Origin: Fibrobacter intestinalis
GTDB lineage: Bacteria > Fibrobacterota > Fibrobacteria > Fibrobacterales > Fibrobacteraceae
Length of the DNA: 58,845 nucleotides
Assembly: GCF_900167415.1 (NCBI RefSeq)
Contig: NZ_FUWU01000016.1
Coordinates: 1 to 58,845, forward strand
Direction of reading: 5' to 3'
Shown: positions 1 through 58,845 of the stretch, in pieces
Position numbering within the stretch: position 1 is the first letter of the stretch
Layout of the letters: every line of letters begins with the position of its first letter
Made by a program: the position numbers and the translations under genes
Notes under the pieces: model-generated
The model's database searches: none
What the model saw: the letters and a program-made list of their open reading frames with translations, nothing else
What the model was told of the DNA's origin: nothing

Positions 1-1
1 C

Positions 2-256
2 GAACTGTTGAAGGAGCAGGCGAAGGAAATGGTGACTCAGGACGAAATCGATGTGCGCATCGCCGACGGCGTTCTGCGGGGGCGCAAGGAAGGACTTGCT
101 ACGGGGTTAGCGACTGGTCGCGCAGAAGGCTCCCTGTCTGCAAAACGGGAAATCGCCACGGCGATGCTGCGGGAAAACTTGCTGACCGAAGCCGAGATTG
201 CCAGGTATTCCGGGCTATCCCTTGCGGAAATCGAAAGTCTTAAGAGAAGGCTCTAG
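2..256 (+). CDS. C-terminal end of an Rpn-family recombination-promoting nuclease/putative transposase (cut by window edge)
   Basis: The frame is open to the left edge and stops at 254-256, so only the last ~84 residues are present. The tail is Glu/Arg/Gly-rich (GRKEGLATGLATGRAEG) and ends in a short helical segment (LTEAEIARYSGLSLAEIESLK). The intact Rpn protein at 54244-55233 has the same tail layout ([15 protein letters not shown] ... LSEDEIQNL). This tail is typical of the Rpn/YhgA-like PD-(D/E)XK family, which is implicated in RecA-independent recombination. The catalytic part lies outside the window, so activity cannot be judged. Confidence 0.75.
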   Translation, partial: ELLKEQAKEMVTQDEIDVRIADGVLRGRKEGLATGLATGRAEGSLSAKREIATAMLRENLLTEAEIARYSGLSLAEIESLKRRL

Positions 257-293
257 TTTCGGACTGCGGGCTTTGAAGAATTCCGGACGAAAT

Positions 294-420
294 TTTTGGG
301 GCTTATGTACAAAATTCCTCTCGAGTTGCTTATAATCGTTTCGCTCCACCCAAGGAGCGTGGTGACGCATCTCTGAAGCAAGTTAGTGGCTAGTGATGAG
401 AGGTTAGTTGGAAAATTTGG
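294..420. repeat. Dispersed intergenic repeat, partial copy (TATATA-type boundary plus degenerate heptads)
   Basis: The spacer 257-570 holds no gene. Positions 294-330 carry the motif TTTTTGGGGCTTATGTACAA followed by AATTCCTCTCGAG, seen again near 28110, 36998 and (reverse strand) 13720. It is followed by a CCCAAGGAGCG block that recurs near 5037, and by TTAGTGGCTAGTGATGAG-like heptads at about 380-410. This is a short, worn copy of the composite repeat described elsewhere in the window. Confidence 0.55.
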
Positions 421-422
421 AG

Positions 423-445
423 AAACGGCATCCTTGCCGTTTTTT
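423..445 (+). terminator. Rho-independent terminator
   Basis: Stem ACGGCA / TGCCGT with loop TCCT (425-440), followed by a T run (441-445). It lies downstream of the Rpn gene end and upstream of the 571 operon. Confidence 0.65.
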
Positions 446-570
446 GCTTTTTCTTCCAAGCTACAGGGACGCCGCATCTCCTGCACCTTGCTCTGAAGGA
501 ACTTGGAACGGAAACTTTTTCTGCGAGCTTTGGGGAATTTGTATTTTTCTATCCACAAAAGGAGTATGCT

Positions 571-960
571 ATGCGGAAAAAAATTTTATGGTGCGGGCTG
601 GCGATGTGGTTCGTCGGCTGTGCGGGGAACAAGGATTTGCTCTCGGCTTCCATTTCGGAAGCGGAGGGAATGGGGCGCGCTGCCAAGACGGAAAAAATCC
701 AGTCGGCGGCGGTGGTGCAGGGCGATAGCGAGTTGGCGATTGCCCGCCAGCTTGCGGAAGAAGGAAAAAGCGATGCCGCGTGGGATGCGGCGGAACGCAG
801 CCGGTTGCATTATCGATTGGCGTTTGCCGAACAGGAAGCGAAGGAAACCGCTTTGGCGGATTCATCTGCGGCGCGGGAATTAAAGGGCGACGAGGAATTG
901 CAAAAATGGTATCAGAGCGTGCTGGAAAATGAAACCCAGGGAAAGGAAGCCGCACAATGA
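571..960 (+). CDS. Small outer-membrane-type lipoprotein, function unknown
   Basis: 129 aa. The N-terminus MRKKILWCGLAMWFVGCAGN is a lipoprotein signal with lipobox FVGC (Cys17). The mature part is Ala/Glu-rich and helical (AIARQLAEEGKSDAAWDAAERSRLHYRLAFAEQEAKE), resembling the helical domain of DUF4398-type lipoproteins, often found beside OmpA-like proteins. The start has a good ribosome site (AAGGAG about 6 nt upstream). Its stop overlaps the start of the OmpA-family gene (ATGA at 957-960), so the two are probably translationally coupled. An envelope role with the OmpA protein is inference from this pairing. Confidence 0.75.
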   Translation: MRKKILWCGLAMWFVGCAGNKDLLSASISEAEGMGRAAKTEKIQSAAVVQGDSELAIARQLAEEGKSDAAWDAAERSRLHYRLAFAEQEAKETALADSSAARELKGDEELQKWYQSVLENETQGKEAAQ

Positions 961-1949
961 AATGTTTATGGATGACTCTTCCTTTTTTGCTCTTGGGGCT
1001 GGCGTTTGCGGCGGAGCCCGATTCCGTGCCTTCGCGTTCTTACTTGAAAAAACTGGATTCTTTGGAACGGACTCTCCCGGCGGGTTCCGGGGAAATTCGC
1101 TTGACGATTGCCGAAGCCCGTGCTTTGGCGGAATCTGTAGAATCTTTAAGGGCGAAGAATCCGAAAAGTCCGCGTCTTGCGTCAAAGGATTCCGCTTGCC
1201 AGCTGTATTGGCGAATCATCGAAAACCAGATGGCTTCGCAGAAAAACCGTTTGGCGATAGAAGAAAAGCGGCAAAAGCAAACGCAGGTGCGTGGCGATAT
1301 CCGGCGCATCCAGGAAAAAATCGCGGAGGTTCGGGGCGGGCGCGCTCTGGGGCTGGAAGAGGATTTGCAGCGGGAACGCGTGAGGCTCGCCAAGACGAAT
1401 TCCGCTATGGATTCTGCGATGACGGCTGCCGCAGCCCGGGAAGCGCTTCGGGCCGAAGAAGCCAAAGCTCGTGAAGATTCGCTGAACCGTCTTCTTTTGG
1501 AGGAACGCGCCAAGGCGGAAGCCCGACAGAACGAGGCGAAGAACAAGCTGAACGAACTGCAATCCAAGCTCATCCAGGTCACGGAGGACGCGCGGGGGAT
1601 TATCCTTTCGATGTCCGACATCCTGTTTGACGTGGATAAGGCGACCCTCAAATCCGATTTGAAGACGAGCCTCGCCCGGGTGGCGGGAATCCTCAGCGTT
1701 TATCAGGAACTGCACGTTTCCGTGGAAGGCCACACCGATAATACGGGTTCTGCGGAACACAATATGAAGCTTTCGGAGCAGCGGGCGAAGAACGTACTCG
1801 ATTTTTTGGTGGCGCAGGGAATCGACAGTTCCCGTCTGGTTTCCAAAGGTTACGGGATGAGCGTCCCGGTCGCGGATAATTCCACCAAGGAAGGCCGCCA
1901 GAAAAATCGCCGGGTGGATCTGGTCATCAAGGACAAGGTTCTGGAATGA
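957..1949 (+). CDS. OmpA-family peptidoglycan-binding protein with long coiled coil
   Basis: 330 aa. A signal peptide (MKCLWMTLPFLLLGLAFAA) is followed by a Lys/Glu/Arg/Ala-rich coiled-coil stretch (about residues 90-205), then a C-terminal OmpA domain (about 215-325) with the family signature ILFDVDKATL ... VEGHTDNTGSAEHNMKLSEQRAKNV ... GKNRR-type end (RQKNRRVDLVI). The OmpA domain binds meso-DAP of peptidoglycan; the coiled coil probably spans the periplasm. It overlaps the upstream lipoprotein gene by 4 nt and the downstream Phd-like gene by 4 nt (ATGA), giving a tight three-gene operon. Confidence 0.88.
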   Translation: MKCLWMTLPFLLLGLAFAAEPDSVPSRSYLKKLDSLERTLPAGSGEIRLTIAEARALAESVESLRAKNPKSPRLASKDSACQLYWRIIENQMASQKNRLAIEEKRQKQTQVRGDIRRIQEKIAEVRGGRALGLEEDLQRERVRLAKTNSAMDSAMTAAAAREALRAEEAKAREDSLNRLLLEERAKAEARQNEAKNKLNELQSKLIQVTEDARGIILSMSDILFDVDKATLKSDLKTSLARVAGILSVYQELHVSVEGHTDNTGSAEHNMKLSEQRAKNVLDFLVAQGIDSSRLVSKGYGMSVPVADNSTKEGRQKNRRVDLVIKDKVLE

Positions 1950-2146
1950 CGGCGAAAATCGTATCGGCAATGGAAGCGCGCAAGGGATTTGGCGATTTGC
2001 TGAACCAGGTGGCACTGAAAGGCGAAGAGATCGTAATCGAACGGGCCGGAAAACCGCTCGCCAAGCTTTCGCCGGTGAATCCATCCTCTTTGCAAAAATT
2101 GGATTTTCGGGACATTTCCCGGTTGCCCGCCGACATTTGGGATTAA
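1946..2146 (+). CDS. Phd/YefM-family antitoxin, no adjacent toxin
   Basis: 66 aa. The N-terminal DNA-binding fold of the Phd/YefM family is recognisable: MTAKIVSAMEARKGFGDLLN, then EIVIERAGKPLAKLSP, with the Arg-Lys-x-Phe and Gly-Lys-Pro positions typical of the family. The C-terminal toxin-binding tail is short (QKLDFRDISRLPADIWD). The start overlaps the OmpA-family stop (ATGA). A toxin (Doc, RelE/YoeB or PIN) would normally follow, but the next gene on this strand is a secreted protein at 2231 behind its own promoter. It is an orphan antitoxin or a regulator adopted by the operon. Confidence 0.8.
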   Translation: MTAKIVSAMEARKGFGDLLNQVALKGEEIVIERAGKPLAKLSPVNPSSLQKLDFRDISRLPADIWD

Positions 2147-2173
2147 GCTGCGGACACATCTCGCCAATAAAAC

Positions 2174-2201
2174 TTGCAAAAAACATCCGATTTGCTATCT
2201 T
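2174..2201 (+). promoter_or_regulatory. Sigma-70-type promoter for the 2231 gene
   Basis: -35 TTGCAA (2174-2179), 16-bp spacer, -10 TATCTT (2196-2201), about 30 nt before the ATG. The same TTGCAA/TAnnTT pattern precedes pfp and tRNA-Pro here. Confidence 0.5.
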
Positions 2202-2230
2202 TTTCGGCAATGTTTTGAAAGGAGAAGTCA

Positions 2231-4858
2231 ATGAAAAAAATAATCCTCAGTCTGGCTCTGGCTGTCGGCGCAGTTTTTGCGGCGACGGATGTCGTGTGGA
2301 ACTCGGAGGGCGACGGCACGAAGGTCCCTGCCTATTGGTATGGCTATGCGGATCCGGCGGATGGGTCGCTATCCTCGTACAATTATTCGGCGGATGAAAT
2401 TGTCAAGTCGGCGGAGCTTTCGGTTACGGCGGGTTCCAAATCCAATAGCGCGGGATTTGGTTTTGGCTGGCAGCAGAATGCGAGTTATCAGGACGTGGCG
2501 ATTTCTTTGGCTTCCTACAAGGGCGTGTGCATGACCTATCGGGCGACTGCGCCGTTCCGAGTGGATTTTAAGCAGTCCACGATTACGGATTATAATTATT
2601 ATGGAGCGGAACTTGTCGCGGCGAAGGGTTACAAAAAATCCTTTATCGCTTTTGCGGATTTGGCGCAAGGCTGGAAATCCAGCACTTCGGTAAGTTGGAA
2701 TGCGGCAAAGCAGATGGGTGTGCAGTTCGCTTTTAAGGAATCTCATGCCAAAGCTTCCGATGTAAGCTCGAACACGATTGAAATTGCGGAGTTCATTTTG
2801 TCGGACTCCTGCATTACGAATCCGCCGGTTTTGACCGCCCAAGGTGAAGCTTTGAACGATTCCACGCTGAATCTCGACGAGACCGATACGCTGAAACTGG
2901 TGCTTGCAGAACTTTTTGAAGACGAAGACGGCGACGATCTGGCGGTTTCCGTAAAAATTTTGACCAGCGGCGTGCTGACTCTGCTCAATTCCCAACAGGA
3001 ATTCAGCTTGGCGGATACGCTCCGCTTCTTGCCGAAAGCGAATAGCGACGACTCTACCATTCTCTACCTCTCGGCGACGGATGGCCAGTATTCCGTCTCG
3101 TTGTCGATGACCGTTCGTTTGCACGATGTCGATAACCCGCCGACAGCAGTGGATGACGTTTACAGCATGAAGGAAGACGAAGTTTTGACCGTTCCGCTGA
3201 AAGAAAGCATTTACTTGAACGACTTCAGCATTGACGGAGCGGATTTCGACTTGAATGCGCATATGGAGCCTGCGCACGGCATCCTTGTTTTGGAAGAAAC
3301 CGGTGCATTCACTTATACTCCGGAAGCCGACTATTGCGGTGAAGATTCCTGGAAGTATTCGTTGAAAGACGCTCGTTCCTCGGTTGGTGTAAGTGCCGAA
3401 GCGACGGTGACGATTCAAATCGCTTGCATCAATGATCTTCCGGCGATAACCATTCTGGACTCGTCCATTGTGGATCTCTTCAGCAATGCGGAAATCGATG
3501 AAGATGCGGAAGAAAAAACGATTTCTTTTGCAAAATCCGCTCTGGAGATTAAAGATGTCGATGGCGACAAGTTGGATGTGGGTGCTTACGGGGATTCCAC
3601 GGTAGATGCCGAACTGCTTTCGCTGTCTTCCCAGTATGCGGTTTTAATCACTCCGCGCTCCAATCAGAATGGCGAAGCGACGGTGACGATTTATGCGACC
3701 GATAAAAAGGATACCGCCAAAATCCTCTTTACTTTGACGGTCAATCCGGTCGCCGATCCGCCGGTGGCTGTAAACGACACCATCTACGGTTATTCCGATT
3801 CCTCGCTGGTCGTTTCGGCGAAGAAGGGTGTGCTGGTGAACGATTTCAATCCGGATGGAGAAACGGTTCTTTCGGCTTATCTGAAAACGGATGCGCGGAA
3901 TGGAACGGTTGAATTGGCGACGGACGGTTCGTTAATCTACACGCCTACGGACGTTTGGATGGCGGATTCTTTCTCGTATTACGTCGTGAATGCCGAAGGA
4001 GACACTTCGGAAGTCGCGCAGGTCTATGTGAATTTGAATATGCCGAAAGTGCTGGTCGCCCTTGTCGATACGACCGCCCGTGAAGATTTCGCGTCGTCTT
4101 TGCGATTCTCCGCCGCTACAGTGAAGTCTTGGTTCAGCTCGGAAAAGAAGCTTTACTTCAGCGCCAAAAGCGATGACGGCAAACTGAATCCGACTTTTTC
4201 GGCTGCGGGAATTTTGAACATTTATTCGGTCAAGGATTCCTGTGGCGATGCTTATGTGACGGTTTTTGCTACCGACAGCATTTCGGGAATCGCCTCCATG
4301 AAAATTCACGTGGCCTTGGATTCGGTCAATGATAGGCCTCGCGCGGTTCGGGATACGATCGAAGTCCTGGAATTGTCGGGCTTTGTCGTGTCCATTGATT
4401 TGGACACCATTTTCTCGGACCCCGAAAACGACCCGCTTTCTTACGAGCTTTTCAAGGTGGGGAACAATGCGCTCTCGGCGGAACTCTCCGGATCGATTCT
4501 TACGGTAACGCCCTTAACGGATTCGACGGAACTTTCTCCGCGAGTCTATACCATTCAGGTAAAGGGCTGGGAAACCGATGGTGATTCGACAAAGATTACG
4601 GCTTACATCTATCTGGCCATCGGCGGAAAAACGGGAATCGCTCCGCAGATGGCGCCGCCGAAAATTTCTTGGCAGCGGGCGATTCTTTCCCATCGCGGAA
4701 AGGCGATGCTTTTCGATTTGAATGGGCATCTTCTGTGGCAGAGTCGGCTTCCTGTTTCGGAATCCGCTGTGCGTCAGGCGGCAACTCGCTCGGCGGGCAG
4801 AACGATTCTCCGGGTGAACAGCTCTCAATGGCTGCTTTCTTCGGAAAAGTTGAAATAA
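2231..4858 (+). CDS. Large secreted protein with tandem cadherin/Ig-like repeats and a T9SS-like C-terminal sorting domain
   Basis: 875 aa. Signal peptide MKKIILSLALAVGAVFAA. Residues about 20-195 form an N-terminal module that reads like a carbohydrate-binding domain (VVWNSEGDGTKVPAYWYGYA ... SNTIEIAEFILSDSC). After it come four or more ~100-residue repeats with NPPVL, DNPPTAVDDVY, DPPVAVNDTIY and NDRPRAVRDTI openings and acidic DxDGD patches, typical of bacterial tandem-95/cadherin-like adhesive domains that bind calcium. The last ~70 residues (KAMLFDLNGHLLWQSRLP ... GRTILRVNSSQW) resemble the type A sorting domain used by type IX secretion. A surface adhesin or fibre-binding protein is likely. 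It has its own promoter and a strong terminator. Confidence 0.75.
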   Translation: MKKIILSLALAVGAVFAATDVVWNSEGDGTKVPAYWYGYADPADGSLSSYNYSADEIVKSAELSVTAGSKSNSAGFGFGWQQNASYQDVAISLASYKGVCMTYRATAPFRVDFKQSTITDYNYYGAELVAAKGYKKSFIAFADLAQGWKSSTSVSWNAAKQMGVQFAFKESHAKASDVSSNTIEIAEFILSDSCITNPPVLTAQGEALNDSTLNLDETDTLKLVLAELFEDEDGDDLAVSVKILTSGVLTLLNSQQEFSLADTLRFLPKANSDDSTILYLSATDGQYSVSLSMTVRLHDVDNPPTAVDDVYSMKEDEVLTVPLKESIYLNDFSIDGADFDLNAHMEPAHGILVLEETGAFTYTPEADYCGEDSWKYSLKDARSSVGVSAEATVTIQIACINDLPAITILDSSIVDLFSNAEIDEDAEEKTISFAKSALEIKDVDGDKLDVGAYGDSTVDAELLSLSSQYAVLITPRSNQNGEATVTIYATDKKDTAKILFTLTVNPVADPPVAVNDTIYGYSDSSLVVSAKKGVLVNDFNPDGETVLSAYLKTDARNGTVELATDGSLIYTPTDVWMADSFSYYVVNAEGDTSEVAQVYVNLNMPKVLVALVDTTAREDFASSLRFSAATVKSWFSSEKKLYFSAKSDDGKLNPTFSAAGILNIYSVKDSCGDAYVTVFATDSISGIASMKIHVALDSVNDRPRAVRDTIEVLELSGFVVSIDLDTIFSDPENDPLSYELFKVGNNALSAELSGSILTVTPLTDSTELSPRVYTIQVKGWETDGDSTKITAYIYLAIGGKTGIAPQMAPPKISWQRAILSHRGKAMLFDLNGHLLWQSRLPVSESAVRQAATRSAGRTILRVNSSQWLLSSEKLK

Positions 4859-4913
4859 GAACCTTTACGGTTTAGTGGCGAGCGAAGGAAAAACCTGTCG
4901 TCTCGAATAAGCG

Positions 4914-4951
4914 GCACCCGTCCTCTTGGATAGAAGGATGGGTGCTTTTTT
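4914..4951 (+). terminator. Strong rho-independent terminator
   Basis: 11-bp stem GCACCCGTCCT (4914-4924) / AGGATGGGTGC (4935-4945), with one G-T pair, followed by TTTTTT. It ends the 2231 transcript. Confidence 0.85.
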
Positions 4952-5024
4952 GTACGATTTTCAAATCGGCGTGCTGGGGGGGGGCGGACTTTTAGGACGA
5001 AACCATTTTCGCTTCTCCAAGCCT

Positions 5025-5215
5025 TTTGAAGTCTCTCCCAAGGAGCGAGGTAAGCAAGTTGGTGATCAGGGGTTGCAAGCCAAAATCCATTTCTCATGGG
5101 CAGGCGTGCATCTCGCGGCCTACGAGAAAATTCATCTTGCGAAAGCAAATGCTCCATTTGAAAAGAAGTTCTCTCTTTGAAAAGAAAGTTCCCGCATTGA
5201 AAAAAATCAAATAGC
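5025..5215 (+). repeat. Dispersed composite repeat, copy A (hairpin plus TTC-GAA ladder)
   Basis: The 4952-5299 spacer has no supported gene. It contains the CCCAAGGAGCGAGG block (~5037), the ending CTCATGGGC (~5095), a degenerate CATCTCGCGGCCTACGAG hairpin (~5109), then four TTC...GAA units (ATTCATCTTGCGAAAG, TGCTCCATTTGAAAAG, GTTCTCTCTTTGAAAAG, GTTCCCGCATTGAAAAA). The same order occurs near 28800 on this strand and near 42.4, 48.6 and 58.5 kb on the other strand. Short open frames across it are translations of the repeat and are not called as genes. Confidence 0.7.
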
Positions 5216-5299
5216 GGATATTTAATGGAGGATTTATAGATTTCCTTTTCCCAAAAATGGAATTTCCTCTTGCTTCTTGTCGGTTTTTATTTTATATTA

Positions 5300-5317
5300 T
5301 ATGCAAACATTTGCATA
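5300..5317. promoter_or_regulatory. Perfect inverted repeat, probable operator
   Basis: TATGCAAA-CA-TTTGCATA is an 8-bp perfect inverted repeat with a 2-bp centre, 31 bp before the ATG at 5348. It is followed directly by ATACGCATA, a partial third half-site. It sits at or just downstream of a possible -10 (TATATT, 5293-5298; -35 TTGCTT at 5270). This position suits a repressor site. The regulator is unknown. Confidence 0.55.
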
Positions 5318-5347
5318 TACGCATAAACAAATAAAAAGGGAGGCTTT

Positions 5348-6157
5348 ATGGCGCGTATAGTTTTTGATGATTCCAGATCCATAGCGGATATGTTGCATTC
5401 AAAGGAAAATCGGCGGACTTCTTTTGCCGTCTTTAACAAGATGATAGAAGAGGGCGCGTTTTGGGTAAGTGAAACCATAACACAAAACAAGAAAGATTTT
5501 CAGGAAATTCAAAAGCTCCAAGCCCAGATAAATAAACGGAAAGCGGATTTGCTCTATGAAAATTTGGATTTGATTTGGAGAAATCGGGAAAAGATAAAAA
5601 ATACGCCCCGGTATGCGACTATCGATGTCTCCTATGCGGTGGATGGAGGGGGCGCTTATATAGGTCCGCTCCATAAATCGAGTTTGCGTTGGGTCAGCAG
5701 TTCCCGTCTGGAAATTTTTTTGAATTTGAAAAGGCTTCTTGAAGTTTGGGAAAAGGAATTTTTCCAAGAGCCTTGTTCATGCGGCAGCCCTGCTTTAATC
5801 CGCTGGATTTCTGGCTCGCCTCTTTCCGGTGCTTGCTGCTGGAAGGCCGTTTGCCCGCAATGCCGCTCTGCAATTCACGGTAAAGGCGGAAATTTTTTGG
5901 CCCGCTATACATGTGTTGTTGGCATCTTGAGTAAAAATTTCGAAGAATTTGCGGAAAAATTTCAGGAGAAATGGAAAAACGCTGAAGAAGAAAATCAACG
6001 GGAGCTGAAACAAGCAAATCCGTCTCCGGCATTCCATTTCCCGGCGGATGATCCCTCTTGTGATCTTGAAACGATGATTCAGGAACTGCGGCAGATGGAA
6101 GCGGAAAAAAGAATCGGGGAAAGTCAAACTGCCGACAAAACGGAGAAAGAAAAATAA
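5348..6157 (+). CDS. Hypothetical cytoplasmic protein with a Cys cluster (possible zinc ribbon)
   Basis: 269 aa, no signal peptide or membrane segment; start preceded by AAGGGAGG. I do not recognise the family. Residues about 1-130 are mixed helical, with a possible coiled coil (EIQKLQAQINKRKADLLYENLDLI). The middle holds EPCSCGSPALIRW followed ~25 residues later by AVCPQCRSAIHGKGG, a CxC...CxxC arrangement that could bind zinc. The C-terminus is charged and helical (EEFAEKFQEKWKNAEEENQRELKQ ... TMIQELRQMEAEKR). Preceded by a perfect palindrome that may be an operator; it faces pfp across a shared terminator. A DNA- or RNA-binding role is a guess from the Cys cluster only. Confidence 0.6.
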   Translation: MARIVFDDSRSIADMLHSKENRRTSFAVFNKMIEEGAFWVSETITQNKKDFQEIQKLQAQINKRKADLLYENLDLIWRNREKIKNTPRYATIDVSYAVDGGGAYIGPLHKSSLRWVSSSRLEIFLNLKRLLEVWEKEFFQEPCSCGSPALIRWISGSPLSGACCWKAVCPQCRSAIHGKGGNFLARYTCVVGILSKNFEEFAEKFQEKWKNAEEENQRELKQANPSPAFHFPADDPSCDLETMIQELRQMEAEKRIGESQTADKTEKEK

Positions 6158-6217
6158 CAGGCGGGGAATCCGTTTCCGTTTGCAGACTTGGCGATTTCGG
6201 ATGTTGTCTATGCAGAA

Positions 6218-6247
6218 AAAATGGGACTCCCAAAGGAGTCCCATTTT
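6218..6247. terminator. Bidirectional rho-independent terminator between the 5348 gene and pfp
   Basis: 13-bp perfect stem AAAATGGGACTCC / GGAGTCCCATTTT with loop CAAA, A-rich on the left and T-rich on the right, so it can act on both converging transcripts. Confidence 0.85.
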
Positions 6248-6262
6248 CGTAACATCTGTAGA

Positions 6263-7924
6263 TTACTTGATTTTTGCGCCGCGTTCCAGACGAATGGTGT
6301 AAGTCATCTGGTCGGCGACTTCGCTCGGACCCCAATACTGGATCGGACCCGGATAGCTGTAGCTTTCGGTCTTCGCCCAGACTTCGCGGTTCTTGGCGAG
6401 GAACTTGAACGGAGCGGCGTCGAGTTCGACGAGGGCCTTTTGAATCACCGGCTTGTCTTCGCCGTGACGACGTTCCATGTTCATCATCATGGTAATAGGA
6501 ATGCCTCCGGCAACCCATTTGTCAGCTCCCTTGGTCAGGTCGCGAACAGAGCTCATGTAACCGTTCATCTTGTTGTTGGCGAGAACCGCAGCGGTGTAGC
6601 CGAGGCTGTAGCAGTAGTCCGCATCGAAATTCGACGGGGCGGCGCAACGACCTTCATAGCCAAAGAAGTGATTGAGGGCGCTGAACTTGCCCTTGAAGCT
6701 CTTGCGGCTCTTGAGTTCCTTCTTCACCATTTCAATGATGAGCTTTTCGGTTTCAATCAAGGAAACCTGGACGTTGCCGTGGCTGTCGCGTTCGAGCATC
6801 AACTGCGCTTGCACAAATGCCGGAAGGCTGTTCAGAACTTCGGCAGAGGACTTGGAAACCCACTGGCTGAGTTTTTCCACCTTGGCTGCGGTATCGAGGC
6901 CTTCGACTTCGGCTTCGTGATGGGCGAGGGCTTCGGAAAGTTCGGAAATCAGCACGCCGACATCCGGAATAAATTCAAGAAGGCCTTCCGGAATCAAAGC
7001 GACACCAAAATTCTTGCCGTCGGCGGCGCGGGCGGCGACAATGTCGGCGACGTATTTGATGACCTGTTTCAGCTTCATCTTTTTCGCCTTCACTTCTTCG
7101 GAAATGAGGGTGATGTTCGGATGGGTCTGCAGGGCGGCTTCCAAAGCGATATGGGAAGCGGAACGTCCCATAAGCTTGATGAAGTGCCAGTATTTTTGCG
7201 CAGAGTTGGCGTCGCGCATGATGTTGCCGATCAGTTCGGAGTAAGTCTTGACAGCCGTATCGAAGCCGAAAGAGGTTTCGATGTATTCGTTTTTCAAGTC
7301 GCCGTCGATGGTTTTCGGGCAACCGCAAACGACGCACTTGGCATTCTGCGACTGGAAATATTCACCGAGAACGGCCGCATTCGTGTTGGAGTCGTCGCCG
7401 CCGATGATGACAATCGCGTCGAGCTTTTGCTCGTTGGCGACCTTCAGGCATTTTTGCCACTGTTCTTCGGTTTCCAGCTTGGTTCTTCCCGACTGGATGA
7501 TATCGAATCCGCCGGTATTGCGGTAGGCGTCCATCACCTTGCCGTCAATAATGATGAACTTGCCGTTTTCGAGTCCGGAAGGTCCGCCGAGGAAACCGAA
7601 AAGCTTGCTGCTCTTGTGGATGCTCTTGATGCCGTCGAAAAGGCCCGCGATAACATTGTGTCCACCGGGAGCCTGACCGCCAGAAAGGACAACGCCGACA
7701 TTGATAGGCTTGGCGTTTCCCGCCGCCTTGCCCGCCTTGAAGGAAACATACGGAGCACCGTAGGTGTTCGGGAAAAGGGCCTTGATTTTTTTCTGGTCGC
7801 GGACGGACTCGGTTGCCTTGCCCTTGTTGAGCTTGACGTTGAGAGCTCCTTCGCGAAGGGCTACTGGAAGTTTCGGCTGGTAAGCCTTGCGGGCTTTGCC
7901 GAGAACGGACAGATTGTCGGACAT
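6263..7924 (-). CDS. pfp: Pyrophosphate-dependent 6-phosphofructokinase
   Basis: 553 aa, the length of the long PPi-PFK class. It interconverts fructose 6-phosphate and fructose 1,6-bisphosphate using PPi in the cytoplasm. Visible motifs: GVVLSGGQAPGGHN (about 77-90), IIGGDDSNTNAAV (173-185) and CGCPKTIDGDL (200-210). The second Asp in GGDD and the Lys of PKTIDGD mark PPi rather than ATP as phosphoryl donor. The start is MSDNLSVLG at 7924: an upstream extension to 8104 is possible, but the promoter (7959-7986) lies inside it. Converges on the 6218 terminator. Reversible PPi-PFK suits an anaerobic sugar fermenter. Confidence 0.95.
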   Translation of the reverse strand: MSDNLSVLGKARKAYQPKLPVALREGALNVKLNKGKATESVRDQKKIKALFPNTYGAPYVSFKAGKAAGNAKPINVGVVLSGGQAPGGHNVIAGLFDGIKSIHKSSKLFGFLGGPSGLENGKFIIIDGKVMDAYRNTGGFDIIQSGRTKLETEEQWQKCLKVANEQKLDAIVIIGGDDSNTNAAVLGEYFQSQNAKCVVCGCPKTIDGDLKNEYIETSFGFDTAVKTYSELIGNIMRDANSAQKYWHFIKLMGRSASHIALEAALQTHPNITLISEEVKAKKMKLKQVIKYVADIVAARAADGKNFGVALIPEGLLEFIPDVGVLISELSEALAHHEAEVEGLDTAAKVEKLSQWVSKSSAEVLNSLPAFVQAQLMLERDSHGNVQVSLIETEKLIIEMVKKELKSRKSFKGKFSALNHFFGYEGRCAAPSNFDADYCYSLGYTAAVLANNKMNGYMSSVRDLTKGADKWVAGGIPITMMMNMERRHGEDKPVIQKALVELDAAPFKFLAKNREVWAKTESYSYPGPIQYWGPSEVADQMTYTIRLERGAKIK

Positions 7925-7958
7925 GATGTACCTCTGGGTTGATAACAAATTTGCCCCA

Positions 7959-7986
7959 AATATAGTAAATGGGCTGGCGGTTGCAA
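7959..7986 (-). promoter_or_regulatory. Promoter of pfp
   Basis: On the minus strand: -35 TTGCAA (7986-7981), 16-bp spacer, -10 TATATT (7964-7959), 35 nt before the pfp ATG. Confidence 0.6.
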
Positions 7987-8103
7987 AAAGGGAAGCCGCA
8001 TGGATGTGCAGAGAATCAAATGATTTGCCGTAAAATGGGAAAAGCTTTGTTGAACAAAATTTCAACGTGGCGTCAAAAGCTAAATTCTTGAAGAGGCTAC
8101 ACA

Positions 8104-8599
8104 ATGACCGAATCGAATGATGGAGAAACTTTGAAATAAAAGCAGAAGTGATAAAAATCCAACTCGATTATTTGCAGGGTCCCATTTGGATTTCTGATGT
8201 TCAAACAGGAAAACCAATGACAGGGATTGATGTCATTGATAATGATTCTATACTTGTCCCATGGAATCTTGAGTGCAGCGACCTTTTTTCTTCTTGCTAT
8301 GAGTTTAACACTCATAATATGGCGTGCTGGTTTGATAAGGAATTGGAAAAAAAGAATAGTGCAAGGATGCTTTCTTTGATTGAACAAATTAAAAATCGAC
8401 TTAATGAAATTAACGATGGCAGTTTTGTTGTAGAAAATTTGGAAACGGAACGGCTAAAAAATCTTTGATTTGCACTTCCGATGCGGGGAATAAATGGGAT
8501 GCAGAAGCGACAGGGAAATGGAAAATGAATAATTCAAAATACGCTGCATGGATGAATGTCCTGAATCGAGCCTATGATGAAATGAAAGGGGCTTTTTAG
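8104..8599 (+). pseudogene. Small hypothetical gene broken by one or two single-base frameshifts
   Basis: The longest intact frame (from a GTG at 8148 to 8468) encodes IKIQLDYLQGPIWISDVQTG ... ERLKNL. Its frame is open upstream to 8121, reading FEIKAEVIK without a start. An ATG at 8104 with a GAGG site starts MTESNDGE in another frame; one more A in the AAA at 8126-8128 would join the two. Past 8468 a second frame reads SLICTSDAGNKWDAEATGKW ... NRAYDEMKGAF and ends at 8599; one more A in the A6 run at 8456-8461 would join it too, though ERLKNL could be a natural end. Family unknown. The small acidic form resembles cytoplasmic immunity-type proteins, but that is a guess. Confidence 0.5.
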
Positions 8600-9040
8600 A
8601 ACCGATTGCTTTGACAAGCTCAGCACCTGGCCGGCGGAGCCAGCAAACGATCCGCCTAGAGATTTTCGGCGTTTTTACATTTACCCATGAGTCTTGGAAA
8701 CTTGTTTTCCCTAGACGAATTGTCCCTATGGGCCCCAAAGTCCCGCTGGAAATTTTTCAGCGTTTTTACAACCGTCCGCGTCATACCGAATTTATTTCGG
8801 CATCTCATTTGCAGGGAAATAGTGAATAGTGGGTAGTGAATAGCGAAAAACTCGGAACTGCGTTTTCGGCTTTTTTTACCACTAAACACTAACCACTAGG
8901 TTTTAACTCCCGCACACAGGCTCTGATACAAGTTCAGGGTGGCGCACTTGCTGTTCAGGGGGGGGCATATTTGTGTGGATAGTGGGTAGTGCATCGTGCT
9001 GTCGTGAAATCGAAAGCGGGGCTGTGCGGGTGCGCCCTCG
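8600..9040 (+). repeat. Intergenic repeat region with one covarying hairpin and heptad tracts
   Basis: No gene is supported in 8600-9140. It holds a TTTGACAAGCTCAGCACC fragment (8611), the hairpin CCCATGA-GTCT-T-GGAAA...TTTCC-C-T-AGAC-GAATTGT (8684-8723), and 7-bp repeats of the AATAGTG/GGTAGTG type at 8818-8850, with their complement CACTAAA/CACTAAC at 8880-8898 and again at ~8980-9005. Confidence 0.6.
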
Positions 9041-9140
9041 GACAAGATGCCTCCTGGAAAAGATGATTTTTATTGCACTATCGAATAGTTGTTTGCTTTG
9101 GACAGTAGTGATAATTTTTATCTTTTCCCGTAATTAAGAG

Positions 9141-9812
9141 TTGTTACGAAAACCATCTTTTTTTTTAGTCTTCTTTTTGCTTTTATTGTTGGCTTGCTCT
9201 GACAAAGGCACGGAACCTGAAGTCTTTGATGCTGCAAAAGTCTGCCCCGAAAGTGGTCGCGGAACGTTTGTGGATGAACGCGATGGTCAGGTGTATAAAT
9301 ACACCACCATTGGCAATCAAGTGTGGATGGCGCAGAATATGAACTTTTACATCGATGGAGTTGAAGTTGTTGAACCATCTACAGGTAAGACGGAAAAAGC
9401 ATCAAGCAGTTGTGATTCTGAAGAGGACAATTGTGCAGAAAATGGGTGGAGCTACAACTGGTATGCAGCCAATTATGCCTGCCCTACAGGTTGGCATTTG
9501 CCAAGTCAGGAAGAGTGGGAAACTCTGATAAAAAAGATGGGCGGCGATTGTGCACGTTTGCGTTCTACCACAGGAGGATGGAAGGAATTAAACCGTGGTG
9601 AAGGTGTAAGCGCAACAGATGATTGCGGGTTTGATTTGAAGCCTTCCAGTGGAAGGTATGATGGAGGATTTTCTGCGAATATGTGGGCACAAAACGTAGA
9701 TCAAGAAAATGTTATTTATGTACAAATTAAATCTTATGCGCAAGAAATAGAATTCAGTAGATATCGTAGAGATTTAAGATTTGCGTCCATTCGCTGCTTA
9801 AAAAATAAATAG
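9141..9812 (+). CDS. FISUMP-domain lipoprotein
   Basis: 223 aa from a TTG start; no clear ribosome site. Signal peptide with lipobox LLLAC (~Cys19), then the FISUMP domain: GTFVDERDGQVYKYTTIGNQ-VWMAQNMN (about 42-70), WSYNWYAANYACPTGWHLPS and EEWETLIKKMGG (about 105-135), and the C-terminal RFASIRCLKNK. The family is very abundant in Fibrobacter; its members are thought to be exported surface proteins of unknown function. First of four genes in line (9141, 9826, 10124, 10819) with short gaps, suggesting co-transcription. Confidence 0.85.
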   Translation: MLRKPSFFLVFFLLLLLACSDKGTEPEVFDAAKVCPESGRGTFVDERDGQVYKYTTIGNQVWMAQNMNFYIDGVEVVEPSTGKTEKASSSCDSEEDNCAENGWSYNWYAANYACPTGWHLPSQEEWETLIKKMGGDCARLRSTTGGWKELNRGEGVSATDDCGFDLKPSSGRYDGGFSANMWAQNVDQENVIYVQIKSYAQEIEFSRYRRDLRFASIRCLKNK

Positions 9813-9825
9813 AGGATTGGTTTCT

Positions 9826-10113
9826 TTGAAGTGTTTCGTACGTAGACTTGTTTTTCTTCTTTTATCACTCGTCGTTTTCCCTTGTGCAGCTCCGGTTATG
9901 GAGCCAGGTCTTACGACGCTGTATTTGCTTCTCGATGCATCCAATAACTCATCTAGCCAAGGGTGTTGGAATGAGGAATTGCGAAACTATATCGAAACAA
10001 AAATTGTCGGTCAAAAAGGGTATGTGTATTGCGCCACCTACGATATGTCTGCTTCTAGTCCTGCAGATTTTGCAAAGGAACTTTCCGCAGGTCAGGGGAA
10101 AATCTTCAAATAA
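9826..10113 (+). CDS. Short exported protein, probably the 5' remnant of a longer gene
   Basis: About 95 aa from a TTG at 9826, 9 nt after AGAGGA; an alternative TTG at 9817 leaves no spacing. The signal peptide is KCFVRRLVFLLLSLVVFPCAAP. The rest (LYLLLDASNNSSSQGCWNEE ... KGYVYCATYDMSASSPADFA) looks like the start of a globular domain and then stops abruptly (SAGQGKIFK) 10 nt before the next gene. A protein fold of this kind is unlikely to be complete in ~75 residues, so truncation is suspected. Function not recognised. Confidence 0.45.
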   Translation: MKCFVRRLVFLLLSLVVFPCAAPVMEPGLTTLYLLLDASNNSSSQGCWNEELRNYIETKIVGQKGYVYCATYDMSASSPADFAKELSAGQGKIFK

Positions 10114-10123
10114 GGAGTCGTTT

Positions 10124-10816
10124 ATGAAAAGAATCTTTTTAACCCTTGCCCTTGCTTTTTTTGCAGGTTGCGCCACGGATGCCGGAGACGATTTTGATGC
10201 GGACAAGGTATGCCCAGCCGAAGGGACGAACGTCTATGGCATGCCCAACCGCGGAACCTTTGTGGATGAACGGGATGGCCAAGAATATAAATACACCACC
10301 ATTGGCAATCAAGTGTGGATGGCGGAAAATTTGAATTACAAAACGGAGTATAGCGTTTGCTATGATAATGATGAGGCTAATTGCGAAATCTATGGAATGT
10401 TGTATTCGTTAGGAGCGAAGGATTTCCCCCTTGATTATGATAAAGTGGACTCGGTATGCCCAACAGGATGGCATTTGCCGAAATTTGAAGAATTTGATAA
10501 AATGATTAATCTTGCTGGTGGATGGGATAATGAAAAAGAAATTATCTCACTATTGAGGTCTGACTCTTTATGGATGATGGGATTGCGGAGTTCAGATGAA
10601 TGTGGATTTTCTGTTAGACCTGGTGGGCAATTTTATGGTAAAGCTGAGGAGGAATCTTATAGCAAACATCGATTTGCTGAAATAAATCTATATTCATTTT
10701 TTTGGACGCAAACATTAACGAATCCTTTGGTTGTAAAATCTGTATCGTTTTCTTATGATAGAGTCGCAATACAACCACACTCCTTTGGTATGTCCATCCG
10801 CTGCATAAAGGATTAA
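10124..10816 (+). CDS. FISUMP-domain lipoprotein
   Basis: 230 aa. ATG preceded by AAGGAG. Lipobox FAGC (Cys16). The FISUMP signature is clear: RGTFVDERDGQEYKYTTIGN, WMAENLNY, CPTGWHLPKFEEFDKMI, SSDECGFSVRPGG, FFWTQT and the end MSIRCIKD. It shares nearly identical residues with the 9141 protein around GTFVDERDGQ...TIGNQVWMA, so the two are recent paralogues. The stop is 2 nt before the LolA-like gene, so they are probably one transcript. Confidence 0.87.
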   Translation: MKRIFLTLALAFFAGCATDAGDDFDADKVCPAEGTNVYGMPNRGTFVDERDGQEYKYTTIGNQVWMAENLNYKTEYSVCYDNDEANCEIYGMLYSLGAKDFPLDYDKVDSVCPTGWHLPKFEEFDKMINLAGGWDNEKEIISLLRSDSLWMMGLRSSDECGFSVRPGGQFYGKAEEESYSKHRFAEINLYSFFWTQTLTNPLVVKSVSFSYDRVAIQPHSFGMSIRCIKD

Positions 10817-10818
10817 AG

Positions 10819-11457
10819 ATGAGACGAATAGCCCCCCTTCTTCTTTTTGCCGTTGTGATTTCCAATGCATTGACATTGGAACAGGTCAAGGCGGATTTGA
10901 AAAAGAGCCCCCTTGCGAGCGATTCCGTTGAAATGAATATTAAAACGACTATTTCAACGACCTTGACGCAACCGCAGAGCATAACAATTTACATGGTTTG
11001 TAAGGGTCCCTCAAAAATATATTCAGAAATCAAGATGCCTTTAATGAGCCAGCGTAGTGTTGTCAACGGAAATCGCATGAAGGTTGTCGATTTAAATACA
11101 GGAAAAAGCCAGGTTCTTCCATACAATGGTGAAGTTTTGGATGCGATGCAGTATACCAATTTCAACCCACTGGATTCTGGATCTTGGCAGACCCCAAAAA
11201 GATTCGAAGGAAATATCTATACCATTAAGGGAACTTCAGGAACTTTGTACTACGATGCAAAGAAGAAACGTATTGAAAAGGTTTTTGCAGAGAATGATGG
11301 CAAACCGGTAGAAACCCTCTTTACCTACAATGCAGATAATTCTCTCAAATCGATGAAGGTTGTGGTCAGTGCCGATGGTGTAGAGGCTGTTGTACTGACT
11401 GAAGTTTTGAGGTTGCGCAACTCTACAAATTTCCCTGATAAACTGTTTGAATTTTAA
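10819..11457 (+). CDS. LolA-like periplasmic protein
   Basis: 212 aa. Signal peptide MRRIAPLLLFAVVISNA, then a beta-rich protein with alternating strands (MNIKTTISTTL, SITIYMVCKGPSKIYSEIKM, RMKVVDLNTGKSQVLP, TLFTYNADNSLKSMKVVVSA). The order matches the half-barrel fold of LolA/LolB and outer-membrane lipoprotein-sorting proteins. Two nt after a FISUMP lipoprotein gene, which suggests a role in handling those lipoproteins; this is inference. Not the housekeeping lolA with any certainty. Confidence 0.55.
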   Translation: MRRIAPLLLFAVVISNALTLEQVKADLKKSPLASDSVEMNIKTTISTTLTQPQSITIYMVCKGPSKIYSEIKMPLMSQRSVVNGNRMKVVDLNTGKSQVLPYNGEVLDAMQYTNFNPLDSGSWQTPKRFEGNIYTIKGTSGTLYYDAKKKRIEKVFAENDGKPVETLFTYNADNSLKSMKVVVSADGVEAVVLTEVLRLRNSTNFPDKLFEF

Positions 11458-11928
11458 GTTGCCGTAAAAATTTTCTTGGCGAAGTGTCCCGAGACGAAAA
11501 GGGTTTACAGTACCTATGCGCACTTTGACTAATGATACGGCTCTTATACTACGCCAAAAAGCGGGAAACTTATGAAAATGGCAATGATTTCTGGAAATCC
11601 TCATAAAAAAATTTAGCCTTTGCCATGGCCGACGAATGCAAAAGGTGTTTGGAATCTGGGCACGAAACGTTCCGCTTTGATACGGCTTTCAAGAAGGCGC
11701 ATACGTGTAGGCTTGTAAATGCAGCCACAATACGGAAGATGGCTGCTTGTTCAAAGACGATATGCGGGGCTTGAATCCGAAGTGTCAGAGGCAAATTTAA
11801 TTGCCTTTGTAACATCTATTTGCAGTGCTCATGGAAAAGGAAGCGAACTGGATTTTTGAAAGCCGCTCAGTTGCGGGCGCGCTTTTTTCGGACGATTTTT
11901 CTACATTCGCTAAAAAACGAGGAAAGCG
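11458..11928. other. 471-bp spacer with a possible gene remnant
   Basis: No full gene is supported. Plus-strand positions ~11612-11776 read a Cys-rich fragment (ADECKRCLESGHETFRFDTA, then KKAHTCRLVNAATIRKMAAC) ending in TGA, without a start or any family I recognise. It may be the tail of a lost gene. Confidence 0.3.
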
Positions 11929-12639
11929 ATGAAAAAGATATTTGCGATTTTGTGTGCCATGGCGGCATTCGTTCTGGCGGACGATGTGCTCCGATTTGTC
12001 CCGGACCCTTACGAATTGGGCGAAATTCCGCAAGGGGAATCCCGCCATATAAAGTTCAGCGGTGCCAATGTTTCCGGAAAGACGGTGAATATCGAAACCG
12101 TGCTTTGCCAGGGGATCGGCTGCAAAAATTTTAGGTTTCCCAAGTCGGTAAAGCCCCGCGAGCCGGTGAATATCGAGCTGGATTTCTCGACAAAAAATCT
12201 GGAAGGCCGATTTGCCAATACCGTCGTCGTCGTGGATGCCGAGGGAAATCCGCATCCGACTGCCTTTCAGGGAACCGCTGTGGCACCTTTCCTGTTCAGC
12301 GAGAAAATGTTTGATGCCGGGTATTATTCCGCTGGCGAAAAGCGGGAATGGACTTTTTATGTGTGGTGCACGGATTTGAAAACCCTGCCGGATCTGTCGC
12401 TTTCCTCGGAGGCTTCGGAGTTTTCGGTTAAAATCCAGAAAGTCTCTTTGGACGTGTCGAATTTTGATTCCATTCAGGAAAACGGCAAGATTCCCGGGCT
12501 GAAAATCACCCTGTCCACTCGCGGGCTTGTCCGGGATCCGAAATCGAAGCAGAAAAGCCTGTCAAAAATCGTGTCGTTTTCCAGCCGGAAGTTTCCTGCG
12601 GCAACGCCGGAAGTGCTGATTATCGGCTATTGGAAGTAG
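11929..12639 (+). CDS. Exported protein with a DUF1573/ASH-like beta domain
   Basis: 236 aa. ATG follows GAGGAAAGCG. Signal peptide MKKIFAILCAMAAFVLA. Residues about 20-110 read as an immunoglobulin-like ASH/DUF1573 strand pattern (YELGEIPQGESRHIKFSGAN, VNIELDFSTKN, ANTVVVVDAEGNPHPTAFQG), the FxG-G-x3 layout of proteins that compare periplasmic beta domains. The second half (EKREWTFYVWCTDLKTLPDL ... KIVSFSSRKFPA) may be a further copy. Role unknown; a structural envelope protein is likely. It ends 78 nt before tRNA-Pro. Confidence 0.6.
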   Translation: MKKIFAILCAMAAFVLADDVLRFVPDPYELGEIPQGESRHIKFSGANVSGKTVNIETVLCQGIGCKNFRFPKSVKPREPVNIELDFSTKNLEGRFANTVVVVDAEGNPHPTAFQGTAVAPFLFSEKMFDAGYYSAGEKREWTFYVWCTDLKTLPDLSLSSEASEFSVKIQKVSLDVSNFDSIQENGKIPGLKITLSTRGLVRDPKSKQKSLSKIVSFSSRKFPAATPEVLIIGYWK

Positions 12640-12667
12640 ATAATTGCGCCCGATTTATAGTTTCCCC

Positions 12668-12696
12668 TTGCAAAAAAAGCGAAGCGAATGTAAATT
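12668..12696 (+). promoter_or_regulatory. Promoter of tRNA-Pro
   Basis: -35 TTGCAA (12668-12673), 17-bp spacer, -10 TAAATT (12691-12696), about 20 nt before the tRNA. Confidence 0.6.
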
Positions 12697-12716
12697 TGTC
12701 TCGCTTGCAAATGTTG

Positions 12717-12790
12717 CGGGCTGTAGCTCAGTCTGGTAGAGCGCTTGAATGGGGTTCAAGAGGTCGTTGGTTCGAATCCAATCAGCCCGA
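12717..12790 (+). tRNA. tRNA-Pro (GGG anticodon)
   Basis: 74 nt. Acceptor CGGGCTG / CAGCCCG, D stem GCTC/GAGC, anticodon stem CTTGA / TCAAG with loop ATGGGGT (anticodon GGG at 12751-12753), T arm GTTGG-TTCGAAT-CCAAT, discriminator A. CCA is not encoded, so it must be added after transcription. Confidence 0.95.
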
Positions 12791-13007
12791 TAAATTTTCA
12801 AATATCGCGACGGGGAATTTTTGCTTGCATCTTTGGTGCAAACGGGATTGCTGGTCAAAAAAATAATTCGGGCGTGCCCCGGCAAAATCAAAAGCGGAAA
12901 ATGTTGCCGGGTCGGCGAGCTACGGGCTACCTTCCAGTCGGTGCTTCGCACTGGCGCAAGCGCCTCCCTCCGCATGCCTCACGCAAAAAGTTTGAAATGA
13001 ATGCAAA

Positions 13008-13409
13008 TTAACGATTTGAAGTGGAAAATTGTTTTTCGAGAATGTCGATGACGGAAAGATCTGCCGGAAGCCATTCGACGGAACGGAAGTCTTGAACGCC
13101 CAACCACTTTGCGGAGTCATGTTCTAGCAAAGTCGGTTTTCCGCCGATGATTTTACAGAAAAAGCAGTGCATCAACAAATGGAAATTCGGATAATCGTGG
13201 TTTACGGAACAAAGGTAATCGCCGACCGAAACGTCAATGGCCAATTCTTCCTTTAGTTCTCGGGCCAGCGCTTGTTCACGGGATTCGCCGGGTTCGATTT
13301 TCCCTCCAGGGAATTCCCATGTCCCTTTGAATTCCCCGTAACCACGTTGCGTAGCGAATATCTTGTGGTTGTCTTCGATAATGCCTGCGACGACTTCGAT
13401 GGATTTCAT
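13008..13409 (-). CDS. mutT: Nudix hydrolase, MutT-type 8-oxo-dGTP diphosphatase
   Basis: 133 aa, typical of MutT. Cytoplasmic enzyme expected to clean oxidised nucleotides by hydrolysing 8-oxo-dGTP. The Nudix box is complete in layout: GGKIEPGESREQALARELKE followed by ELAI (about 38-61), with the REL-x-EE catalytic core; the usual Gly near the end is Ala. The N-terminus MKSIEVVAGIIEDNHKIFAT is a standard MutT strand. The start at 13409 is chosen because it begins the conserved strand; the frame extends upstream into repeat sequence. Other Nudix substrates cannot be excluded. Confidence 0.85.
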   Translation of the reverse strand: MKSIEVVAGIIEDNHKIFATQRGYGEFKGTWEFPGGKIEPGESREQALARELKEELAIDVSVGDYLCSVNHDYPNFHLLMHCFFCKIIGGKPTLLEHDSAKWLGVQDFRSVEWLPADLSVIDILEKQFSTSNR

Positions 13410-13439
13410 GAAAACCTTTTGATGAGGTATAGGTATAAG

Positions 13440-13755
13440 CTCCAAAAATGATAGAAATTTTTGGGAAATATATATGATCTTCCACCAAATGCTCTCAATT
13501 AAAAATTTTTTCAAAGTGTGGATTTCTTTTTCACAAGGGAAACTCAGTTGTCAGTTATTAGTTTTCAGTTGTCAGTTTCAACCCTCAACTCCCAACTCCC
13601 AACTCCCAACTTCCAACTTCCAACTAATCACTGATCACTAGTCGCTAACCCCTAATCCCTAACCATGGTTCGACAACCGGTTGCTGAGCCTGTCGAAGCA
13701 CACCAACCAAGCAAATCGGGTGGAGTTTTGTATATAAGTCCCAAAAATCGAGTTT
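13440..13755 (-). repeat. Dispersed composite repeat, copy B (TTC-GAA ladder, heptad tract, TATATA boundary)
   Basis: Read on the minus strand: TATATAAGTCCC-type boundary (13720-13750), then a TTCGACAGGCTCAGCAACCG block (~13668-13702), about 18 units of a degenerate 7-bp repeat (13541-13665; plus-strand units CCCAACT, TCCAACT, GATCACT, GTCAGTT), then CTTGTGAAAAAG and CACTTTGAAAAAATTTTT and the second boundary GGTGGAAGATCATATATAT (~13460-13540). The last block matches 58465-58535 almost exactly. No gene here. Confidence 0.75.
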
Positions 13756-13767
13756 TGACGAAAAATA

Positions 13768-13793
13768 AAAACTACCGAGATTTTCTCGGCAGC
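13768..13793 (-). terminator. Terminator behind the argC fragment
   Basis: Stem CCGAGA / TCTCGG with TTT loop (13775-13789); on the minus strand a T-rich run follows (TTTTTATTTTT). It follows the truncated argC copy, not the full one at 24.8 kb. Confidence 0.65.
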
Positions 13794-13821
13794 TTTTGAA
13801 CGTTTCGCTTGTTGTGCGATT

Positions 13822-14190
13822 TTAAACGAGTCCGGAGCTTTCGTCGATTCCAAGAGCGATGTTCATATTTTGAATGGCTGCTCCGGATGCGCCTTTGCCT
13901 AGGTTGTCCAGGATGACGGAAACCTGAATGGACTTTCCTTTGCCGAACACATAGACGTGGGCTTCATTTGTCCAGTTGCATTCCGTCGGGTCAAGCGAAC
14001 CGGCATCGAGAACGGGCTCTTCTTCGTAGGGAAGGACTTTGACAAATCGGGATCCGTCATAATGCTCGGCGAGAACGTCTTGAATATCCGTTGCTGTGGC
14101 ACTCTTTGTCAGCGCATTTTGGAAAATCGCCGTGGAAACCGCCATGCCTTTGTAATACGGCCCGACAATCGGATTGAAAAGGGGCGCAGA
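13822..14190 (-). pseudogene. 5'-truncated argC copy (N-acetyl-gamma-glutamyl-phosphate reductase fragment)
   Basis: The frame reads APLFNPIVGPYYKGMAVSTA ... IDESSGLV, matching roughly the last 120 of 321 residues of the intact argC at 24848-25813. The N-terminal NAD-binding part and catalytic Cys are absent; homology stops at ~14190. A 101-nt stretch (13975-14075) is identical to 25001-25101, while flanking parts differ at many sites (for example FQNALTKSATATDIQDVL versus FPSSLTKSATASDIQSIL). An ATG at 14145 could start a 107-aa protein, but it could not act as a reductase. Confidence 0.85.
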
Positions 14191-14262
14191 GCTTGTCGCC
14201 TACGGGTGGTTTGATGATAAAAATGTGCAAATTAGAACGAAAATAAAAATTTTCAAAATGTC

Positions 14263-14289
14263 TTGACAATCTGTTTTTTTTTTTATGTT
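14263..14289 (+). promoter_or_regulatory. Possible promoter of the 14376-19374 operon
   Basis: TTGACA (14263-14268) followed after 15 bp by TATGTT (14284-14289). The -35 matches consensus, but the spacer is short. It begins just outside the argC fragment. Confidence 0.4.
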
Positions 14290-14375
14290 TTAGTGTTGTG
14301 AAAATATCAAAAAATGTTTTTGAACTTCCTGAAATAGCCCTTTTTACCTGTGACGGCGAAAACGCGTTTGGGGGA

Positions 14376-15821
14376 ATGCGGCAAAACGATTTACAGAATA
14401 AAATTTTCCGGGTTTTTGCAAAGGGAATATTCGTCATCCTTTATGCAGGCCTTATTCTTGGCGTATTGGCGGGATGCGTTGAAGTCGAAAAGGTCTCGGA
14501 AAAAAAGCCCTATGCCATCTCGGTCAAAAAGGAACGCTCTTATTATCAGGCGCAAAAGATAGTCGAACATCTGGCCGATTTGGGAATCCCTTCCTATGTG
14601 GTCGAAAAAGGCGAGGACAAGGACCGGTATTTCCATGTCGTGACAAAATCCTTTCGAACCGAGGGCGAAGCCGAAAATTTCCGGGAGCATCTCGCTTCCA
14701 TGGAAATGGAAAAGGGCGAGATATTTTCTTTCGACGACTTGTCCGAGGAGGAAAAGAAAAATCTGGCCAATCGGAAAATCTATATGCAAGAGGAACGCCA
14801 ACGCATCCCGGCGGAAACCCCGGACGTTCCCCGGTCTATCCTATCCACCATTCGGAAAGTTCCCGGTTCAAACGCATTCTACATCGGCAGAATGAATTTG
14901 GTCAATTTGGATTTGACGGATAAGGGAAAGATTTATTCTCTCGGCCTTTCAACGGATTTGCCCCGCGGCGTGAAGCTTTCCTATTTTGCCGAACACGGGA
15001 ACGCCTTTGCCGAAATCCGGCTGGTCGATAATCTATACGGCGACCAGGTGACATTTGAAATTGTGAATCTGAAACCCGGCGAGAATGCCGAGGCACTGGC
15101 TTCCGAAATCGCGGACGATATTTTGGCGACTGGCGAGTATGAGGTCGAAGAGAAAATTCCGTATTTTGTTACTTCATACGATAGGCTTGGCGGCTACCGC
15201 GTAACGATTGAAGTTCCCGCAACCAAAAAATCCGCGGCGAAACAGCGGAGCTATACCATCGTGGGAGACCGTTCGAACGAATATCTTTTCATTGTGCAGG
15301 ATGCCGGGCGGGACGATCCGGAGAGAATCGCTCGGCTGCTCTCTCAAATCGGCAAGTCGAACGGACTGGAAGATTACGACGAGTTCTGGAATTCCTTCTA
15401 CCTGATTCCGAAAAATCTGGACGGGGACGTTTTCATTGCCTATGCGAGCGAAAAAATGGGGCCCTCTTATGCGCGAAGTAAAGGCAACACCCATTGGGCG
15501 AAGCGGATAGTTGGGCACTGGACCTACAGTATGTATTTTTACGCCCCGAAGAGAGGCGTTTGGAATTATACGGCTTTTGACCTTTTGACCGGACCGTATT
15601 GCGGAAAGACGTGGGAAATCTATTCGAAGCAGGTCTGGGATGCCGGCCTGAATTTTTGCGGGATCCGGGGACATGCCATCAAGAATTTCTTGGGCGAGGT
15701 GACGGAACTGAATTACCGGTTCGACCGCTATGTTTTGACTATCAATCCGCGTTCGGAAAATTTTTCGCAGAGTTCTTTGATTTCCAGGGCGGAAAGGTTC
15801 CAATACGCCTGCGGAAAATAA
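14376..15821 (+). CDS. Lipoprotein with a SPOR-like N-terminal domain, function unknown
   Basis: 481 aa from the ATG at 14376; a GTG at 14298 would add 26 residues. The later start gives a normal signal: MRQNDLQNKIFRVFAKGIFV then a hydrophobic stretch and lipobox LAGC. Next, AISVKKERSYYQAQKIVEHL ... FHVVTKSFRTEGEAENFREH has the strand-helix-strand pattern of a SPOR domain, which binds denuded septal peptidoglycan. The remaining ~370 residues (two similar beta-rich halves) match no family I know. First of three tightly spaced envelope genes. SPOR assignment is by pattern only. Confidence 0.55.
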   Translation: MRQNDLQNKIFRVFAKGIFVILYAGLILGVLAGCVEVEKVSEKKPYAISVKKERSYYQAQKIVEHLADLGIPSYVVEKGEDKDRYFHVVTKSFRTEGEAENFREHLASMEMEKGEIFSFDDLSEEEKKNLANRKIYMQEERQRIPAETPDVPRSILSTIRKVPGSNAFYIGRMNLVNLDLTDKGKIYSLGLSTDLPRGVKLSYFAEHGNAFAEIRLVDNLYGDQVTFEIVNLKPGENAEALASEIADDILATGEYEVEEKIPYFVTSYDRLGGYRVTIEVPATKKSAAKQRSYTIVGDRSNEYLFIVQDAGRDDPERIARLLSQIGKSNGLEDYDEFWNSFYLIPKNLDGDVFIAYASEKMGPSYARSKGNTHWAKRIVGHWTYSMYFYAPKRGVWNYTAFDLLTGPYCGKTWEIYSKQVWDAGLNFCGIRGHAIKNFLGEVTELNYRFDRYVLTINPRSENFSQSSLISRAERFQYACGK

Positions 15822-15861
15822 CGAAATGATTTTTACAAATTCATCAACCAGAGGAAAAAAA

Positions 15862-17160
15862 ATGAAAAACATACTCGCATTTCTCAAAAAAATCCCATCA
15901 ACACTTAGAAAGTGGCTTGCCAAGCCGTTGCCGATGCTCGAAAAGGTCGAAGAAGGCTATCACTTTCCTTTTTCGCACCTGTTTTTCTCCATCGTTTCAT
16001 GGGTAGGTATCCTTGCAATTTGTGCGGGATTCTTTATTTTCCTATACTCCATTCTCCCCGTATTTGAACGTTCCGTGGATAAGCCGGAAATGCTTTCGCA
16101 GAGGGAGATTACCGCGGAAGAGGTCTTGTCTTGCGCAAAACCTGTGCAATCCAAACCGAAAAAGCGTACAACGTCTGCGGCCATAGAAACGGAATCTTGC
16201 CCAAGGCCTCAAATTTCGCTCGCCAATTTGGCATCGGCCCTTCCCAACGTTACTTTTTCCAAAAAAGGACGCAAGAATATTTGCGACAAAAGCGAAGGCT
16301 ATTATGAATATGGGGACTGGGGCGATTTTATTTATCCCAGCCGGTGCTATGAATATGGCGATATCGATTCCAAATTTTCCGAAAATGTGCGGGCGAAAAT
16401 GCAGCAATGGTTCCCGTGCGACAGCGCTGTCCAACAGGAAATCGTCAATAAGCAGGCTTCGCACTTGATGTTCTATGCGGAAAAATCCCGCCTGCAAATT
16501 TACGAGACGTCCATCAATTGGCTTGGACGTGCGGAGGACATGAACGCCGTAACGGAAACCTTTGAAATTTTTGCGGCGGTTGATTCCGTCATCGGCAATG
16601 CGGGTAATGAAGATGCCTCTCAAAATGTGGAAAGCTTGTTTGCCGTCTTCGAAAATTTCATGGAAAAAAATCCGAAAAGTGGAAAGCCGGTCCTTTTCAA
16701 AGCTTTGGAATTGGTAAAAATCGCGGATGGCTCCAAACGGCTGGATGTATTCAAAACAGCGCGGGCCTATTATAAGGAAATCGATATCGATATGGATGTG
16801 AGCGGGGAATGGGCGAAAGCTACAGATCGTTTCCTCGTGCTGAATGAATTGCATGTAGGCTCCAATATCGTCAACAATCTAAAATGTTTCTATGACGCCT
16901 ATATCAAGGAAGCTTCGGATCGCGTTGCGGAAAATAAAAGGCGTGAACGCTCCTATGAATCGGAAGTATCGAAAGCAAAGTTTGAAGCGGCGGCGGCACG
17001 TTTGAAGCATCGAGCTGCAATGCCTGTTTCGGGAATTGTCGCGATGACCGGATTGGCTCTTTTCATTGTAATCGGGATTCTTTTGCTGCTGTTCTCCTTG
17101 CAGCGCAGCGTCAAGCACCTTGAAAAAATCGTTGCAGAAAAAGATAAAACAAAGGAATAA
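15862..17160 (+). CDS. Membrane protein with two transmembrane segments, function unknown
   Basis: 432 aa from the ATG at 15862, which follows GAGGAAAAAA; a start at 15826 would add 12 residues. TM1 at about 42-65 (FFSIVSWVGILAICAGFFIF), TM2 near the C-terminus (GIVAMTGLALFIVIGILLLL), joined by a ~320-residue extracytoplasmic region with a Tyr/Cys segment (SEGYYEYGDWGDFIYPSRCY) and helices. The short C-terminal tail (SLQRSVKHLEKIVAEKDK) could be a cytoplasmic coiled coil. The layout recalls sensory or scaffold proteins, but no signalling domain is visible. Four nt upstream of the ankyrin gene. Confidence 0.6.
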   Translation: MKNILAFLKKIPSTLRKWLAKPLPMLEKVEEGYHFPFSHLFFSIVSWVGILAICAGFFIFLYSILPVFERSVDKPEMLSQREITAEEVLSCAKPVQSKPKKRTTSAAIETESCPRPQISLANLASALPNVTFSKKGRKNICDKSEGYYEYGDWGDFIYPSRCYEYGDIDSKFSENVRAKMQQWFPCDSAVQQEIVNKQASHLMFYAEKSRLQIYETSINWLGRAEDMNAVTETFEIFAAVDSVIGNAGNEDASQNVESLFAVFENFMEKNPKSGKPVLFKALELVKIADGSKRLDVFKTARAYYKEIDIDMDVSGEWAKATDRFLVLNELHVGSNIVNNLKCFYDAYIKEASDRVAENKRRERSYESEVSKAKFEAAAARLKHRAAMPVSGIVAMTGLALFIVIGILLLLFSLQRSVKHLEKIVAEKDKTKE

Positions 17161-17163
17161 ACG

Positions 17164-19374
17164 TTGAAAATGAAAAGACTCTTTACATTTGTAATTTTTT
17201 GGGCAGCTGCATTTGCTTTGGGGCAGAATCCGTGCTCGGTAAGCAGCTCCTATTTTGCGGAAAGGAACACTTGCTTGGCTCAGTTTCGCGATGTGACAGC
17301 TCCAAGCAATTTGCCGAAGGAGGGGCTTTTCAATGCCGACTCCTGGAAACAATGCTTCGATGATTGGAAAAAGAAATTTTCCGCTTCCAAAAGCAAAGCG
17401 AATGAATGCCGTAAGAAGGAATTTTCGGATTTTGAAAAAGTGTCCGAAATATGCATTCTCAAGCGTTGGAACGAGCAGGCTTGCGGACAGGCCCTCGCTT
17501 CGGCTGTAGGCGACAGCGATCCGGATGCATTGCAAAATTCCATCGGCACGACGCTTCTTCTCCGGGCTGCCGAAAATCTGAACCGGCAAGCGTTCGACTT
17601 CTTCCTTTCGAAGGGAGCGAATATCCATGCCACAGATGTGAACGGAAAAAACGTGCTGATGTATGCTTTGTCGGAAAGTTATCCGGGAGACACGACCGAT
17701 GCCTCTTTGCGGGAATATTACGGAGAAAAACGCCGAACGCAACTCGCTTTGGTCAATTCGATTCTAAAGGCGGGAGTTTCGCCAAACGAAATGGCACTGA
17801 ATGGCATGAACGCTTTGGATTATGCCTTGTTTGTGCCGGGAATCGATCAAGTTGTCGATGCGCTCCTCGCTGCCGACGCTCGTCCCGGAGTCATTCTCTC
17901 CAAGACTTTCAAACAGGGCGAGAAAAAGGTCACAAAGTTGAGCAGCCCCTTTTTGCGCACGCTGGATTCCCTTTCGCCTTATGCGCCAAAAATCTGGAAG
18001 GCGACCAAGGACTGGAAAGCGCAGCTGAAGCAAGGGTCTTATGACGAGGCAACTTTCTGGCAATCGGCGGTGCAATATTACGAACGGGGCTTGCTCTCCG
18101 AAGAAATGGTGGTAGCGGCTCTCGGCAAGGGAATTTCGCCCAATGAAGTCGATTCCGCGGGAACCTCCTTTTACCTCTATTTCATGGATGGGAAGCTCGC
18201 TTCATCAAAAATTACCGGCGCATTCCAGAAGGCCAAAGTAAAAATGGATGAGTTGCAATGGAAGGGGAAACCCTTTAGCCTGTTGGTATACGCCATTTTG
18301 ACGGACAATGCCAAATTGCTGAAGTTAGCCCTGTCCACAAAACCCGACCTAAAAAAAGATGTAGGCCTTTCGATAACGGTAACATTTTCTAATGGAGAGA
18401 GTTCTGAACTACCGCTGACCCCTTTGGAGTTCGCCGTTGATAATCGAAAAGCGGAAATGGTCAAGATGCTTATCAAGGCGAAAGCACCTGTGAAGGAAAG
18501 CTTTGCTTTGGGAATCGCCGTGTTGAACGACGACGTAGAAATGGCGAAAATCTTGATTGCGGCGAAGGCGAATGTCAACGACAATTTCCCCAATGGAGGA
18601 GCGCTTATCGAAAGCGCCAAGTCGGACGCCATGACGGCTTTGCTAAAAAAGAACGGGGCGGTCGTTCCGTTCCATGGTTCCTTTATTGATTATTGCAGAA
18701 ATTCGGAATTGAGCGTCAAAGACGTTTTGGCGGCATTTGACGGGGGCGCCGATGTGAACGAAGTGGGTAGCGATGGATTTACCCCTTTGCATGTGGTTGC
18801 CGCCCTGTCTAAGGACCCGAAGATTGTGGATGTGTTGGTCAAACGGGGCGCTATGGTCAATGCGATGACCCGCAACGGCTGGACTCCCTTCCTTTATGCG
18901 GCAAAACAGAATGCGAATCCGGCTATTTTGACCACGTTGGTCAGGCATGGCGCCGATGTAACCTTGATCCCCAAAAACGAAAACAACTGGGATGCGCTTT
19001 TTTATGCGGTTGCAAACAACCCGAATCCGGCGGTAACGGCAACGCTTTTGTCGATGGGGCTTGACGAGAACTACAGCGATCGGGACAAAAATACGCTGAT
19101 TCTGGTCGCCATCAAGAATAACCCGAACGAAAAAGTCCTTGTCCAGCTGTTCAAACGGGGTTACAAGGTGAATCCCGAAAATTCCTGGTGGGACAATCCT
19201 TTGGAGGTGGCGATAAAAAATCAAGCCGATATCAAGATAATTAAACTATTGCTGCAGGCGCATGCGAAAGTTACCGATAATGCGATGCGCGCGGCCCAGG
19301 GACTCGCCGTCGGCAAGTACCGCAACCAATTGCTGGATTTGCTCATCAAGGCGAAAAAAGCGCAAAAGCGCTAG
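17164..19374 (+). CDS. Exported ankyrin-repeat protein
   Basis: 736 aa. The TTG at 17164 has good spacing from AAAGGA; an ATG at 17170 is possible. Signal peptide KRLFTFVIFWAAAFALG. From about residue 125 onward come many ankyrin repeats in blocks: TTLLLRAAENLNRQAFDFFL, GKNVLMYAL, NALDYALFV, TPLEFAVDNRKAEMVKMLIK, DGFTPLHVVAALSKDPKIVD, NGWTPFLYAAKQNANPAILT. The first ~100 residues are Cys-rich (ERNTCLAQF, KQCFDDWKKKFS, NECRKKEFSDF), which may form disulfides in the periplasm. Ankyrin repeats mediate protein binding; the partner is unknown, possibly one of the two operon neighbours. Confidence 0.8.
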   Translation: MKMKRLFTFVIFWAAAFALGQNPCSVSSSYFAERNTCLAQFRDVTAPSNLPKEGLFNADSWKQCFDDWKKKFSASKSKANECRKKEFSDFEKVSEICILKRWNEQACGQALASAVGDSDPDALQNSIGTTLLLRAAENLNRQAFDFFLSKGANIHATDVNGKNVLMYALSESYPGDTTDASLREYYGEKRRTQLALVNSILKAGVSPNEMALNGMNALDYALFVPGIDQVVDALLAADARPGVILSKTFKQGEKKVTKLSSPFLRTLDSLSPYAPKIWKATKDWKAQLKQGSYDEATFWQSAVQYYERGLLSEEMVVAALGKGISPNEVDSAGTSFYLYFMDGKLASSKITGAFQKAKVKMDELQWKGKPFSLLVYAILTDNAKLLKLALSTKPDLKKDVGLSITVTFSNGESSELPLTPLEFAVDNRKAEMVKMLIKAKAPVKESFALGIAVLNDDVEMAKILIAAKANVNDNFPNGGALIESAKSDAMTALLKKNGAVVPFHGSFIDYCRNSELSVKDVLAAFDGGADVNEVGSDGFTPLHVVAALSKDPKIVDVLVKRGAMVNAMTRNGWTPFLYAAKQNANPAILTTLVRHGADVTLIPKNENNWDALFYAVANNPNPAVTATLLSMGLDENYSDRDKNTLILVAIKNNPNEKVLVQLFKRGYKVNPENSWWDNPLEVAIKNQADIKIIKLLLQAHAKVTDNAMRAAQGLAVGKYRNQLLDLLIKAKKAQKR

Positions 19375-19383
19375 GAGAACCAG

Positions 19384-20127
19384 ATGCATATTAAACGATA
19401 CCTCTTCACAGCCTTCGCCCTTTTCACCCTCGTCGGGCTCGCTTCTGCGGAGCAGGTCTGTACGGAGAGCGAGTACAAGGGCCGCACCATCAAGAAGTGC
19501 CGGGACACGGGCGCTCCCGGAGGCGGTTCCTCCACGGATTCCTTTACGGACCCCCGCGACGGTCAGACCTACAAGACCGTCCAAATAGGGAACCAGACCT
19601 GGATGGCGGAGAACTTGAACTACGAAACGGACGACAGTTACTGCTACGACGACGAGCCCGCCAACTGCCATAAATACGGTCGGCTCTATACTTGGGCCGC
19701 GGCCATGCAAGCTTGTCCGGACGGCTGGCACCTGCCTAGCGATAATGAATTGAAAACGCTTTTCGAGACCGTGGGCGGAGAGTATCGCGAGGAAGAGACA
19801 ATCGGCTTTTTAAACACGAACGTGACGCTCCGCTATTACACCGATGCCGGCAAGAAACTCAAGTCCACTAGAGGCTGGGACGATAGCGAAGGGAAAAGCG
19901 GCAACGGCACGGACGAATATGGCTTTTCCGTGTTGCCAGCGGGTGCCCGCGGTTCAATGGGCGACTATGGGGTTGCCGGTGAGACCGCACTCTTCTGGGG
20001 TCTTTCGGTACTCTACGACCACATTGCGTACCGCTGGGGCTTCAGCAACGAGCACGAGGACGTGTACCTAGATGGCGGTCCCAAAATCGCTGGGTATTCC
20101 GTGCGTTGCCTCAGGGACTCGGACTAG
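19384..20127 (+). CDS. Secreted FISUMP-domain protein
   Basis: 247 aa. ATG 6 nt after AGGAGA and 9 nt after the ankyrin gene stop, so it may be the fourth gene of that operon. Signal peptide MHIKRYLFTAFALFTLVGLA. FISUMP motifs in order: DPRDGQTYKTVQIGNQTWMA (about 59-78), ENLNYETDDSYCYDDEPANC, YGRLYTWAAAMQACPDGWHL (about 99-118), GTDEYGFSVLPAGARG, and the end YSVRCLRDSD. GC content and codon use are richer (GCC, GAC, CTC) than in the ankyrin gene, suggesting a different origin. Nearly identical to the broken copy that follows. Confidence 0.88.
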   Translation: MHIKRYLFTAFALFTLVGLASAEQVCTESEYKGRTIKKCRDTGAPGGGSSTDSFTDPRDGQTYKTVQIGNQTWMAENLNYETDDSYCYDDEPANCHKYGRLYTWAAAMQACPDGWHLPSDNELKTLFETVGGEYREEETIGFLNTNVTLRYYTDAGKKLKSTRGWDDSEGKSGNGTDEYGFSVLPAGARGSMGDYGVAGETALFWGLSVLYDHIAYRWGFSNEHEDVYLDGGPKIAGYSVRCLRDSD

Positions 20128-20177
20128 CGGGGTAGGGACCCCGCTCCTAGCTGCGGCCTAGCCGTAGGCAAGGCCGC
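20127..20177. other. Two GC-rich hairpins after the FISUMP gene
   Basis: GCGGGGT-AGGG-ACCCCGC (20127-20144) and GCGGCC...GGCCGC (20153-20177). No T tract follows, so they are not standard terminators. The TAGCCGTAGGCAAGG inside the second recurs at 58034-58048. Confidence 0.5.
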
Positions 20178-20260
20178 CACCCCCCGGCTCATCGTGGCAG
20201 TCGCAAAGAACGCAAACTCCCAAATGATGCAGAAATTTCAAACCAAGGAAGAAATCAAAA

Positions 20261-20838
20261 ATGAAAAACCGCATACTACTATTCATCGCTCTCGCCGCCG
20301 CTTTCGCCTTCGCCGGAAGTGGCTCAAAAGGCACGTTCACCGACCCCGCGACGGTCAGACCTACAAGACCGTCCAAATAGGGAACCAGACCTGGATGGCG
20401 GAGAACTTGAACTACGAAACGGCGAATAGCTATTGCTACGAAGATAAACCAGCCAACTGCCATAAATACGGTCGGCTCTATACTTGGGCCGCGGCCATGC
20501 AAGCTTGTCCGGACGGCTGGCACCTGCCCAGCGATGCGGAATGGGAAACGCTGATCACGGCTGTCGGCGGAGAGGATGTCGCCGGATTGAAGCTCAAGTC
20601 CACCAGTGGCTGGTACAATGATGGCAACGGCACGGACGAATACGGCTTTTCCGTGTTGCCAGCGGGCTACCGCAATGGCGATGGCGATTACCTCAACGCC
20701 GGCAAGGACGCGACCTTCTGGAGTTCTACGGAGTACCGCAGCTACATTGCGTACTCCTGGAACTTCTGCTCCGACGACGAGACCGTGTCCTCGGGTTTTC
20801 TGTTCGTTGCCTCCGGGACTCCCGTTTGTGAGGTCTAA
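20261..20838 (+). pseudogene. FISUMP gene with two single-base frameshifts
   Basis: ATG at 20261 (AAGGAAG upstream) starts a signal peptide MKNRILLFIALAAAFAFAGS, then GTFTDP. There the C5 run found in the 19384 gene (GACCCCCGCGAC) is C4 (near 20342-20345), so the frame leaves the domain. The domain continues in the next frame (KTVQIGNQTWMAENLNYETA ... GTDEYGFSVLPAGYRNG). Near 20800 a T5 run appears as T4 (GGTTTTCTGTT), so the usual end SVRCLRD is read out of frame and stops at 20838 instead of 20831. Paralogue of the gene just upstream; tandem duplication is likely. Real decay, phase variation or sequencing error are all possible. Confidence 0.8.
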
Positions 20839-20970
20839 AGCAGCCTTTGGCAGCTCCTCGCCCGCAAGGCGAGGACTTCAAAAATCTCGCATGGTTTCGC
20901 AAAAGTCTTTTTGAACGCTCCGATTTTTTGTCTAGCGCCTTTTCCTATTCGGGCGTTTACTGTTGGAGAA

Positions 20971-22005
20971 TCACCGAAGCAAGGACTTGCCGTTTCCGAC
21001 TCTTTTGTAATCGATTAGGCAAATGGCGCACCCCAAAATTGCCGCAAAAGAGAAATACATCAGGGGCGTATTTCTGAATCCCCAAAACGCGGTTGTAAAT
21101 TCCATCATCAGAAACAAGGGGCGATGTAAAAAATACATGCCGACGGATAAATTTCTGAGCAGCTTAGTCGTCGTTTCTTTCAATGAAATTCGTTTTTCTA
21201 AAATGAAAAAGAAAAAAGAGGGGATGAAGAATAATTGCAAAATGTATAATGCGGAGTCGTCGATAGATGTTTGATGCCTTATCGCCCTGATTTCCAAGAG
21301 ATATAGGAAATAGAGCAGAAATGTAAAAGACGCTATCAGAAAAGGTGAAAATTTTTGGCGAATGCGCGTCCTGTAATAAAACGAAAACGCCCCTAGAGCC
21401 ATAAAAGGAAAACCGACGAAGATACCGTTTCTTGCCGACAGGCAAAAATCCATGTAAGCATCCACAATTTTTTGTAATTCTGTGCCTTCTAATAGGAAAT
21501 AGTAATTGTTACAAAGTAATGCCCATGTGTACAAGATGAATCCTGCAAAAACGGATAACACTATTTTTTTCTTGGCCAAGAATGGAGATAAAATCAAAGC
21601 TCCTACGATACAGGCTTGGATAAACCACAGCGCGCCATAGGGATAAAAAACAATGTGTTCAAGAGAGTCTTTCAGGAAGAATGCTAAAGTGAATTTGTTT
21701 TTAATGATCAGTTTTAGGTTGATTAGCAAAATGTTGATGCTTTCGAAGAAAAATAAGGGAATTGCGAGCCGTTTTATGTACTGAAAAGTGACTTGGCGAT
21801 TAGAGAGCTCCTTGTCTAGAAATTTTTTGCAAAAGAAAAAAACGGAAGTAAAGAAAAAGAATGGGACCGCCAATCTGAAAATGGATCGCTCTACAAAGAA
21901 TCCAAGAGCTTCCGGTAAATAAGAAGAAATTTTTGCATGTAGCGCTATGATGCAAAGGGCAAAAGAGAAATTTGAATATGTCAATGCGTTTGTATTGCAT
22001 TTCAT
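20971..22005 (-). CDS. Integral membrane acyltransferase (acyltransferase-3 family)
   Basis: 344 aa from the ATG at 22005. About ten hydrophobic segments span the protein. N-terminal FSFALCIIALHAKISS is the motif I region (His as likely catalytic base), followed by RLAVPFFFFTSVFFFCKKFL, matching the R-x-PxFFxxSGFF region of family 3. A conserved YPYGALWFIQACIVGALIL lies in the middle. Such proteins O-acetylate or acylate surface polysaccharides at the inner membrane. A-T-rich relative to its neighbours and alone between FISUMP and DUF1703 genes; horizontal gain is plausible. No polysaccharide cluster is nearby. Confidence 0.8.
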   Translation of the reverse strand: MKCNTNALTYSNFSFALCIIALHAKISSYLPEALGFFVERSIFRLAVPFFFFTSVFFFCKKFLDKELSNRQVTFQYIKRLAIPLFFFESINILLINLKLIIKNKFTLAFFLKDSLEHIVFYPYGALWFIQACIVGALILSPFLAKKKIVLSVFAGFILYTWALLCNNYYFLLEGTELQKIVDAYMDFCLSARNGIFVGFPFMALGAFSFYYRTRIRQKFSPFLIASFTFLLYFLYLLEIRAIRHQTSIDDSALYILQLFFIPSFFFFILEKRISLKETTTKLLRNLSVGMYFLHRPLFLMMEFTTAFWGFRNTPLMYFSFAAILGCAICLIDYKRVGNGKSLLR

Positions 22006-22076
22006 CCGCAATTTAGTATTTCTAGACGATGAAACTAGCCCTTTGCGAAATTTGATAAGCTAAAGACTTGATTTTC

Positions 22077-22104
22077 CCTTCCTTCCTTCCTTCCTTCCTT
22101 TCTT
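22077..22104. repeat. Tetranucleotide microsatellite (CCTT)n
   Basis: About six CCTT units ending in degenerate TTTC units, roughly 75-100 bp upstream of the acyltransferase start on its promoter side. The 22006-22298 spacer holds no gene. Confidence 0.8.
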
Positions 22105-22298
22105 TCGCTCCCTATTTGTTTTTCTGATTTGCGTATCGGAAAATTCGTCATCATCGCCGGGTTATATGTATTTGTTCTGGAAACTGGAATTTGAAATGAT
22201 TTCGGTTTCTTTAAAAATGAGAGAAAAGGGGAAAGCCTGTTTTTGTCCGTCCTTAGCGGAGAAAATTTCGAAGGCGGCTTTTTTGTTATATTGTCCTT

Positions 22299-23882
22299 AT
22301 GGCTTTGAAAAGATTCCCCATCGGCGTGCAGGATTTCGCAAGGATTCGCGAAGACGGCAAGTATTACGTAGACAAGACCGACTTGATTTACAAGCTTGCC
22401 CATTCGGAGGATTATTACTTCTTGTCCCGTCCTCGCCGGTTCGGCAAGTCGCTCCTGGTGAGCACCTTGCAATGCTACTTCGAAGGCCGCCGGGAACTGT
22501 TCGCGGGCCTAGCCATGGAAAAGCTCGAAACCGAGTGGAAAAAACATCCGGTATTCAAGCTGAGTTTCGCGGGGAACAAGTTCGTCAAAGAACAAGATTT
22601 GGCGGACACGCTCAACCTCAAGCTTGGGGAATGGGAACGAATGTATGGCCTCGCTCCGTCCAAGGCTTCCGCGTGGGGGACGCGCTTCGAAGTCCTCCTC
22701 AAGGCGGCCTACGAATCCGCCGGCGTGCAGCCGGTGGTCCTGGTGGACGAATACGACGCCCCGCTCCTGGATTCCATGGAAAACCCGGAGCTCCAGCAAA
22801 CCCTCAAGGAAGAAATGCGGAAGCTCTTCAGCCCCCTCAAGGACCTGGGCGGCATCCTCCGCTTCGTCTTCCTTACCGGCATCAGCAAGTTCAGCCAGCT
22901 GTCGATTTTCAGCGAGCTGAACAATCTGAAAGTCATCACCATGAACGACGAATACGCGGGCATCTGCGGCATCACCAAGGAGGAGGTGTTCACGCAGATG
23001 CAGCCGGAAATCCAGGCTCTCGCGGGCAAGAACGGCATGAGCTACGACGAGGCCTGCGAAGCCCTGAAGCAGAAGTACGACGGCTACCACTTCAGCAAGA
23101 ATTCTCCGGACGTGTTCAACCCCTTCAGCCTCATCAATTCCCTTAGCGACGGGGAACTCGCCAACTACTGGTTCGCGACGGGGACGCCCACGGTCCTGAC
23201 AAAGCTCATGAGCCGCTACAAGGTGGACCCGCAGCCCTTCGACGGCGGATTCGACGCCACGCTGGACATGTTCGACGCTCCCACCGAGACGGCGACGAAC
23301 CCCATCCCCATGCTTTACCAGAGCGGCTACCTGACCATCAAGGGCTTTGACGGTTTTTCCTATACGCTGGGCTTTCCCAACGACGAGGTTCGCCTCGGGT
23401 TCCTGAAGGCGCTGATGCCCTACTACGCCAAGGACGACGTGGTGGACAACGACTCCTTTATATTGTGCTTCACGAAATCTTTCCGGCAGAACCGGCTGGA
23501 AGACGCCATGGCGCAAATCCGCGCGTTCCTTAGTTCCATCCCCTACAACGCGGAACGCCAGGACGAGAACCACTACAAGACGGTGCTGTTCCTGATATTC
23601 AAGCTCTGCACCCCTTACGTTGTACGTGCCGAGGAATGCAGCGCGGCGGGCCGTGCGGACGCCGTGGTGGAGACCGCCGACAGCGTTTACGTGTTCGAGT
23701 TCAAATTAGACGGCAGCGGGACCGCGGAGGACGCCCTCGCCCAGATCGACTCCAGGGGCTACCTGATTCCCTATACCGCGACGCCGGGCACCGACGGCAA
23801 CCCGAAAAAGCTCTACAAGATCGGGGCCAGCTTCGACAGCGAAAAGCGCACCATCGGCGAGTGGCTTGTGCGGGAGGGGTAG
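22299..23882 (+). CDS. AAA-ATPase-like / PD-(D/E)XK nuclease protein (DUF1703 type)
   Basis: 527 aa. N-terminal AAA-ATPase-like domain: FPIGVQDFARIREDGKYYVD, P-loop-like SRPRRFGKSLL (43-53), Walker B VVLVDEYDAPL (146-156) and LTGISKFSQLSIFSELNNL sensor region. The C-terminal DUF1703 nuclease-like domain has RADAVVE followed by VYVFEFKLDGSGTAEDALAQ, the D...ExK pattern of PD-(D/E)XK enzymes. The family is expanded in Bacteroidetes and Fibrobacter; its role is not settled (mobile-element-linked or defence-linked proposals). GC-rich codon use contrasts with the flanking genes, which supports recent acquisition. Confidence 0.85.
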   Translation: MALKRFPIGVQDFARIREDGKYYVDKTDLIYKLAHSEDYYFLSRPRRFGKSLLVSTLQCYFEGRRELFAGLAMEKLETEWKKHPVFKLSFAGNKFVKEQDLADTLNLKLGEWERMYGLAPSKASAWGTRFEVLLKAAYESAGVQPVVLVDEYDAPLLDSMENPELQQTLKEEMRKLFSPLKDLGGILRFVFLTGISKFSQLSIFSELNNLKVITMNDEYAGICGITKEEVFTQMQPEIQALAGKNGMSYDEACEALKQKYDGYHFSKNSPDVFNPFSLINSLSDGELANYWFATGTPTVLTKLMSRYKVDPQPFDGGFDATLDMFDAPTETATNPIPMLYQSGYLTIKGFDGFSYTLGFPNDEVRLGFLKALMPYYAKDDVVDNDSFILCFTKSFRQNRLEDAMAQIRAFLSSIPYNAERQDENHYKTVLFLIFKLCTPYVVRAEECSAAGRADAVVETADSVYVFEFKLDGSGTAEDALAQIDSRGYLIPYTATPGTDGNPKKLYKIGASFDSEKRTIGEWLVREG

Positions 23883-23943
23883 CCGGCAAATAGCTAGGCT
23901 GGAGTTGGAAGGTCTTTGGCCTTTCCGAAGCAGACTTTAGATT

Positions 23944-24725
23944 TTACAAACAGGAGTCCCGGAGACAACGAATCGGCATCGCCCTGTCCTTATAGCTGTT
24001 GTTCAAGCTTATCTTGTCGAAATGGTTGAAATTCATGCTATACATAGATTTTGCCGTTGGAAAGGGCTATCCAAATGTAAGTGCTGCCGGCATTAAAAAT
24101 CTGCTGTTATTACTGCGATAACCTGTAGGGAGTGCGGAAAATCCATAGCTGTCCATACCATTCCGATGTTCCGACCGGAAATCGCCTTACCGGCAATAGT
24201 TGTACCGCCAACGGTAGCTAGCAACGTATTGAACTCGCTTTTGCTAGGCAAATCCAGCCTTCCGGGCAAACGCCGCGGACCATTTCGCTGGGGCTGCAAG
24301 AAATGCCATTCCCGCACTCTTTCCCTCCATTGCTGAAAATCCCGGCACTGTCTATGGCCGCGTTTCACAGGTAGAGAGGGTCGTACTTGGCGCAGGTATC
24401 TGCTTTTCCCTGTCATCCGATGAGAAACTTGCCGATACGGAGCTGCTGGAAATTTCTTTGCGGGAACAGGAAGATTTCTCCTATAAGTCCTCGATGTCGG
24501 ACGGTTTTTCCCATTGTTGCAAAGGTAATGGCTGTTTTACGAAAGCACCAGAGCCGCGTCCCCATCGCGATTGTCCGTGCAATTTGGCAGGTCGTCCACA
24601 TTTTCCAGATGGAACGCATGGTTGCTTTTGGTGCTTTTCCCGGGGGAGAGGAAGAGTCATCCCCACAGGCGATAAAAGAGAATATCGTCGCAATGCCAGT
24701 GGCAAAAATGAAGTTTTGAAAAGGT
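23944..24725 (-). pseudogene. Decayed FISUMP lipoprotein gene
   Basis: On the minus strand, fragments occur in order but in different frames: a lipoprotein start (FIFATGIATIFSFIACGDDS, lipobox FIAC; no clear ATG), NVDDLPNCTDNRDGDA (~24590), LPSKSEFNTLLATVGGTTIA (~24250-24200), GYRSNNSRF (~24110) and the terminus PIRCLRDSCL with stop at 23944-23946. These are FISUMP-gene landmarks. The CGDDSS + NVDDLPNC start matches the broken gene at 51 kb (CGDDSS ... TVDDLGKC). Several frameshifts are needed to join the parts, so this is a true relic. Confidence 0.8.
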
Positions 24726-24847
24726 TCCTTTTTCCTGGGTAGATGTTTTCCCTTGAACTTTTCGGAAATTCAGGAAATCGTCCCCCCTTTGAATTTTTCG
24801 CGCTCCCGGATTCAAAGCGGTAAAACGCCGCACTCCTGAAAAAGGGC

Positions 24848-25813
24848 TTAAACGAGTCCGGAGCTTTCGTCGATTCCGAGCGCGATGTTCATATTCTGAA
24901 TCGCCGCTCCCGAAGCGCCTTTGCCCAGATTGTCTATGATTGTCGTAACCTGTAGCGAGTTTCCCTTTCCGAAAACGTAAATGTGCGCTTCATTTGTCCC
25001 GTTGCATTCCGTCGGGTCAAGCGAACCGGCATCGAGAACGGGCTCTTCTTCGTAGGGAAGGACTTTGACAAATCGGGATCCGTCATAATGCTCGGCGAGA
25101 ATGCTCTGGATGTCCGATGCCGTGGCACTTTTGGTCAGGGAACTTGGGAAAATCGCCGTGGAAACCGCCATGCCCTTGTAAAACGGCCCGACAATCGGAT
25201 TGAAAAGGGGCGCATTTTCCAAGCCGCAAATTTTTTGCATTTCGGGCAGGTGCTTGTGGTGATGCCCCAGAGCATAAGGTCGCGGTGCAAAAAGTCGTGG
25301 GGATTCCCCGGGGTGCGATTGCTGTGCACCGTCCGCCTCGTAGGAAGCGATCATTTTTTTGCCGCCGCCGGAATAGCCGGTCAGACTGTAAGTAGCGAGA
25401 TCGGCTCTTTTTTGGAGCAAACCCGCAGCGATGAGAGGATACACGCCGAAAATGAATCCCGTCGCATGGCATCCCGGATTCGCAATGCGTGTTCCGCTTT
25501 CGATTTGTTTTCGGAAATCCGAGGAAAGTTCCGGAAGGCCGTACGCCCAATCCGGGTTTGTCCGGTGGGCGGTGGAGGCGTCGATGATTTTCGTTTTCGG
25601 GTTGGTACAGAGTGCCGCGCTTTCCACGGCGGCAGCATCGGGCAGGCAGAGAAAGGTCACGTCCGAAGAATTGATAAGGCGCGCCCGTTCCGCAGGATCT
25701 TTTCGCAATTCCGGCTGGATGCGGAGAATTTCCACGTCTTGGCGTTTGGCTAGGCGTTCGTAAATCTGCAGCCCTGTTGTGCCGGCTTCGCCGTCAACGA
25801 AAATTTTGAACAT
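24848..25813 (-). CDS. argC: N-acetyl-gamma-glutamyl-phosphate reductase
   Basis: 321 aa, the short ArgC class. It reduces N-acetylglutamyl phosphate to the semialdehyde with NADPH in arginine biosynthesis. The start MFKIFVDGEAGTTGLQIYER is the nucleotide-binding fold of this class, and the active-site Cys is in ANPGCHATGF (Cys115). His in LGHHHKHLPEM is the usual catalytic partner. The stop codon of the upstream SEC-C gene is 1 nt before this ATG, so they are coupled. A truncated copy of the 3' third lies at 13822-14190. The carbamoyltransferase argF is 11 kb away. Confidence 0.95.
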   Translation of the reverse strand: MFKIFVDGEAGTTGLQIYERLAKRQDVEILRIQPELRKDPAERARLINSSDVTFLCLPDAAAVESAALCTNPKTKIIDASTAHRTNPDWAYGLPELSSDFRKQIESGTRIANPGCHATGFIFGVYPLIAAGLLQKRADLATYSLTGYSGGGKKMIASYEADGAQQSHPGESPRLFAPRPYALGHHHKHLPEMQKICGLENAPLFNPIVGPFYKGMAVSTAIFPSSLTKSATASDIQSILAEHYDGSRFVKVLPYEEEPVLDAGSLDPTECNGTNEAHIYVFGKGNSLQVTTIIDNLGKGASGAAIQNMNIALGIDESSGLV

Positions 25814-25814
25814 T

Positions 25815-26315
25815 TTATTTGTCCTTGCCGCAGCACTTTTTGTACTTGAGTCCCGAACCGCAGGGGCACGGATCGTTTCTGCCGACGTCGGGAGTGGTCT
25901 TGTGAATGGTCGAGGGCTTTACCGCGCGTCCATCGTAGAAAAGCCATGCGCCCTTTACTTTGTGGAATTCGGAAAGTTCGTGATGTTCCCGGGCGAGGTT
26001 TCCCTGCTTGTATTTGCAGATAAATTCCACCCAGCCGATATTTTTTTCTTCTTCGGTTTTGGTTTGCAGAATCTGGATGCCGAGCCATTGGGAACGCTTG
26101 CTCCATTCTTCAACGCTCTTTTCGTCGTAGTCGGTTTGCTGGGAGGGTTCCAGGGAATCTTTGAGCCAGCGGACTTCATGCTTGGCGTATGCGGTGTAGC
26201 GGGAGCGCATCAGGGCTTCCGGCGTCGGAGCGAGGATGGTGCCTTTGATTATCGGTTCGCAGCATTCGGAGTATTTTTTTCCGGAACCGCAAGGACAAAG
26301 ATCTTCTTCTGCCAT
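25815..26315 (-). CDS. YchJ-like protein with two SEC-C zinc motifs
   Basis: 166 aa. Start at 26315 chosen for the AAGGA 7 nt upstream and the immediate motif; the frame extends 12 codons more. The N-terminal SEC-C reads [17 protein letters not shown] and the C-terminal one [17 protein letters not shown]; between them is the YchJ-type domain with [18 protein letters not shown] and [15 protein letters not shown] motifs bind zinc and often contact SecB or ribosome-linked partners; the function of YchJ proteins is not established. Ends 1 nt before argC. Confidence 0.9.
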
Positions 26316-26343
26316 ATTCAAATCCTTCTTGTTTAAAACACAA

Positions 26344-26370
26344 TAAGCCACCCCAGTGCGGGGTGACTTA
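26344..26370 (-). terminator. Terminator behind the rlmN-methyltransferase pair
   Basis: Stem TAAGxCACCCC / GGGGTGxCTTA with a 5-nt loop, 16-42 nt after the methyltransferase stop; a T-rich tail (TTGTGTTTT) follows on the minus strand. Confidence 0.6.
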
Positions 26371-26385
26371 AAAAATAGAATTATT

Positions 26386-27009
26386 TTATTCCGCGGCTTT
26401 CTTCAGAATCCAAATTTCTTCTTTGCCTTTGCGCGCGGGGATGCTGTCATTTACCGCAACCCTTTCCACGACATCGAAAATGCCGCCGAGGCGCGCCATC
26501 AGTTCGCCTTCGGAAGTCGGATGCGGGGGGCCTTGCAGGGTGTTCCCGTTCAGGAACGGATAGAAGAAAGCGATGACGACGCCGTCGTCCTTGAGCATTT
26601 TTTGCCAGACTTCAAAGCATTCGTCGCGACGCCCCGGATGGATGCCCGTGAATGTGCAGTAATCATAGACAATGTCGAATTGCTGCCCGCCTTTTTTGGG
26701 ATTTTTGGGATTCAGTTCAAAAAGGTCCAGATCCAGCGATTTGAAATTTTCGAGTCTGCGCGAAATGCGGTCGAGTTCATCGACTGCAGTGGGGGCAAAA
26801 TCTACAGCGAGCACCTCGTGTCCGCGTTTCGCCCAGGCTTCCGCATCGTAACCGAAACCGGCACCGGGAACAAGAACGCTGCCTGTTTGCGGACAAAGCG
26901 GGTTATTGAAAAAGTCGAGCAGGGCGGGGGTGGCTTTTCCCAAATTCCAGTAATCTTTATGTTCGATGTAAAGATTTTCCCAGAATTCAGGCAGATTCTG
27001 TGTCAACAT
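26386..27009 (-). CDS. SAM-dependent methyltransferase, TPMT (thiopurine methyltransferase-like) family
   Basis: 207 aa. Starts with [20 protein letters not shown], the typical N-terminal Trp/Gly region of TPMT-like proteins, then motif [21 protein letters not shown], acidic [13 protein letters not shown], and [20 protein letters not shown], a family hallmark. Cytoplasmic; bacterial relatives methylate thiols, tellurite/selenium compounds or halides; the true substrate here is unknown. The start overlaps the 3' end of rlmN by 23 nt, so they are co-transcribed, but no functional link is evident. Confidence 0.85.
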
Positions 27010-28084
27010 TAGCTACCTTCTGTTGTTTTTTGTATGCGAGCTGTCCGCAGGCGGCGAGGATGTCGCGTCCACGCGGATTTCGTATGGTGATTTGAATTTG
27101 GGCGGCACGTACTTTTTCCAGGAAGCGGTCCACTTCTTCTTGCGTCGGCGCTTCTAGATTCGGATCGTCCATCTGGTTGAGGACTATCGCATTGACCTTG
27201 CAGCGGCGCGGTGCGCAAATTTTAATCAGTTCTTTGGCGGCTTCGTCTGTGCAGGTGACGCCTTTCATCAAAACAAATTCAAAAGTGACGTAGTTGTCCG
27301 TGCGGCGGGTGTATTCGTCGGTCGCTTCCAAAAGCTTTTCAATCGGCCAGACTTTATTTACCGGCATCACGGAACTTCTGCGTTCGTTGTTCGTGCTGTT
27401 GAGGCTGACGGCCAGGCAGCAGGGCGTGTTTCTGTCCACGAGTTCCTTGATTTTGGGAACGACTCCGCTGGTGCTGATGGTCATCTTTTTTCGGCCCAGG
27501 TTGAAGAGCTTCTGGTTGTGCAGGGTGCAGCACGTCCGGTGCACGTTTTCCAAATTGTTGAGCGGTTCGCCCATTCCCATGAAAATGATATTCGTCACTT
27601 GGGCGGGTTTCCCGTCGGCGTCGATTTCTCCGGTCTCTTTCAGGTATTCGTTTACGCGGATGATTTCTTCTAAAATTTCTCCTGCTTCCAGATTCCGGAT
27701 GAAGCCCATCTTGGCGGTTCTGCAGAATGCGCAGTTTTGGGCGCAGCCTATCTGCGTGGATACGCATACGGAGTAGCGTCCGTTTGTCGGAATGAGGACG
27801 GTTTCAATGAATTTTTCGTCGGGGGTTTGGAAGAGCCACTTGACCGTTCCATCGACAGAGATGAGGTGCTGAACTTCGGTCAGGGAGCGTATGGCGAAGG
27901 ACTGGGCGAGCTTGTCGCGGGTCTGCTGCGGAATGTTTTTCATCTGGTCGTAGCTCGAAACCTGCTGGCAAAAGAGCCAGTTCTCGATTTGATCCGCCCG
28001 ATAGGCTTTTTCGCAATGAGCGGAAAGCCATTCTTTGAGTTCATCCGCTGTTAAGGATTTGATGTCTTTATACGCGTTTTTCAC
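26987..28084 (-). CDS. rlmN: Dual-specificity 23S rRNA/tRNA adenine-C2 methyltransferase
   Basis: 365 aa. Radical SAM enzyme that methylates A2503 of 23S rRNA and A37 of some tRNAs. The CxxxCxxC cluster motif is CAQNCAFC (Cys114, 118, 121), preceded by VCVSTQIG; GMGEPLNN and the C-terminal RGRDILAACGQL with the resolving Cys are all present. Length matches the family. A -10-like TATCTT occurs just upstream on the minus strand; beyond it lies the large repeat block 28085-29097. Confidence 0.95.
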   Translation of the reverse strand: MKNAYKDIKSLTADELKEWLSAHCEKAYRADQIENWLFCQQVSSYDQMKNIPQQTRDKLAQSFAIRSLTEVQHLISVDGTVKWLFQTPDEKFIETVLIPTNGRYSVCVSTQIGCAQNCAFCRTAKMGFIRNLEAGEILEEIIRVNEYLKETGEIDADGKPAQVTNIIFMGMGEPLNNLENVHRTCCTLHNQKLFNLGRKKMTISTSGVVPKIKELVDRNTPCCLAVSLNSTNNERRSSVMPVNKVWPIEKLLEATDEYTRRTDNYVTFEFVLMKGVTCTDEAAKELIKICAPRRCKVNAIVLNQMDDPNLEAPTQEEVDRFLEKVRAAQIQITIRNPRGRDILAACGQLAYKKQQKVANVDTESA

Positions 28085-28099
28085 CGAAATGCAAAGATA

Positions 28100-28265
28100 G
28101 CAAATTTTTGGGGCTTATATACAAAATTCCATCTCGATTTGCCCACATTAGGGATTAGCAACTAGTGATCAGTGATTAGTTGGAAGTTGGAAGTCGGAAG
28201 TTGGGAGTTGAGGGTTGAAACTGACAACTGACAACTGAAAACTGATAACTGATAACTGATAACCG
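28100..28265 (+). repeat. Composite repeat, copy C part 1 (TATATA boundary and heptad tract)
   Basis: TTTTTGGGGCTTATATACAA plus AATTCCATCTCGATTTGCC (28107-28140), then 17 units of a 7-bp repeat (28146-28262): ATTAGGG, ATCAGTG, GGAAGTT, GGGAGTT, then CAACTGA, AAACTGA, TAACTGA. It is the inverted counterpart of 13541-13755 in both sequence and order; copy B has an added TTCGAC block between boundary and heptads. No gene. Confidence 0.8.
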
Positions 28266-28367
28266 AGTTCCTCCTTCTCGCTATGGCGCAATACCCAATT
28301 CTACCCCACAAAACCAAAACTTCCAACTACAAAGCGTGGCGGGGGATAGGGTGAAGGGAAAAGGGGC

Positions 28368-28800
28368 TGCCCATGAGTCTTAAGAGTTTTACTCTTTTAG
28401 ACGAATTGTCCCTGGAAGGGAGCCTTTGCAAAAGCGTGCAAGGCGAATGGTGCGCCGCAAGCTTGCTTGCTTGTAGGCATTACTGAGCCGCCGCCGCGGA
28501 CGCAACGCGTCAACTTGGAAGCCCCCTTATCCCTTCCGCCCGCTGGCCTACAAGGCATCCCTGAAACTTGGAATCTCCGATTCCATAGTTGAAGTATCCC
28601 TGGAAGGGACAATTCGCCTAAAGGAAGCAGAGCTTCCAAGGCTCATGGGGCTTTGCACAATTCGTCTAGGGAAGCAAGCTTCCAAGACTCATGGGGCGCT
28701 GCATCCCTGAAACTAGGAATCTCCGATTCCGTAGTTGAAGTATCCCTGCAAGGGACAATTCGCCTAAAGGAAGCGGAGCTTCCAAGGCTCATGGGAAAGC
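28368..28800 (+). repeat. Array of four covarying hairpins with fixed companion hairpins
   Basis: Hairpins of the GYCT...AGRC type at 28377-28402, 28616-28642, 28664-28688 and 28762-28788; the first is inverted relative to the others. Between them are AACT-x-GGAATC-TCC-GATTCC-x-AGTT (28567-28590; 28713-28737) and TCCCT-NNA-AGGGA hairpins (28597-28609; 28743-28755). The same order is seen at 58620-58805 on the opposite strand. Frames that can be read through it are repeat-derived and not called. Confidence 0.85.
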
Positions 28801-29010
28801 GAGCATCTCGCAGTCTGCGAGAAGAAATTCCCCTTGTGAAAAAGAAATCCATGCTTTGAAAAAAATTATTTGAGGGAATTTGGAGGAAGATTGTATATAA
28901 TTCCCAAATTTTTGGTCGCCTCTAAAAATTCATTTTCAAAAAATCGGCTGCACGAGAGGCTTGTTGTTAGTTGTCAGTTATAGTTATTAGTTATCAGTTG
29001 CGAGTTCGTG
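28800..29010 (+). repeat. Composite repeat, copy C part 2 (TCTCGC hairpin, TTC-GAA ladder, TATATA boundary, heptads)
   Basis: TCTCGCA-GTC-TGCGAGA hairpin (~28805-28821), TTC-N-GAA units (ATTCCCCTTGTGAAAAAG, ATCCATGCTTTGAAAAAA), then GAGGAAGATTGTATATAATT-CCCAAA (~28881-28910), and a short heptad tract TAGTTGTCAGTTATAGTTAT (~28973-29000). No gene between rlmN and the PBP. Confidence 0.7.
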
Positions 29011-29097
29011 CGCGGATTTGCCTTGTCCCCCAATGGGGAGTGGCTGTGCTCCAGAAAGGGAAATAAGGGATGCCCGGTAAAATTTCCCGGGCGAAAA

Positions 29098-31407
29098 TCA
29101 GAACATCTGCCGGGTTTTCTTTTTGGGCAGAGGCGCGTCCTTTTCTTTTTTCGATTTGGCTTTCATGGAGCCTTCGGCAGAGGTTTTGCTGGAGAAAAGC
29201 GTTGCGTCGTCCGCGGATTTTTTGCCGGAAATATGGGTGCCATCGCAGGATTCCGTTGGAACGTGTCCCGCGGAATAGAGGCAATAGGATGTGGTTCCGC
29301 AAAATTCTCCGGCGATTTTTCCCGTGAAGTTGCACATTTTTTTGCTGACGACTCCCGGCTGCATTTTGAAATTCTGAATGGGGAGATCTTTGTGGAGTTC
29401 CTTCATGACTTCAATCCATGCGGGGAGAGGATCTTCGGAGCCGGTATGCCCGGGCCCCATAGGAGCGGGGGAGTCGGTTCCCACCCAGATGCCGAGGGTG
29501 TAGTAATGCGTAAATCCGATGTACCAGGCGTCGGTGTAATTGTTTGTCGTGCCCGTCTTGCCGCCGCTCGGGTGGCGGAATCCGCTGGCGCCGACACGTG
29601 CCGCCGTGCCGTGGACGTTGACATCCTTGAGCATATCGACCATAATGTAGGCACTGGCGGGTTTTAGTACTGATTTCTCTTCGCTCTTGTGCTTTTCGAC
29701 GATGTTCCCGGCTTTATCGACGATGGAATCGATCATGTAGGGCTCTATCCGCACGCCGCCATTGGGGAAGACCGTATAGGCGGAAGTCATTTCCATTAGA
29801 GTGCTGCCGATGGAACCCAGAGCAAGACTGGGAACGGGTTGCAGCGGAGCTTTGCGGATGCCGAACTTGCGGGCGTAGTTTACCACGTTGGGAAGTCCGT
29901 ATTTGATGCCGGTCAGCACCGCGGGAAGGTTCATGGAGCGGTAGAGCGCACGGCGTAAGGTCATCATTCCTTCAAATTCTTTGTCAAAATTGGCGGGGCG
30001 CCACGTTTTGGACGGGTCCTTTTCGTCTTCGATGGTGACGGGCTGATCGTTGATGGAATCGCAGGGGGAAGCTCCCGATTCAACTGCCGTCGCATAAACG
30101 ATGGGTTTGAAAGAAGAACCCGGTTGGCGAAGGGATTGCACCGCCCGGTTCCAGCGGGATTCGTTAAAGTCGTTTCCGCCGACCATCGCCCGAATGGCTC
30201 CGGTTCCGTTTTCAATAAGAATCATGGCCATCTGCGGGGCGTGGTAACGCGAAGAATCCGGATAGCGCCATTTGGAAACATCCGAAGCGGTGTCCTTGGC
30301 GAGGTAGTCTTTTTTGAAGAGCGCGTAAATGCTGTCGAAATGGGCGACGACGGAGTCCGCGGGAAGGTTGTATTTGGAAGAAAGTCCGAGTTTCCAGACG
30401 GCTCGCGCTTGAAGACGCTTGCGGACGCGTTCGATATGTTTCTTTTCGACTTGTTCGGCAAAGGCCTGGATTTGCGGATCGATGGTGCTGTAGATATTCA
30501 CGCCGTCGGCATAGAGGGATTTCTGCCCGTATTTGTTTTCCATGAATTTACGGATTTCTTCATAGAAGTAGAGCCCGGATCCGTTTCCGACCTGGTGCTT
30601 TACCGTTTTGACGGGTTCCTGGATGTAACGCTTATAGTCGTCTTTGGAAATGTAGCCTGCGCTGTACATGGCAAAAAGAACCGTATTGCGGCGTTCCGTG
30701 GCAACTTCGGGGTGGCGGTCGGGACGGTAGCCTTCGGGACGTTGGAGCATTCCGGCGAGAATGGCGTATTGCGGAATCGTCAGGCTGTCGAGAGACTTGC
30801 CAAAGTAAAAATCGCTCGCCGCTTGAAACCCGTAGTTGCCGCCGCCGAGATAGACTTCGTTCATGTAGAATTCCAGAATTTCCCGCTTGGTGTATGTCTG
30901 CTCAATGCGGACTGCGGTCATCGCTTCCTTGATCTTTCGGGAAATTTTGCGCTCCGGCGTCAGGAAGAGGAGCTTGGAAAGCTGCTGTGTCAGGGTGGAA
31001 GCTCCGCGGATTTTGTCGCCTTTGGACACCGACTGCAAAACGGCTTTGGGAATGGCGAGAATGTTCAGCCCCCAGTGGCTGTAAAAATCGCGGTCTTCGG
31101 TTGCCATCACGGCGTTCATCGCCATGGGCGGAATGGAATCGATGGGCGTCCAGATTCTGCGCTCGACAAAAAATTCATGGACGGGAACGCTGTCCTTGTC
31201 ATAGACCGTGGTGACGAGTTTCGGTTCGATGTCTTCGAGCTGCTCCAACGAAGGCAGCGTGGGAACCAGACTGGAAAAATACAGGTAGATGGCGATGAAA
31301 ATGGCAATGCAGGGAATCAGGAAAATGCCCAACCAGAGAAAAACTTTTTTTCCGGGAGCGGGGAAAAAGCGGGAAAACAGCGAAGCAATCTTTTGAAATA
31401 GGTTCAT
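29098..31407 (-). CDS. Class A penicillin-binding protein (PBP1A-like glycosyltransferase/transpeptidase)
   Basis: 769 aa. Builds peptidoglycan from lipid II on the periplasmic face. Cytoplasmic start, one TM segment (about 21-45), then a GT51 glycosyltransferase domain with ATEDRDFYSHWG (catalytic Glu104) and GASTLTQQLSKLL (135-147). The transpeptidase domain has SSFK (Ser431), SMN (Ser491) and KTGTT (Lys617). The C-terminal tail after ~730 is Lys/Ser-rich (KAKSKKEKDAPLPKKKTRQM) and probably disordered. All catalytic motifs are intact. Divergently transcribed from the lipoprotein at 31496. Confidence 0.95.
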   Translation of the reverse strand: MNLFQKIASLFSRFFPAPGKKVFLWLGIFLIPCIAIFIAIYLYFSSLVPTLPSLEQLEDIEPKLVTTVYDKDSVPVHEFFVERRIWTPIDSIPPMAMNAVMATEDRDFYSHWGLNILAIPKAVLQSVSKGDKIRGASTLTQQLSKLLFLTPERKISRKIKEAMTAVRIEQTYTKREILEFYMNEVYLGGGNYGFQAASDFYFGKSLDSLTIPQYAILAGMLQRPEGYRPDRHPEVATERRNTVLFAMYSAGYISKDDYKRYIQEPVKTVKHQVGNGSGLYFYEEIRKFMENKYGQKSLYADGVNIYSTIDPQIQAFAEQVEKKHIERVRKRLQARAVWKLGLSSKYNLPADSVVAHFDSIYALFKKDYLAKDTASDVSKWRYPDSSRYHAPQMAMILIENGTGAIRAMVGGNDFNESRWNRAVQSLRQPGSSFKPIVYATAVESGASPCDSINDQPVTIEDEKDPSKTWRPANFDKEFEGMMTLRRALYRSMNLPAVLTGIKYGLPNVVNYARKFGIRKAPLQPVPSLALGSIGSTLMEMTSAYTVFPNGGVRIEPYMIDSIVDKAGNIVEKHKSEEKSVLKPASAYIMVDMLKDVNVHGTAARVGASGFRHPSGGKTGTTNNYTDAWYIGFTHYYTLGIWVGTDSPAPMGPGHTGSEDPLPAWIEVMKELHKDLPIQNFKMQPGVVSKKMCNFTGKIAGEFCGTTSYCLYSAGHVPTESCDGTHISGKKSADDATLFSSKTSAEGSMKAKSKKEKDAPLPKKKTRQMF

Positions 31408-31495
31408 TTTATCAAACAGTCAAGGATGGGGGTGGTAAAAAATTTGAATAAAATGTAATTTTATGCGGAAGAAAATTCAGATGGAGTTTTAGAAA

Positions 31496-32398
31496 ATGCG
31501 TTCTTTTAAGCGTTGGATTCCGGTTGCGCTGGTATGTTCCCTTTTCGGTTTGTCTGCATGCGGGTCGGTGGATCACGACCCTCCTAAACTGGAAAGCGTT
31601 TTCGGTTCGGTTTCCCCCATGGACACGCTGGTCGCCGTCTTTGACAAGAGCATCGACGATTTTGATGAAGATCAGGTCTCTTCCAACGTGAAAATCTCCG
31701 TGGTCAAGCAAAAAGGGAAGAAAATTTTCATCGTCGGCGCCGAAGACACGGTGGCGGGCATTCCCAGGCTGCTTCCTGCCAGCGATTACGACACCCTCCG
31801 GTTTGAAAATCTGAAGGACGACGACGGCAACAAGAGCAAATTGCAGACGGTGACTTTTTCGACATACCCGTTCCTCGACGGCGATGAATATGAAGGCTCC
31901 GACTGCTATTCCAACTCGAAGCCCAAGGATGCCGAAGTGCTGATGGATTCCTCGCTCCGATTCTACGACGGCTCCAAATTGACGAAGGGCATTACGGTGA
32001 CGGGAATTCTCGGCGGACAGTACAGCAAGAATTGCGCAGATGGCGAGGATCTTTTCAAGATATATTTGAAAAAACGCGACACGGTTTCTGTCCGGCTTTC
32101 GGGACGGACTGCCTCCATACCGCTGGAACTGGCCGTTCTCGGTCCAGCCAAAATGAAGGACGCTCCCGCAGAATGTCAATTTGACAACGATGAATTTCTT
32201 ACAGTCGATTTGGCAAATTTGAAAAAGAAAACGGCAATCGACACGACTTTCGGCATCGGGGATATCCACGAATGCGGAACGAATACGGTGACGGACTATC
32301 TGGCCTATTATATTGTGGTTCGCTATTCGGAGTCGATTTCGACAAAAGACCAGCTGCCGCAGCCCTATACCTTGACCGTGAGCATCGACCAGAAATAA
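31496..32398 (+). CDS. Lipoprotein of unknown function
   Basis: 300 aa. Signal MRSFKRWIPVALVCSLFGLS with lipobox LSAC (Cys22). Beta-rich: KLESVFGSVSPMDTLVAVFD has the look of a bacterial Ig-like domain, followed by an Asp/Cys segment (EYEGSDCYSNSKPKD) and a C-terminal region that could be a PPC-type domain (DGEDLFKIYLKKRDTVSVRL ... LAYYIVVRYSE). Divergent from the PBP gene with an 88-bp gap. No catalytic motif is seen. Confidence 0.65.
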   Translation: MRSFKRWIPVALVCSLFGLSACGSVDHDPPKLESVFGSVSPMDTLVAVFDKSIDDFDEDQVSSNVKISVVKQKGKKIFIVGAEDTVAGIPRLLPASDYDTLRFENLKDDDGNKSKLQTVTFSTYPFLDGDEYEGSDCYSNSKPKDAEVLMDSSLRFYDGSKLTKGITVTGILGGQYSKNCADGEDLFKIYLKKRDTVSVRLSGRTASIPLELAVLGPAKMKDAPAECQFDNDEFLTVDLANLKKKTAIDTTFGIGDIHECGTNTVTDYLAYYIVVRYSESISTKDQLPQPYTLTVSIDQK

Positions 32399-32424
32399 AA
32401 ATGCAAAAAAAGGATGAGAACCCC

Positions 32425-32452
32425 TTGACAAAAATCGCAGGAATTTTATATT
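32425..32452 (+). promoter_or_regulatory. Promoter of tRNA-Arg
   Basis: -35 TTGACA (32425-32430), 16-bp spacer, -10 TATATT (32447-32452), 14 nt before the tRNA. Near-consensus. Confidence 0.75.
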
Positions 32453-32466
32453 TGGGTCGTTCCTTT

Positions 32467-32540
32467 GCGAATGTGGCGTAACTGGATAGCGCAACTGGCT
32501 ACGAACCAGTAGGTTGCAGGTTCGAGTCCTGCCACTCGCA
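32467..32540 (+). tRNA. tRNA-Arg (ACG anticodon)
   Basis: 74 nt. Acceptor GCGAATG / CACTCGC with one A-C mismatch at the fifth pair, anticodon stem ACTGG / CCAGT with loop CTACGAA (anticodon ACG at 32501-32503), T arm GCAGG-TTCGAGT-CCTGC, discriminator A. Expected to be edited to ICG by TadA. CCA is not encoded. Confidence 0.95.
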
Positions 32541-32542
32541 CG

Positions 32543-32570
32543 AAAGCCTCGAGTTCTTCTCGGGGCTTTT
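32543..32570 (+). terminator. Terminator of tRNA-Arg
   Basis: 11-bp stem AAAGCCTCGAG / CTCGGGGCTTT with loop TTCTT, then TTCTTGTATT. Starts 3 nt after the tRNA. Confidence 0.85.
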
Positions 32571-32685
32571 CTTGTATTCTTTTGTTCTAGAATTACTGAA
32601 GAAGAATGCGAAAATTCGGCTTTGACGCTCGAGAGAACGGAAATTCCACTGTCGGGAAAATTCAAATTTTGTATTTTTGGAAAAG

Positions 32686-33987
32686 ATGAAAAAAATAAAA
32701 TTAGGGATCGTCTTTTTGCTGGTCGCTCTGTCGGGCGCATTCGCCGCCATCGATACGATTTCTGTGGATGTCGGCGTTTCTTTGGAAAATACCATGCCGA
32801 TTGGGCTGATTCCCTTTGAACAAAACGGACAATTTGAAGCGCTCTCTGCAAAGCCCGAAGAGATTTTAAAAAATGATTTTCATTTGTCGGGGCGTTTTGC
32901 CGTTGTGGAAAGCGAAAAATTCAAAATGGTCACTTTTGTCCGCGCCGGAGCCAAATTCTACGTTACCGGAAAAATCGAACAGATCGACGGTTCCAAAGTG
33001 CGACTCTCGTGCTACCTTTATGCGACCCAGACCAAGGATTTGATTTTGGGCGAAGCCTATTCGGTTTCACAAAAGCAGGTTCGCGAAGCCCTGCACGACT
33101 TTACGGACAAAATGGTAAAACAGCTCTGGGGCGAATACGGAGTCGCTTCGACCTCTCTTGCCTGGGTTTCTAAAATTGACGGTGTGAAGCAGATAGTGGT
33201 CGCCGACTATGACGGTTACAATCGCCGCCAAATCACCCGCGACACGACAATCAGCATGATGCCGACTTGGACAAAGGACAACGGAGGAATTGTATTTGTC
33301 AGCTTTAGAAACGGCAAGGCGCAACTTTTTGAGCGTCGCTTGAATTCCTCTGCCGAGCGTCGTCTTTTTGCCGACAAGTCGCAGACTTTCAGTCCGGCAG
33401 TCAATCCGAAAACAGGCGAACTTCTGTTCGCTTCCATCAGCGGAAACAAGACGACTCTTTATTTGGGCGACCCGGAAACGGGAAAGAGCCGCAAGCTGCT
33501 GTATGGCCGATTTTCACAGGTGAGTCCTTCGTGGAGTCCGTTCGGAACAGAAATTTTATACACGAGCGATCGGGGCGGCAGACCGCAGATTTTTGCGATG
33601 GGCAAGGATGGAAGCGATGTGCGCCGCGTGACCTTTATGGGAAATTATAATGAACGGGCTTCCTGGAGTCCTTCGGGCGACCGCATTGTTTACACGTCGA
33701 TGGACGGCGGAAAAATGAATATTTACACCTGCGCTTTGGATGGCTCCGACATTGTCCAGCTGACCAGCAACGCCGGCAACAATGAACACCCGACCTGGTC
33801 TCCCGACGGAATGCTCATCGCTTTTTCGAGCGACCGTTCCGGTTCTTACCAGATTTACATGATGCGTAAAGATGGAACGAACGTAACCCGGATTACGAAT
33901 GGCGGAGAAAACACTTCTCCGACGTGGTCGTGGTATTCCCCGGAAAAACAAAAACAGATTTCACAACAAAACGAAGAAGGATGGTAG
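32686..33987 (+). CDS. tolB: Tol-Pal system periplasmic beta-propeller protein TolB
   Basis: 433 aa from ATG 32686; TTG 32677 is less likely. Signal peptide MKKIKLGIVFLLVALSGAFA. Residues about 30-150 form the N-terminal TolB domain (GLIPFEQNG ... FYVTGKIEQIDGSKVRLSCY). The C-terminal six-bladed propeller has the repeated PSWSPFGTEILYTSDRGG, ASWSPSGDRIVYTSMDGG and PTWSPDGMLIAFSSDRSG blades. TolB links Pal and the inner-membrane TolQRA motor during constriction. pal follows after 4 nt and cpoB after that. tolQ, tolR and tolA are not in this window. Confidence 0.95.
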   Translation: MKKIKLGIVFLLVALSGAFAAIDTISVDVGVSLENTMPIGLIPFEQNGQFEALSAKPEEILKNDFHLSGRFAVVESEKFKMVTFVRAGAKFYVTGKIEQIDGSKVRLSCYLYATQTKDLILGEAYSVSQKQVREALHDFTDKMVKQLWGEYGVASTSLAWVSKIDGVKQIVVADYDGYNRRQITRDTTISMMPTWTKDNGGIVFVSFRNGKAQLFERRLNSSAERRLFADKSQTFSPAVNPKTGELLFASISGNKTTLYLGDPETGKSRKLLYGRFSQVSPSWSPFGTEILYTSDRGGRPQIFAMGKDGSDVRRVTFMGNYNERASWSPSGDRIVYTSMDGGKMNIYTCALDGSDIVQLTSNAGNNEHPTWSPDGMLIAFSSDRSGSYQIYMMRKDGTNVTRITNGGENTSPTWSWYSPEKQKQISQQNEEGW

Positions 33988-33991
33988 AACA

Positions 33992-34579
33992 ATGAAACAG
34001 TTTATGATGCTTGCGCTTTCGGCTGCTGCGGTTTTTGCGGTCGTTGCCTGCTCCAAAAACAAGCCGCCCGTAAATCCGGTCGTCAAGGAAGAACCGGCTG
34101 CTGTTGCGGCATCCCCTAATGCGGATTCGCTCGCGAAAGCAAAGGCGGATTCGATTGAAAAAGCGCGTTTGGAATCGGAGCGTCTGGAGGCAGAACGCCT
34201 AGAAGCGGAACGTGCTCGCGTGGAAAAACTTTTTAATGAATTGATGTCCGAAGACGTTTATTTCGATTTCGACAAGTCTGAACTTACAGAAAAGGCGAAG
34301 GAAATTTTGACGCAGGTCGGCGACATTCTGTTGAAGGAATCCCGTTTTGTCATTGTCGTTGAAGGGCACACGGACGCGCGCGGAACGGAAGATTACAACA
34401 TGACACTCGGCAGCAAGCGCGCCATGAAAGTCAAAGAATTTTTGAGTGCCTATGGCGTGGGCGACGATCGCATGGAAACCGTGAGCTATGGCAAGGAAAA
34501 GCCGAAGGTTGCCGGTCAGACCGAAGAAGCTTTTGCCCAGAATCGCCGTGCCAATTTTAAAGTCAATATCAAAAAGTAA
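33992..34579 (+). CDS. pal: Peptidoglycan-associated lipoprotein Pal
   Basis: 195 aa. Signal MKQFMMLALSAAAVFAVVAC with lipobox VVAC (Cys20). An Ala/Glu/Arg-rich helical linker (about 50-85) precedes the OmpA-like domain: VYFDFDKSELTEKAKEILTQ, VIVVEGHTDARGTEDYNMTL, GSKRAMKVKEFLSAYGV and QNRRANFKV. Anchors the outer membrane to peptidoglycan with TolB. Four nt after tolB, with no strong ribosome site, suggesting translational coupling. Confidence 0.95.
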   Translation: MKQFMMLALSAAAVFAVVACSKNKPPVNPVVKEEPAAVAASPNADSLAKAKADSIEKARLESERLEAERLEAERARVEKLFNELMSEDVYFDFDKSELTEKAKEILTQVGDILLKESRFVIVVEGHTDARGTEDYNMTLGSKRAMKVKEFLSAYGVGDDRMETVSYGKEKPKVAGQTEEAFAQNRRANFKVNIKK

Positions 34580-34612
34580 TTGCGTCGTCATTTTGGCGAA
34601 TTAGAGGGTTTT

Positions 34613-35563
34613 ATGAAACGTCTGATTTTTGGTTCCTTGTTTTGCGCATTCGCTCTTACAGCGTGTTCCAGCGTGACTCTTCTCCGAACCAAGGAGATGC
34701 AAGCGGTTGGCGATGACGTGAAAAAGGATGTCAGGCAGGAAGTGGCGGCATCTGTCGAAGCGAATAACGCTCGGATGGATTCGTTGCAGCGCATCATAGA
34801 TTCCTTGAGCCTTGTGCAAAAAAGGATGAAAGTCGAACTTGCGATGCTTTCTTCCAAGATTGCGGACATCAGCGATAAGAATGACAGTCATCATGAAGAA
34901 CTGCTTTATCGGCTGGATATGCTTCTTGGCAAGTCGGACAAAATTCTTTCCAAGAAGGTTGTCGTTGGCGGGCAGACCGAAACGGTTCAGGCGGACAGTG
35001 CTGTCATTTCTGCAGAAAAAATGCAGGCTCTCGATTCGCTTTTCACCACGGCGCGCGCAGACTATCATAAAGGCGAAATCAAACTGGCGTATTCGGGTTT
35101 CAAACAGATTTACGAAGAATCGAAAACGGGAACCATTGCCAGCGAAGCTCTTTACTGGATGGGCGTCTGCCTTTCGGATGCCGGACAAACGGATAAGGCG
35201 AAAATCGTTTTTGCTCGGGAAATCAAGCAATTCCCGGAGGCTTCCAAAAGTTGTGCCGCTTTGATTAAATTGGCGAATATCGCTGGAGCGGAAGGCGACC
35301 AGAAATTGCAAAAGCAGTATCTGCAAAAAATTTTGGGAACCAAGAGCTGTTCGGATTCGAATGAATTCTTGCAGGCCGCAGAAATGCTGGAAACGATTTT
35401 GAATGGCGATACGGTTGAAGAGCCGCATCCTGTTGCGGATTCTTCGGCAAAGGCGCAAACGCAAATCCTCGATACAGATTCAACGGGTGTCGTTCCGGCT
35501 GCGGATACGCTTCCGAAAGTCCCGGTCTCGGATTCCTTCGCGACGGATTCTACTGCTTCGTAA
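34613..35563 (+). CDS. cpoB: Cell-division coordinator CpoB/YbgF-like lipoprotein
   Basis: 316 aa from the ATG at 34613, after TTAGAGGG. Here a lipobox (LTAC, Cys18) is present, unlike the soluble E. coli protein. A coiled coil (about 25-100: VKKDVRQEVAASVEANNARM, SLVQKRMKVELAMLSSKIAD) is followed by TPR-type helices (ALDSLFTTARADYHKGEIKL, ALYWMGVCLSDAGQTDKAKI) and a Ser/Asp/Val-rich tail after ~270. Third gene of tolB-pal-cpoB; expected to coordinate peptidoglycan synthesis with outer-membrane constriction. The tail is an extra feature of this lineage. Confidence 0.85.
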   Translation: MKRLIFGSLFCAFALTACSSVTLLRTKEMQAVGDDVKKDVRQEVAASVEANNARMDSLQRIIDSLSLVQKRMKVELAMLSSKIADISDKNDSHHEELLYRLDMLLGKSDKILSKKVVVGGQTETVQADSAVISAEKMQALDSLFTTARADYHKGEIKLAYSGFKQIYEESKTGTIASEALYWMGVCLSDAGQTDKAKIVFAREIKQFPEASKSCAALIKLANIAGAEGDQKLQKQYLQKILGTKSCSDSNEFLQAAEMLETILNGDTVEEPHPVADSSAKAQTQILDTDSTGVVPAADTLPKVPVSDSFATDSTAS

Positions 35564-35816
35564 AAATTCGTTTTTTTGAAAAAGGATGAAAGTCAAGTTT
35601 TCTTGGCTTTCATTTTTATTTGAAAGCGAAAATATTACAGAAAATAAAAACGGCTGCGTTTTTTTAATGGATTTTTCTTCGGCGAAAATCGGGGATGGCT
35701 TGTCGTGAACGATAATCGGCGAACTCGTTCGCCATAATGCTTGCGTATAAATGTCGGCTATGGAATGAAATTGTTTTGTGAGCAATTCCTGAATACTACC
35801 CGAAACTTTTAAATAA

Positions 35817-35847
35817 AAAAACGTCTTCGCAAAGCGAAGGCGTTTTC
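35817..35847. terminator. Bidirectional terminator between cpoB and argF
   Basis: AAACGTCTTCGC-AAA-GCGAAGGCGTTT, 11-12 bp with one T-G pair, A-rich left and T-rich right arms. It ends argF (minus strand) and may also stop read-through from cpoB. The 35564-35816 spacer shows no gene. Confidence 0.85.
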
Positions 35848-35864
35848 CCGATAAAGATTTTGGA

Positions 35865-36821
35865 TTAGACCTTTCCCAAATCCGCAGTCGGCGTCATCAG
35901 TTGCCAAAGGACCGCTTTGTGCGCATGCAGACGGTTTTCGGCCTCTTCAAATGCCATATTGATTTTTGGATTGTCCATCACGGAATCCGTGATTTCTTCG
36001 CCGCGGTGCGCGGGAAGGCAGTGGCTAACCTTGCAATGCGATGGGGCAAACCGCAAAAGTTCGTCGTTAATCTGGAATGGGAGAAAGTGGCTTTGCTTGG
36101 CGGCTTTCTCGCCTTCCTGTCCCATGCTGACCCAGACATCGCTGTAAAGAATGTCGGCGTCCTTGACGGCTTCTTTCGGGTCGTGGAAAACGCGATATTG
36201 CCGTCCGCGTTTTTTCAAAAGCGGTTCCATTTCGCGGATGACGGCTTCGGGCTGCTCGTATCCTTGAGGGCAGGCGAGTGTAAAATTCATACCCAGTTTT
36301 GCGCAAAGGACAAGGAAGGAATTGGCGACATTGTTTCCGTCACCGATAAAAGCGATTGTCTTTCCGCTGAAGTCGCCGAGTTGTTCCCGAATGGTTTGTG
36401 CAAAGGCAAATGCTTGACAAGGATGCGAATCATCTGTGAGGGCGTTGATGATAGGAATGGATCCGTATTCGGCGAGCTTTTCGACAAGTTCCTGCTTGAA
36501 ACAGCGCACGACCAGCGCATTTACCCAGCGGGAAAGGCAGGTGGCGACATCGTGGATGCTTTCGCGTTTGCCAAGTCCGATGGAATCGGGGGCAAGGAGA
36601 ACTGCCGAACCACCGAGCTGGTGAATGCCGACCTGAAAGGTGGTAATCGTTCGCAAAGAGGGCTTTTCAAAGAACATTCCGATATTCTGCCCGTGAAAAC
36701 GATCTGAAAATTGTCCATTGTGGACTTCTTTTTTGAGGCGAATAGCGATTTCGACCGTGTCGAGGATGCGTTCCTCGCTCCAGTCGGCGAGACGTAAAAG
36801 ATGTTTATTTTTGTCGGTCAT
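35865..36821 (-). CDS. argF: Ornithine carbamoyltransferase
   Basis: 318 aa. Converts ornithine and carbamoyl phosphate to citrulline. Carbamoyl phosphate motif FEKPSLRTITTFQVG (Ser-Leu-Arg-Thr variant of SxRT), HPCQAFAFAQTIRE, and the ornithine-binding HCLPAHRGEEI are present; the last separates it from acetylornithine and aspartate transcarbamoylases. Start at MTDKNKHLLRLADW, 8 nt after AGGA; earlier ATG codons at 36827 and 36830 are too close to the ribosome site. A single-gene unit ending in a strong terminator. Confidence 0.93.
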   Translation of the reverse strand: MTDKNKHLLRLADWSEERILDTVEIAIRLKKEVHNGQFSDRFHGQNIGMFFEKPSLRTITTFQVGIHQLGGSAVLLAPDSIGLGKRESIHDVATCLSRWVNALVVRCFKQELVEKLAEYGSIPIINALTDDSHPCQAFAFAQTIREQLGDFSGKTIAFIGDGNNVANSFLVLCAKLGMNFTLACPQGYEQPEAVIREMEPLLKKRGRQYRVFHDPKEAVKDADILYSDVWVSMGQEGEKAAKQSHFLPFQINDELLRFAPSHCKVSHCLPAHRGEEITDSVMDNPKINMAFEEAENRLHAHKAVLWQLMTPTADLGKV

Positions 36822-36989
36822 GTTCATCATCCTTTTCCGGCGTGCCGAAAAACAAAAAGAGCTGCCCAAAACCATTTGGACGGCATTGTTTCCCGGTGAT
36901 GCGGGAGAGAAAGATACAATTTAATATATTTTTCTTGAACAAGAGTACTTTTGCTTTGTAAAATATGAAAATATAAGTGAGAAAAAGGT

Positions 36990-37130
36990 GGAATGGGAAA
37001 TTTTTATATACAAAATTCTACCCGATTTATTTGCCTTTCGATTAGTTCGACAAACGGCTGCTGAGCTTGTCGAAGCACACTAACCGGCGGTCCCTGAGTT
37101 TATCGAAGGGCAGGGACCGGTTGCCGCACT
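36990..37130 (+). repeat. Composite repeat, copy with TATATA boundary and TTCGAC blocks
   Basis: The 36822-37184 spacer has no gene. ATTTTTATATACAAAATTC-TACCCGATTT (36998-37027) is the boundary; then paired blocks TTCGACAAACGGCTGCTGAG / CTTGTCGAAGCACAC and GGTCCCTGAGTTTATCGAAG / GGGCAGGGACCGG (37046-37125), themselves partly palindromic, then worn heptads (CCCTAAC, CCCTTGT). Confidence 0.7.
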
Positions 37131-37184
37131 TTCCCCTTGTCTCTGATCCCTAACCCCTTGTCCCTTTGCTGGAAAATTGTTCAT

Positions 37185-38048
37185 CTAAGTCAAGTTCAAA
37201 TAATATGTCGGTCGCAGATTCAAAAATTTTTCGTCGGCTTCCAGTTCGTCTGCGGGCTGATTTCTACCGATCAATAGAGCGGAATCGATTCCCGCATTCA
37301 TCGCTCCTCCGCAATCCGTCGCCAGCGTGTCGCCAATCATCACGGTGCGCATAGGCTGGGGAAGAGTCGCAAGCGCTTTTTCGTAAATGCCTTTGAATGG
37401 CTTCCCTAAATAATAGGTTTGCGGCTTGGCTTCCAGATAAAGTTTGTGTGCAAAATAGCCAGAAACGCCTTCCCGGTTGTGTCCAATGCGTGGAGCCCAG
37501 GCGTCAGGATTCAGGACAATGAGTTTTGCATTCGGGCGTTTTAAAATTTCCAGAGCCCTGTCGAATACGGCGGGATCTTTGCTTTGCGAAGAGACGATGA
37601 CCGTATTTTCCGAAGGGAATTCCGTCGCTCGGACGCCACCAGCGGTTAAATGTTCCAAGCCATCTTTTTTCCCGACGTAAAACGCTTCGTGTATGCCAAT
37701 CTGTTGGGCGAAATCCGGAAAGAGAGTCCCCGACGAAATGATTTCCGATGGCGCAAAAGGAATGTTCATTTGATCCAGTTGGATCATCATTTTAGAAATG
37801 GACGAGGAGGCTGCATTGGTGACCAAGCGCATGGGCTTTCCGGAGCGTCGCACTTTTTTGTACATTTCCACGGCACCCGGATAGACGTAATTATCCCGAC
37901 AATAGAAAGTGCCAAATGCGTCGAAGAAAAAAGCGTCATAATGCTCAACAAGAAAATCCAGATGGACTTGCTCAGTTTTGTTTGGCATGGGAACAAAACC
38001 GCCGACTTGGAAATAATGCCTGTATATTTCTCGTTCAAAAATTTCCAT
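37185..38048 (-). CDS. HAD-superfamily hydrolase, NagD/PGP-like (subfamily IIA)
   Basis: 287 aa from ATG 38048, 7 nt after AGAGG. Motif I DAFFFDAFGTFYCRDNYVYP has the nucleophile Asp followed by a second Asp in DAFGT; motif II RLVTNAASSS; C-terminal motif III/IV LGKPFKGIYEKAL and MIGDTLATDCGGAMNAGIDS. The GxxxRxVTNxxSxS and GDTxxTD spacing fits the NagD/phosphoglycolate phosphatase group, cytoplasmic sugar-phosphate or nucleotide phosphatases. Substrate unknown. Confidence 0.88.
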   Translation of the reverse strand: MEIFEREIYRHYFQVGGFVPMPNKTEQVHLDFLVEHYDAFFFDAFGTFYCRDNYVYPGAVEMYKKVRRSGKPMRLVTNAASSSISKMMIQLDQMNIPFAPSEIISSGTLFPDFAQQIGIHEAFYVGKKDGLEHLTAGGVRATEFPSENTVIVSSQSKDPAVFDRALEILKRPNAKLIVLNPDAWAPRIGHNREGVSGYFAHKLYLEAKPQTYYLGKPFKGIYEKALATLPQPMRTVMIGDTLATDCGGAMNAGIDSALLIGRNQPADELEADEKFLNLRPTYYLNLT

Positions 38049-38160
38049 TAGGCAACCTCTAAAAATGGCTTGAGCAAAGAAAAATCGAGTGCGCTTAGAC
38101 AGGTTCCGCAACTATGCGATATGGACTCTATTTTTGAAAGAGCGTTTTTTGAAGAGGCCA

Positions 38161-39435
38161 TTATTGGGATTTCCTTTTAATTCCCCAGACCGCGGAAGAA
38201 TTTTTTCCGTTATCGCTGCGCCAAAGGATTTTATCTTGATGTCGGATGGAAGAGGAATATTTGATGAGGTAAGCTCCTGTGGCGGCTTTTCGGCGGTTGC
38301 TGGCCAGTAGGTTCCACTTCAAAAAAAGGATCTGTTGCTTTTGAAGGCAATCTCCTCCTAGAAAACGCGTGTCGTTGCAACGGGTTTCGGAATGAACTCC
38401 CGTCACATATTCGCCTTGGGTTGTGTAGATTTGCAGGAAAATGGAGATCGCGATGTTTTCTGCGAAAACGGAATCGAGCAGGACGGACTCCTGAATAAAA
38501 TGCCGAAATTCGTTTCCACCGAGTTTCAAGGCAACGCCTAGCTCTTGCGCATTGGGATGGATTTCGGTGGTGTCCGAAAAAATCCGTTCAAAAATCGGAA
38601 CATTGCGCAGCGCTTCGCTTTCTTCAGGAATCGAAAGTGAATTTGTGTATAATTGAATGCTCGACAAACCGGAAATAACTGCAAAGGGAGAGGTTTCGGG
38701 AACGCTGTTTTGTGAAGAATCCCGCAAAGCTCCTGGGCGAATGCGCAAAGAGTCGCCGGCGCGGGGAAAATCTCCATTCGGGATTTCATTCCAGAGGACG
38801 AGGGTTCGGTTGTTTAACCATTTGGCAGTAGCAGGCAGGGCATGAATTGCATCGGCGCGCTTGAATTGCAGAATTTCCTTGTGACTGTCGTTTTCAAAAA
38901 CGTCTTCCGTAAAGCGGACGAGTAGAGAGTCCTTTCCGTGGGCATGGCTTCGCAAGGTCGCTTGAAAAATATGAGGCGGCAGCGATTCGCGCATCAGCGC
39001 TTTCACACGGGTGGAATCGGTGTAGAGAATTTCTGCGTATCGGGATTTAGCGTCCAAATCGGTGCGTTCCAAAAGGATTCCCGTTTTTTGGGAAAAGTCC
39101 AGAAGAATCGAGTTGGCGTTTTCGGAGTCTTGAACGATTTCTTTTGGGGAAAAGAGGAACGCTTGGCTATTTCCTGCGGAATCCGGCCAGTAAAGGGTGA
39201 CGCTTTGCAGGGTGGAGTCGATATATTCTGGGGAAAGGTTTCCGAGAAACGCGATTTTCGCATAATCCATTTTACCGTCGAAATTTCGGTCTTCAAAATA
39301 GTTCTGGGATGCGGACGGGGGAATCGGTTCTTGGATAAATGCCGCAAAAGACGATACGCTAAAGAATGCGCACCAAAGCAGTGCGAAATGGAAACGGCGA
39401 AAACCTTTACGGATGTCAGCTGTGGAGAATACCAT
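38161..39435 (-). CDS. Exported protein with a possible T9SS-like C-terminus
   Basis: 424 aa. Signal region RRFHFALLWCAFFSVSSFA. Asp-rich start of the mature part (SASQNYFEDRNFDGKMDYAK) is like dockerin/calcium-loop segments, then long beta-rich stretches. The end (LKWNLLASNRRKAATGAYLI ... WRSDNGKNSSAVWGIKRK) resembles a sorting-domain-type beta fold (GxYxLxxxS...WG). No enzymatic motif seen. Its 5' end overlaps the 39416 gene by 20 nt, putting it in one operon with the aspartoacylase-like gene. Confidence 0.6.
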   Translation of the reverse strand: MVFSTADIRKGFRRFHFALLWCAFFSVSSFAAFIQEPIPPSASQNYFEDRNFDGKMDYAKIAFLGNLSPEYIDSTLQSVTLYWPDSAGNSQAFLFSPKEIVQDSENANSILLDFSQKTGILLERTDLDAKSRYAEILYTDSTRVKALMRESLPPHIFQATLRSHAHGKDSLLVRFTEDVFENDSHKEILQFKRADAIHALPATAKWLNNRTLVLWNEIPNGDFPRAGDSLRIRPGALRDSSQNSVPETSPFAVISGLSSIQLYTNSLSIPEESEALRNVPIFERIFSDTTEIHPNAQELGVALKLGGNEFRHFIQESVLLDSVFAENIAISIFLQIYTTQGEYVTGVHSETRCNDTRFLGGDCLQKQQILFLKWNLLASNRRKAATGAYLIKYSSSIRHQDKILWRSDNGKNSSAVWGIKRKSQ

Positions 39436-40036
39436 AGTCCCGACCTTCGGTTGGAATAATCAGGCGCATTTCGGAAAGAATGCCAATTTTTTGGGCGAGA
39501 ACGGTCTGGAAGTCTTCGCCGAGTTCCTCTTCTTCGTCCTGCTCCAGATTGTAGGCGTAGTAGCTGCCATCTCCAAAGAGAGTGAAACAGCAGTCCCAGT
39601 CGATTTTGGAGTTTTCATCGTCCATGCTTTCGAGCATCAAAACCGGCTGCGGGGCGGGAATAGGAGCTGCGTGTCCGTTTTCATAGAGAAAGTAGTTTTG
39701 CGAAATGAGCAGATGCTCCAAGGCCATGCTTGGTTTGGTGTCGGCGAATTCGTTACGAAGCCGCCGGATGTTGCCCAAATCGTCTTCAAAGGGATCCTGA
39801 AAATCCGCCGGTAAAACGATTTGCCAATAATCGAATTTTTTTCCCGAAGCGTCAAAGCGGTCTTGCCATTCTTTGGGCGGCTCGGGCCGCATCATCAGAA
39901 AGTCTTCAAAACTGTCCAGAATTTCGTTGAATCGGGATTTGTAAGGCGATTTCTGTTGTGCTTCGATCAGGGCTTTCACCGACTGAATTTTTTCTTCGGT
40001 GGTCAAGATGCGCAGTTCTTCGTTTTGCTCTTCCAT
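39416..40036 (-). CDS. Hypothetical cytoplasmic protein
   Basis: 206 aa, acidic (EEQNEELRILTTEEKIQSVK ... NLEQDEEEELGEDFQTVLAQ). Start at 40036 overlaps the upstream stop as TAATG; an ATG at 40042 is also possible. No signal, membrane segment or family signature that I recognise. The middle region PAPQPVLMLESMDDENSKID-WDCCFTLFGDGSYYAYNLE might be a globular beta domain. It sits between the aspartoacylase-like and the exported protein genes in a three-gene run. Confidence 0.6.
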   Translation of the reverse strand: MEEQNEELRILTTEEKIQSVKALIEAQQKSPYKSRFNEILDSFEDFLMMRPEPPKEWQDRFDASGKKFDYWQIVLPADFQDPFEDDLGNIRRLRNEFADTKPSMALEHLLISQNYFLYENGHAAPIPAPQPVLMLESMDDENSKIDWDCCFTLFGDGSYYAYNLEQDEEEELGEDFQTVLAQKIGILSEMRLIIPTEGRDYGILHS

Positions 40037-40929
40037 TACCATTCCTCGTTCGTTTTGGTGGTGAGGCTCATCGCTAATTTTTTTTCGTAGTAGGCGCTTT
40101 CGTGAATGAATATCGGAAAGACGGAAAATTCGCCCCTATAAGGAACATCCTCGCCGGAGAAGGTTTGGAAAAGCGGGTCGCCGGGCTTGACTTCCCGATA
40201 ATCTCCGTTCAAAAGATTCGGATGCACCATGGCGGTGATTTCCCCGAATTTGTCGCGGGGATAATCGATGTCTTGATATTGGGTATAGATGTCGATTTTT
40301 TTCTTGGGCTTTTGTTGCAAAATTCCCCGATTCCATTCTTCGGCGAGTTCCAAGTAGCGCAAAACAATTTTTTCGGTTTCAAAAAAGAGATGGGCGTTCA
40401 AGGAACCGTGAGGCTGGGGGCCGACTTCCAGACAAATGTCCGCTTTGGCAATCGTTCCAAAATAAGGCGATTCGCCCCGTTCTTCGGGTTGGTAATACAG
40501 AAACGCATGGGGGAATTCTTTCACGAGTTCGGCGCTTGCCCGCATGGTAAAAGGATCGCGTGCCGAAAGAATCAGGCAGATTCCCATATTTGACGTTGTA
40601 TTGTGAACGTCAATAATCAAATCTGTTTTTGTATTGGGACCTTTGGGTCCGAAGCGTCCATTGAGTTCTTGCGCCCGGCGAATTTCGTAGCTGTTGGGAT
40701 TTTGCAAGGCGAGAAGTTTATTTGAAAAACTGCGATTGAGGTCTCTGTCGATGTAGCGGCGGCATACGGCGGAAGCTTCGATATTGGTATGCACAAGTTC
40801 GATATTTGCGGATGGGCATTTGCTTCGGTAAAAATTTTTGTCGGCAAGCCATTTCTGATAAATCTTGATGCCGGTCAGTTCGTTGCCGTGAGTTCCGCCG
40901 GCGATAACGATGTTCTTTATTTTGTCCAT
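40036..40929 (-). CDS. Aspartoacylase-like zinc deacylase (ACY2/AspA family)
   Basis: 297 aa. M14-related fold hydrolysing N-acyl-aspartate or related N-acyl amino acids. Zinc ligand motif IAGGTHGNELTG (His14, Glu17), third ligand in DLIIDVHNTTSNMG (His near 109), substrate motif RRYIDRDLNRSF, catalytic EVGPQPHGSLNA. These match aspartoacylase rather than succinylglutamate desuccinylase, as no arginine-degradation genes are near. Heads a three-gene operon and is divergent from dusA. Confidence 0.88.
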   Translation of the reverse strand: MDKIKNIVIAGGTHGNELTGIKIYQKWLADKNFYRSKCPSANIELVHTNIEASAVCRRYIDRDLNRSFSNKLLALQNPNSYEIRRAQELNGRFGPKGPNTKTDLIIDVHNTTSNMGICLILSARDPFTMRASAELVKEFPHAFLYYQPEERGESPYFGTIAKADICLEVGPQPHGSLNAHLFFETEKIVLRYLELAEEWNRGILQQKPKKKIDIYTQYQDIDYPRDKFGEITAMVHPNLLNGDYREVKPGDPLFQTFSGEDVPYRGEFSVFPIFIHESAYYEKKLAMSLTTKTNEEW

Positions 40930-41095
40930 ATCCTAAATATACTTGTTTTTGAAAAATCCGCCTTTTGCTTCTTGGCTTTTGAACGGAAAAAGGAAAATGG
41001 CGAATGGAAATGTCGAAAAAGGGAAAATCGGCGGGGACTTGTTTTTGTTGCAGGAAGCAAAAATGTTTTGCTTGTCGATTTGTAAATTTGGTCGC

Positions 41096-42082
41096 ATGAA
41101 ATTTTCGGATTTGCATTTCCACAGACGCTTGTCCATTGCTCCTATGCTGGACTTTACCGACAGGCATGAACGTTATTTTTTGCGTCTTCTTTCCAAGCAA
41201 GTTCTTCTTTACACCGAAATGATTGTTGTCAATGCGCTTTTGCATGCCAAACCGAAATTTTTAAAACATTCCCCCGAAGAAAATCCCGTGGCTGTGCAAC
41301 TCGGAGGGAGCGAACCGAAAATGCTCGCGGAATGTGCGAAAATGGTGGAAGATGTCGGCTTTGATGAAGTGAATCTGAATTGCGGCTGTCCATCGGAACG
41401 GGTTCAGTGCGGTTCTTTCGGAGCGGTTCTGATGAAGCAAAAGGACAAGGTTGCCGAGTGTGTGCAGGCGATGCGGGCAAAGGTGAAAATACCGGTCACG
41501 GTCAAGACCCGGTTGGGAGTGGATGAATGGACGGATTATGCGTTTTTCAAGGATTTTGTGGAAACGGTGCATTCCGCGGGTTGCGATGCGTTTATTATTC
41601 ATGCGAGAACGGCAAAACTGCGGGGATATTCTCCCAAAGAAAATCGGGAAAAACCGACGATTTGTTATGAATCGGTTTATCGTTTGAAAACGGAACATCC
41701 CGATTGGAATGTCAGTGTGAATGGCGATGTGAAAACTCTGGATCAGGTGAAATCGCATTTGCAGCATGTTGACGGTGTGATGATGGGGCGAGCGGTCTAT
41801 GCGAATCCGTGGATTCTTCGCTCGGCGGATTCGGAAATTTTTGGCAAAGATGATGCGGCGCCTGCAACGCGCAAAGAGCTTTTGGAACAATTCTTGCCTT
41901 ATATGGAAAAAGAGCTTGCGGAAGGTTGCCCGCTGACGATTCTTGTCAAACATCTTTTTGGCCTTTTTGCGGGAATTCCTGGAGGAAAAAAATTCCGGCA
42001 GATTCTTTCGGAAGGAGCGTCAAATTCGGGTGCTGGCATAGAGCTTGTGAAAAAAGCGATGGCGGAAGTTTCGGAAGTGTAG
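41096..42082 (+). CDS. dusA: tRNA-dihydrouridine synthase, DusA type
   Basis: 328 aa from ATG 41096; the frame continues upstream without similarity. FMN enzyme that reduces uridines in the D-loop of tRNA. DusA signatures: LSIAPMLDFTDRHERYFLRL, LLYTEMIVVNALLH, VAVQLGGSEP, VNLNCGCPSERVQCGSFGAV (catalytic Cys), HARTAKLRGYSPKENRE, VNGDVKTLDQV, GVMMGRAVYANPWIL. YSPKENR is typical of DusA. Downstream is a long repeat-bearing spacer. Confidence 0.93.
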   Translation: MKFSDLHFHRRLSIAPMLDFTDRHERYFLRLLSKQVLLYTEMIVVNALLHAKPKFLKHSPEENPVAVQLGGSEPKMLAECAKMVEDVGFDEVNLNCGCPSERVQCGSFGAVLMKQKDKVAECVQAMRAKVKIPVTVKTRLGVDEWTDYAFFKDFVETVHSAGCDAFIIHARTAKLRGYSPKENREKPTICYESVYRLKTEHPDWNVSVNGDVKTLDQVKSHLQHVDGVMMGRAVYANPWILRSADSEIFGKDDAAPATRKELLEQFLPYMEKELAEGCPLTILVKHLFGLFAGIPGGKKFRQILSEGASNSGAGIELVKKAMAEVSEV

Positions 42083-42289
42083 ATTTTGTCGTTATGTTGC
42101 CGTCTTGGCAAGCGTTTTTTTTCTTCGGTATTGAAAGATGTTTTTCTTTATGGCGAAACCATTGTTTTAGCGAAGAATAGAATGTTTTTTCCTGCTGGGC
42201 TTCCGTTCACAAGGCGACTTTTCTTTCGCAGAATGAATGTTTTTACAAAGGAAATTTTTTTTCTTGTAAAGCAAAAGGGAATTGCCTCC

Positions 42290-42500
42290 CCATAAGTCTT
42301 AGGAGCTTTGCAGCTTTGGACGAAATGAGATGTTTAGGGAAATGATTTTTTCCATCATAGCGATTGCTTCTTCAGAGAGGAATATTTCTTTCTCAAGGTG
42401 AATTCATTTTCAAAAGGTGAATTCCTCTTTCACAATGAGGATTTCTCTCGCTGGCTGCGAGATGCTTCGCTTGCCCTGCTATTCTTTAGTGTAGAATAGC
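42290..42500 (-). repeat. Dispersed composite repeat, copy D
   Basis: The 42083-42640 spacer has no gene. A worn GTCT...GGAC hairpin (42296-42321, inner AGCT-TTGC-AGCT; flank CCCATAA/GAAATG) faces a ladder read on the minus strand from ~42495: GCATCTCGCAGCCAGCGAGA, ATCCTCATTGTGAAAGAG, ATTCACCTTTTGAAAATG, ATTCACCTTGAGAAAGA. Confidence 0.65.
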
Positions 42501-42640
42501 GGAAAGAATTTCTCTTGTTTGAAAAGCGATGCAGCGAGAATTGCTTGACATTCAAAATGGCTAGCCTTTTTCAGAAATTCGTACAAATGAATGATAGGCG
42601 TTTTGAATTTCATTGCAGCTTTGAATACCATTTAAAATAA

Positions 42641-42664
42641 CGCAGACCTCCGAAGAGGTCTGCG
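42641..42664 (-). terminator. Terminator of the sigma/anti-sigma operon
   Basis: Perfect 10-bp stem CGCAGACCTC / GAGGTCTGCG with loop CGAA. On the minus strand it is followed by TTATTTTAAA. It lies 127 bp after the last gene of the operon. Confidence 0.8.
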
Positions 42665-42790
42665 CTTTTGGGGTATGGAGGAAATCAATTATGTCTCTAA
42701 TATAACAATTATCGAAAGGCTTGTAAACCAAAACTGCTGCATATTTTCCTGTTAAAGAACTTTTGTTTTACTAACAGGTGATGAAAGTCA

Positions 42791-43408
42791 CTAAAATCCA
42801 TTTTGTGGCTTTCTCGCTTCGCCGTGATTTCCGGGGCCTTTATGATGGAGAACATGCGGAGGCATTTCATCTTTTTTATTGCACTGCTCGGGAAAATGTG
42901 GCGTTGGCCACTTTCCTTGAAATTCTTTTTGCAAGTCTTTGAAGTGCGTTATTTGTTCCGAAGTTAGCACGCTTTTGAAAAAATGAATGTATTTAATTCT
43001 TTCGTCAAGGCGTTTTTCATTTAACAGCAGCAATTCCGCTCGTACCGATTGCAGCTCCGCTTCGTCCATCACGGTGGACTTTAGAATGTCGTGTAGCCGT
43101 ATTTCGGCGGCGTGGATTTTTTCTCGTATATCCCGGCGCAAAAATCTGTTGCTTTGATTGAAAGAATCCAGTTTGGCGATTTGTTTGGGGGAAAGGCCCA
43201 GAGCCGAGTCTATCGCCCGTTTAAAACGGTCGTTTTTAAAGTTTTTGGCGGAATAATTTTGAGACTCTTCGGGTCGGTTGTCGATTTCTTCTGGTGCCGT
43301 CGCCAGTTTTAGGGGATTCTTGCAAAAGACGGTTGTTCCGGCAAAGAAGCCGATAGCGAAGGCGAGAATCAGACCGCAGATGAGAATGGAAATGTAACTT
43401 TTAGACAT
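42791..43408 (-). CDS. Periplasmic CpxP/CnrX-like (LTxxQ/heavy-metal resistance) sensor-type protein
   Basis: 205 aa from ATG 43408. One N-terminal TM anchor (SYISILICGLILAFAIGFFA). The rest is helical: DSALGLSPKQIAKLDSFNQS, REKIHAAEIRLHDILKSTVM, LLLLNEKRLDERIKYIHFFK-SVLTSEQITHF, which has the L-T/S-xxQ repeats of CpxP/Spy/CnrX/ZraP proteins. The tail is His/Cys-bearing (HFPEQCNKKDEMPPHVLHHK-GPGNHG), suggesting metal binding. Together with the two upstream genes it forms an ECF sigma, anti-sigma, periplasmic sensor set similar in plan to CnrYXH. Metal specificity is inference. Confidence 0.75.
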   Translation of the reverse strand: MSKSYISILICGLILAFAIGFFAGTTVFCKNPLKLATAPEEIDNRPEESQNYSAKNFKNDRFKRAIDSALGLSPKQIAKLDSFNQSNRFLRRDIREKIHAAEIRLHDILKSTVMDEAELQSVRAELLLLNEKRLDERIKYIHFFKSVLTSEQITHFKDLQKEFQGKWPTPHFPEQCNKKDEMPPHVLHHKGPGNHGEARKPQNGF

Positions 43409-43412
43409 GGAT

Positions 43413-43739
43413 TTATTCTCCTGTCGAGTAGTAGGTGTCAAAGGCTGTTGCAAAAGTGCTTACGGATTCCCCGGAACCCAGCGAAGAATACCAGGCCGCC
43501 GAATTGAGTACGGTGTCTGTATAATCGCTTTCCGATGAAGCCAGAGAATGGTTCACACCGAAGAAGCAGGCTCCGGCGACAAGCAGGGCGCTTGCAGCCA
43601 AAGCGGCGGAAGAAAACCAGCGAAATCGGATGAAGCGTTCCTTTTCTTTTTTTTCCTGTATTCGGGCGACTACTTTTTCCCAGGAATCTTTTCTGGGTTG
43701 AAGAAGAACCGCTTTTGAAAAATCGATTTGTTCATGCAT
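43413..43739 (-). CDS. Single-pass anti-sigma factor candidate
   Basis: 108 aa. A cytoplasmic helix-rich start (MHEQIDFSKAVLLQPRKDSW-EKVVARIQEKKEKERFIR), one TM segment (AALAASALLVAGACFFGV), then a Ser/Thr-rich periplasmic tail of ~40 residues. Its position directly after an ECF sigma gene (8-nt overlap) and the topology fit an anti-sigma factor, but there is no HxxxCxxC zinc motif, so it is not a ZAS-type protein. The 5-nt gap to the sensor gene supports one operon. Confidence 0.7.
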   Translation of the reverse strand: MHEQIDFSKAVLLQPRKDSWEKVVARIQEKKEKERFIRFRWFSSAALAASALLVAGACFFGVNHSLASSESDYTDTVLNSAAWYSSLGSGESVSTFATAFDTYYSTGE

Positions 43740-44277
43740 AGGATTTCTCCTTTTTCAAAAAGTCGCGGACTTGGGTGCGGCTTCTGGATAGGCGGGCTTT
43801 GAGGGTGCCCTCCGGAGCTTGGAAAATTTGCGAAAGGGTCTTGAGGTCAAAACCTTCGGCGTCTTTGAGCCAGAGCAGGCTGCGTTGTTCCTGCGTTAAA
43901 ACGGAAAGGCCGTAAAAAAGGGAATCTTTAGCTAGGCGGAAATTTTCGGAAGCGGATTCTCCAAAGGAAGATTCGTGAATTTCGTTCCGCTGCGTTTTTT
44001 CGATGCGCAGATGTACTTTTTCTTTGCGGATTTTCATGAGGCAGGCGTTTTTGGTCAGCGCATAAATCCATGTAGAAAGCGAGGATTCGCCTCGAAAGTT
44101 TTGGATCGCGTCGGGAATCTGGACGAAAATGTCCATCAGAATGTCTTCAGCCAGGTCTCTGTCCAGCAGCATGCGGAACGAGAGATTCAGAACATGGGAA
44201 CTGTAGTTTTCCCAGAGCTCTTTCAGGGCGTCTAAATTTCCTTTTTGGAGTTTTTTGACAATCTCTTTTTCGTTCAT
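43732..44277 (-). CDS. ECF-type RNA polymerase sigma factor
   Basis: 181 aa from ATG 44277 (AGAGAA upstream); an upstream frame extends into repeat DNA. Region 2 LNLSFRMLLDRDLAEDILMD-IFVQIPDAIQNFRGESSLST-WIYALTKNACLMKIRK binds the -10 element; region 4 LTQEQRSLLWLKDAEGFDLK-TLSQIFQAPEGTLKARLSRS-RTQVRDFLKK is the -35 recognising helix-turn-helix. Region 3 is absent, as usual for ECF. Expected to respond to envelope or metal stress through the two following genes and probably autoregulates. Confidence 0.92.
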   Translation of the reverse strand: MNEKEIVKKLQKGNLDALKELWENYSSHVLNLSFRMLLDRDLAEDILMDIFVQIPDAIQNFRGESSLSTWIYALTKNACLMKIRKEKVHLRIEKTQRNEIHESSFGESASENFRLAKDSLFYGLSVLTQEQRSLLWLKDAEGFDLKTLSQIFQAPEGTLKARLSRSRTQVRDFLKKEKSYA

Positions 44278-44351
44278 TTCTCTGCTTGGATGTTCGGCGG
44301 TTGCCTTTGGTTGCAAATTATTAAAGCTGGCTCCTAAAAATAGCTTTGATG

Positions 44352-44398
44352 AATGCTTCGACAACCGGTCCCTGAGTTTATCGAAGGGCAGCAACCAA
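44352..44398 (+). repeat. TTCGAC-type palindromic repeat before metH
   Basis: GCTTCGACAACCGGTCCCTG-AGTTTATCGAAGGGCAGCAACC; related to 37046-37125 and 13668-13702. It lies between the ECF sigma and metH genes, close to the expected promoter area of both. Confidence 0.6.
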
Positions 44399-44480
44399 AT
44401 CTTGCCAATCGGTGAAAAAAGGAAAACATTGCTATCTTTTATGCGGATATTTGAAAATACGCATAAAAAAAGAGGTCGAA

Positions 44481-48430
<3,950 letters not shown>

Positions 48431-48564
48431 TGGCGCGGGTAGGCGTTTGAAAATGTGGAGCGGAAAAAAAGTTGCTAAACCCGCCGAAGCATCCTCATTT
48501 TGAGGTTTATTTTTTCAAAATGTTCAGGGAGTTCGCGGGTGAATGGAAAAACGTTCAAAATCTC

Positions 48565-48695
48565 GAGGCTGCTCGCCATTTACTCTTTTTTCAAAACATG
48601 AACTTCTTTTCTCAAGGAAAACTTTTTTCAAAGCCTGAATTTTTTTTCACAATAAGAATTTCTTCTCGCTGACAGCGAGATGCTTCGCCTGCCGC
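48565..48695 (-). repeat. Dispersed composite repeat, copy E
   Basis: On the minus strand: GAAGCATCTCGCTGTCAGCG-AGAAG (~48668-48690), then ATTCTTATTGTGAAAAAA, TTCAGGCTTTGAAAAAAG and GTTCATGTTTTGAAAAAAG units. It fills most of the space between the convergent tgt and rsmG stops (48431-48698); no gene or clear terminator is seen. Confidence 0.7.
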
Positions 48696-48698
48696 TTT

Positions 48699-49403
48699 CT
48701 ACTCTTTTTCGAGAACGATCAGCGCCCTGTCCTGCGTACTTTGGGGAATCCGGTAAAAATACTTCCCGGCCAGTTTGAATCCAAAATCTTCGGGGTGGAG
48801 AGCCGCGAGTTCTTCTTGGACGGCGGGACCTTTCATAAAATAGGCCTTGCCTCCCGGAACCAGCGCTTTTTGGATGCGCGGAAGGGTCAGCTCGATTTTT
48901 TCAAATGCCCGGCTGATGACACCTTCGACGGGAAAAGTCAGGCTGCGACTGGTAACCTTGTGTCCGAAAACGTCGATTCCTTGGAGTCCGAGTTCTCGGA
49001 TAACCAGATTTAAAAATTCGATGCGATTGGGGCGCGGTTCGCAAAGGGTCAGGCGGATTTCGGGATTGACCAATTTCAAGGGAATGCCCGGGAATCCGGC
49101 ACCGCTGCCGACATCAATCATGCGCTTGGGCCACTTGGGAACGTAGGCGTTGATGAGAGTGCAATCCGCGTAGTGCCTTTCGACAATGGTTTCAAAGGCG
49201 TTCAGGCGAGTCAAATCCTGGTCTTTGTTGTGTTCCCGCAAAAGCTGGTGATAAGCCCAAAGCTGTTCGAGAGTTTCTTGCTGCAAAACGACGCCGTGGT
49301 ATTCTAGAAGCTGTTTGAGCCCTTTGACGGACGGGGTCGCCCGTCTTCCTTGGAAAAGCGGAAAGTGGATGAGGGAGGGGCGTTTGGAAAATTTTTGCGG
49401 CAT
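48699..49403 (-). CDS. rsmG: 16S rRNA (guanine-527-N7)-methyltransferase
   Basis: 234 aa. GidB/RsmG methylates G527 in 16S rRNA. Family signature: LLREHNKDQDLTRL (about 55-68), the SAM-binding MIDVGSGAGFPGIPLKLVNP (about 94-113), CEPRPNRIEFLNLVIRELGL, EGVISRAFEKIELTLPRIQK and LVPGGKAYFMKGP. The first 25 residues (MPQKFSKRPSLIHFPLFQGR) are poorly conserved in type and the true start could be slightly downstream. Alone as a unit. Confidence 0.93.
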   Translation of the reverse strand: MPQKFSKRPSLIHFPLFQGRRATPSVKGLKQLLEYHGVVLQQETLEQLWAYHQLLREHNKDQDLTRLNAFETIVERHYADCTLINAYVPKWPKRMIDVGSGAGFPGIPLKLVNPEIRLTLCEPRPNRIEFLNLVIRELGLQGIDVFGHKVTSRSLTFPVEGVISRAFEKIELTLPRIQKALVPGGKAYFMKGPAVQEELAALHPEDFGFKLAGKYFYRIPQSTQDRALIVLEKE

Positions 49404-49495
49404 GGCGAAAAGGTAGAAAATTTGGGAATTTTTCCTGATTTCTTGTCCTTGTGCGTCTTTTTATGCGTGTTGGAATTTCAAAGAGGAGAAACGGT

Positions 49496-50854
49496 TTGAT
49501 TCGAAGTCGGCAAAAACGGGCGTTCTTTTGGATTTTGGTCTTCTTGGCGGCTTGCGCTTGGGTGCGGGCTCGCGAAAATGTGACGGTAGAAGAAGCTTTT
49601 TGGGCTTATGACGACGGTCGAATCGGCTTGGACGAGTTGGAAGAGCTTCTGTTCTATGTGGAAAACGGTGATGTGCGCGGCGCTTGCGAAGAATGGGAAG
49701 CACTCGGCGGGGATCCTTGCCGCAAAACGCTGGCGGAAAAAATGGAAGACTGGAAATGGCGGGGGAATCTTTCTTACGGGCTGTCGCTGGATTCGACGGG
49801 TTCTGTCCGAAATTCGCATTCCCGGATAGCCATCGGGCTTTTGCGATTCTCTTTGGAGATGCGTTTCAAATCGGAAAGCGGCGGGGATGTCCATCTGGAG
49901 CAATTTCGCCTTTTATATAAAGACCGCCGTTCTTTCAGCGTATTGGGGCATATCGTTGCGAGCGATGTGCGAAGCGCCATCCCGTTGGAATCCCGCGTGG
50001 GGAATGTATGGAGCGTGGGAACAAGGGATGCAGAAGCCGGAACGATTTTGCTGACGGATACGAGTGCGGGAATTCGTGCGGCGGTGGGGAGGTCGGAACG
50101 GTTGCAGTTTTTGGCGATGGGGCTTTTTTCGGCGCAGGGATTTCGCGATGCTTTCTTTCGGGTGAAGATGGATGCGGCGGATGTGCAGCTTTCCTATTCG
50201 TCGGGCTGGAGAACGCCTTTGCTTTATGCGTCGGCGCGAACTCCCCGAAATGCGCCGCTGCGATTTCGTTTTCGGGCGTACTTTCATCAAAATCCCGATT
50301 GGAGCGGCGTCTTTCGGATTCCCCAGATGGTCAAAAAAAATCGATTCTTTATTTATCTGGCCGGAGAGTATCCGTTGGCGTCTTGGGCGTTGCGTTTTTC
50401 GGAAAAAACGTCGGCACCGTTGGATTCTGGATTTGCCCGAAATGTTTTTGAAGTTTCGGCGCGGCGTTCAAACAAGGCGGCGGGTTTGGAAGCGGGCATG
50501 AAGTGGACCGTCGCCGGGGATTCGGCGGTGCCTGTGGTGTTTTTGCGCAGCGGTATTCGCCTTTTTGAAGCGGAAAGTCTTTTTTGCGAATGGCGGGAAA
50601 CTCTTAAAATGCCGATTCGGGAAAGGAGTTATGAAATTCGACCGGGAATCCGGGTGGATGTGGGTGAAAATGTTTCGGCGATAGCTCGGCTGATTCTTCG
50701 GGGACCTCGTTCTTTGCCTGTGGTTTTGCGGGAAGAAACCCAGATGCAAATTTTGCCAAAATTTTATGTGAAAAGCTTGATGGAATTGCGGGCGATGCGC
50801 TTGCGCCAATTGCATCTATGGCGACTTGGAGTGGAAGCGCATTGGAGTTTTTAG
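49496..50854 (+). CDS. Predicted outer-membrane beta-barrel protein, function unknown
   Basis: 452 aa from the TTG at 49496, which lies 7 nt after AGGAG; GTG 49451 and ATG 49463 lack such a site. Signal sequence RSRQKRAFFWILVFLAACAW. Residues about 28-75 form a helical section (VTVEEAFWAYDDGRIGLDEL-EELLFYVENGDVRGACEEWE), then alternating amphipathic strands to the end (LSYGLSLDSTGS, RIAIGLLRFSLEMRFKSESG, AADVQLSYSSGWRTPLLYAS), finishing in an aromatic residue (GVEAHWSF), as outer-membrane barrels do. No known family recognised. Alone as a unit. Confidence 0.6.
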   Translation: MIRSRQKRAFFWILVFLAACAWVRARENVTVEEAFWAYDDGRIGLDELEELLFYVENGDVRGACEEWEALGGDPCRKTLAEKMEDWKWRGNLSYGLSLDSTGSVRNSHSRIAIGLLRFSLEMRFKSESGGDVHLEQFRLLYKDRRSFSVLGHIVASDVRSAIPLESRVGNVWSVGTRDAEAGTILLTDTSAGIRAAVGRSERLQFLAMGLFSAQGFRDAFFRVKMDAADVQLSYSSGWRTPLLYASARTPRNAPLRFRFRAYFHQNPDWSGVFRIPQMVKKNRFFIYLAGEYPLASWALRFSEKTSAPLDSGFARNVFEVSARRSNKAAGLEAGMKWTVAGDSAVPVVFLRSGIRLFEAESLFCEWRETLKMPIRERSYEIRPGIRVDVGENVSAIARLILRGPRSLPVVLREETQMQILPKFYVKSLMELRAMRLRQLHLWRLGVEAHWSF

Positions 50855-51060
50855 AGGTGGCCTAGAAGAATTTTTTGTTTTTCGCCCAGCCCCGCCGAAA
50901 AGCCCCGGCAATGAGCCCGTCCGGGCCGAATGCCGACCGAAAATGCCCCGGTTTTGCCAGAATCCGCTTGCTTATAAAAAAAACACAATACTATTGGTAT
51001 GTTTTTTCGTAAGTAAACTGTTTTTAAAGGGAAAGTTGTACAAACTTCTGAGGAGGTCCC

Positions 51061-53985
51061 ATGCTCGTTCAAAAATGCTTCGCCTGCTGTCCGCGATTCT
51101 GGCTGCAGCCGCTTTTGCCCTGCTTTCCCTTGCGTTTTCCGCCTGCGGCGACGATTCGTCCTCCGGCTCTGGAAACGGCGAAAAGGAGGAGGGCACTGTC
51201 GAAACCGTGGACGACCTGGGCAAGTGCCTTTCCGCCTTCGAAGGCGACACCTATTTCGTCAAGGAGAAGGATGGCTCCTACGTGTGCGAGTCCAGCCGCT
51301 GGGTTCCCGTCCCGGGAGTGGGCGAGTGTATGGACTCGTTGGCGGCGGGCACGGTCCGCAAGGAGATCCACAAGGCGCTGGCCAATTACGGCGAGTCGCT
51401 GGTCTGCGCGGACAGTGCGTGGCGACCGGCCACCGACGTGGAAGTCGCACTGAAGAACGCCTGCGTGGAAAGTCTGGACGGCAAGTTCCGGAACGACTCC
51501 ACGGACAAGAAGAAGGTCAAGCATTACGTTTGCGCCGGTAACCTCTGGCGTGAGGCGACGGATGTGGAATGGGCGGCCAGGGCCCTCTGCACCAAGGACA
51601 ACGAGGGTTTCTTCGCCACGGACTCCAGCGACAAGAAGGACGTGAAGGTCTATGTGTGCAAGGACTCCCTCTGGCTGGAGGCTTCCGCCATTGAGTAGGC
51701 TGCGGGGAAGGTCTGCAACAAGAACGCCTACGGGCTTTTCGTGGCGGACTCGGCGGACAAGAAGCTCCCCCTCTACGTGTGCAACGGCGAGATGTTCCTG
51801 TCGGCCACCGAAGCGGAACAGGCGACGCGTCTGATCTGCGACTCCACCTCCCGTGGGGACACGTTGAACTTCTGGGCCTGCGACGGCAGCGAATGGCAGA
51901 AGAACACCACTTCGACGCTAGGCGAGTGCACCGACAAGAATGAAGGCGACATCGAAGTCGAAAAGAACCCCTTCCGCATTTTCGGGCTTCATGCCACGGC
52001 GGGCGACTCCAGCTACGTGTGCGACGGCAGCCAGAAGAATTGGCGGACGGCCACCCCGGGCGAGGCGGCGACGGGCAAGCTCTGCACGGAGAAGGTGGAC
52101 GGCGACACTCTGAACTGGTTCGTGTGCGACGCGGCAAGCAACGACTGGGTGGCGGTCCTGACCAGCGGCCTCGGCAAATGCGACGCGGACTCCCTGGACT
52201 CCATCCGGACGGAACCCAACCCCAACCTGAAAAAGAAGGACAGCCTTTTCGTGTGCGTAAGCGACGGTGGCAGCTACGGCTGGAAGATTTTGGAAAAATC
52301 CCTGCTGGGTGAATGCGACTCCAAATTGCAGGACAGCGTGCGTGTGGAGACCACCCCGAACCTGAAGACCTTTGAAATTGAATTTGTATGTGATGCGTCC
52401 AAGTGGGAGAAGGCTTCCGGATACGAATTTGCCGACGGCATCCCCTGCACGGGCAACCTGAATGCGAAAGTGGTGGGGGATAAGCTCTGCCAGGACGGCA
52501 AGTGGCGAGACGCCACGGATTCCGAAATTGAAATGGGCGCCGCCTGTAATGCAGAGACCGAAAACGTGGTAGTGAGCGACAAGGGCAAGGTTTGCAAGTC
52601 GGGCCAGTGGGTGACGGCCAGCACCGGAGAAATTGCCACAGGCAAGGTGTGCTTGGAAGCTCTTTCCAAGGAACTGGACTATGAAATGATGAACGGCTAT
52701 GTCTGCGAAAAGTCGGGGAAGAGTTATGCCTGGCGAGAGGCCACCGAAGCGGATGCCCTTAACGGCAAGCTCTGCAACGCCACCAGCTGGAGCAAGTTCT
52801 TTGGCAGTGGCGACAGCGTTTCCTACGCTTATGTGTGCGAGCGCTCTGGCACAGACGGCACCTACACCTATGCCTGGCGCAATGCAAGTGCCTCGGAAGC
52901 GGGCAGCGGCAGAACTTGCACGGCCAACAATTATGACAAGTTCTTTAGCAAGGTGGATAGCGTGTTCTACAACGAGGTTTGCGAACAGTCGGGAACGAGC
53001 GGAGCCTATACTTATGCCTGCGTGAAGTCTATGGAACCAATGAGAAAAAATACGGCCCTTGCAGCGAGTCCACATATGAAATTTACGGAGAGGGAAGTGA
53101 AATCGTAGATAATCACGTTTGCACCGATTCTTATAGGTGGCGAGAGCTGACGGATGGGGAAAAGGCTACCCATATGGTTTGTAATTCAAAAACTCTAGAA
53201 ATGACGAAGACCCAAATACCCAATGATACGCTGTATTATTACAAGGGATATTATAAAAATGGCTATGTGTGCAAAACACCATCAAGCGATGGTTGGAGTG
53301 AAGCGAGTGACGCAGAAAAGGCCTGGCAGTCCCCCTGCAATTACGACCATCGCGACACTGTCGTATCGGGAAAAGCTTGTGTTTTTAGTGATAAAATAGG
53401 GAATCAGTTGTATTATGGTTTGAGGGATGCTTCAGATCTGGAAGATTCGGTGGGCAGAGCTTGTGACCTTATCAGGTACAAAAAATCTAGCTATAATAAT
53501 TATTATGAGTGGTTTAAACCTCAAAATGAAGGAATGCTCCTATACGGGGCGTTCCGGTAAAACTTATGCTTGCATTTCAAATAATAGGGTTAACAAGTGG
53601 AGAGAACGGGTATGTCCACAACTGGTCGGGAGCGTCTGCAGCTTGTAAAGATGGCTTCAAGGTGCCAAGCAAGGAGGACTTTCAGGAATTGTCCAGTTAT
53701 GTAGTATCGGTGAAAAAATACCTTGACGTTGCTGCCCTTAAATCCGAAAATTGGGGTGGTACAGACCAATTCGGCTGGAAAGCTCTCCCGACTGGACGAT
53801 ATGTATCTAAAGCCGATGCTTCCATTCGAAATACAGATTATGCATTTTGGTGGACTTCCACGCCGACTAGCACTTCTGGCTTCATGAATGTGGTGCGTAT
53901 GGGGTCGGGAATTGATTATTTGACAAGCATTGACACTGCACAATATGTCGGAGTCCGCTGCCTAATGAAAAAATGGGGCGAATAG
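51061..53985 (+). pseudogene. Large Cys-repeat/FISUMP lipoprotein gene, broken by a stop codon and several frameshifts
   Basis: AGGAGG precedes an ATG at 51061; adding one A to the A5 run at 51071-51075 would put it in frame with the signal peptide MLRLLSAILAAAAFALLSLA and lipobox FSAC, GDDSSS. About a dozen Cys modules of 45-60 residues follow (C...YVC...W-xEAT-xxE...C). An in-frame TAG at 51696-51698 replaces an expected Trp or Gln codon, and the frame continues to 53108. Near 53020 a lost base shifts it to a frame ending at 53560, near 53535 another shift gives CSYTGRSGKTYACISNNR, and a third leads to the FISUMP end ACKDGFKVPSKEDF ... YVGVRCLMKKWGE at 53985. Confidence 0.8.
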
Positions 53986-54072
53986 CTTTTGTTTTTCAGG
54001 CATTTGGCCAACTCCCTTTCGAAATTTCGGCAAACAGTATCTGTCAAAGGTGCTGTTTTTTGTAAACCTAAA

Positions 54073-54095
54073 AACTACCGGCTAGGCCGGTAGTT
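54073..54095 (-). terminator. Perfect hairpin, terminator-like
   Basis: 10-bp stem AACTACCGGC / GCCGGTAGTT with TAG loop. A T-rich run follows only on the minus strand (TTTTTAGG), yet the upstream gene is on the plus strand. The 53986-54243 spacer has no gene. Confidence 0.5.
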
Positions 54096-54243
54096 CCGTA
54101 GAGGCCTTTTGACGGAGATGTTTCTTTTTGTTCTTTCTCATTGCAAAAATATTTTATGGAAAAATTTTCCTAAAATCGCCCGTTCGAGCGTTGTACATCA
54201 TGGGCTTTCATTGGGGAAAGTCCACATTTCAACGAGGAAATCC

Positions 54244-55233
54244 ATGAAAGAAAACAACGCTAACGCCCGCACCCCGCACGACTCCTATTTCCGCTCCGTC
54301 TTCAAGGCTCCCGACCGGGCTGCGGAACTTTTGCGCCTCGTCGCCCGAAACAACAGGAGCCTTTCCGAATTCCTGAAGACCGTGGACCTCTCGACCCTCA
54401 CCGAAATCTCCGAATCCTTCAGCGACACGGAAACCTTCGGCTACGCGGACCTGGCATTCACCGTCAAGATCGCCGGAGACGGATGCGGCAGCAACGATGT
54501 AAAAGACGGCGAGAAAACGAAACGCTCCGCGGACCTCCTCGTCGGCATCCTCGAGGAACACAAGTCCTCGAAAGACCCGAATGTCGTGGCGCAGCTCGTC
54601 AAGTACTGGTACCACATCATGGTCAAGAATCAAAGGAACATCCCGACAGTCGCCATCGTCTTCTACAACGGCAGGGAACATTGGGAACTGGACGTGAGAA
54701 CCATGTTCCCGGACTACCCGGAATACTACCACCGCATCGGTCTGCCGTTCGTGCTCGAACTTGTGGATATCGGCGACACATTCAGTACAAACGAAATCCG
54801 GGACATCTCCCCGAAAATCGCGCTGGCACTCGTGGCTATGAAATACGTTTTTCACGGCGAAAAGATGCAGAGGCACCTGCGCACCGCCGTCAAGATGCTG
54901 AAGGAACTGCCCCGGGACGAAGCGGAGAATTTCCTCACGGAGACTTTTCTATATTTGAAGAAGCTGCTCCCGAAGGAAGAGAAAGAGGAATTCAAAATGG
55001 ACTTCATCAAGACATCCGAAGCCTACGGCTACGAGACCATCGCCGACGCCGAAGAGAAGGCACTTGCCGCAAAATACGAGGAAGGCGTCGGAATCGGCTT
55101 GGAAATGGGACGGGAAGAGGGCGATTTAAATGCCCGCAGGGAAATGGCGAAAGCTCTTAAAAACAATGGAGCATCTCTAGACCTTATCGCGAATGTTTCC
55201 TGCCTTTCTGAAGATGAAATCCAAAACTTGTAA
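54244..55233 (+). CDS. Rpn-family recombination-promoting nuclease/putative transposase
   Basis: 329 aa from ATG 54244 (GAGGAAATCC upstream). PD-(D/E)XK nuclease core: start [20 protein letters not shown] typical of the YhgA/Rpn family, then FGYADLAF (Asp69), [20 protein letters not shown] with the ExK motif (Glu105, Lys107), and [20 protein letters not shown]. The C-terminal tail is helical with a Gly/Glu-rich link. E. coli Rpn proteins promote RecA-independent recombination and show DNase activity in vitro. Higher GC than neighbours. A partial copy of its 3' part follows at 55302. Confidence 0.9.
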
Positions 55234-55251
55234 TTCCTATTTACAACTTAG

Positions 55252-55274
55252 GCCTCGCTTTCTGCGGGGCTTTT
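55252..55274 (+). terminator. Terminator after the Rpn gene
   Basis: 7-bp GC-rich stem GCCTCGC / GCGGGGC (one T-G pair) with loop TTTCT and TTTTCTC tail, 19 nt after the stop. Confidence 0.75.
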
Positions 55275-55301
55275 CTCATAGGCACTCAGCTCTCTATTAA
55301 G

Positions 55302-55520
55302 CCGAAACTGCCCCGGGACGAAGCGGAGAATTTCCTCACGGAGACTTTTCTATATTTGAAGAAACTGCTCCCGAAAGAAGAGAAAGAGGAATTCAAAATG
55401 GACTTCATCAAGACATCCAAAGCCTACGGCTACGAGACCATCGCCGATGCTGAAGAGAAGGCCCTCGCCGAAAAATACGAGGAAGGCATCGGGATCGGCT
55501 TGGAAAGAGGACGTTCCTAG
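55302..55520 (+). pseudogene. Partial direct duplication of the Rpn gene 3' part
   Basis: Reads [20 protein letters not shown] ... EEGIGIGLERGRS then stop at 55518-55520. It repeats positions ~54903-55112 of the intact gene with few changes (SEAYGYET to [17 protein letters not shown] to AEKYEEGIG) and lacks a start codon and the nuclease core. A relic of unequal recombination or of a neighbouring Rpn gene now lost. Confidence 0.85.
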
Positions 55521-55745
55521 GGGAGCTTTGATGGCTAACAGAACGCCTCTACCCGGATTGCCCGCAAAATGCTGAATCGGCGAATTCCTTTGAATCTAGT
55601 TGTCTATTTGATAAAGAGATTTGTGCGTTGTAATCTATCTGCGATTTGAATGGTGCCGGGATTTGGAAAAGCGGATGGTGTTTGCTTGGATTTTTTATTT
55701 GCGTTCTTAATTGCTGATTGCCAGCTATGGACTTGAATCTACTTT

Positions 55746-55880
55746 TTCGGATTGCGTTAGCGACCGACGCCCGGATGGGTTCGGACAAATTTCTGGAAAT
55801 TTGGCTGAACGGACGACGGGCTTTTGCCCGGCGATAACGCTAGGGAGCGGCACGACGCTTGCGGGGGGCAACGCCCAAAC
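55746..55880. repeat. Long branched palindrome on the 3' side of the GH26 gene
   Basis: Outer arms GCGTTAGCG (55757 region) and CGATAACGC (~55833-55842) pair with one mismatch; an inner GCCCGG / CGGGC pair and a perfect CAAATTT-CTGG-AAATTTG hairpin (about 55786-55803) sit inside. Then CGACGCTTGCGGGGGGCAAC (55853-). Region 55521-55745 shows no gene. A related GCGTTAGGGA end occurs at 58153-58162 (minus strand). Confidence 0.65.
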
Positions 55881-55892
55881 CTGCACAACAAA

Positions 55893-55918
55893 AAAAGCCT
55901 CCGGCGGGGAGGCTTTGC
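55893..55918 (-). terminator. Terminator of the GH26 gene
   Basis: 9-bp stem AAAGCCTCC / GGAGGCTTT with GGCGG loop; on the minus strand a T7 run follows. 17 nt after the GH26 stop. Confidence 0.9.
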
Positions 55919-55934
55919 GATTTTCGTTTGCGTT

Positions 55935-57872
55935 CTAGTGGATGCGGATTTGCCGAGCGGATACGCCGAATGCGCCTTTGGCTCGGAGAATGTAGTTGCC
56001 GTGGCGAATGCCTTCGAGCGAAGTGGTGTGAATGCCTGCGCTCAGGTTTCCGCGGTGGAGAGTTTTGACGAGATTGCCGTTCAAGTCAAAGAGATCTACG
56101 CTTGCCGTTCCGGGGACGGGGAGGGCGACGGAAAGATTTTTTCCGTGGAGTTCCAAGCGGAATGCGCTGGCGGTATGCTGCTGGATGGCGGCGGATTTTC
56201 CTTTGCCGATGATTTCCGCAACGACGAGGTTGTGCGCCTCCTCGGTGGAAATTTTCTGTGCGGTGTTTTCAAAGTCGTTGATGGGCGTCGAACCCGCTTT
56301 GACGTTGTCGAAGAATATCTGGCCGGAGTAGCCGATCTGGAAAATTTCGATATACACTTTGGAAATATTTTTCATGAAGGTGGTGTAGTCGTTGCCGGTG
56401 AGGACTTGCGTCCCCTTTGCGGTCGTTGCCAAGTTGATTTCGCAGACGGTGGAGTCCCCCGGATTGATCCAGCAGCCTTCCGGCTGTGCCCAGGCCCAGT
56501 CCGTGCTTTCGTTGCCGAGGAAGGCGATGGTGAACCAGATGCCGGACTGCGCGTTCGTGTTGTAGGCGGTCAGGGTGATTTGTGATTCGGAAGAGAGGTC
56601 GATTGCGCCTTGCTTGATGACGACGTTGCCGTTGGCGGTGTCTTCAATTCCGGCGTTGAATTTGACCCGCAGCCAGCCGTTGGTCGCGGTGTCGCCCGGG
56701 AAGATGTCGGCGGCGACGGGGCGCGCGGTGTCTAGATCGGCCAGCTTGTAGCCGACTTCACAGGCGGCGACGGTGGATTGCGAAATGCTGTAGCTGTTCC
56801 AGCCGGGCATGTCTTCCAAAGTGATGGTGCAGGGGCTTTCCACGTTCGCTTTCCAGACGGGATCGACGGTCTGATCCAGGAAGTTGCCATCCCAAGTCTG
56901 GTACCACGGCATCCACCAGGACCACTTGATGTTGTTTTCCGCCATGACGGACATGTCGGGAATCGGGCCGTTTTCGGAGATGGCCAAAATTTTGCCCGGG
57001 AAATTTTGGGAGAGCGTCTGGTATGCCGAAATGTATTTGGTCGAATAGTTCCAGGCTTCGTAGATGTCGAGGCTCACGATGTCGTATTTTGCCGTTCCCG
57101 GATTCCAGTCGGTGTCTGTCGCATATTCCGGGTTCCAGACCCAGACGAGGTTCTTCACGCCTTTGACATTGACCATTTCATCGTAAACCAGGTTGTAAAG
57201 TGCCTGGAATGCGGCTCCGCCTTTGTCTCCCCACCAGAACCAGGCTCCGCTTGCTTCGTGTACGGGACGGAATACGGCGGCTGCGCCGGCGTTTTGCAAT
57301 TGCAAAAAGTAGTCGGCGATTTCATCGATGTCGGAAACGAGCTGCTGATAAGTTGTCGAAGTCGTGTTCCAGCTGCAATTTGAAGTGCAGTTCGGGTCGG
57401 TGAATCCTTGGGTGAAGTCGAATTCGGTGTAATTGTTTTTGTCTCCCGATTTTGTATAGAAAGCGTCAATCTGGTCGCTCGGGTCTTTCCAGTGCCAGGT
57501 AAAAGCGGGAATGCCGCCCAAGCTCCAGAGTTCTTTTGCCGCTTCGATGATGTTTTCCGTGTAAGTCTGGTACCACCCGTCCGAGGCTTTGACTCCGGTG
57601 GCGAACAGAAAATCGAAGCCGACCAGGGCGGGGTATTTTCCTGTCCGGGTATAGAAGGCGTCCACGTCAAGGAGAGTTTGGACGGATGACGTATTGACGT
57701 CGCCGGTCATCATGCCCGATACGGTTTTGACGCCGTAGTTCGTCGCCAAAAAGTTATAGAGCTTTTGGGCGGATTCCGTCGCTCCCGAAGTTACTGGGGA
57801 AAAACTGACTTGCGCTTGGGCGAATGCCAAGGAAATTCCTGCAAGGAAGCAGGCTTTGGATAAAAGTTTCAT
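55935..57872 (-). CDS. Secreted glycoside hydrolase family 26 enzyme (probable beta-mannanase) with C-terminal sorting domain
   Basis: 645 aa. Signal MKLLSKACFLAGISLAFAQA; AAGGAG upstream. GH26 catalytic domain about 25-365: GVKTVSGMMTGDVN, PALVGFDFLFAT, GGIPAFTWHWKDP, acid/base in FRPVHEASGAWFWWG (Glu206), NLVWVWNPE, nucleophile in ILAISENGPIPD (Glu300), WWMPWYQTW. Residues about 370-560 form a beta-sandwich carbohydrate-binding-type module ending in FFDNVKAGS. The last ~70 residues (ASVDLFDLNGNLVKTLHRGN ... GNYILRAKGAFG) match a type A sorting-like domain. Works on mannan in plant cell walls at the cell surface or outside it; mannanase versus xylanase or glucanase use within GH26 is not proven. 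Flanked by palindromes on both sides. Confidence 0.92.
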   Translation of the reverse strand: MKLLSKACFLAGISLAFAQAQVSFSPVTSGATESAQKLYNFLATNYGVKTVSGMMTGDVNTSSVQTLLDVDAFYTRTGKYPALVGFDFLFATGVKASDGWYQTYTENIIEAAKELWSLGGIPAFTWHWKDPSDQIDAFYTKSGDKNNYTEFDFTQGFTDPNCTSNCSWNTTSTTYQQLVSDIDEIADYFLQLQNAGAAAVFRPVHEASGAWFWWGDKGGAAFQALYNLVYDEMVNVKGVKNLVWVWNPEYATDTDWNPGTAKYDIVSLDIYEAWNYSTKYISAYQTLSQNFPGKILAISENGPIPDMSVMAENNIKWSWWMPWYQTWDGNFLDQTVDPVWKANVESPCTITLEDMPGWNSYSISQSTVAACEVGYKLADLDTARPVAADIFPGDTATNGWLRVKFNAGIEDTANGNVVIKQGAIDLSSESQITLTAYNTNAQSGIWFTIAFLGNESTDWAWAQPEGCWINPGDSTVCEINLATTAKGTQVLTGNDYTTFMKNISKVYIEIFQIGYSGQIFFDNVKAGSTPINDFENTAQKISTEEAHNLVVAEIIGKGKSAAIQQHTASAFRLELHGKNLSVALPVPGTASVDLFDLNGNLVKTLHRGNLSAGIHTTSLEGIRHGNYILRAKGAFGVSARQIRIH

Positions 57873-58031
57873 TCAACACTCCTTTTAAAGTAGTTCAAAA
57901 ATAGATTTTTCTGGTTTTGAATTGGGTTGGGGAATGCGGGGATTTTCGTTTTCAAATAAAGGCGGCCCTTTAAGATTCTGTTTCCAAAAATCGGCGGCGA
58001 TGTATTTGTGCGGGCAGGAATAAGGGCGTTC

Positions 58032-58162
58032 CCTTGCCGTAGGCAAGGTCGGGCTATATTTTAACGCGTCCCGTGCGGCTCCAAAAGAACCGCGCGGACG
58101 CTGTTAAAACGGAGCGGCGTAAAACGCCTCTCCGCCCTGCGGGTCACTATCCCTAACGCAAA
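58032..58162. repeat. Compound palindromic element on the 5' side of the GH26 gene (attC-like shape)
   Basis: Three hairpins in a row: CCTTGCC-GTA-GGCAAGG (58032-58048); TTTTAACGCGTCC...GGACGCtGTTAAAA (58059-58109) with an imperfect centre; CGGAG...CTCCG (58110-58134). It ends with CCCTAACGC (58153-58162). The second has the paired-ends, imperfect-centre form of integron attC sites, but the R box (TTTTAAC/GTTAAAA) does not meet RYYYAAC/GTTRRRY exactly. No gene in 57873-58249. Confidence 0.6.
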
Positions 58163-58249
58163 ATTTTGAACGTTCTTGTTCGCGTCAAGCGGAATGACGT
58201 GTTTCGAAATCCATGGTCACTCTTCACGACTCCTTTTCCCGTTCGGCCA

Positions 58250-58447
58250 TCAAGCCCGGAACACGCCGCCTAGCTCCCGCGCCTCGCCGTCTGAAAGAGC
58301 GCAAGCCTCGCCGAGAATTTCGAGTTTTTCAGCGACATGGAGAACTTTGGCGTGGAGAATGGCCGCGTTGAGGGCTAGGCGGATGGATTTCCGAGGAAAA
58401 GGTACGTTGGCTGGATTTTCTACGGTTTTGAATGCCAAGCTTCGCAT
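58250..58447 (-). CDS. Possible small gene or gene fragment
   Basis: 65 aa: PRKSIRLALNAAILHAKVLH-VAEKLEILGEACALSDGEAR, helical in appearance with protein-like composition, but with no ribosome site or recognised family. The neighbouring sequence is repetitive. May be a remnant. Confidence 0.25.
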   Translation of the reverse strand: MRSLAFKTVENPANVPFPRKSIRLALNAAILHAKVLHVAEKLEILGEACALSDGEARELGGVFRA

Positions 58448-58454
58448 TGGATGC

Positions 58455-58805
58455 GTTTTTTGGGGGGATTATATACGATCTTCCACCAAATACTCTCAAT
58501 TAAAAATTTTTTCAAAGTGTGAACATCTTTTTCGCAAAGTGGAACTCTTTTTTTTCAATACAGGAATTTCTTTTTCACAAGGAAAATTTCTTCTCGCAGA
58601 CTGCGAGGTGCTCGCCTACGCCCATGAGCCTTGGAAGCTCCGCTTCCTTTAGGCGAATTGTGCAAAGCCCCATGAGCCTTGGAAGCTCCGCTTCCTTTAG
58701 GCGAATTGTCCCTTTCAGGGATACTTCAACTACGGAATCGGAGATTCCTAGTTTCAGGGATGCAAAGCCCCATGAGTCTTGGGAACTTGTTCCCTTAGAC
58801 GAATT
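58455..58805 (-). repeat. Dispersed composite repeat, copy F (hairpin array, ladder, TATATA boundary)
   Basis: On the minus strand from 58805: GTCT...AGAC hairpin (58800-58776), AACTA-GGAATC-TCC-GATTCC-TAGTT (~58752-58727), TCCCT-GAA-AGGGA, two GCCT...AGGC hairpins (58702-58676, 58654-58628), a CTCGCAGTCTGCGAG hairpin (~58593-58607), TTC-N-GAA ladder (58500-58592), and GGTGGAAGATCGTATATAAT (~58466-58485). Same module order as 28560-28910. The frame spanning 58575-58835 is repeat-derived and not called. Confidence 0.85.
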
Positions 58806-58845
58806 GTGCAAAGCCGAAGCAATCTGTGCTGGCACCTCGTCATTG

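Follow-up and report, generated by a model that had tools for sequence, protein, structure and literature searches.

How did the gene at positions 20194-20838 (forward strand) come to be spread over three reading frames, and what lies behind the other apparent frameshifts around it? The gene is located in a stretch of 58,845 nucleotides from Fibrobacter intestinalis, here called the window, which is contig C41 of a draft genome of 3.29 Mb in 116 contigs (99.95% complete). An earlier note on this DNA had described a cluster of frameshifts in accessory genes, mostly as bases lost from homopolymer runs, and had named relaxed selection, slippage-driven phase variation of surface proteins and base-calling errors as possible causes. 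With a probability of about 0.77 for the explanation as a whole, we regard 20194-20838 as a disabled FISUMP surface-protein gene that probably is, or once was, a remote target of a diversity-generating retroelement (DGR), and the FISUMP genes at 23.9-24.8 kb and 51-54 kb as ordinary decaying paralogues; decay inside a redundant, hypervariable family fits best.

Frame breaks and mosaic structure of 20194-20838

FISUMP, whose name derives from Fibrobacter succinogenes, is a large paralogous family. A census of FISUMP (Fib_succ_major) in this genome gave 48 matches, some of them weak or partial and one of them being the DGR template (TR) described below; no role for FISUMP was stated in the portions of the literature that were searched. 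The gene 20194-20838 is a member of this family, as its profile matches lie above the curated cut-offs (PF09603: E = 6.7e-31, 108.4 bits against a cut-off of 33.9, profile positions 1-166 of 187; TIGR02145: E = 3.8e-59, 200.3 bits against 41.65). Three-frame translation placed the signal peptide (ATG at 20262), the FISUMP domain and the C-terminal VRCLRD tail in three different frames, showing that two breaks in this gene are real. The 5' part with the start codon and signal peptide (20262-20343, forward strand) is followed in another frame by the FISUMP domain, which occupies a single open frame and has lost its C-terminus (20344-20797, forward strand).

At the first break, a base had been proposed to be missing from a C run near 20343. 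There is indeed one base fewer, C4 at 20344-20347 versus C5 in the gene at 19384-20127, but the site falls inside the interval in which one paralogue type gives way to another. At the second break, where a single base was thought to have been lost from a T4 near 20800, the gene instead lacks 22 bp of the DGR template. The junction of this deletion lies inside the variable repeat (VR) within 20772-20797 (forward strand; TR comparison), its exact place being ambiguous. Neither break of 20194-20838 carries the long tract of a homopolymer contingency locus, the first having C4 and the second the 22-bp deletion.

The switch of paralogue type was traced by comparing the gene with its relatives. Its 5' end is nearest to C92b, the second DGR target on contig C92 (96, 86 and 73% in 30-nt bins from 20254). 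Further downstream, 81 columns at 20342-20422 (forward strand) match the neighbouring gene 19384-20127, interrupted solely near the 5' edge, where the C run is one base short, and a second tract of 77 bp at 20452-20528 (forward strand) is identical to that neighbour. Permutation of the tracts against the neighbour gave 0 of 10000 over the gene and 1 of 10000 within the domain. Since the two DGR targets C92a and C92b reached 28 and 14 of 10000, respectively, under the same procedure, the test is not specific and conserved blocks contribute to it. The intact FISUMP gene 19384-20127 (forward strand; PF09603, 4.4e-30), an older DGR target, is the likely partner of the shared tracts, and gene conversion between the two genes would have made the mosaic. 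On sequence grounds the one-base loss at 20344-20347 may have arisen either at the conversion junction or as a later slip from C5 to C4, and both fit equally.

A DGR on another contig and its variable repeats

A genome search at E<=0.001 gave one reverse transcriptase (RT) match, at C92:17574-18272. The RT open reading frame (L128:6365-7537, where L128 denotes the C92 locus) is preceded by two FISUMP genes and an accessory open reading frame. Its closest solved relative was 8ub7 (4.4e-32; runner-up 1.8e-9), which by sequence identity is Brt of BPP-1, and direct comparison with BPP-1 Brt gave 29% identity (2e-35). By this homology the C92 enzyme is a DGR-type reverse transcriptase. The group II, retron and DRT models of NCBIfam also matched it, all under their cut-offs, and 17 relatives were found among viral contigs at 28-39% identity. 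An adenine-rich TR of 199 bp (L128:6156-6354) lies between the accessory open reading frame and the RT. The accessory protein (262 aa, L128:5263-6051) had no match in Pfam, NCBIfam, PHROGs or PDB and gave no alignment with BPP-1 Avd (hhalign probability 0.1), and the profile of its family had two weak PDB matches (E 0.2 and 0.27). Among 14 aligned family members, comprising our own and those of 13 of 16 relatives (L220, L224 and L225 omitted), PF22296 (bAvd) matched 6, our own not being one of them. The same contig carries a tyrosine recombinase gene (L128:9-965; Phage_integrase, 3.6e-23), possibly marking a mobile element.

Searching the genome with the TR gave 13 matches, which include the TR itself and a C108 copy in two pieces and thus correspond to 11 VR candidates. 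Mismatches were concentrated at TR adenines in 10 of these 11, on six contigs (p from 1e-8 to 4e-18), whereas no adenine bias was found at the C108 candidate (p=0.09). Two of the biased VRs are in the window, both on the forward strand: that of 20194-20838 at 20643-20820 (mismatches at 22 of 48 adenines versus 6 of 129 other positions, p=5.5e-10), and the older one of 19384-20127 at 19921-20120 (38 of 59 versus 30 of 140, p=1e-8). For 20643-20820, the share of mismatches falling on adenines was 0.79 when the TR served as reference and 0.23-0.42 when any one of ten other copies did, showing that the bias is specific to the TR as reference. Summed over the ten biased VRs, TR adenines were changed to G, T and C in 141, 93 and 60 cases, respectively. 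The VR differed from the TR in length by 0, 3 or 6 bp in 8 of the 10; the exceptions were the C116 copy (+2 bp) and the one at 20643-20820 (−22 bp). Of the ten, the C116 copy differs least at positions other than adenines (1 of 140), and its 2-bp insertion is its sole visible lesion. These comparisons argue that 20194-20838 is a remote DGR target whose RT, TR and accessory gene are on another contig, a context that is not visible from the window alone. The genome search with the TR gave no match to the two other intact FISUMP genes of the window, 9141-9812 and 9848-10816 (forward strand; PF09603, 1.3e-21 and 7.5e-23).

Regarding the other copies, one gene on contig C64 (L129, C64:56149-57066) has two FISUMP domains with an adenine-biased VR in each. 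At L130 (C116:4300-6219) two adjoining target-type genes are both broken at the VR, and the first of them has apparently lost it.

The domain encoded by 19384-20127 was modelled with a pLDDT of 88 (15 sequences). In VIA-align the model was closest to PvdO (Z 9.8), the C-terminal domain of Legionella Lcl (9.0) and Bd2740 (8.5), followed by C-type lectins, and Foldseek with the same model gave no match at E<=0.001. By its position, the VR is the C-terminal end of a domain that these modest Z scores predict to be C-type-lectin-like. Folding also predicted GC-rich hairpins with 8-bp stems downstream of both window VRs, at 20855-20875 (34 bp past the VR) and at 20126-20145 (5 bp past the older VR), both on the forward strand, with z of −1.8 and −2.8 against mononucleotide shuffles. 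Over the 9 of 11 candidates folded in this way (all but C64_56134 and C108), GC-rich hairpins also followed both C92 VRs, C116 and C64_54534, were weaker at C64_56851 and C29, and were absent from the folds after the C53 VR and after the TR (z 0.3). According to the available text of PMC3240598, hairpins matter for BPP-1 homing, and in related phage DGRs they follow the VR at a distance of 4-34 bp; those described here may also be terminators.

RT relatives were present in 29 of 111 genomes of the family, some of them merely fragments or weak matches. We examined 16 RT loci from 12 genomes, taken from the higher-scoring RT places and not at random. A TR-VR pair with adenine-biased mismatches was found near the RT at 15 of the 16 (19 pairs, one of them, at L227, weak at 66.7% identity), and none was found at L229. 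A relative of the accessory protein was present at all 16, its match at L224 being in two pieces, and at 3 of the 16 a stop codon lies inside the RT match. By eye, the 17 distinct C-terminal VR tails end with an SVRC- or SVRL-type FISUMP motif; the first VR of L220 lies further upstream in the same frame, and L230 is truncated by the contig end. The TRs of other species retain adenines when compared with our own TR, according to mismatch counts taken without p values (adenines versus other positions: 8/59 versus 51/140 for L216, 5/57 versus 37/132 for L217, 6/49 versus 30/96 for L220 and, more weakly, 12/51 versus 32/107 for L219). VRs on other contigs were detected in all three relatives searched (38/73 adenines versus 4/128 other positions at G052:C76, 24/65 versus 11/135 at G033:C75, 34/73 versus 4/131 at G060:C2). 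The difference in length between VR and TR was divisible by three in all 19 pairs near an RT and in 27 of 27 rows of the scoring of remote VRs; of these rows, six score a TR again and two duplicate a VR. One complete relative genome, G005, carries a tandem FISUMP array (L134, G005:C1:1008000-1020000). Its copies showed weak adenine bias against our TR (p=6.7e-5 and 5.6e-4 for full-length, 0.0021 and 0.32 for partial copies), and no RT was found in it at E<=0.001; the array perhaps consists of fossil targets left after cassette loss, or reflects selection at those sites.

Two features of this system are already known as far as the accessible parts of the sources go, namely FISUMP as a DGR target (nine proteins from human microbiomes in Table 2 of PMC4159848, repeated in PMC8934634) and DGRs serving several targets, including lipoproteins (PMC4891356). 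The Treponema denticola DGR in the available portion of PMC4891356 resembles ours in that a single TR and a single RT serve several targets, of which many are predicted lipoproteins; each isolate has two to seven targets, a few of them described as truncated or 'suspicious', and a lectin fold is cited. What differs here is the Fibrobacter host, the FISUMP-type targets, the ten adenine-biased VRs on six contigs and the base-level lesions. In PMC4159848, as excerpted, the material is human microbiome assemblies and Fibrobacter appears only within the domain name, whereas here the genome is that of a Fibrobacter and the targets are remote from the RT. The BPP-1 DGR (AY029185; PMC3240598, in part) shares with ours the RT homology, the adenine bias between TR and VR, the hairpin after the VR and an accessory gene between target and TR; on the other hand, ours is chromosomal with remote targets, its 262-aa accessory protein cannot be aligned to Avd and its RT is 29% identical. 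The approach of the large contig-based survey by Roux et al. would miss remote targets, according to the text available from PMC8144416. No description of DGRs in Fibrobacter or of DGR frame switching occurs in the sections of the literature searched, and survey supplements may contain such loci.

Other reported sites and the homopolymer background

The six homopolymer sites singled out in the earlier note proved to be of mixed nature. Three correspond to real breaks, two of them single-base events and one the 22-bp deletion; the one at 8456 does not, and those at 8126 and 51071 lack support. The A6 at 8456 is no lesion: the open reading frame 8148-8468 (forward strand) shares its end position with two homologues, C107 in the same genome (126-aa open frame) and G063 (112 aa). 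Nothing supports the claim of a lost base at the AAA at 8126. Each homologue has a Met two codons before the position that corresponds to GTG 8148, and similarity stops above that Met, though the C107 frame is open upstream. Nor is there support for a lost base in the A5 at 51071: the intact paralogue C110 also has five A, and ATG 51075, which is in frame, starts a full lipoprotein signal.

That ATG opens a broken gene for a long FISUMP lipoprotein with a repeat region and a C-terminal domain (51075-53985, forward strand), recognized by profile match and by comparison with C110, which has an open frame of 980 aa and 79% nucleotide identity over 1527 columns. An in-frame TAG at 51696-51698, opposite a CAG in C110, had been overlooked. 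The one-base loss near 53020, in a GG dinucleotide, was borne out when the repeats of the YAWR motif were inspected by eye, without an alignment. As for the shifts placed at ~53535 and ~53585, a shift lies at ~53525 and the start of the domain is missing at ~53600; more than single bases must be missing, since the domain match starts only at profile position 51. The region 23944-24725, described as shattered, is so: three-frame translation, read by eye, revealed a FISUMP lipoprotein relic with multiple stops and frame changes across three frames (23900-24800, reverse strand).

The profile that we made for frame checks covers three domains only, and it missed the relic at 23.9-24.8 kb. In a spot check of housekeeping frames, matches over nearly the whole profile were obtained for five domains of TGT, MetH, Dus and ArgC, and partial ones for GidB (2-159 of 184), the B12-binding domain (1-97 of 121), the ArgC NAD domain (52-116 of 121) and PFK (1-228 of 277). 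Elsewhere in the genome, the FISUMP gene on C35 was judged complete by eye and that at C78:15539 has a possible further frame change. Scanning the window for RNAs (Rfam gathering threshold and ARAGORN) gave two tRNAs only. The gene at 22299-23882 encodes an AAA-ATPase-like/PDDEXK_9 protein that looks widely exchanged. Its relatives share 41-80% identity with it, and of 77 related loci the best six are in Fibrobacter MAGs, while the rest include Treponema, Bacteroides and others.

Proximity to homopolymers is to be expected of any break in this DNA, because 81.5% of window positions lie within 9 bp of a run of at least 3 (43.3% for runs of at least 4). Nor are long homopolymers in excess, as the window has 14 runs of at least 8 against a first-order Markov mean of 22.4 (60 simulations). 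These background run statistics led us to reject homopolymer slippage as the chief cause, except that it may account for the single base at 20344-20347. A T9 at 9158-9166, in the intact FISUMP gene 9141-9812 (signal-peptide region), is a better candidate for phase variation than every site listed earlier. Other long runs (G9 at 4976-4984, G8 at 8958-8965, T11 at 14274-14284) are outside the main open reading frames.

Alternative explanations and meaning

According to the reading that we prefer, the RT makes random errors at adenines while copying TR RNA, target genes have their 3' end replaced by the cDNA, and homing would vary the face of the C-type-lectin-like domain outside the cell. The 22-bp deletion could have arisen between GGGTT repeats, of which one is created only by changes at template adenines; this model was fitted to the one junction only. 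With many redundant copies at hand, selection would not purge such breaks.

Relaxed selection, as the earlier note had suggested, fits members of a multicopy surface-protein family. Ordinary pseudogenisation, in which unrelated small indels and point mutations strike redundant paralogues and DGR membership is incidental, would explain the 51-54 kb gene, with its nonsense change and missing domain start, and the relic at 23.9-24.8 kb, both being broken without a detected DGR VR. In 20194-20838, however, one break lies within the VR and the other within the mosaic switch interval, and we consider this account possible at clearly less than even odds. A role for the DGR as a reversible switch, where a frame-breaking indel made in a VR as an error of homing would silence the target until homing restores a VR of template length, is a bold reading suggested by the C116 copy, nearly free of non-adenine differences yet carrying a 2-bp insertion as its only visible lesion. 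Homing restored an 18-nt gap in a reporter in the available part of PMC12875486 (which also mentions slippage by multiples of three in AAC repeats), a result from which VR frame breaks can be read as reversible. Such switching is nevertheless unlikely, because the break of 20194-20838 outside the VR is beyond reset by homing and every scored VR-TR length difference in relatives is divisible by three. Were it true, C116 would be a silenced gene, and gene conversion between neighbouring targets would shuffle the rest.

Turning to the two homopolymer-based accounts, sequencing or assembly error at short homopolymers could underlie the single-base events at 20344-20347 and ~53020, given a draft of 116 contigs, but it leaves the 22-bp deletion, the CAG-to-TAG difference and the missing domain start unexplained. 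The absence of a shift at 8456 and the count of runs of at least 8 below the Markov mean also tell against it, though the latter is relevant to long runs only, and altogether error of this kind seems quite improbable. Slippage-driven phase variation of surface lipoproteins can point to the same two single-base events, in particular C4 at 20344-20347 against C5 in the 19384 gene, to the lipoprotein type of the genes and to the T9 in the intact gene 9141-9812. Its case is weak, however, for the tracts named are of 2-6 bp, long tracts are not in excess and the second break of 20194-20838 is the 22-bp deletion, and we think it very improbable as an explanation of the breaks.

An apparent cluster of frameshifts in accessory genes can conceal deletions and mosaics instead of homopolymer artefacts. 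Some FISUMP members of this genome have the appearance of surface proteins hypermutated from one template, and the occurrence of RT relatives in 29 of 111 genomes, with adenine-biased pairs at 15 of 16 loci, suggests that targeted protein diversification, remote targets included, is common in this gut-bacterial family.

Follow-up and report, generated by a model that had tools for sequence, protein, structure and literature searches.

The hairpin family A and its sister hairpin B are, to judge from their sequences, probably mobile palindromes of the REPIN/BIME type: REP-like and non-autonomous, they would be recognised as single-stranded DNA in its folded form. REP elements rank with the commonest repeats in bacteria. 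The window, i.e. the whole stretch of 58,845 nt of Fibrobacter intestinalis DNA that was analysed, belongs to a genome of 3.29 Mb in 116 contigs. A sequence-only reading of the window had proposed three roles for the hairpins: a REP-like element moved by a RAYT-type transposase, a structured RNA, or a hairpin rewritten by template switching. Of these, the REP-like mobile element is the best supported. It is favoured by the A-B inverted doublets, the nesting in CGTC-type REPs, the presence of about 100 copies against none in five congeners, and an empty site for a composite that contains a third hairpin, C.

The main A cluster of the window (28370-28795) is intergenic and has the rlmN gene and a PBP1A-family gene on either side, both on the minus strand. 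All nine copies of A reported from the letters alone were found, essentially at the coordinates claimed, and both the feet (GTCT/AGAC, GCCT/AGGC) and the inner stems given there proved correct. Beyond these nine copies, the window contains the sister hairpin B, a small spacer hairpin between A and B, and a hairpin X. The features are:

8684..8723, + strand: A hairpin, feet GTCT/AGAC, inner stem GGAAAC/TTTTCC, without a B partner
28370..28409, + strand: A hairpin, feet GTCT/AGAC, inner stem AAGAGT/ACTCTT (allele of the longer repeat)
28409..28421, + strand: small spacer hairpin TCCCTGGAAGGGA
28422..28444, + strand: partner hairpin X, GCCTTTGCAAAAGCGTGCAAGGC
28559..28597, + strand: B hairpin, CCCTGA-AACT.GGAATC/GATTCC.AGTT-GAAGTAT
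28597..28609, no strand: spacer hairpin between B and the inverted A
28609..28649, - strand: A hairpin, feet GCCT/AGGC, inner stem GGAAGC/GCTTCC, dimer with the B at 28559-28597
28657..28695, - strand: A hairpin, GTCT/AGAC, GGAAGC/GCTTCC, 2-nt loop; GCAAAGC tandem with the next A
28705..28743, + strand: B hairpin
28743..28755, no strand: spacer hairpin TCCCTGCAAGGGA
28755..28795, - strand: A hairpin, feet GCCT/AGGC, dimer with the B at 28705-28743
42289..42328, + strand: worn A hairpin, CCCATAA...GAAATGA, feet GTCT/GGAC
58621..58661, + strand: A hairpin, feet GCCT/AGGC, inner stem GGAAGC/GCTTCC
58669..58709, + strand: A hairpin identical to the copy at 58621..58661, GCAAAGC joint (48-bp tandem)
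58709..58721, no strand: spacer hairpin TCCCTTTCAGGGA
58721..58759, - strand: B hairpin, inverted partner of the A at 58669-58709
58769..58807, + strand: A hairpin, feet GTCT/AGAC, inner stem GGGAAC/GTTCCC
58808..58824, + strand: GCAAAGC plus CGAAGCAATC, 3' arm of the CGTC-type REP that encloses the array

A palindrome CTCGCAGACTGCGAG within TTTCTTCTCGCAGACTGCGAGGTGCTCGC lies at 58593-58607 (+) and 28807-28821 (-) of the window; it is often found to the left of A and is a separate dispersed repeat. FISUMP-domain (Fib_succ_major) proteins, which fit an organism like Fibrobacter, are encoded at 9141-9812 and 19384-20127, and the window has repeated gene segments, e.g. 13822-14121 with 24848-25147.

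For the genome-wide search, A was defined as CCCATGA-stem-GAATTGT with exact flanks and 18-42 nt between them. This gave 100 matches (59 forward, 41 reverse), and the control, in which the flank pattern was read backwards, gave 0 matches over the genome. One match (C76:924) lacks the fold typical of the others. The 99 copies read represent 31 alleles, the commonest four of which have 19, 18, 15 and 11 copies and together make up 63/99. The feet are matched as GTCT/AGAC in 42 copies, as GCCT/AGGC in 42, and as ATCT/AGAT and GACT/AGTC in one each; half-way forms are few (GCCT/AGAC 5, GTCT/AGGC 1). Arrays of A are linked via GCAAAGC or a similar sequence. The AAGAGT allele pairs with a partner of its own, X, and is always found within one longer repeat, which starts with GGGGGATAGGGTGAAGGGAAAAGGGGCTG. 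Downstream of this allele, several loci (L036, L038, L048 and L058) have a long tract in common (GCAAGCTTGCTTGCAGGCATTATCTTCGAGGAGACTAGTAGTATTCGTCATTGCG...); as many contigs stop at these repeats, the copy number is probably underestimated.

B reads TCCCTGA-AACT.GGAATC..GATTCC.AGTT-GAAGTAT and usually follows A in inverted orientation. The spacer hairpin between them is CCCTT[TCG]CAGGG, the stem of which occurs as CCC/GGG and as CTC/GAG (L053, L086). Together, A, the small hairpin and the inverted B form a REPIN/BIME-like palindrome of ~90 nt, and the A-B units contain no gene. Hairpin X is followed by TCATGGG in the sister copies L051 and L072 and is, thus, an inverted partner of A as well. 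The A-B dimer has two alternative folds, either three arms closed by CCC.TGA/TCAGGG or one long hairpin, both of which are far stabler than shuffled sequences (RNA z -5.0 and -4.2; DNA z -4.3). The DNA fold of a single A inside the CGTC-type repeat R (see below) was no better than shuffles (z 0.52), and a cloverleaf fold of this arrangement was not supported. A hammerhead-like core (GA-stem-GAA) was discarded, as the remaining conserved core residues were missing on inspection by eye.

Since a search by flanks would bias the contrast between flanks and stems, A was also collected through its neighbour B. A parsable A was present upstream of B in 50 of 56 places, with the left flank CCCATGA in 45/50 and the right flank GAATTGT in 47/50, and variation was found at the second foot position and at the third and fifth inner-stem positions (~0.9-1.0 bit each). 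That stems vary more than flanks, as had been claimed, is thus no artefact of the search pattern. The claim that substitutions on one side of the stem are matched on the other held as well. Over 16 A/B alleles, 97.5% of the pair cells are paired (shuffled mean 79.7%, slid frames 31-49%), and two-sided changes occur at 8 of 10 pairs, with 34 two-sided cells against a shuffled mean of 10.0. The covariation score was 0.613; shuffled alleles reached 0.249 and slid frames no more than 0.161. Neither control is perfect, given related alleles and a structure derived from the same sequences, and the evidence is the size of the gap to the controls, to which no probability is attached. Because many copies of A were duplicated recently, the number of independent stem changes is far below the number of copies. 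Taken with its cousins in related genomes, A suggests that the folded shape is kept and not the sequence of the stem.

The strongest evidence is the third hairpin, C, which has at least 11 stems under recurring flanks in 20/111 genomes of the family. C reads TATACGA-CACT-T-stem-TT-AGTG-GAGTTAT; in this genome it forms C1-C2(-C2) arrays inside R-like repeats, and a small hairpin, T[NNNC]TTTG[GNNN]A, comes after them. The junction ..GA-NNCT-T-stem-(Y)TT-AGNN-GA.. is common to A, B and C; as C was noticed partly via this shared architecture, its existence is a finding and its likeness to A is partly due to selection. The genomes with C flanks usually have one or two copies each; this genome has 41 matches, G005 a single locus. 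Across the phylum, C is confined to two genera (20/168 genomes), and relaxing the right flank added no genome. Nearly all of the stems are self-complementary, e.g. GTCAAT, GGTAAC, GCTACT, GCCACT, GGACAT, GGGGT and GGGGC. Copies at one locus in related genomes have a common stem, which differs between loci. In 11 forms, 95.5% of the cells were paired, with 18 two-sided cells versus 6.8 after shuffling and a score of 0.318 versus 0.074. One series proceeds stepwise via a G.T wobble (GCTAC/GTAGC to GCTAC/GTGGC to GCCAC/GTGGC). Some copies are located directly downstream of a gene. In several genomes (loci L160, L166, L169, L172 and L173) another covarying hairpin (CCCCCGTAGCGTAC..GTACGTGAGGGGG) precedes C; there, both are enclosed by an outer GGCG/CGCC stem and by no CGTC REP.

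A, A-B and C are found at the identical internal position of CGTC-type REP repeats. The repeat R has the form CGTCATTGCGAG-[inner hairpin]-|here|-G(A/T)(A/G)GCAATC, with A or A-B at the marked position. At one locus (L073), an unfilled R of 27 nt, CGTCATTGCGAGCAAGGCGAAGCAATC, is followed ~40 bp on by an R with an A insert of 49 nt. Among the 100 A chains, 17 have both halves of R around them, and a further 17 have the 3' half alone (6 after a left context of the CTGCGAG type, 5 after another A or B, 6 other). The longer AAGAGT repeat contains another 21 of the 100, and the loop of a GGAG-AAGCGGC REP contains 3; at L074 and L077, A lies inside the loop of another REP. R is present in 16/41 relatives, and no genome of the genus (six in all) lacks it. 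Its inner stem is hypervariable yet paired, with a stem of at least 4 bp in 46% of the longer inner segments versus 7% when halves were exchanged. R-type sequences are CGTCATTGC..GCAATCC and the dimer CGTCATGTT..AACATCCAG / CTGGATCC..AGGATGACG. With the tag, the complementary AT stem start, a tail that fits CCA and the occurrence of dimers, R by its sequence fits the CGTC REP superfamily. A literature search with the core sequence of R gave only unrelated papers among the matches listed, and nothing relevant was found in the literature on Fibrobacter repeats. The outer stem of the CGTC-type REP also covaries, both in the R repeats of relatives and at L165 and L167 (ATTGC/GCAAT, ATTCT/AGAAT, ATGTT/AACAT, ATCCT/AGGAT), and a tandem G.A is often possible beneath its inner hairpin.

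Among 61 genomes, A and B are confined to this one. The other five genomes of the genus contain neither A, nor B, nor the GGAG REP, and a scan of 60 relatives with a covariance model, which scored up to 108 candidates per genome and gave at least 108 in this genome, returned one weak match and nothing more. Single matches to the A pattern in three congeners form no hairpin. A search of 85k species genomes, a set which may exclude this genome and very near ones, gave three A-pattern matches, about the number expected by chance, all of them non-folding and in other contexts; matches to the A and C patterns in viral contigs were non-folding as well. No empty site for A itself was found in other genomes. 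For C, an orthologous locus provides a comparison of this kind. In G033 and G067, a CGTC-REP inverted dimer of ~165 bp lies between two terminators (CGTCATGTT...AACATCCAG ... CTGGATCC...GGATGACG), and its left half contains a nested C. Flanks and terminators are shared by G064, G070 and G102, from which the composite dimer is cleanly missing. Because a single composite is involved, insertion explains this more simply than precise loss does.

The search for a Y1 (RAYT) gene, which had been suggested as a check, yielded nine genomic Y1 matches, most of them copies of IS200 tnpA or fragments of it. The sole RAYT-like gene (C60:47991-48272) scored about 73.5-75 bits, below the NCBIfam cut-off of 80, and within the genus sample it occurs in this genome only. 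The repeat on both sides of this gene is another REP (GGAG-AAGCGGC...GCCGCTT), neither A nor B, and the 3.2-kb locus of the gene contains no convincing A or B. Of the proposal of a REP-like element moved by a RAYT-type transposase, the REP-like part is supported; for the RAYT part, this gene is a candidate mover of A and B, no more. As a source of A and B, the IS200 tnpA and RAYT loci were rejected, since the loose pattern gave only non-folding matches and no convincing A or B. The RAYT-like domain is in frame inside the frame of an MmeI-like restriction gene (L093:1-2200, G000 contig C60:46539-48740). This open frame starts with an MmeI-type methyltransferase and a target-recognition domain, and the GGAG-AAGCGGC palindromes are read as protein (GEAAS..) on either side of the RAYT-like domain.

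In the mechanism proposed for the REP-like reading, A and B are hairpins on a nearly fixed junction, consisting of two conserved flanks and a bulge of 1 nt versus 2 or 3 nt, possibly with a tandem G.A mismatch below the feet. The sequence of the upper stem would be free provided that the arms pair. A single-strand nuclease (HUH/Y1-type) or a host activity may read flanks, bulge and fold at replication forks, and point changes in one arm would be kept mainly once the other arm follows, which would give covarying stems. A and an inverted B around the small hairpin make up the palindromic unit of ~90 nt; A-B units and C, which follow the inner hairpin of the CGTC-type REP and precede its 3' arm, may spread with such REPs or into them. 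That A, B and C instead constitute a separate class of shape-recognised mobile hairpins, with dedicated insertion at one fixed CGTC-REP site, is considered rather unlikely; if true, it would imply cassette-like array building with an effectively replaceable upper stem. Template switching at the replication fork (quasipalindrome correction), by contrast, would copy one arm onto the other, changing both together without selection for the fold, and recombination and duplication would account for the spread. The excess of matched feet (42 and 42) over half-way forms (5 and 1) agrees with this, and nested hairpins are natural substrates, yet half-way forms do exist, C has its stepwise wobble series, and a process that should perfect palindromes leaves the T versus TT/TTT bulge in place. 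Template switching could contribute to stem changes; alone it cannot explain the conserved flanks and bulge or the spread to ~60 places, and as the whole explanation it is doubtful.

The covarying stems of A/B and of C, the dimer RNA folds that beat shuffles (z -5.0, -4.2) and the one or two copies of C in many genomes, some just downstream of a gene, could also point to a structured RNA, with A-B or C acting in cis or as a small RNA whose fold is selected. However, an Rfam search detected only tRNAs in the window and nothing over the threshold at ten C loci. Gene orientation around the A clusters, roughly assessed, had no clear preference (same-sense + 9, same-sense - 5, convergent 9, divergent 6, others contig ends). 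Tandem arrays and nesting in different repeats also speak against an RNA, as do the half-way alleles, which by eye are about evenly G.T and A.C and so single out neither strand. With neither Rfam match, orientation pattern nor one-strand wobble excess, this role is quite improbable. Finally, recent exact duplication might be the whole story: a few unrelated hairpins with flanks shared by descent would have been multiplied, and the differences between their stems would be old and without meaning. Part of the A family does behave in this way, as four alleles account for 63/99 read copies and the AAGAGT allele is always in one longer repeat. But the sub-families A, B and C and at least 11 C stems keep pairing across loci and genomes, and the slid-frame and shuffle controls are far lower; the C family largely refutes duplication as the sole cause, which is very improbable.

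Almost fixed flanks and an almost fixed bulge beneath a rewritten stem amount to a natural mutagenesis experiment on what a mobilising enzyme would read and what it would ignore. With its many stems and one locus at which it is present or absent, C makes this question of enzyme recognition directly testable. The nested arrays indicate that palindromic repeats grow through acquiring extra hairpins.

Among known systems, the mitochondrial double-hairpin or repetitive hairpin-forming elements (e.g. PMC2800124) are likewise short hairpins, arranged in tandem, that become inserted into intergenic DNA, but they are organellar, and in sponges stems are conserved and loops vary, the opposite of A, B and C. 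Unlike an IS200/IS605-type element, A-B has no tnpA between its hairpins; IS200 tnpA is located elsewhere, with no convincing A or B nearby. As in GTAG REPs and REPINs, A is palindromic, intergenic, present in high copy number and arranged in inverted doublets, but A, B and C lack GTAG or a close variant of it; almost all copies have ATGA (A), CTGA (B) or ACGA (C) at the 5' foot of the hairpin. In the spacer hairpins of REPINs, compensatory changes are common (PMC3116915), and TnpA-REP binds and cleaves REPs with a swapped upper stem, for which tag and bulge matter (PMC8266576). The likeness to REPIN/BIME and RAYT systems consists of doublets that are inverted about a spacer hairpin, compensatory changes in that spacer, a stem bulge, and an upper stem needed structurally and not by sequence; the difference is that the RAYT-like gene of this genome adjoins a different, GGAG-tagged REP. 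The CGTC-tagged REPs include dRS3, RPE-4 and RPE-6 (PMC3733652, Di Nocera et al. 2013), with stem differences within families, heterodimers, structured spacers and dimers nested in other palindromes, and no dedicated transposase was found for this group (PMC3733652). R and the G033/G067 dimer resemble them in the CGTC tag, the AT stem start and the CCAG tails. A, B and C differ from these REPs in being extra hairpin modules inside them, without the CGTC tag and in arrays, and in having much freer stems beneath almost fixed flanks.
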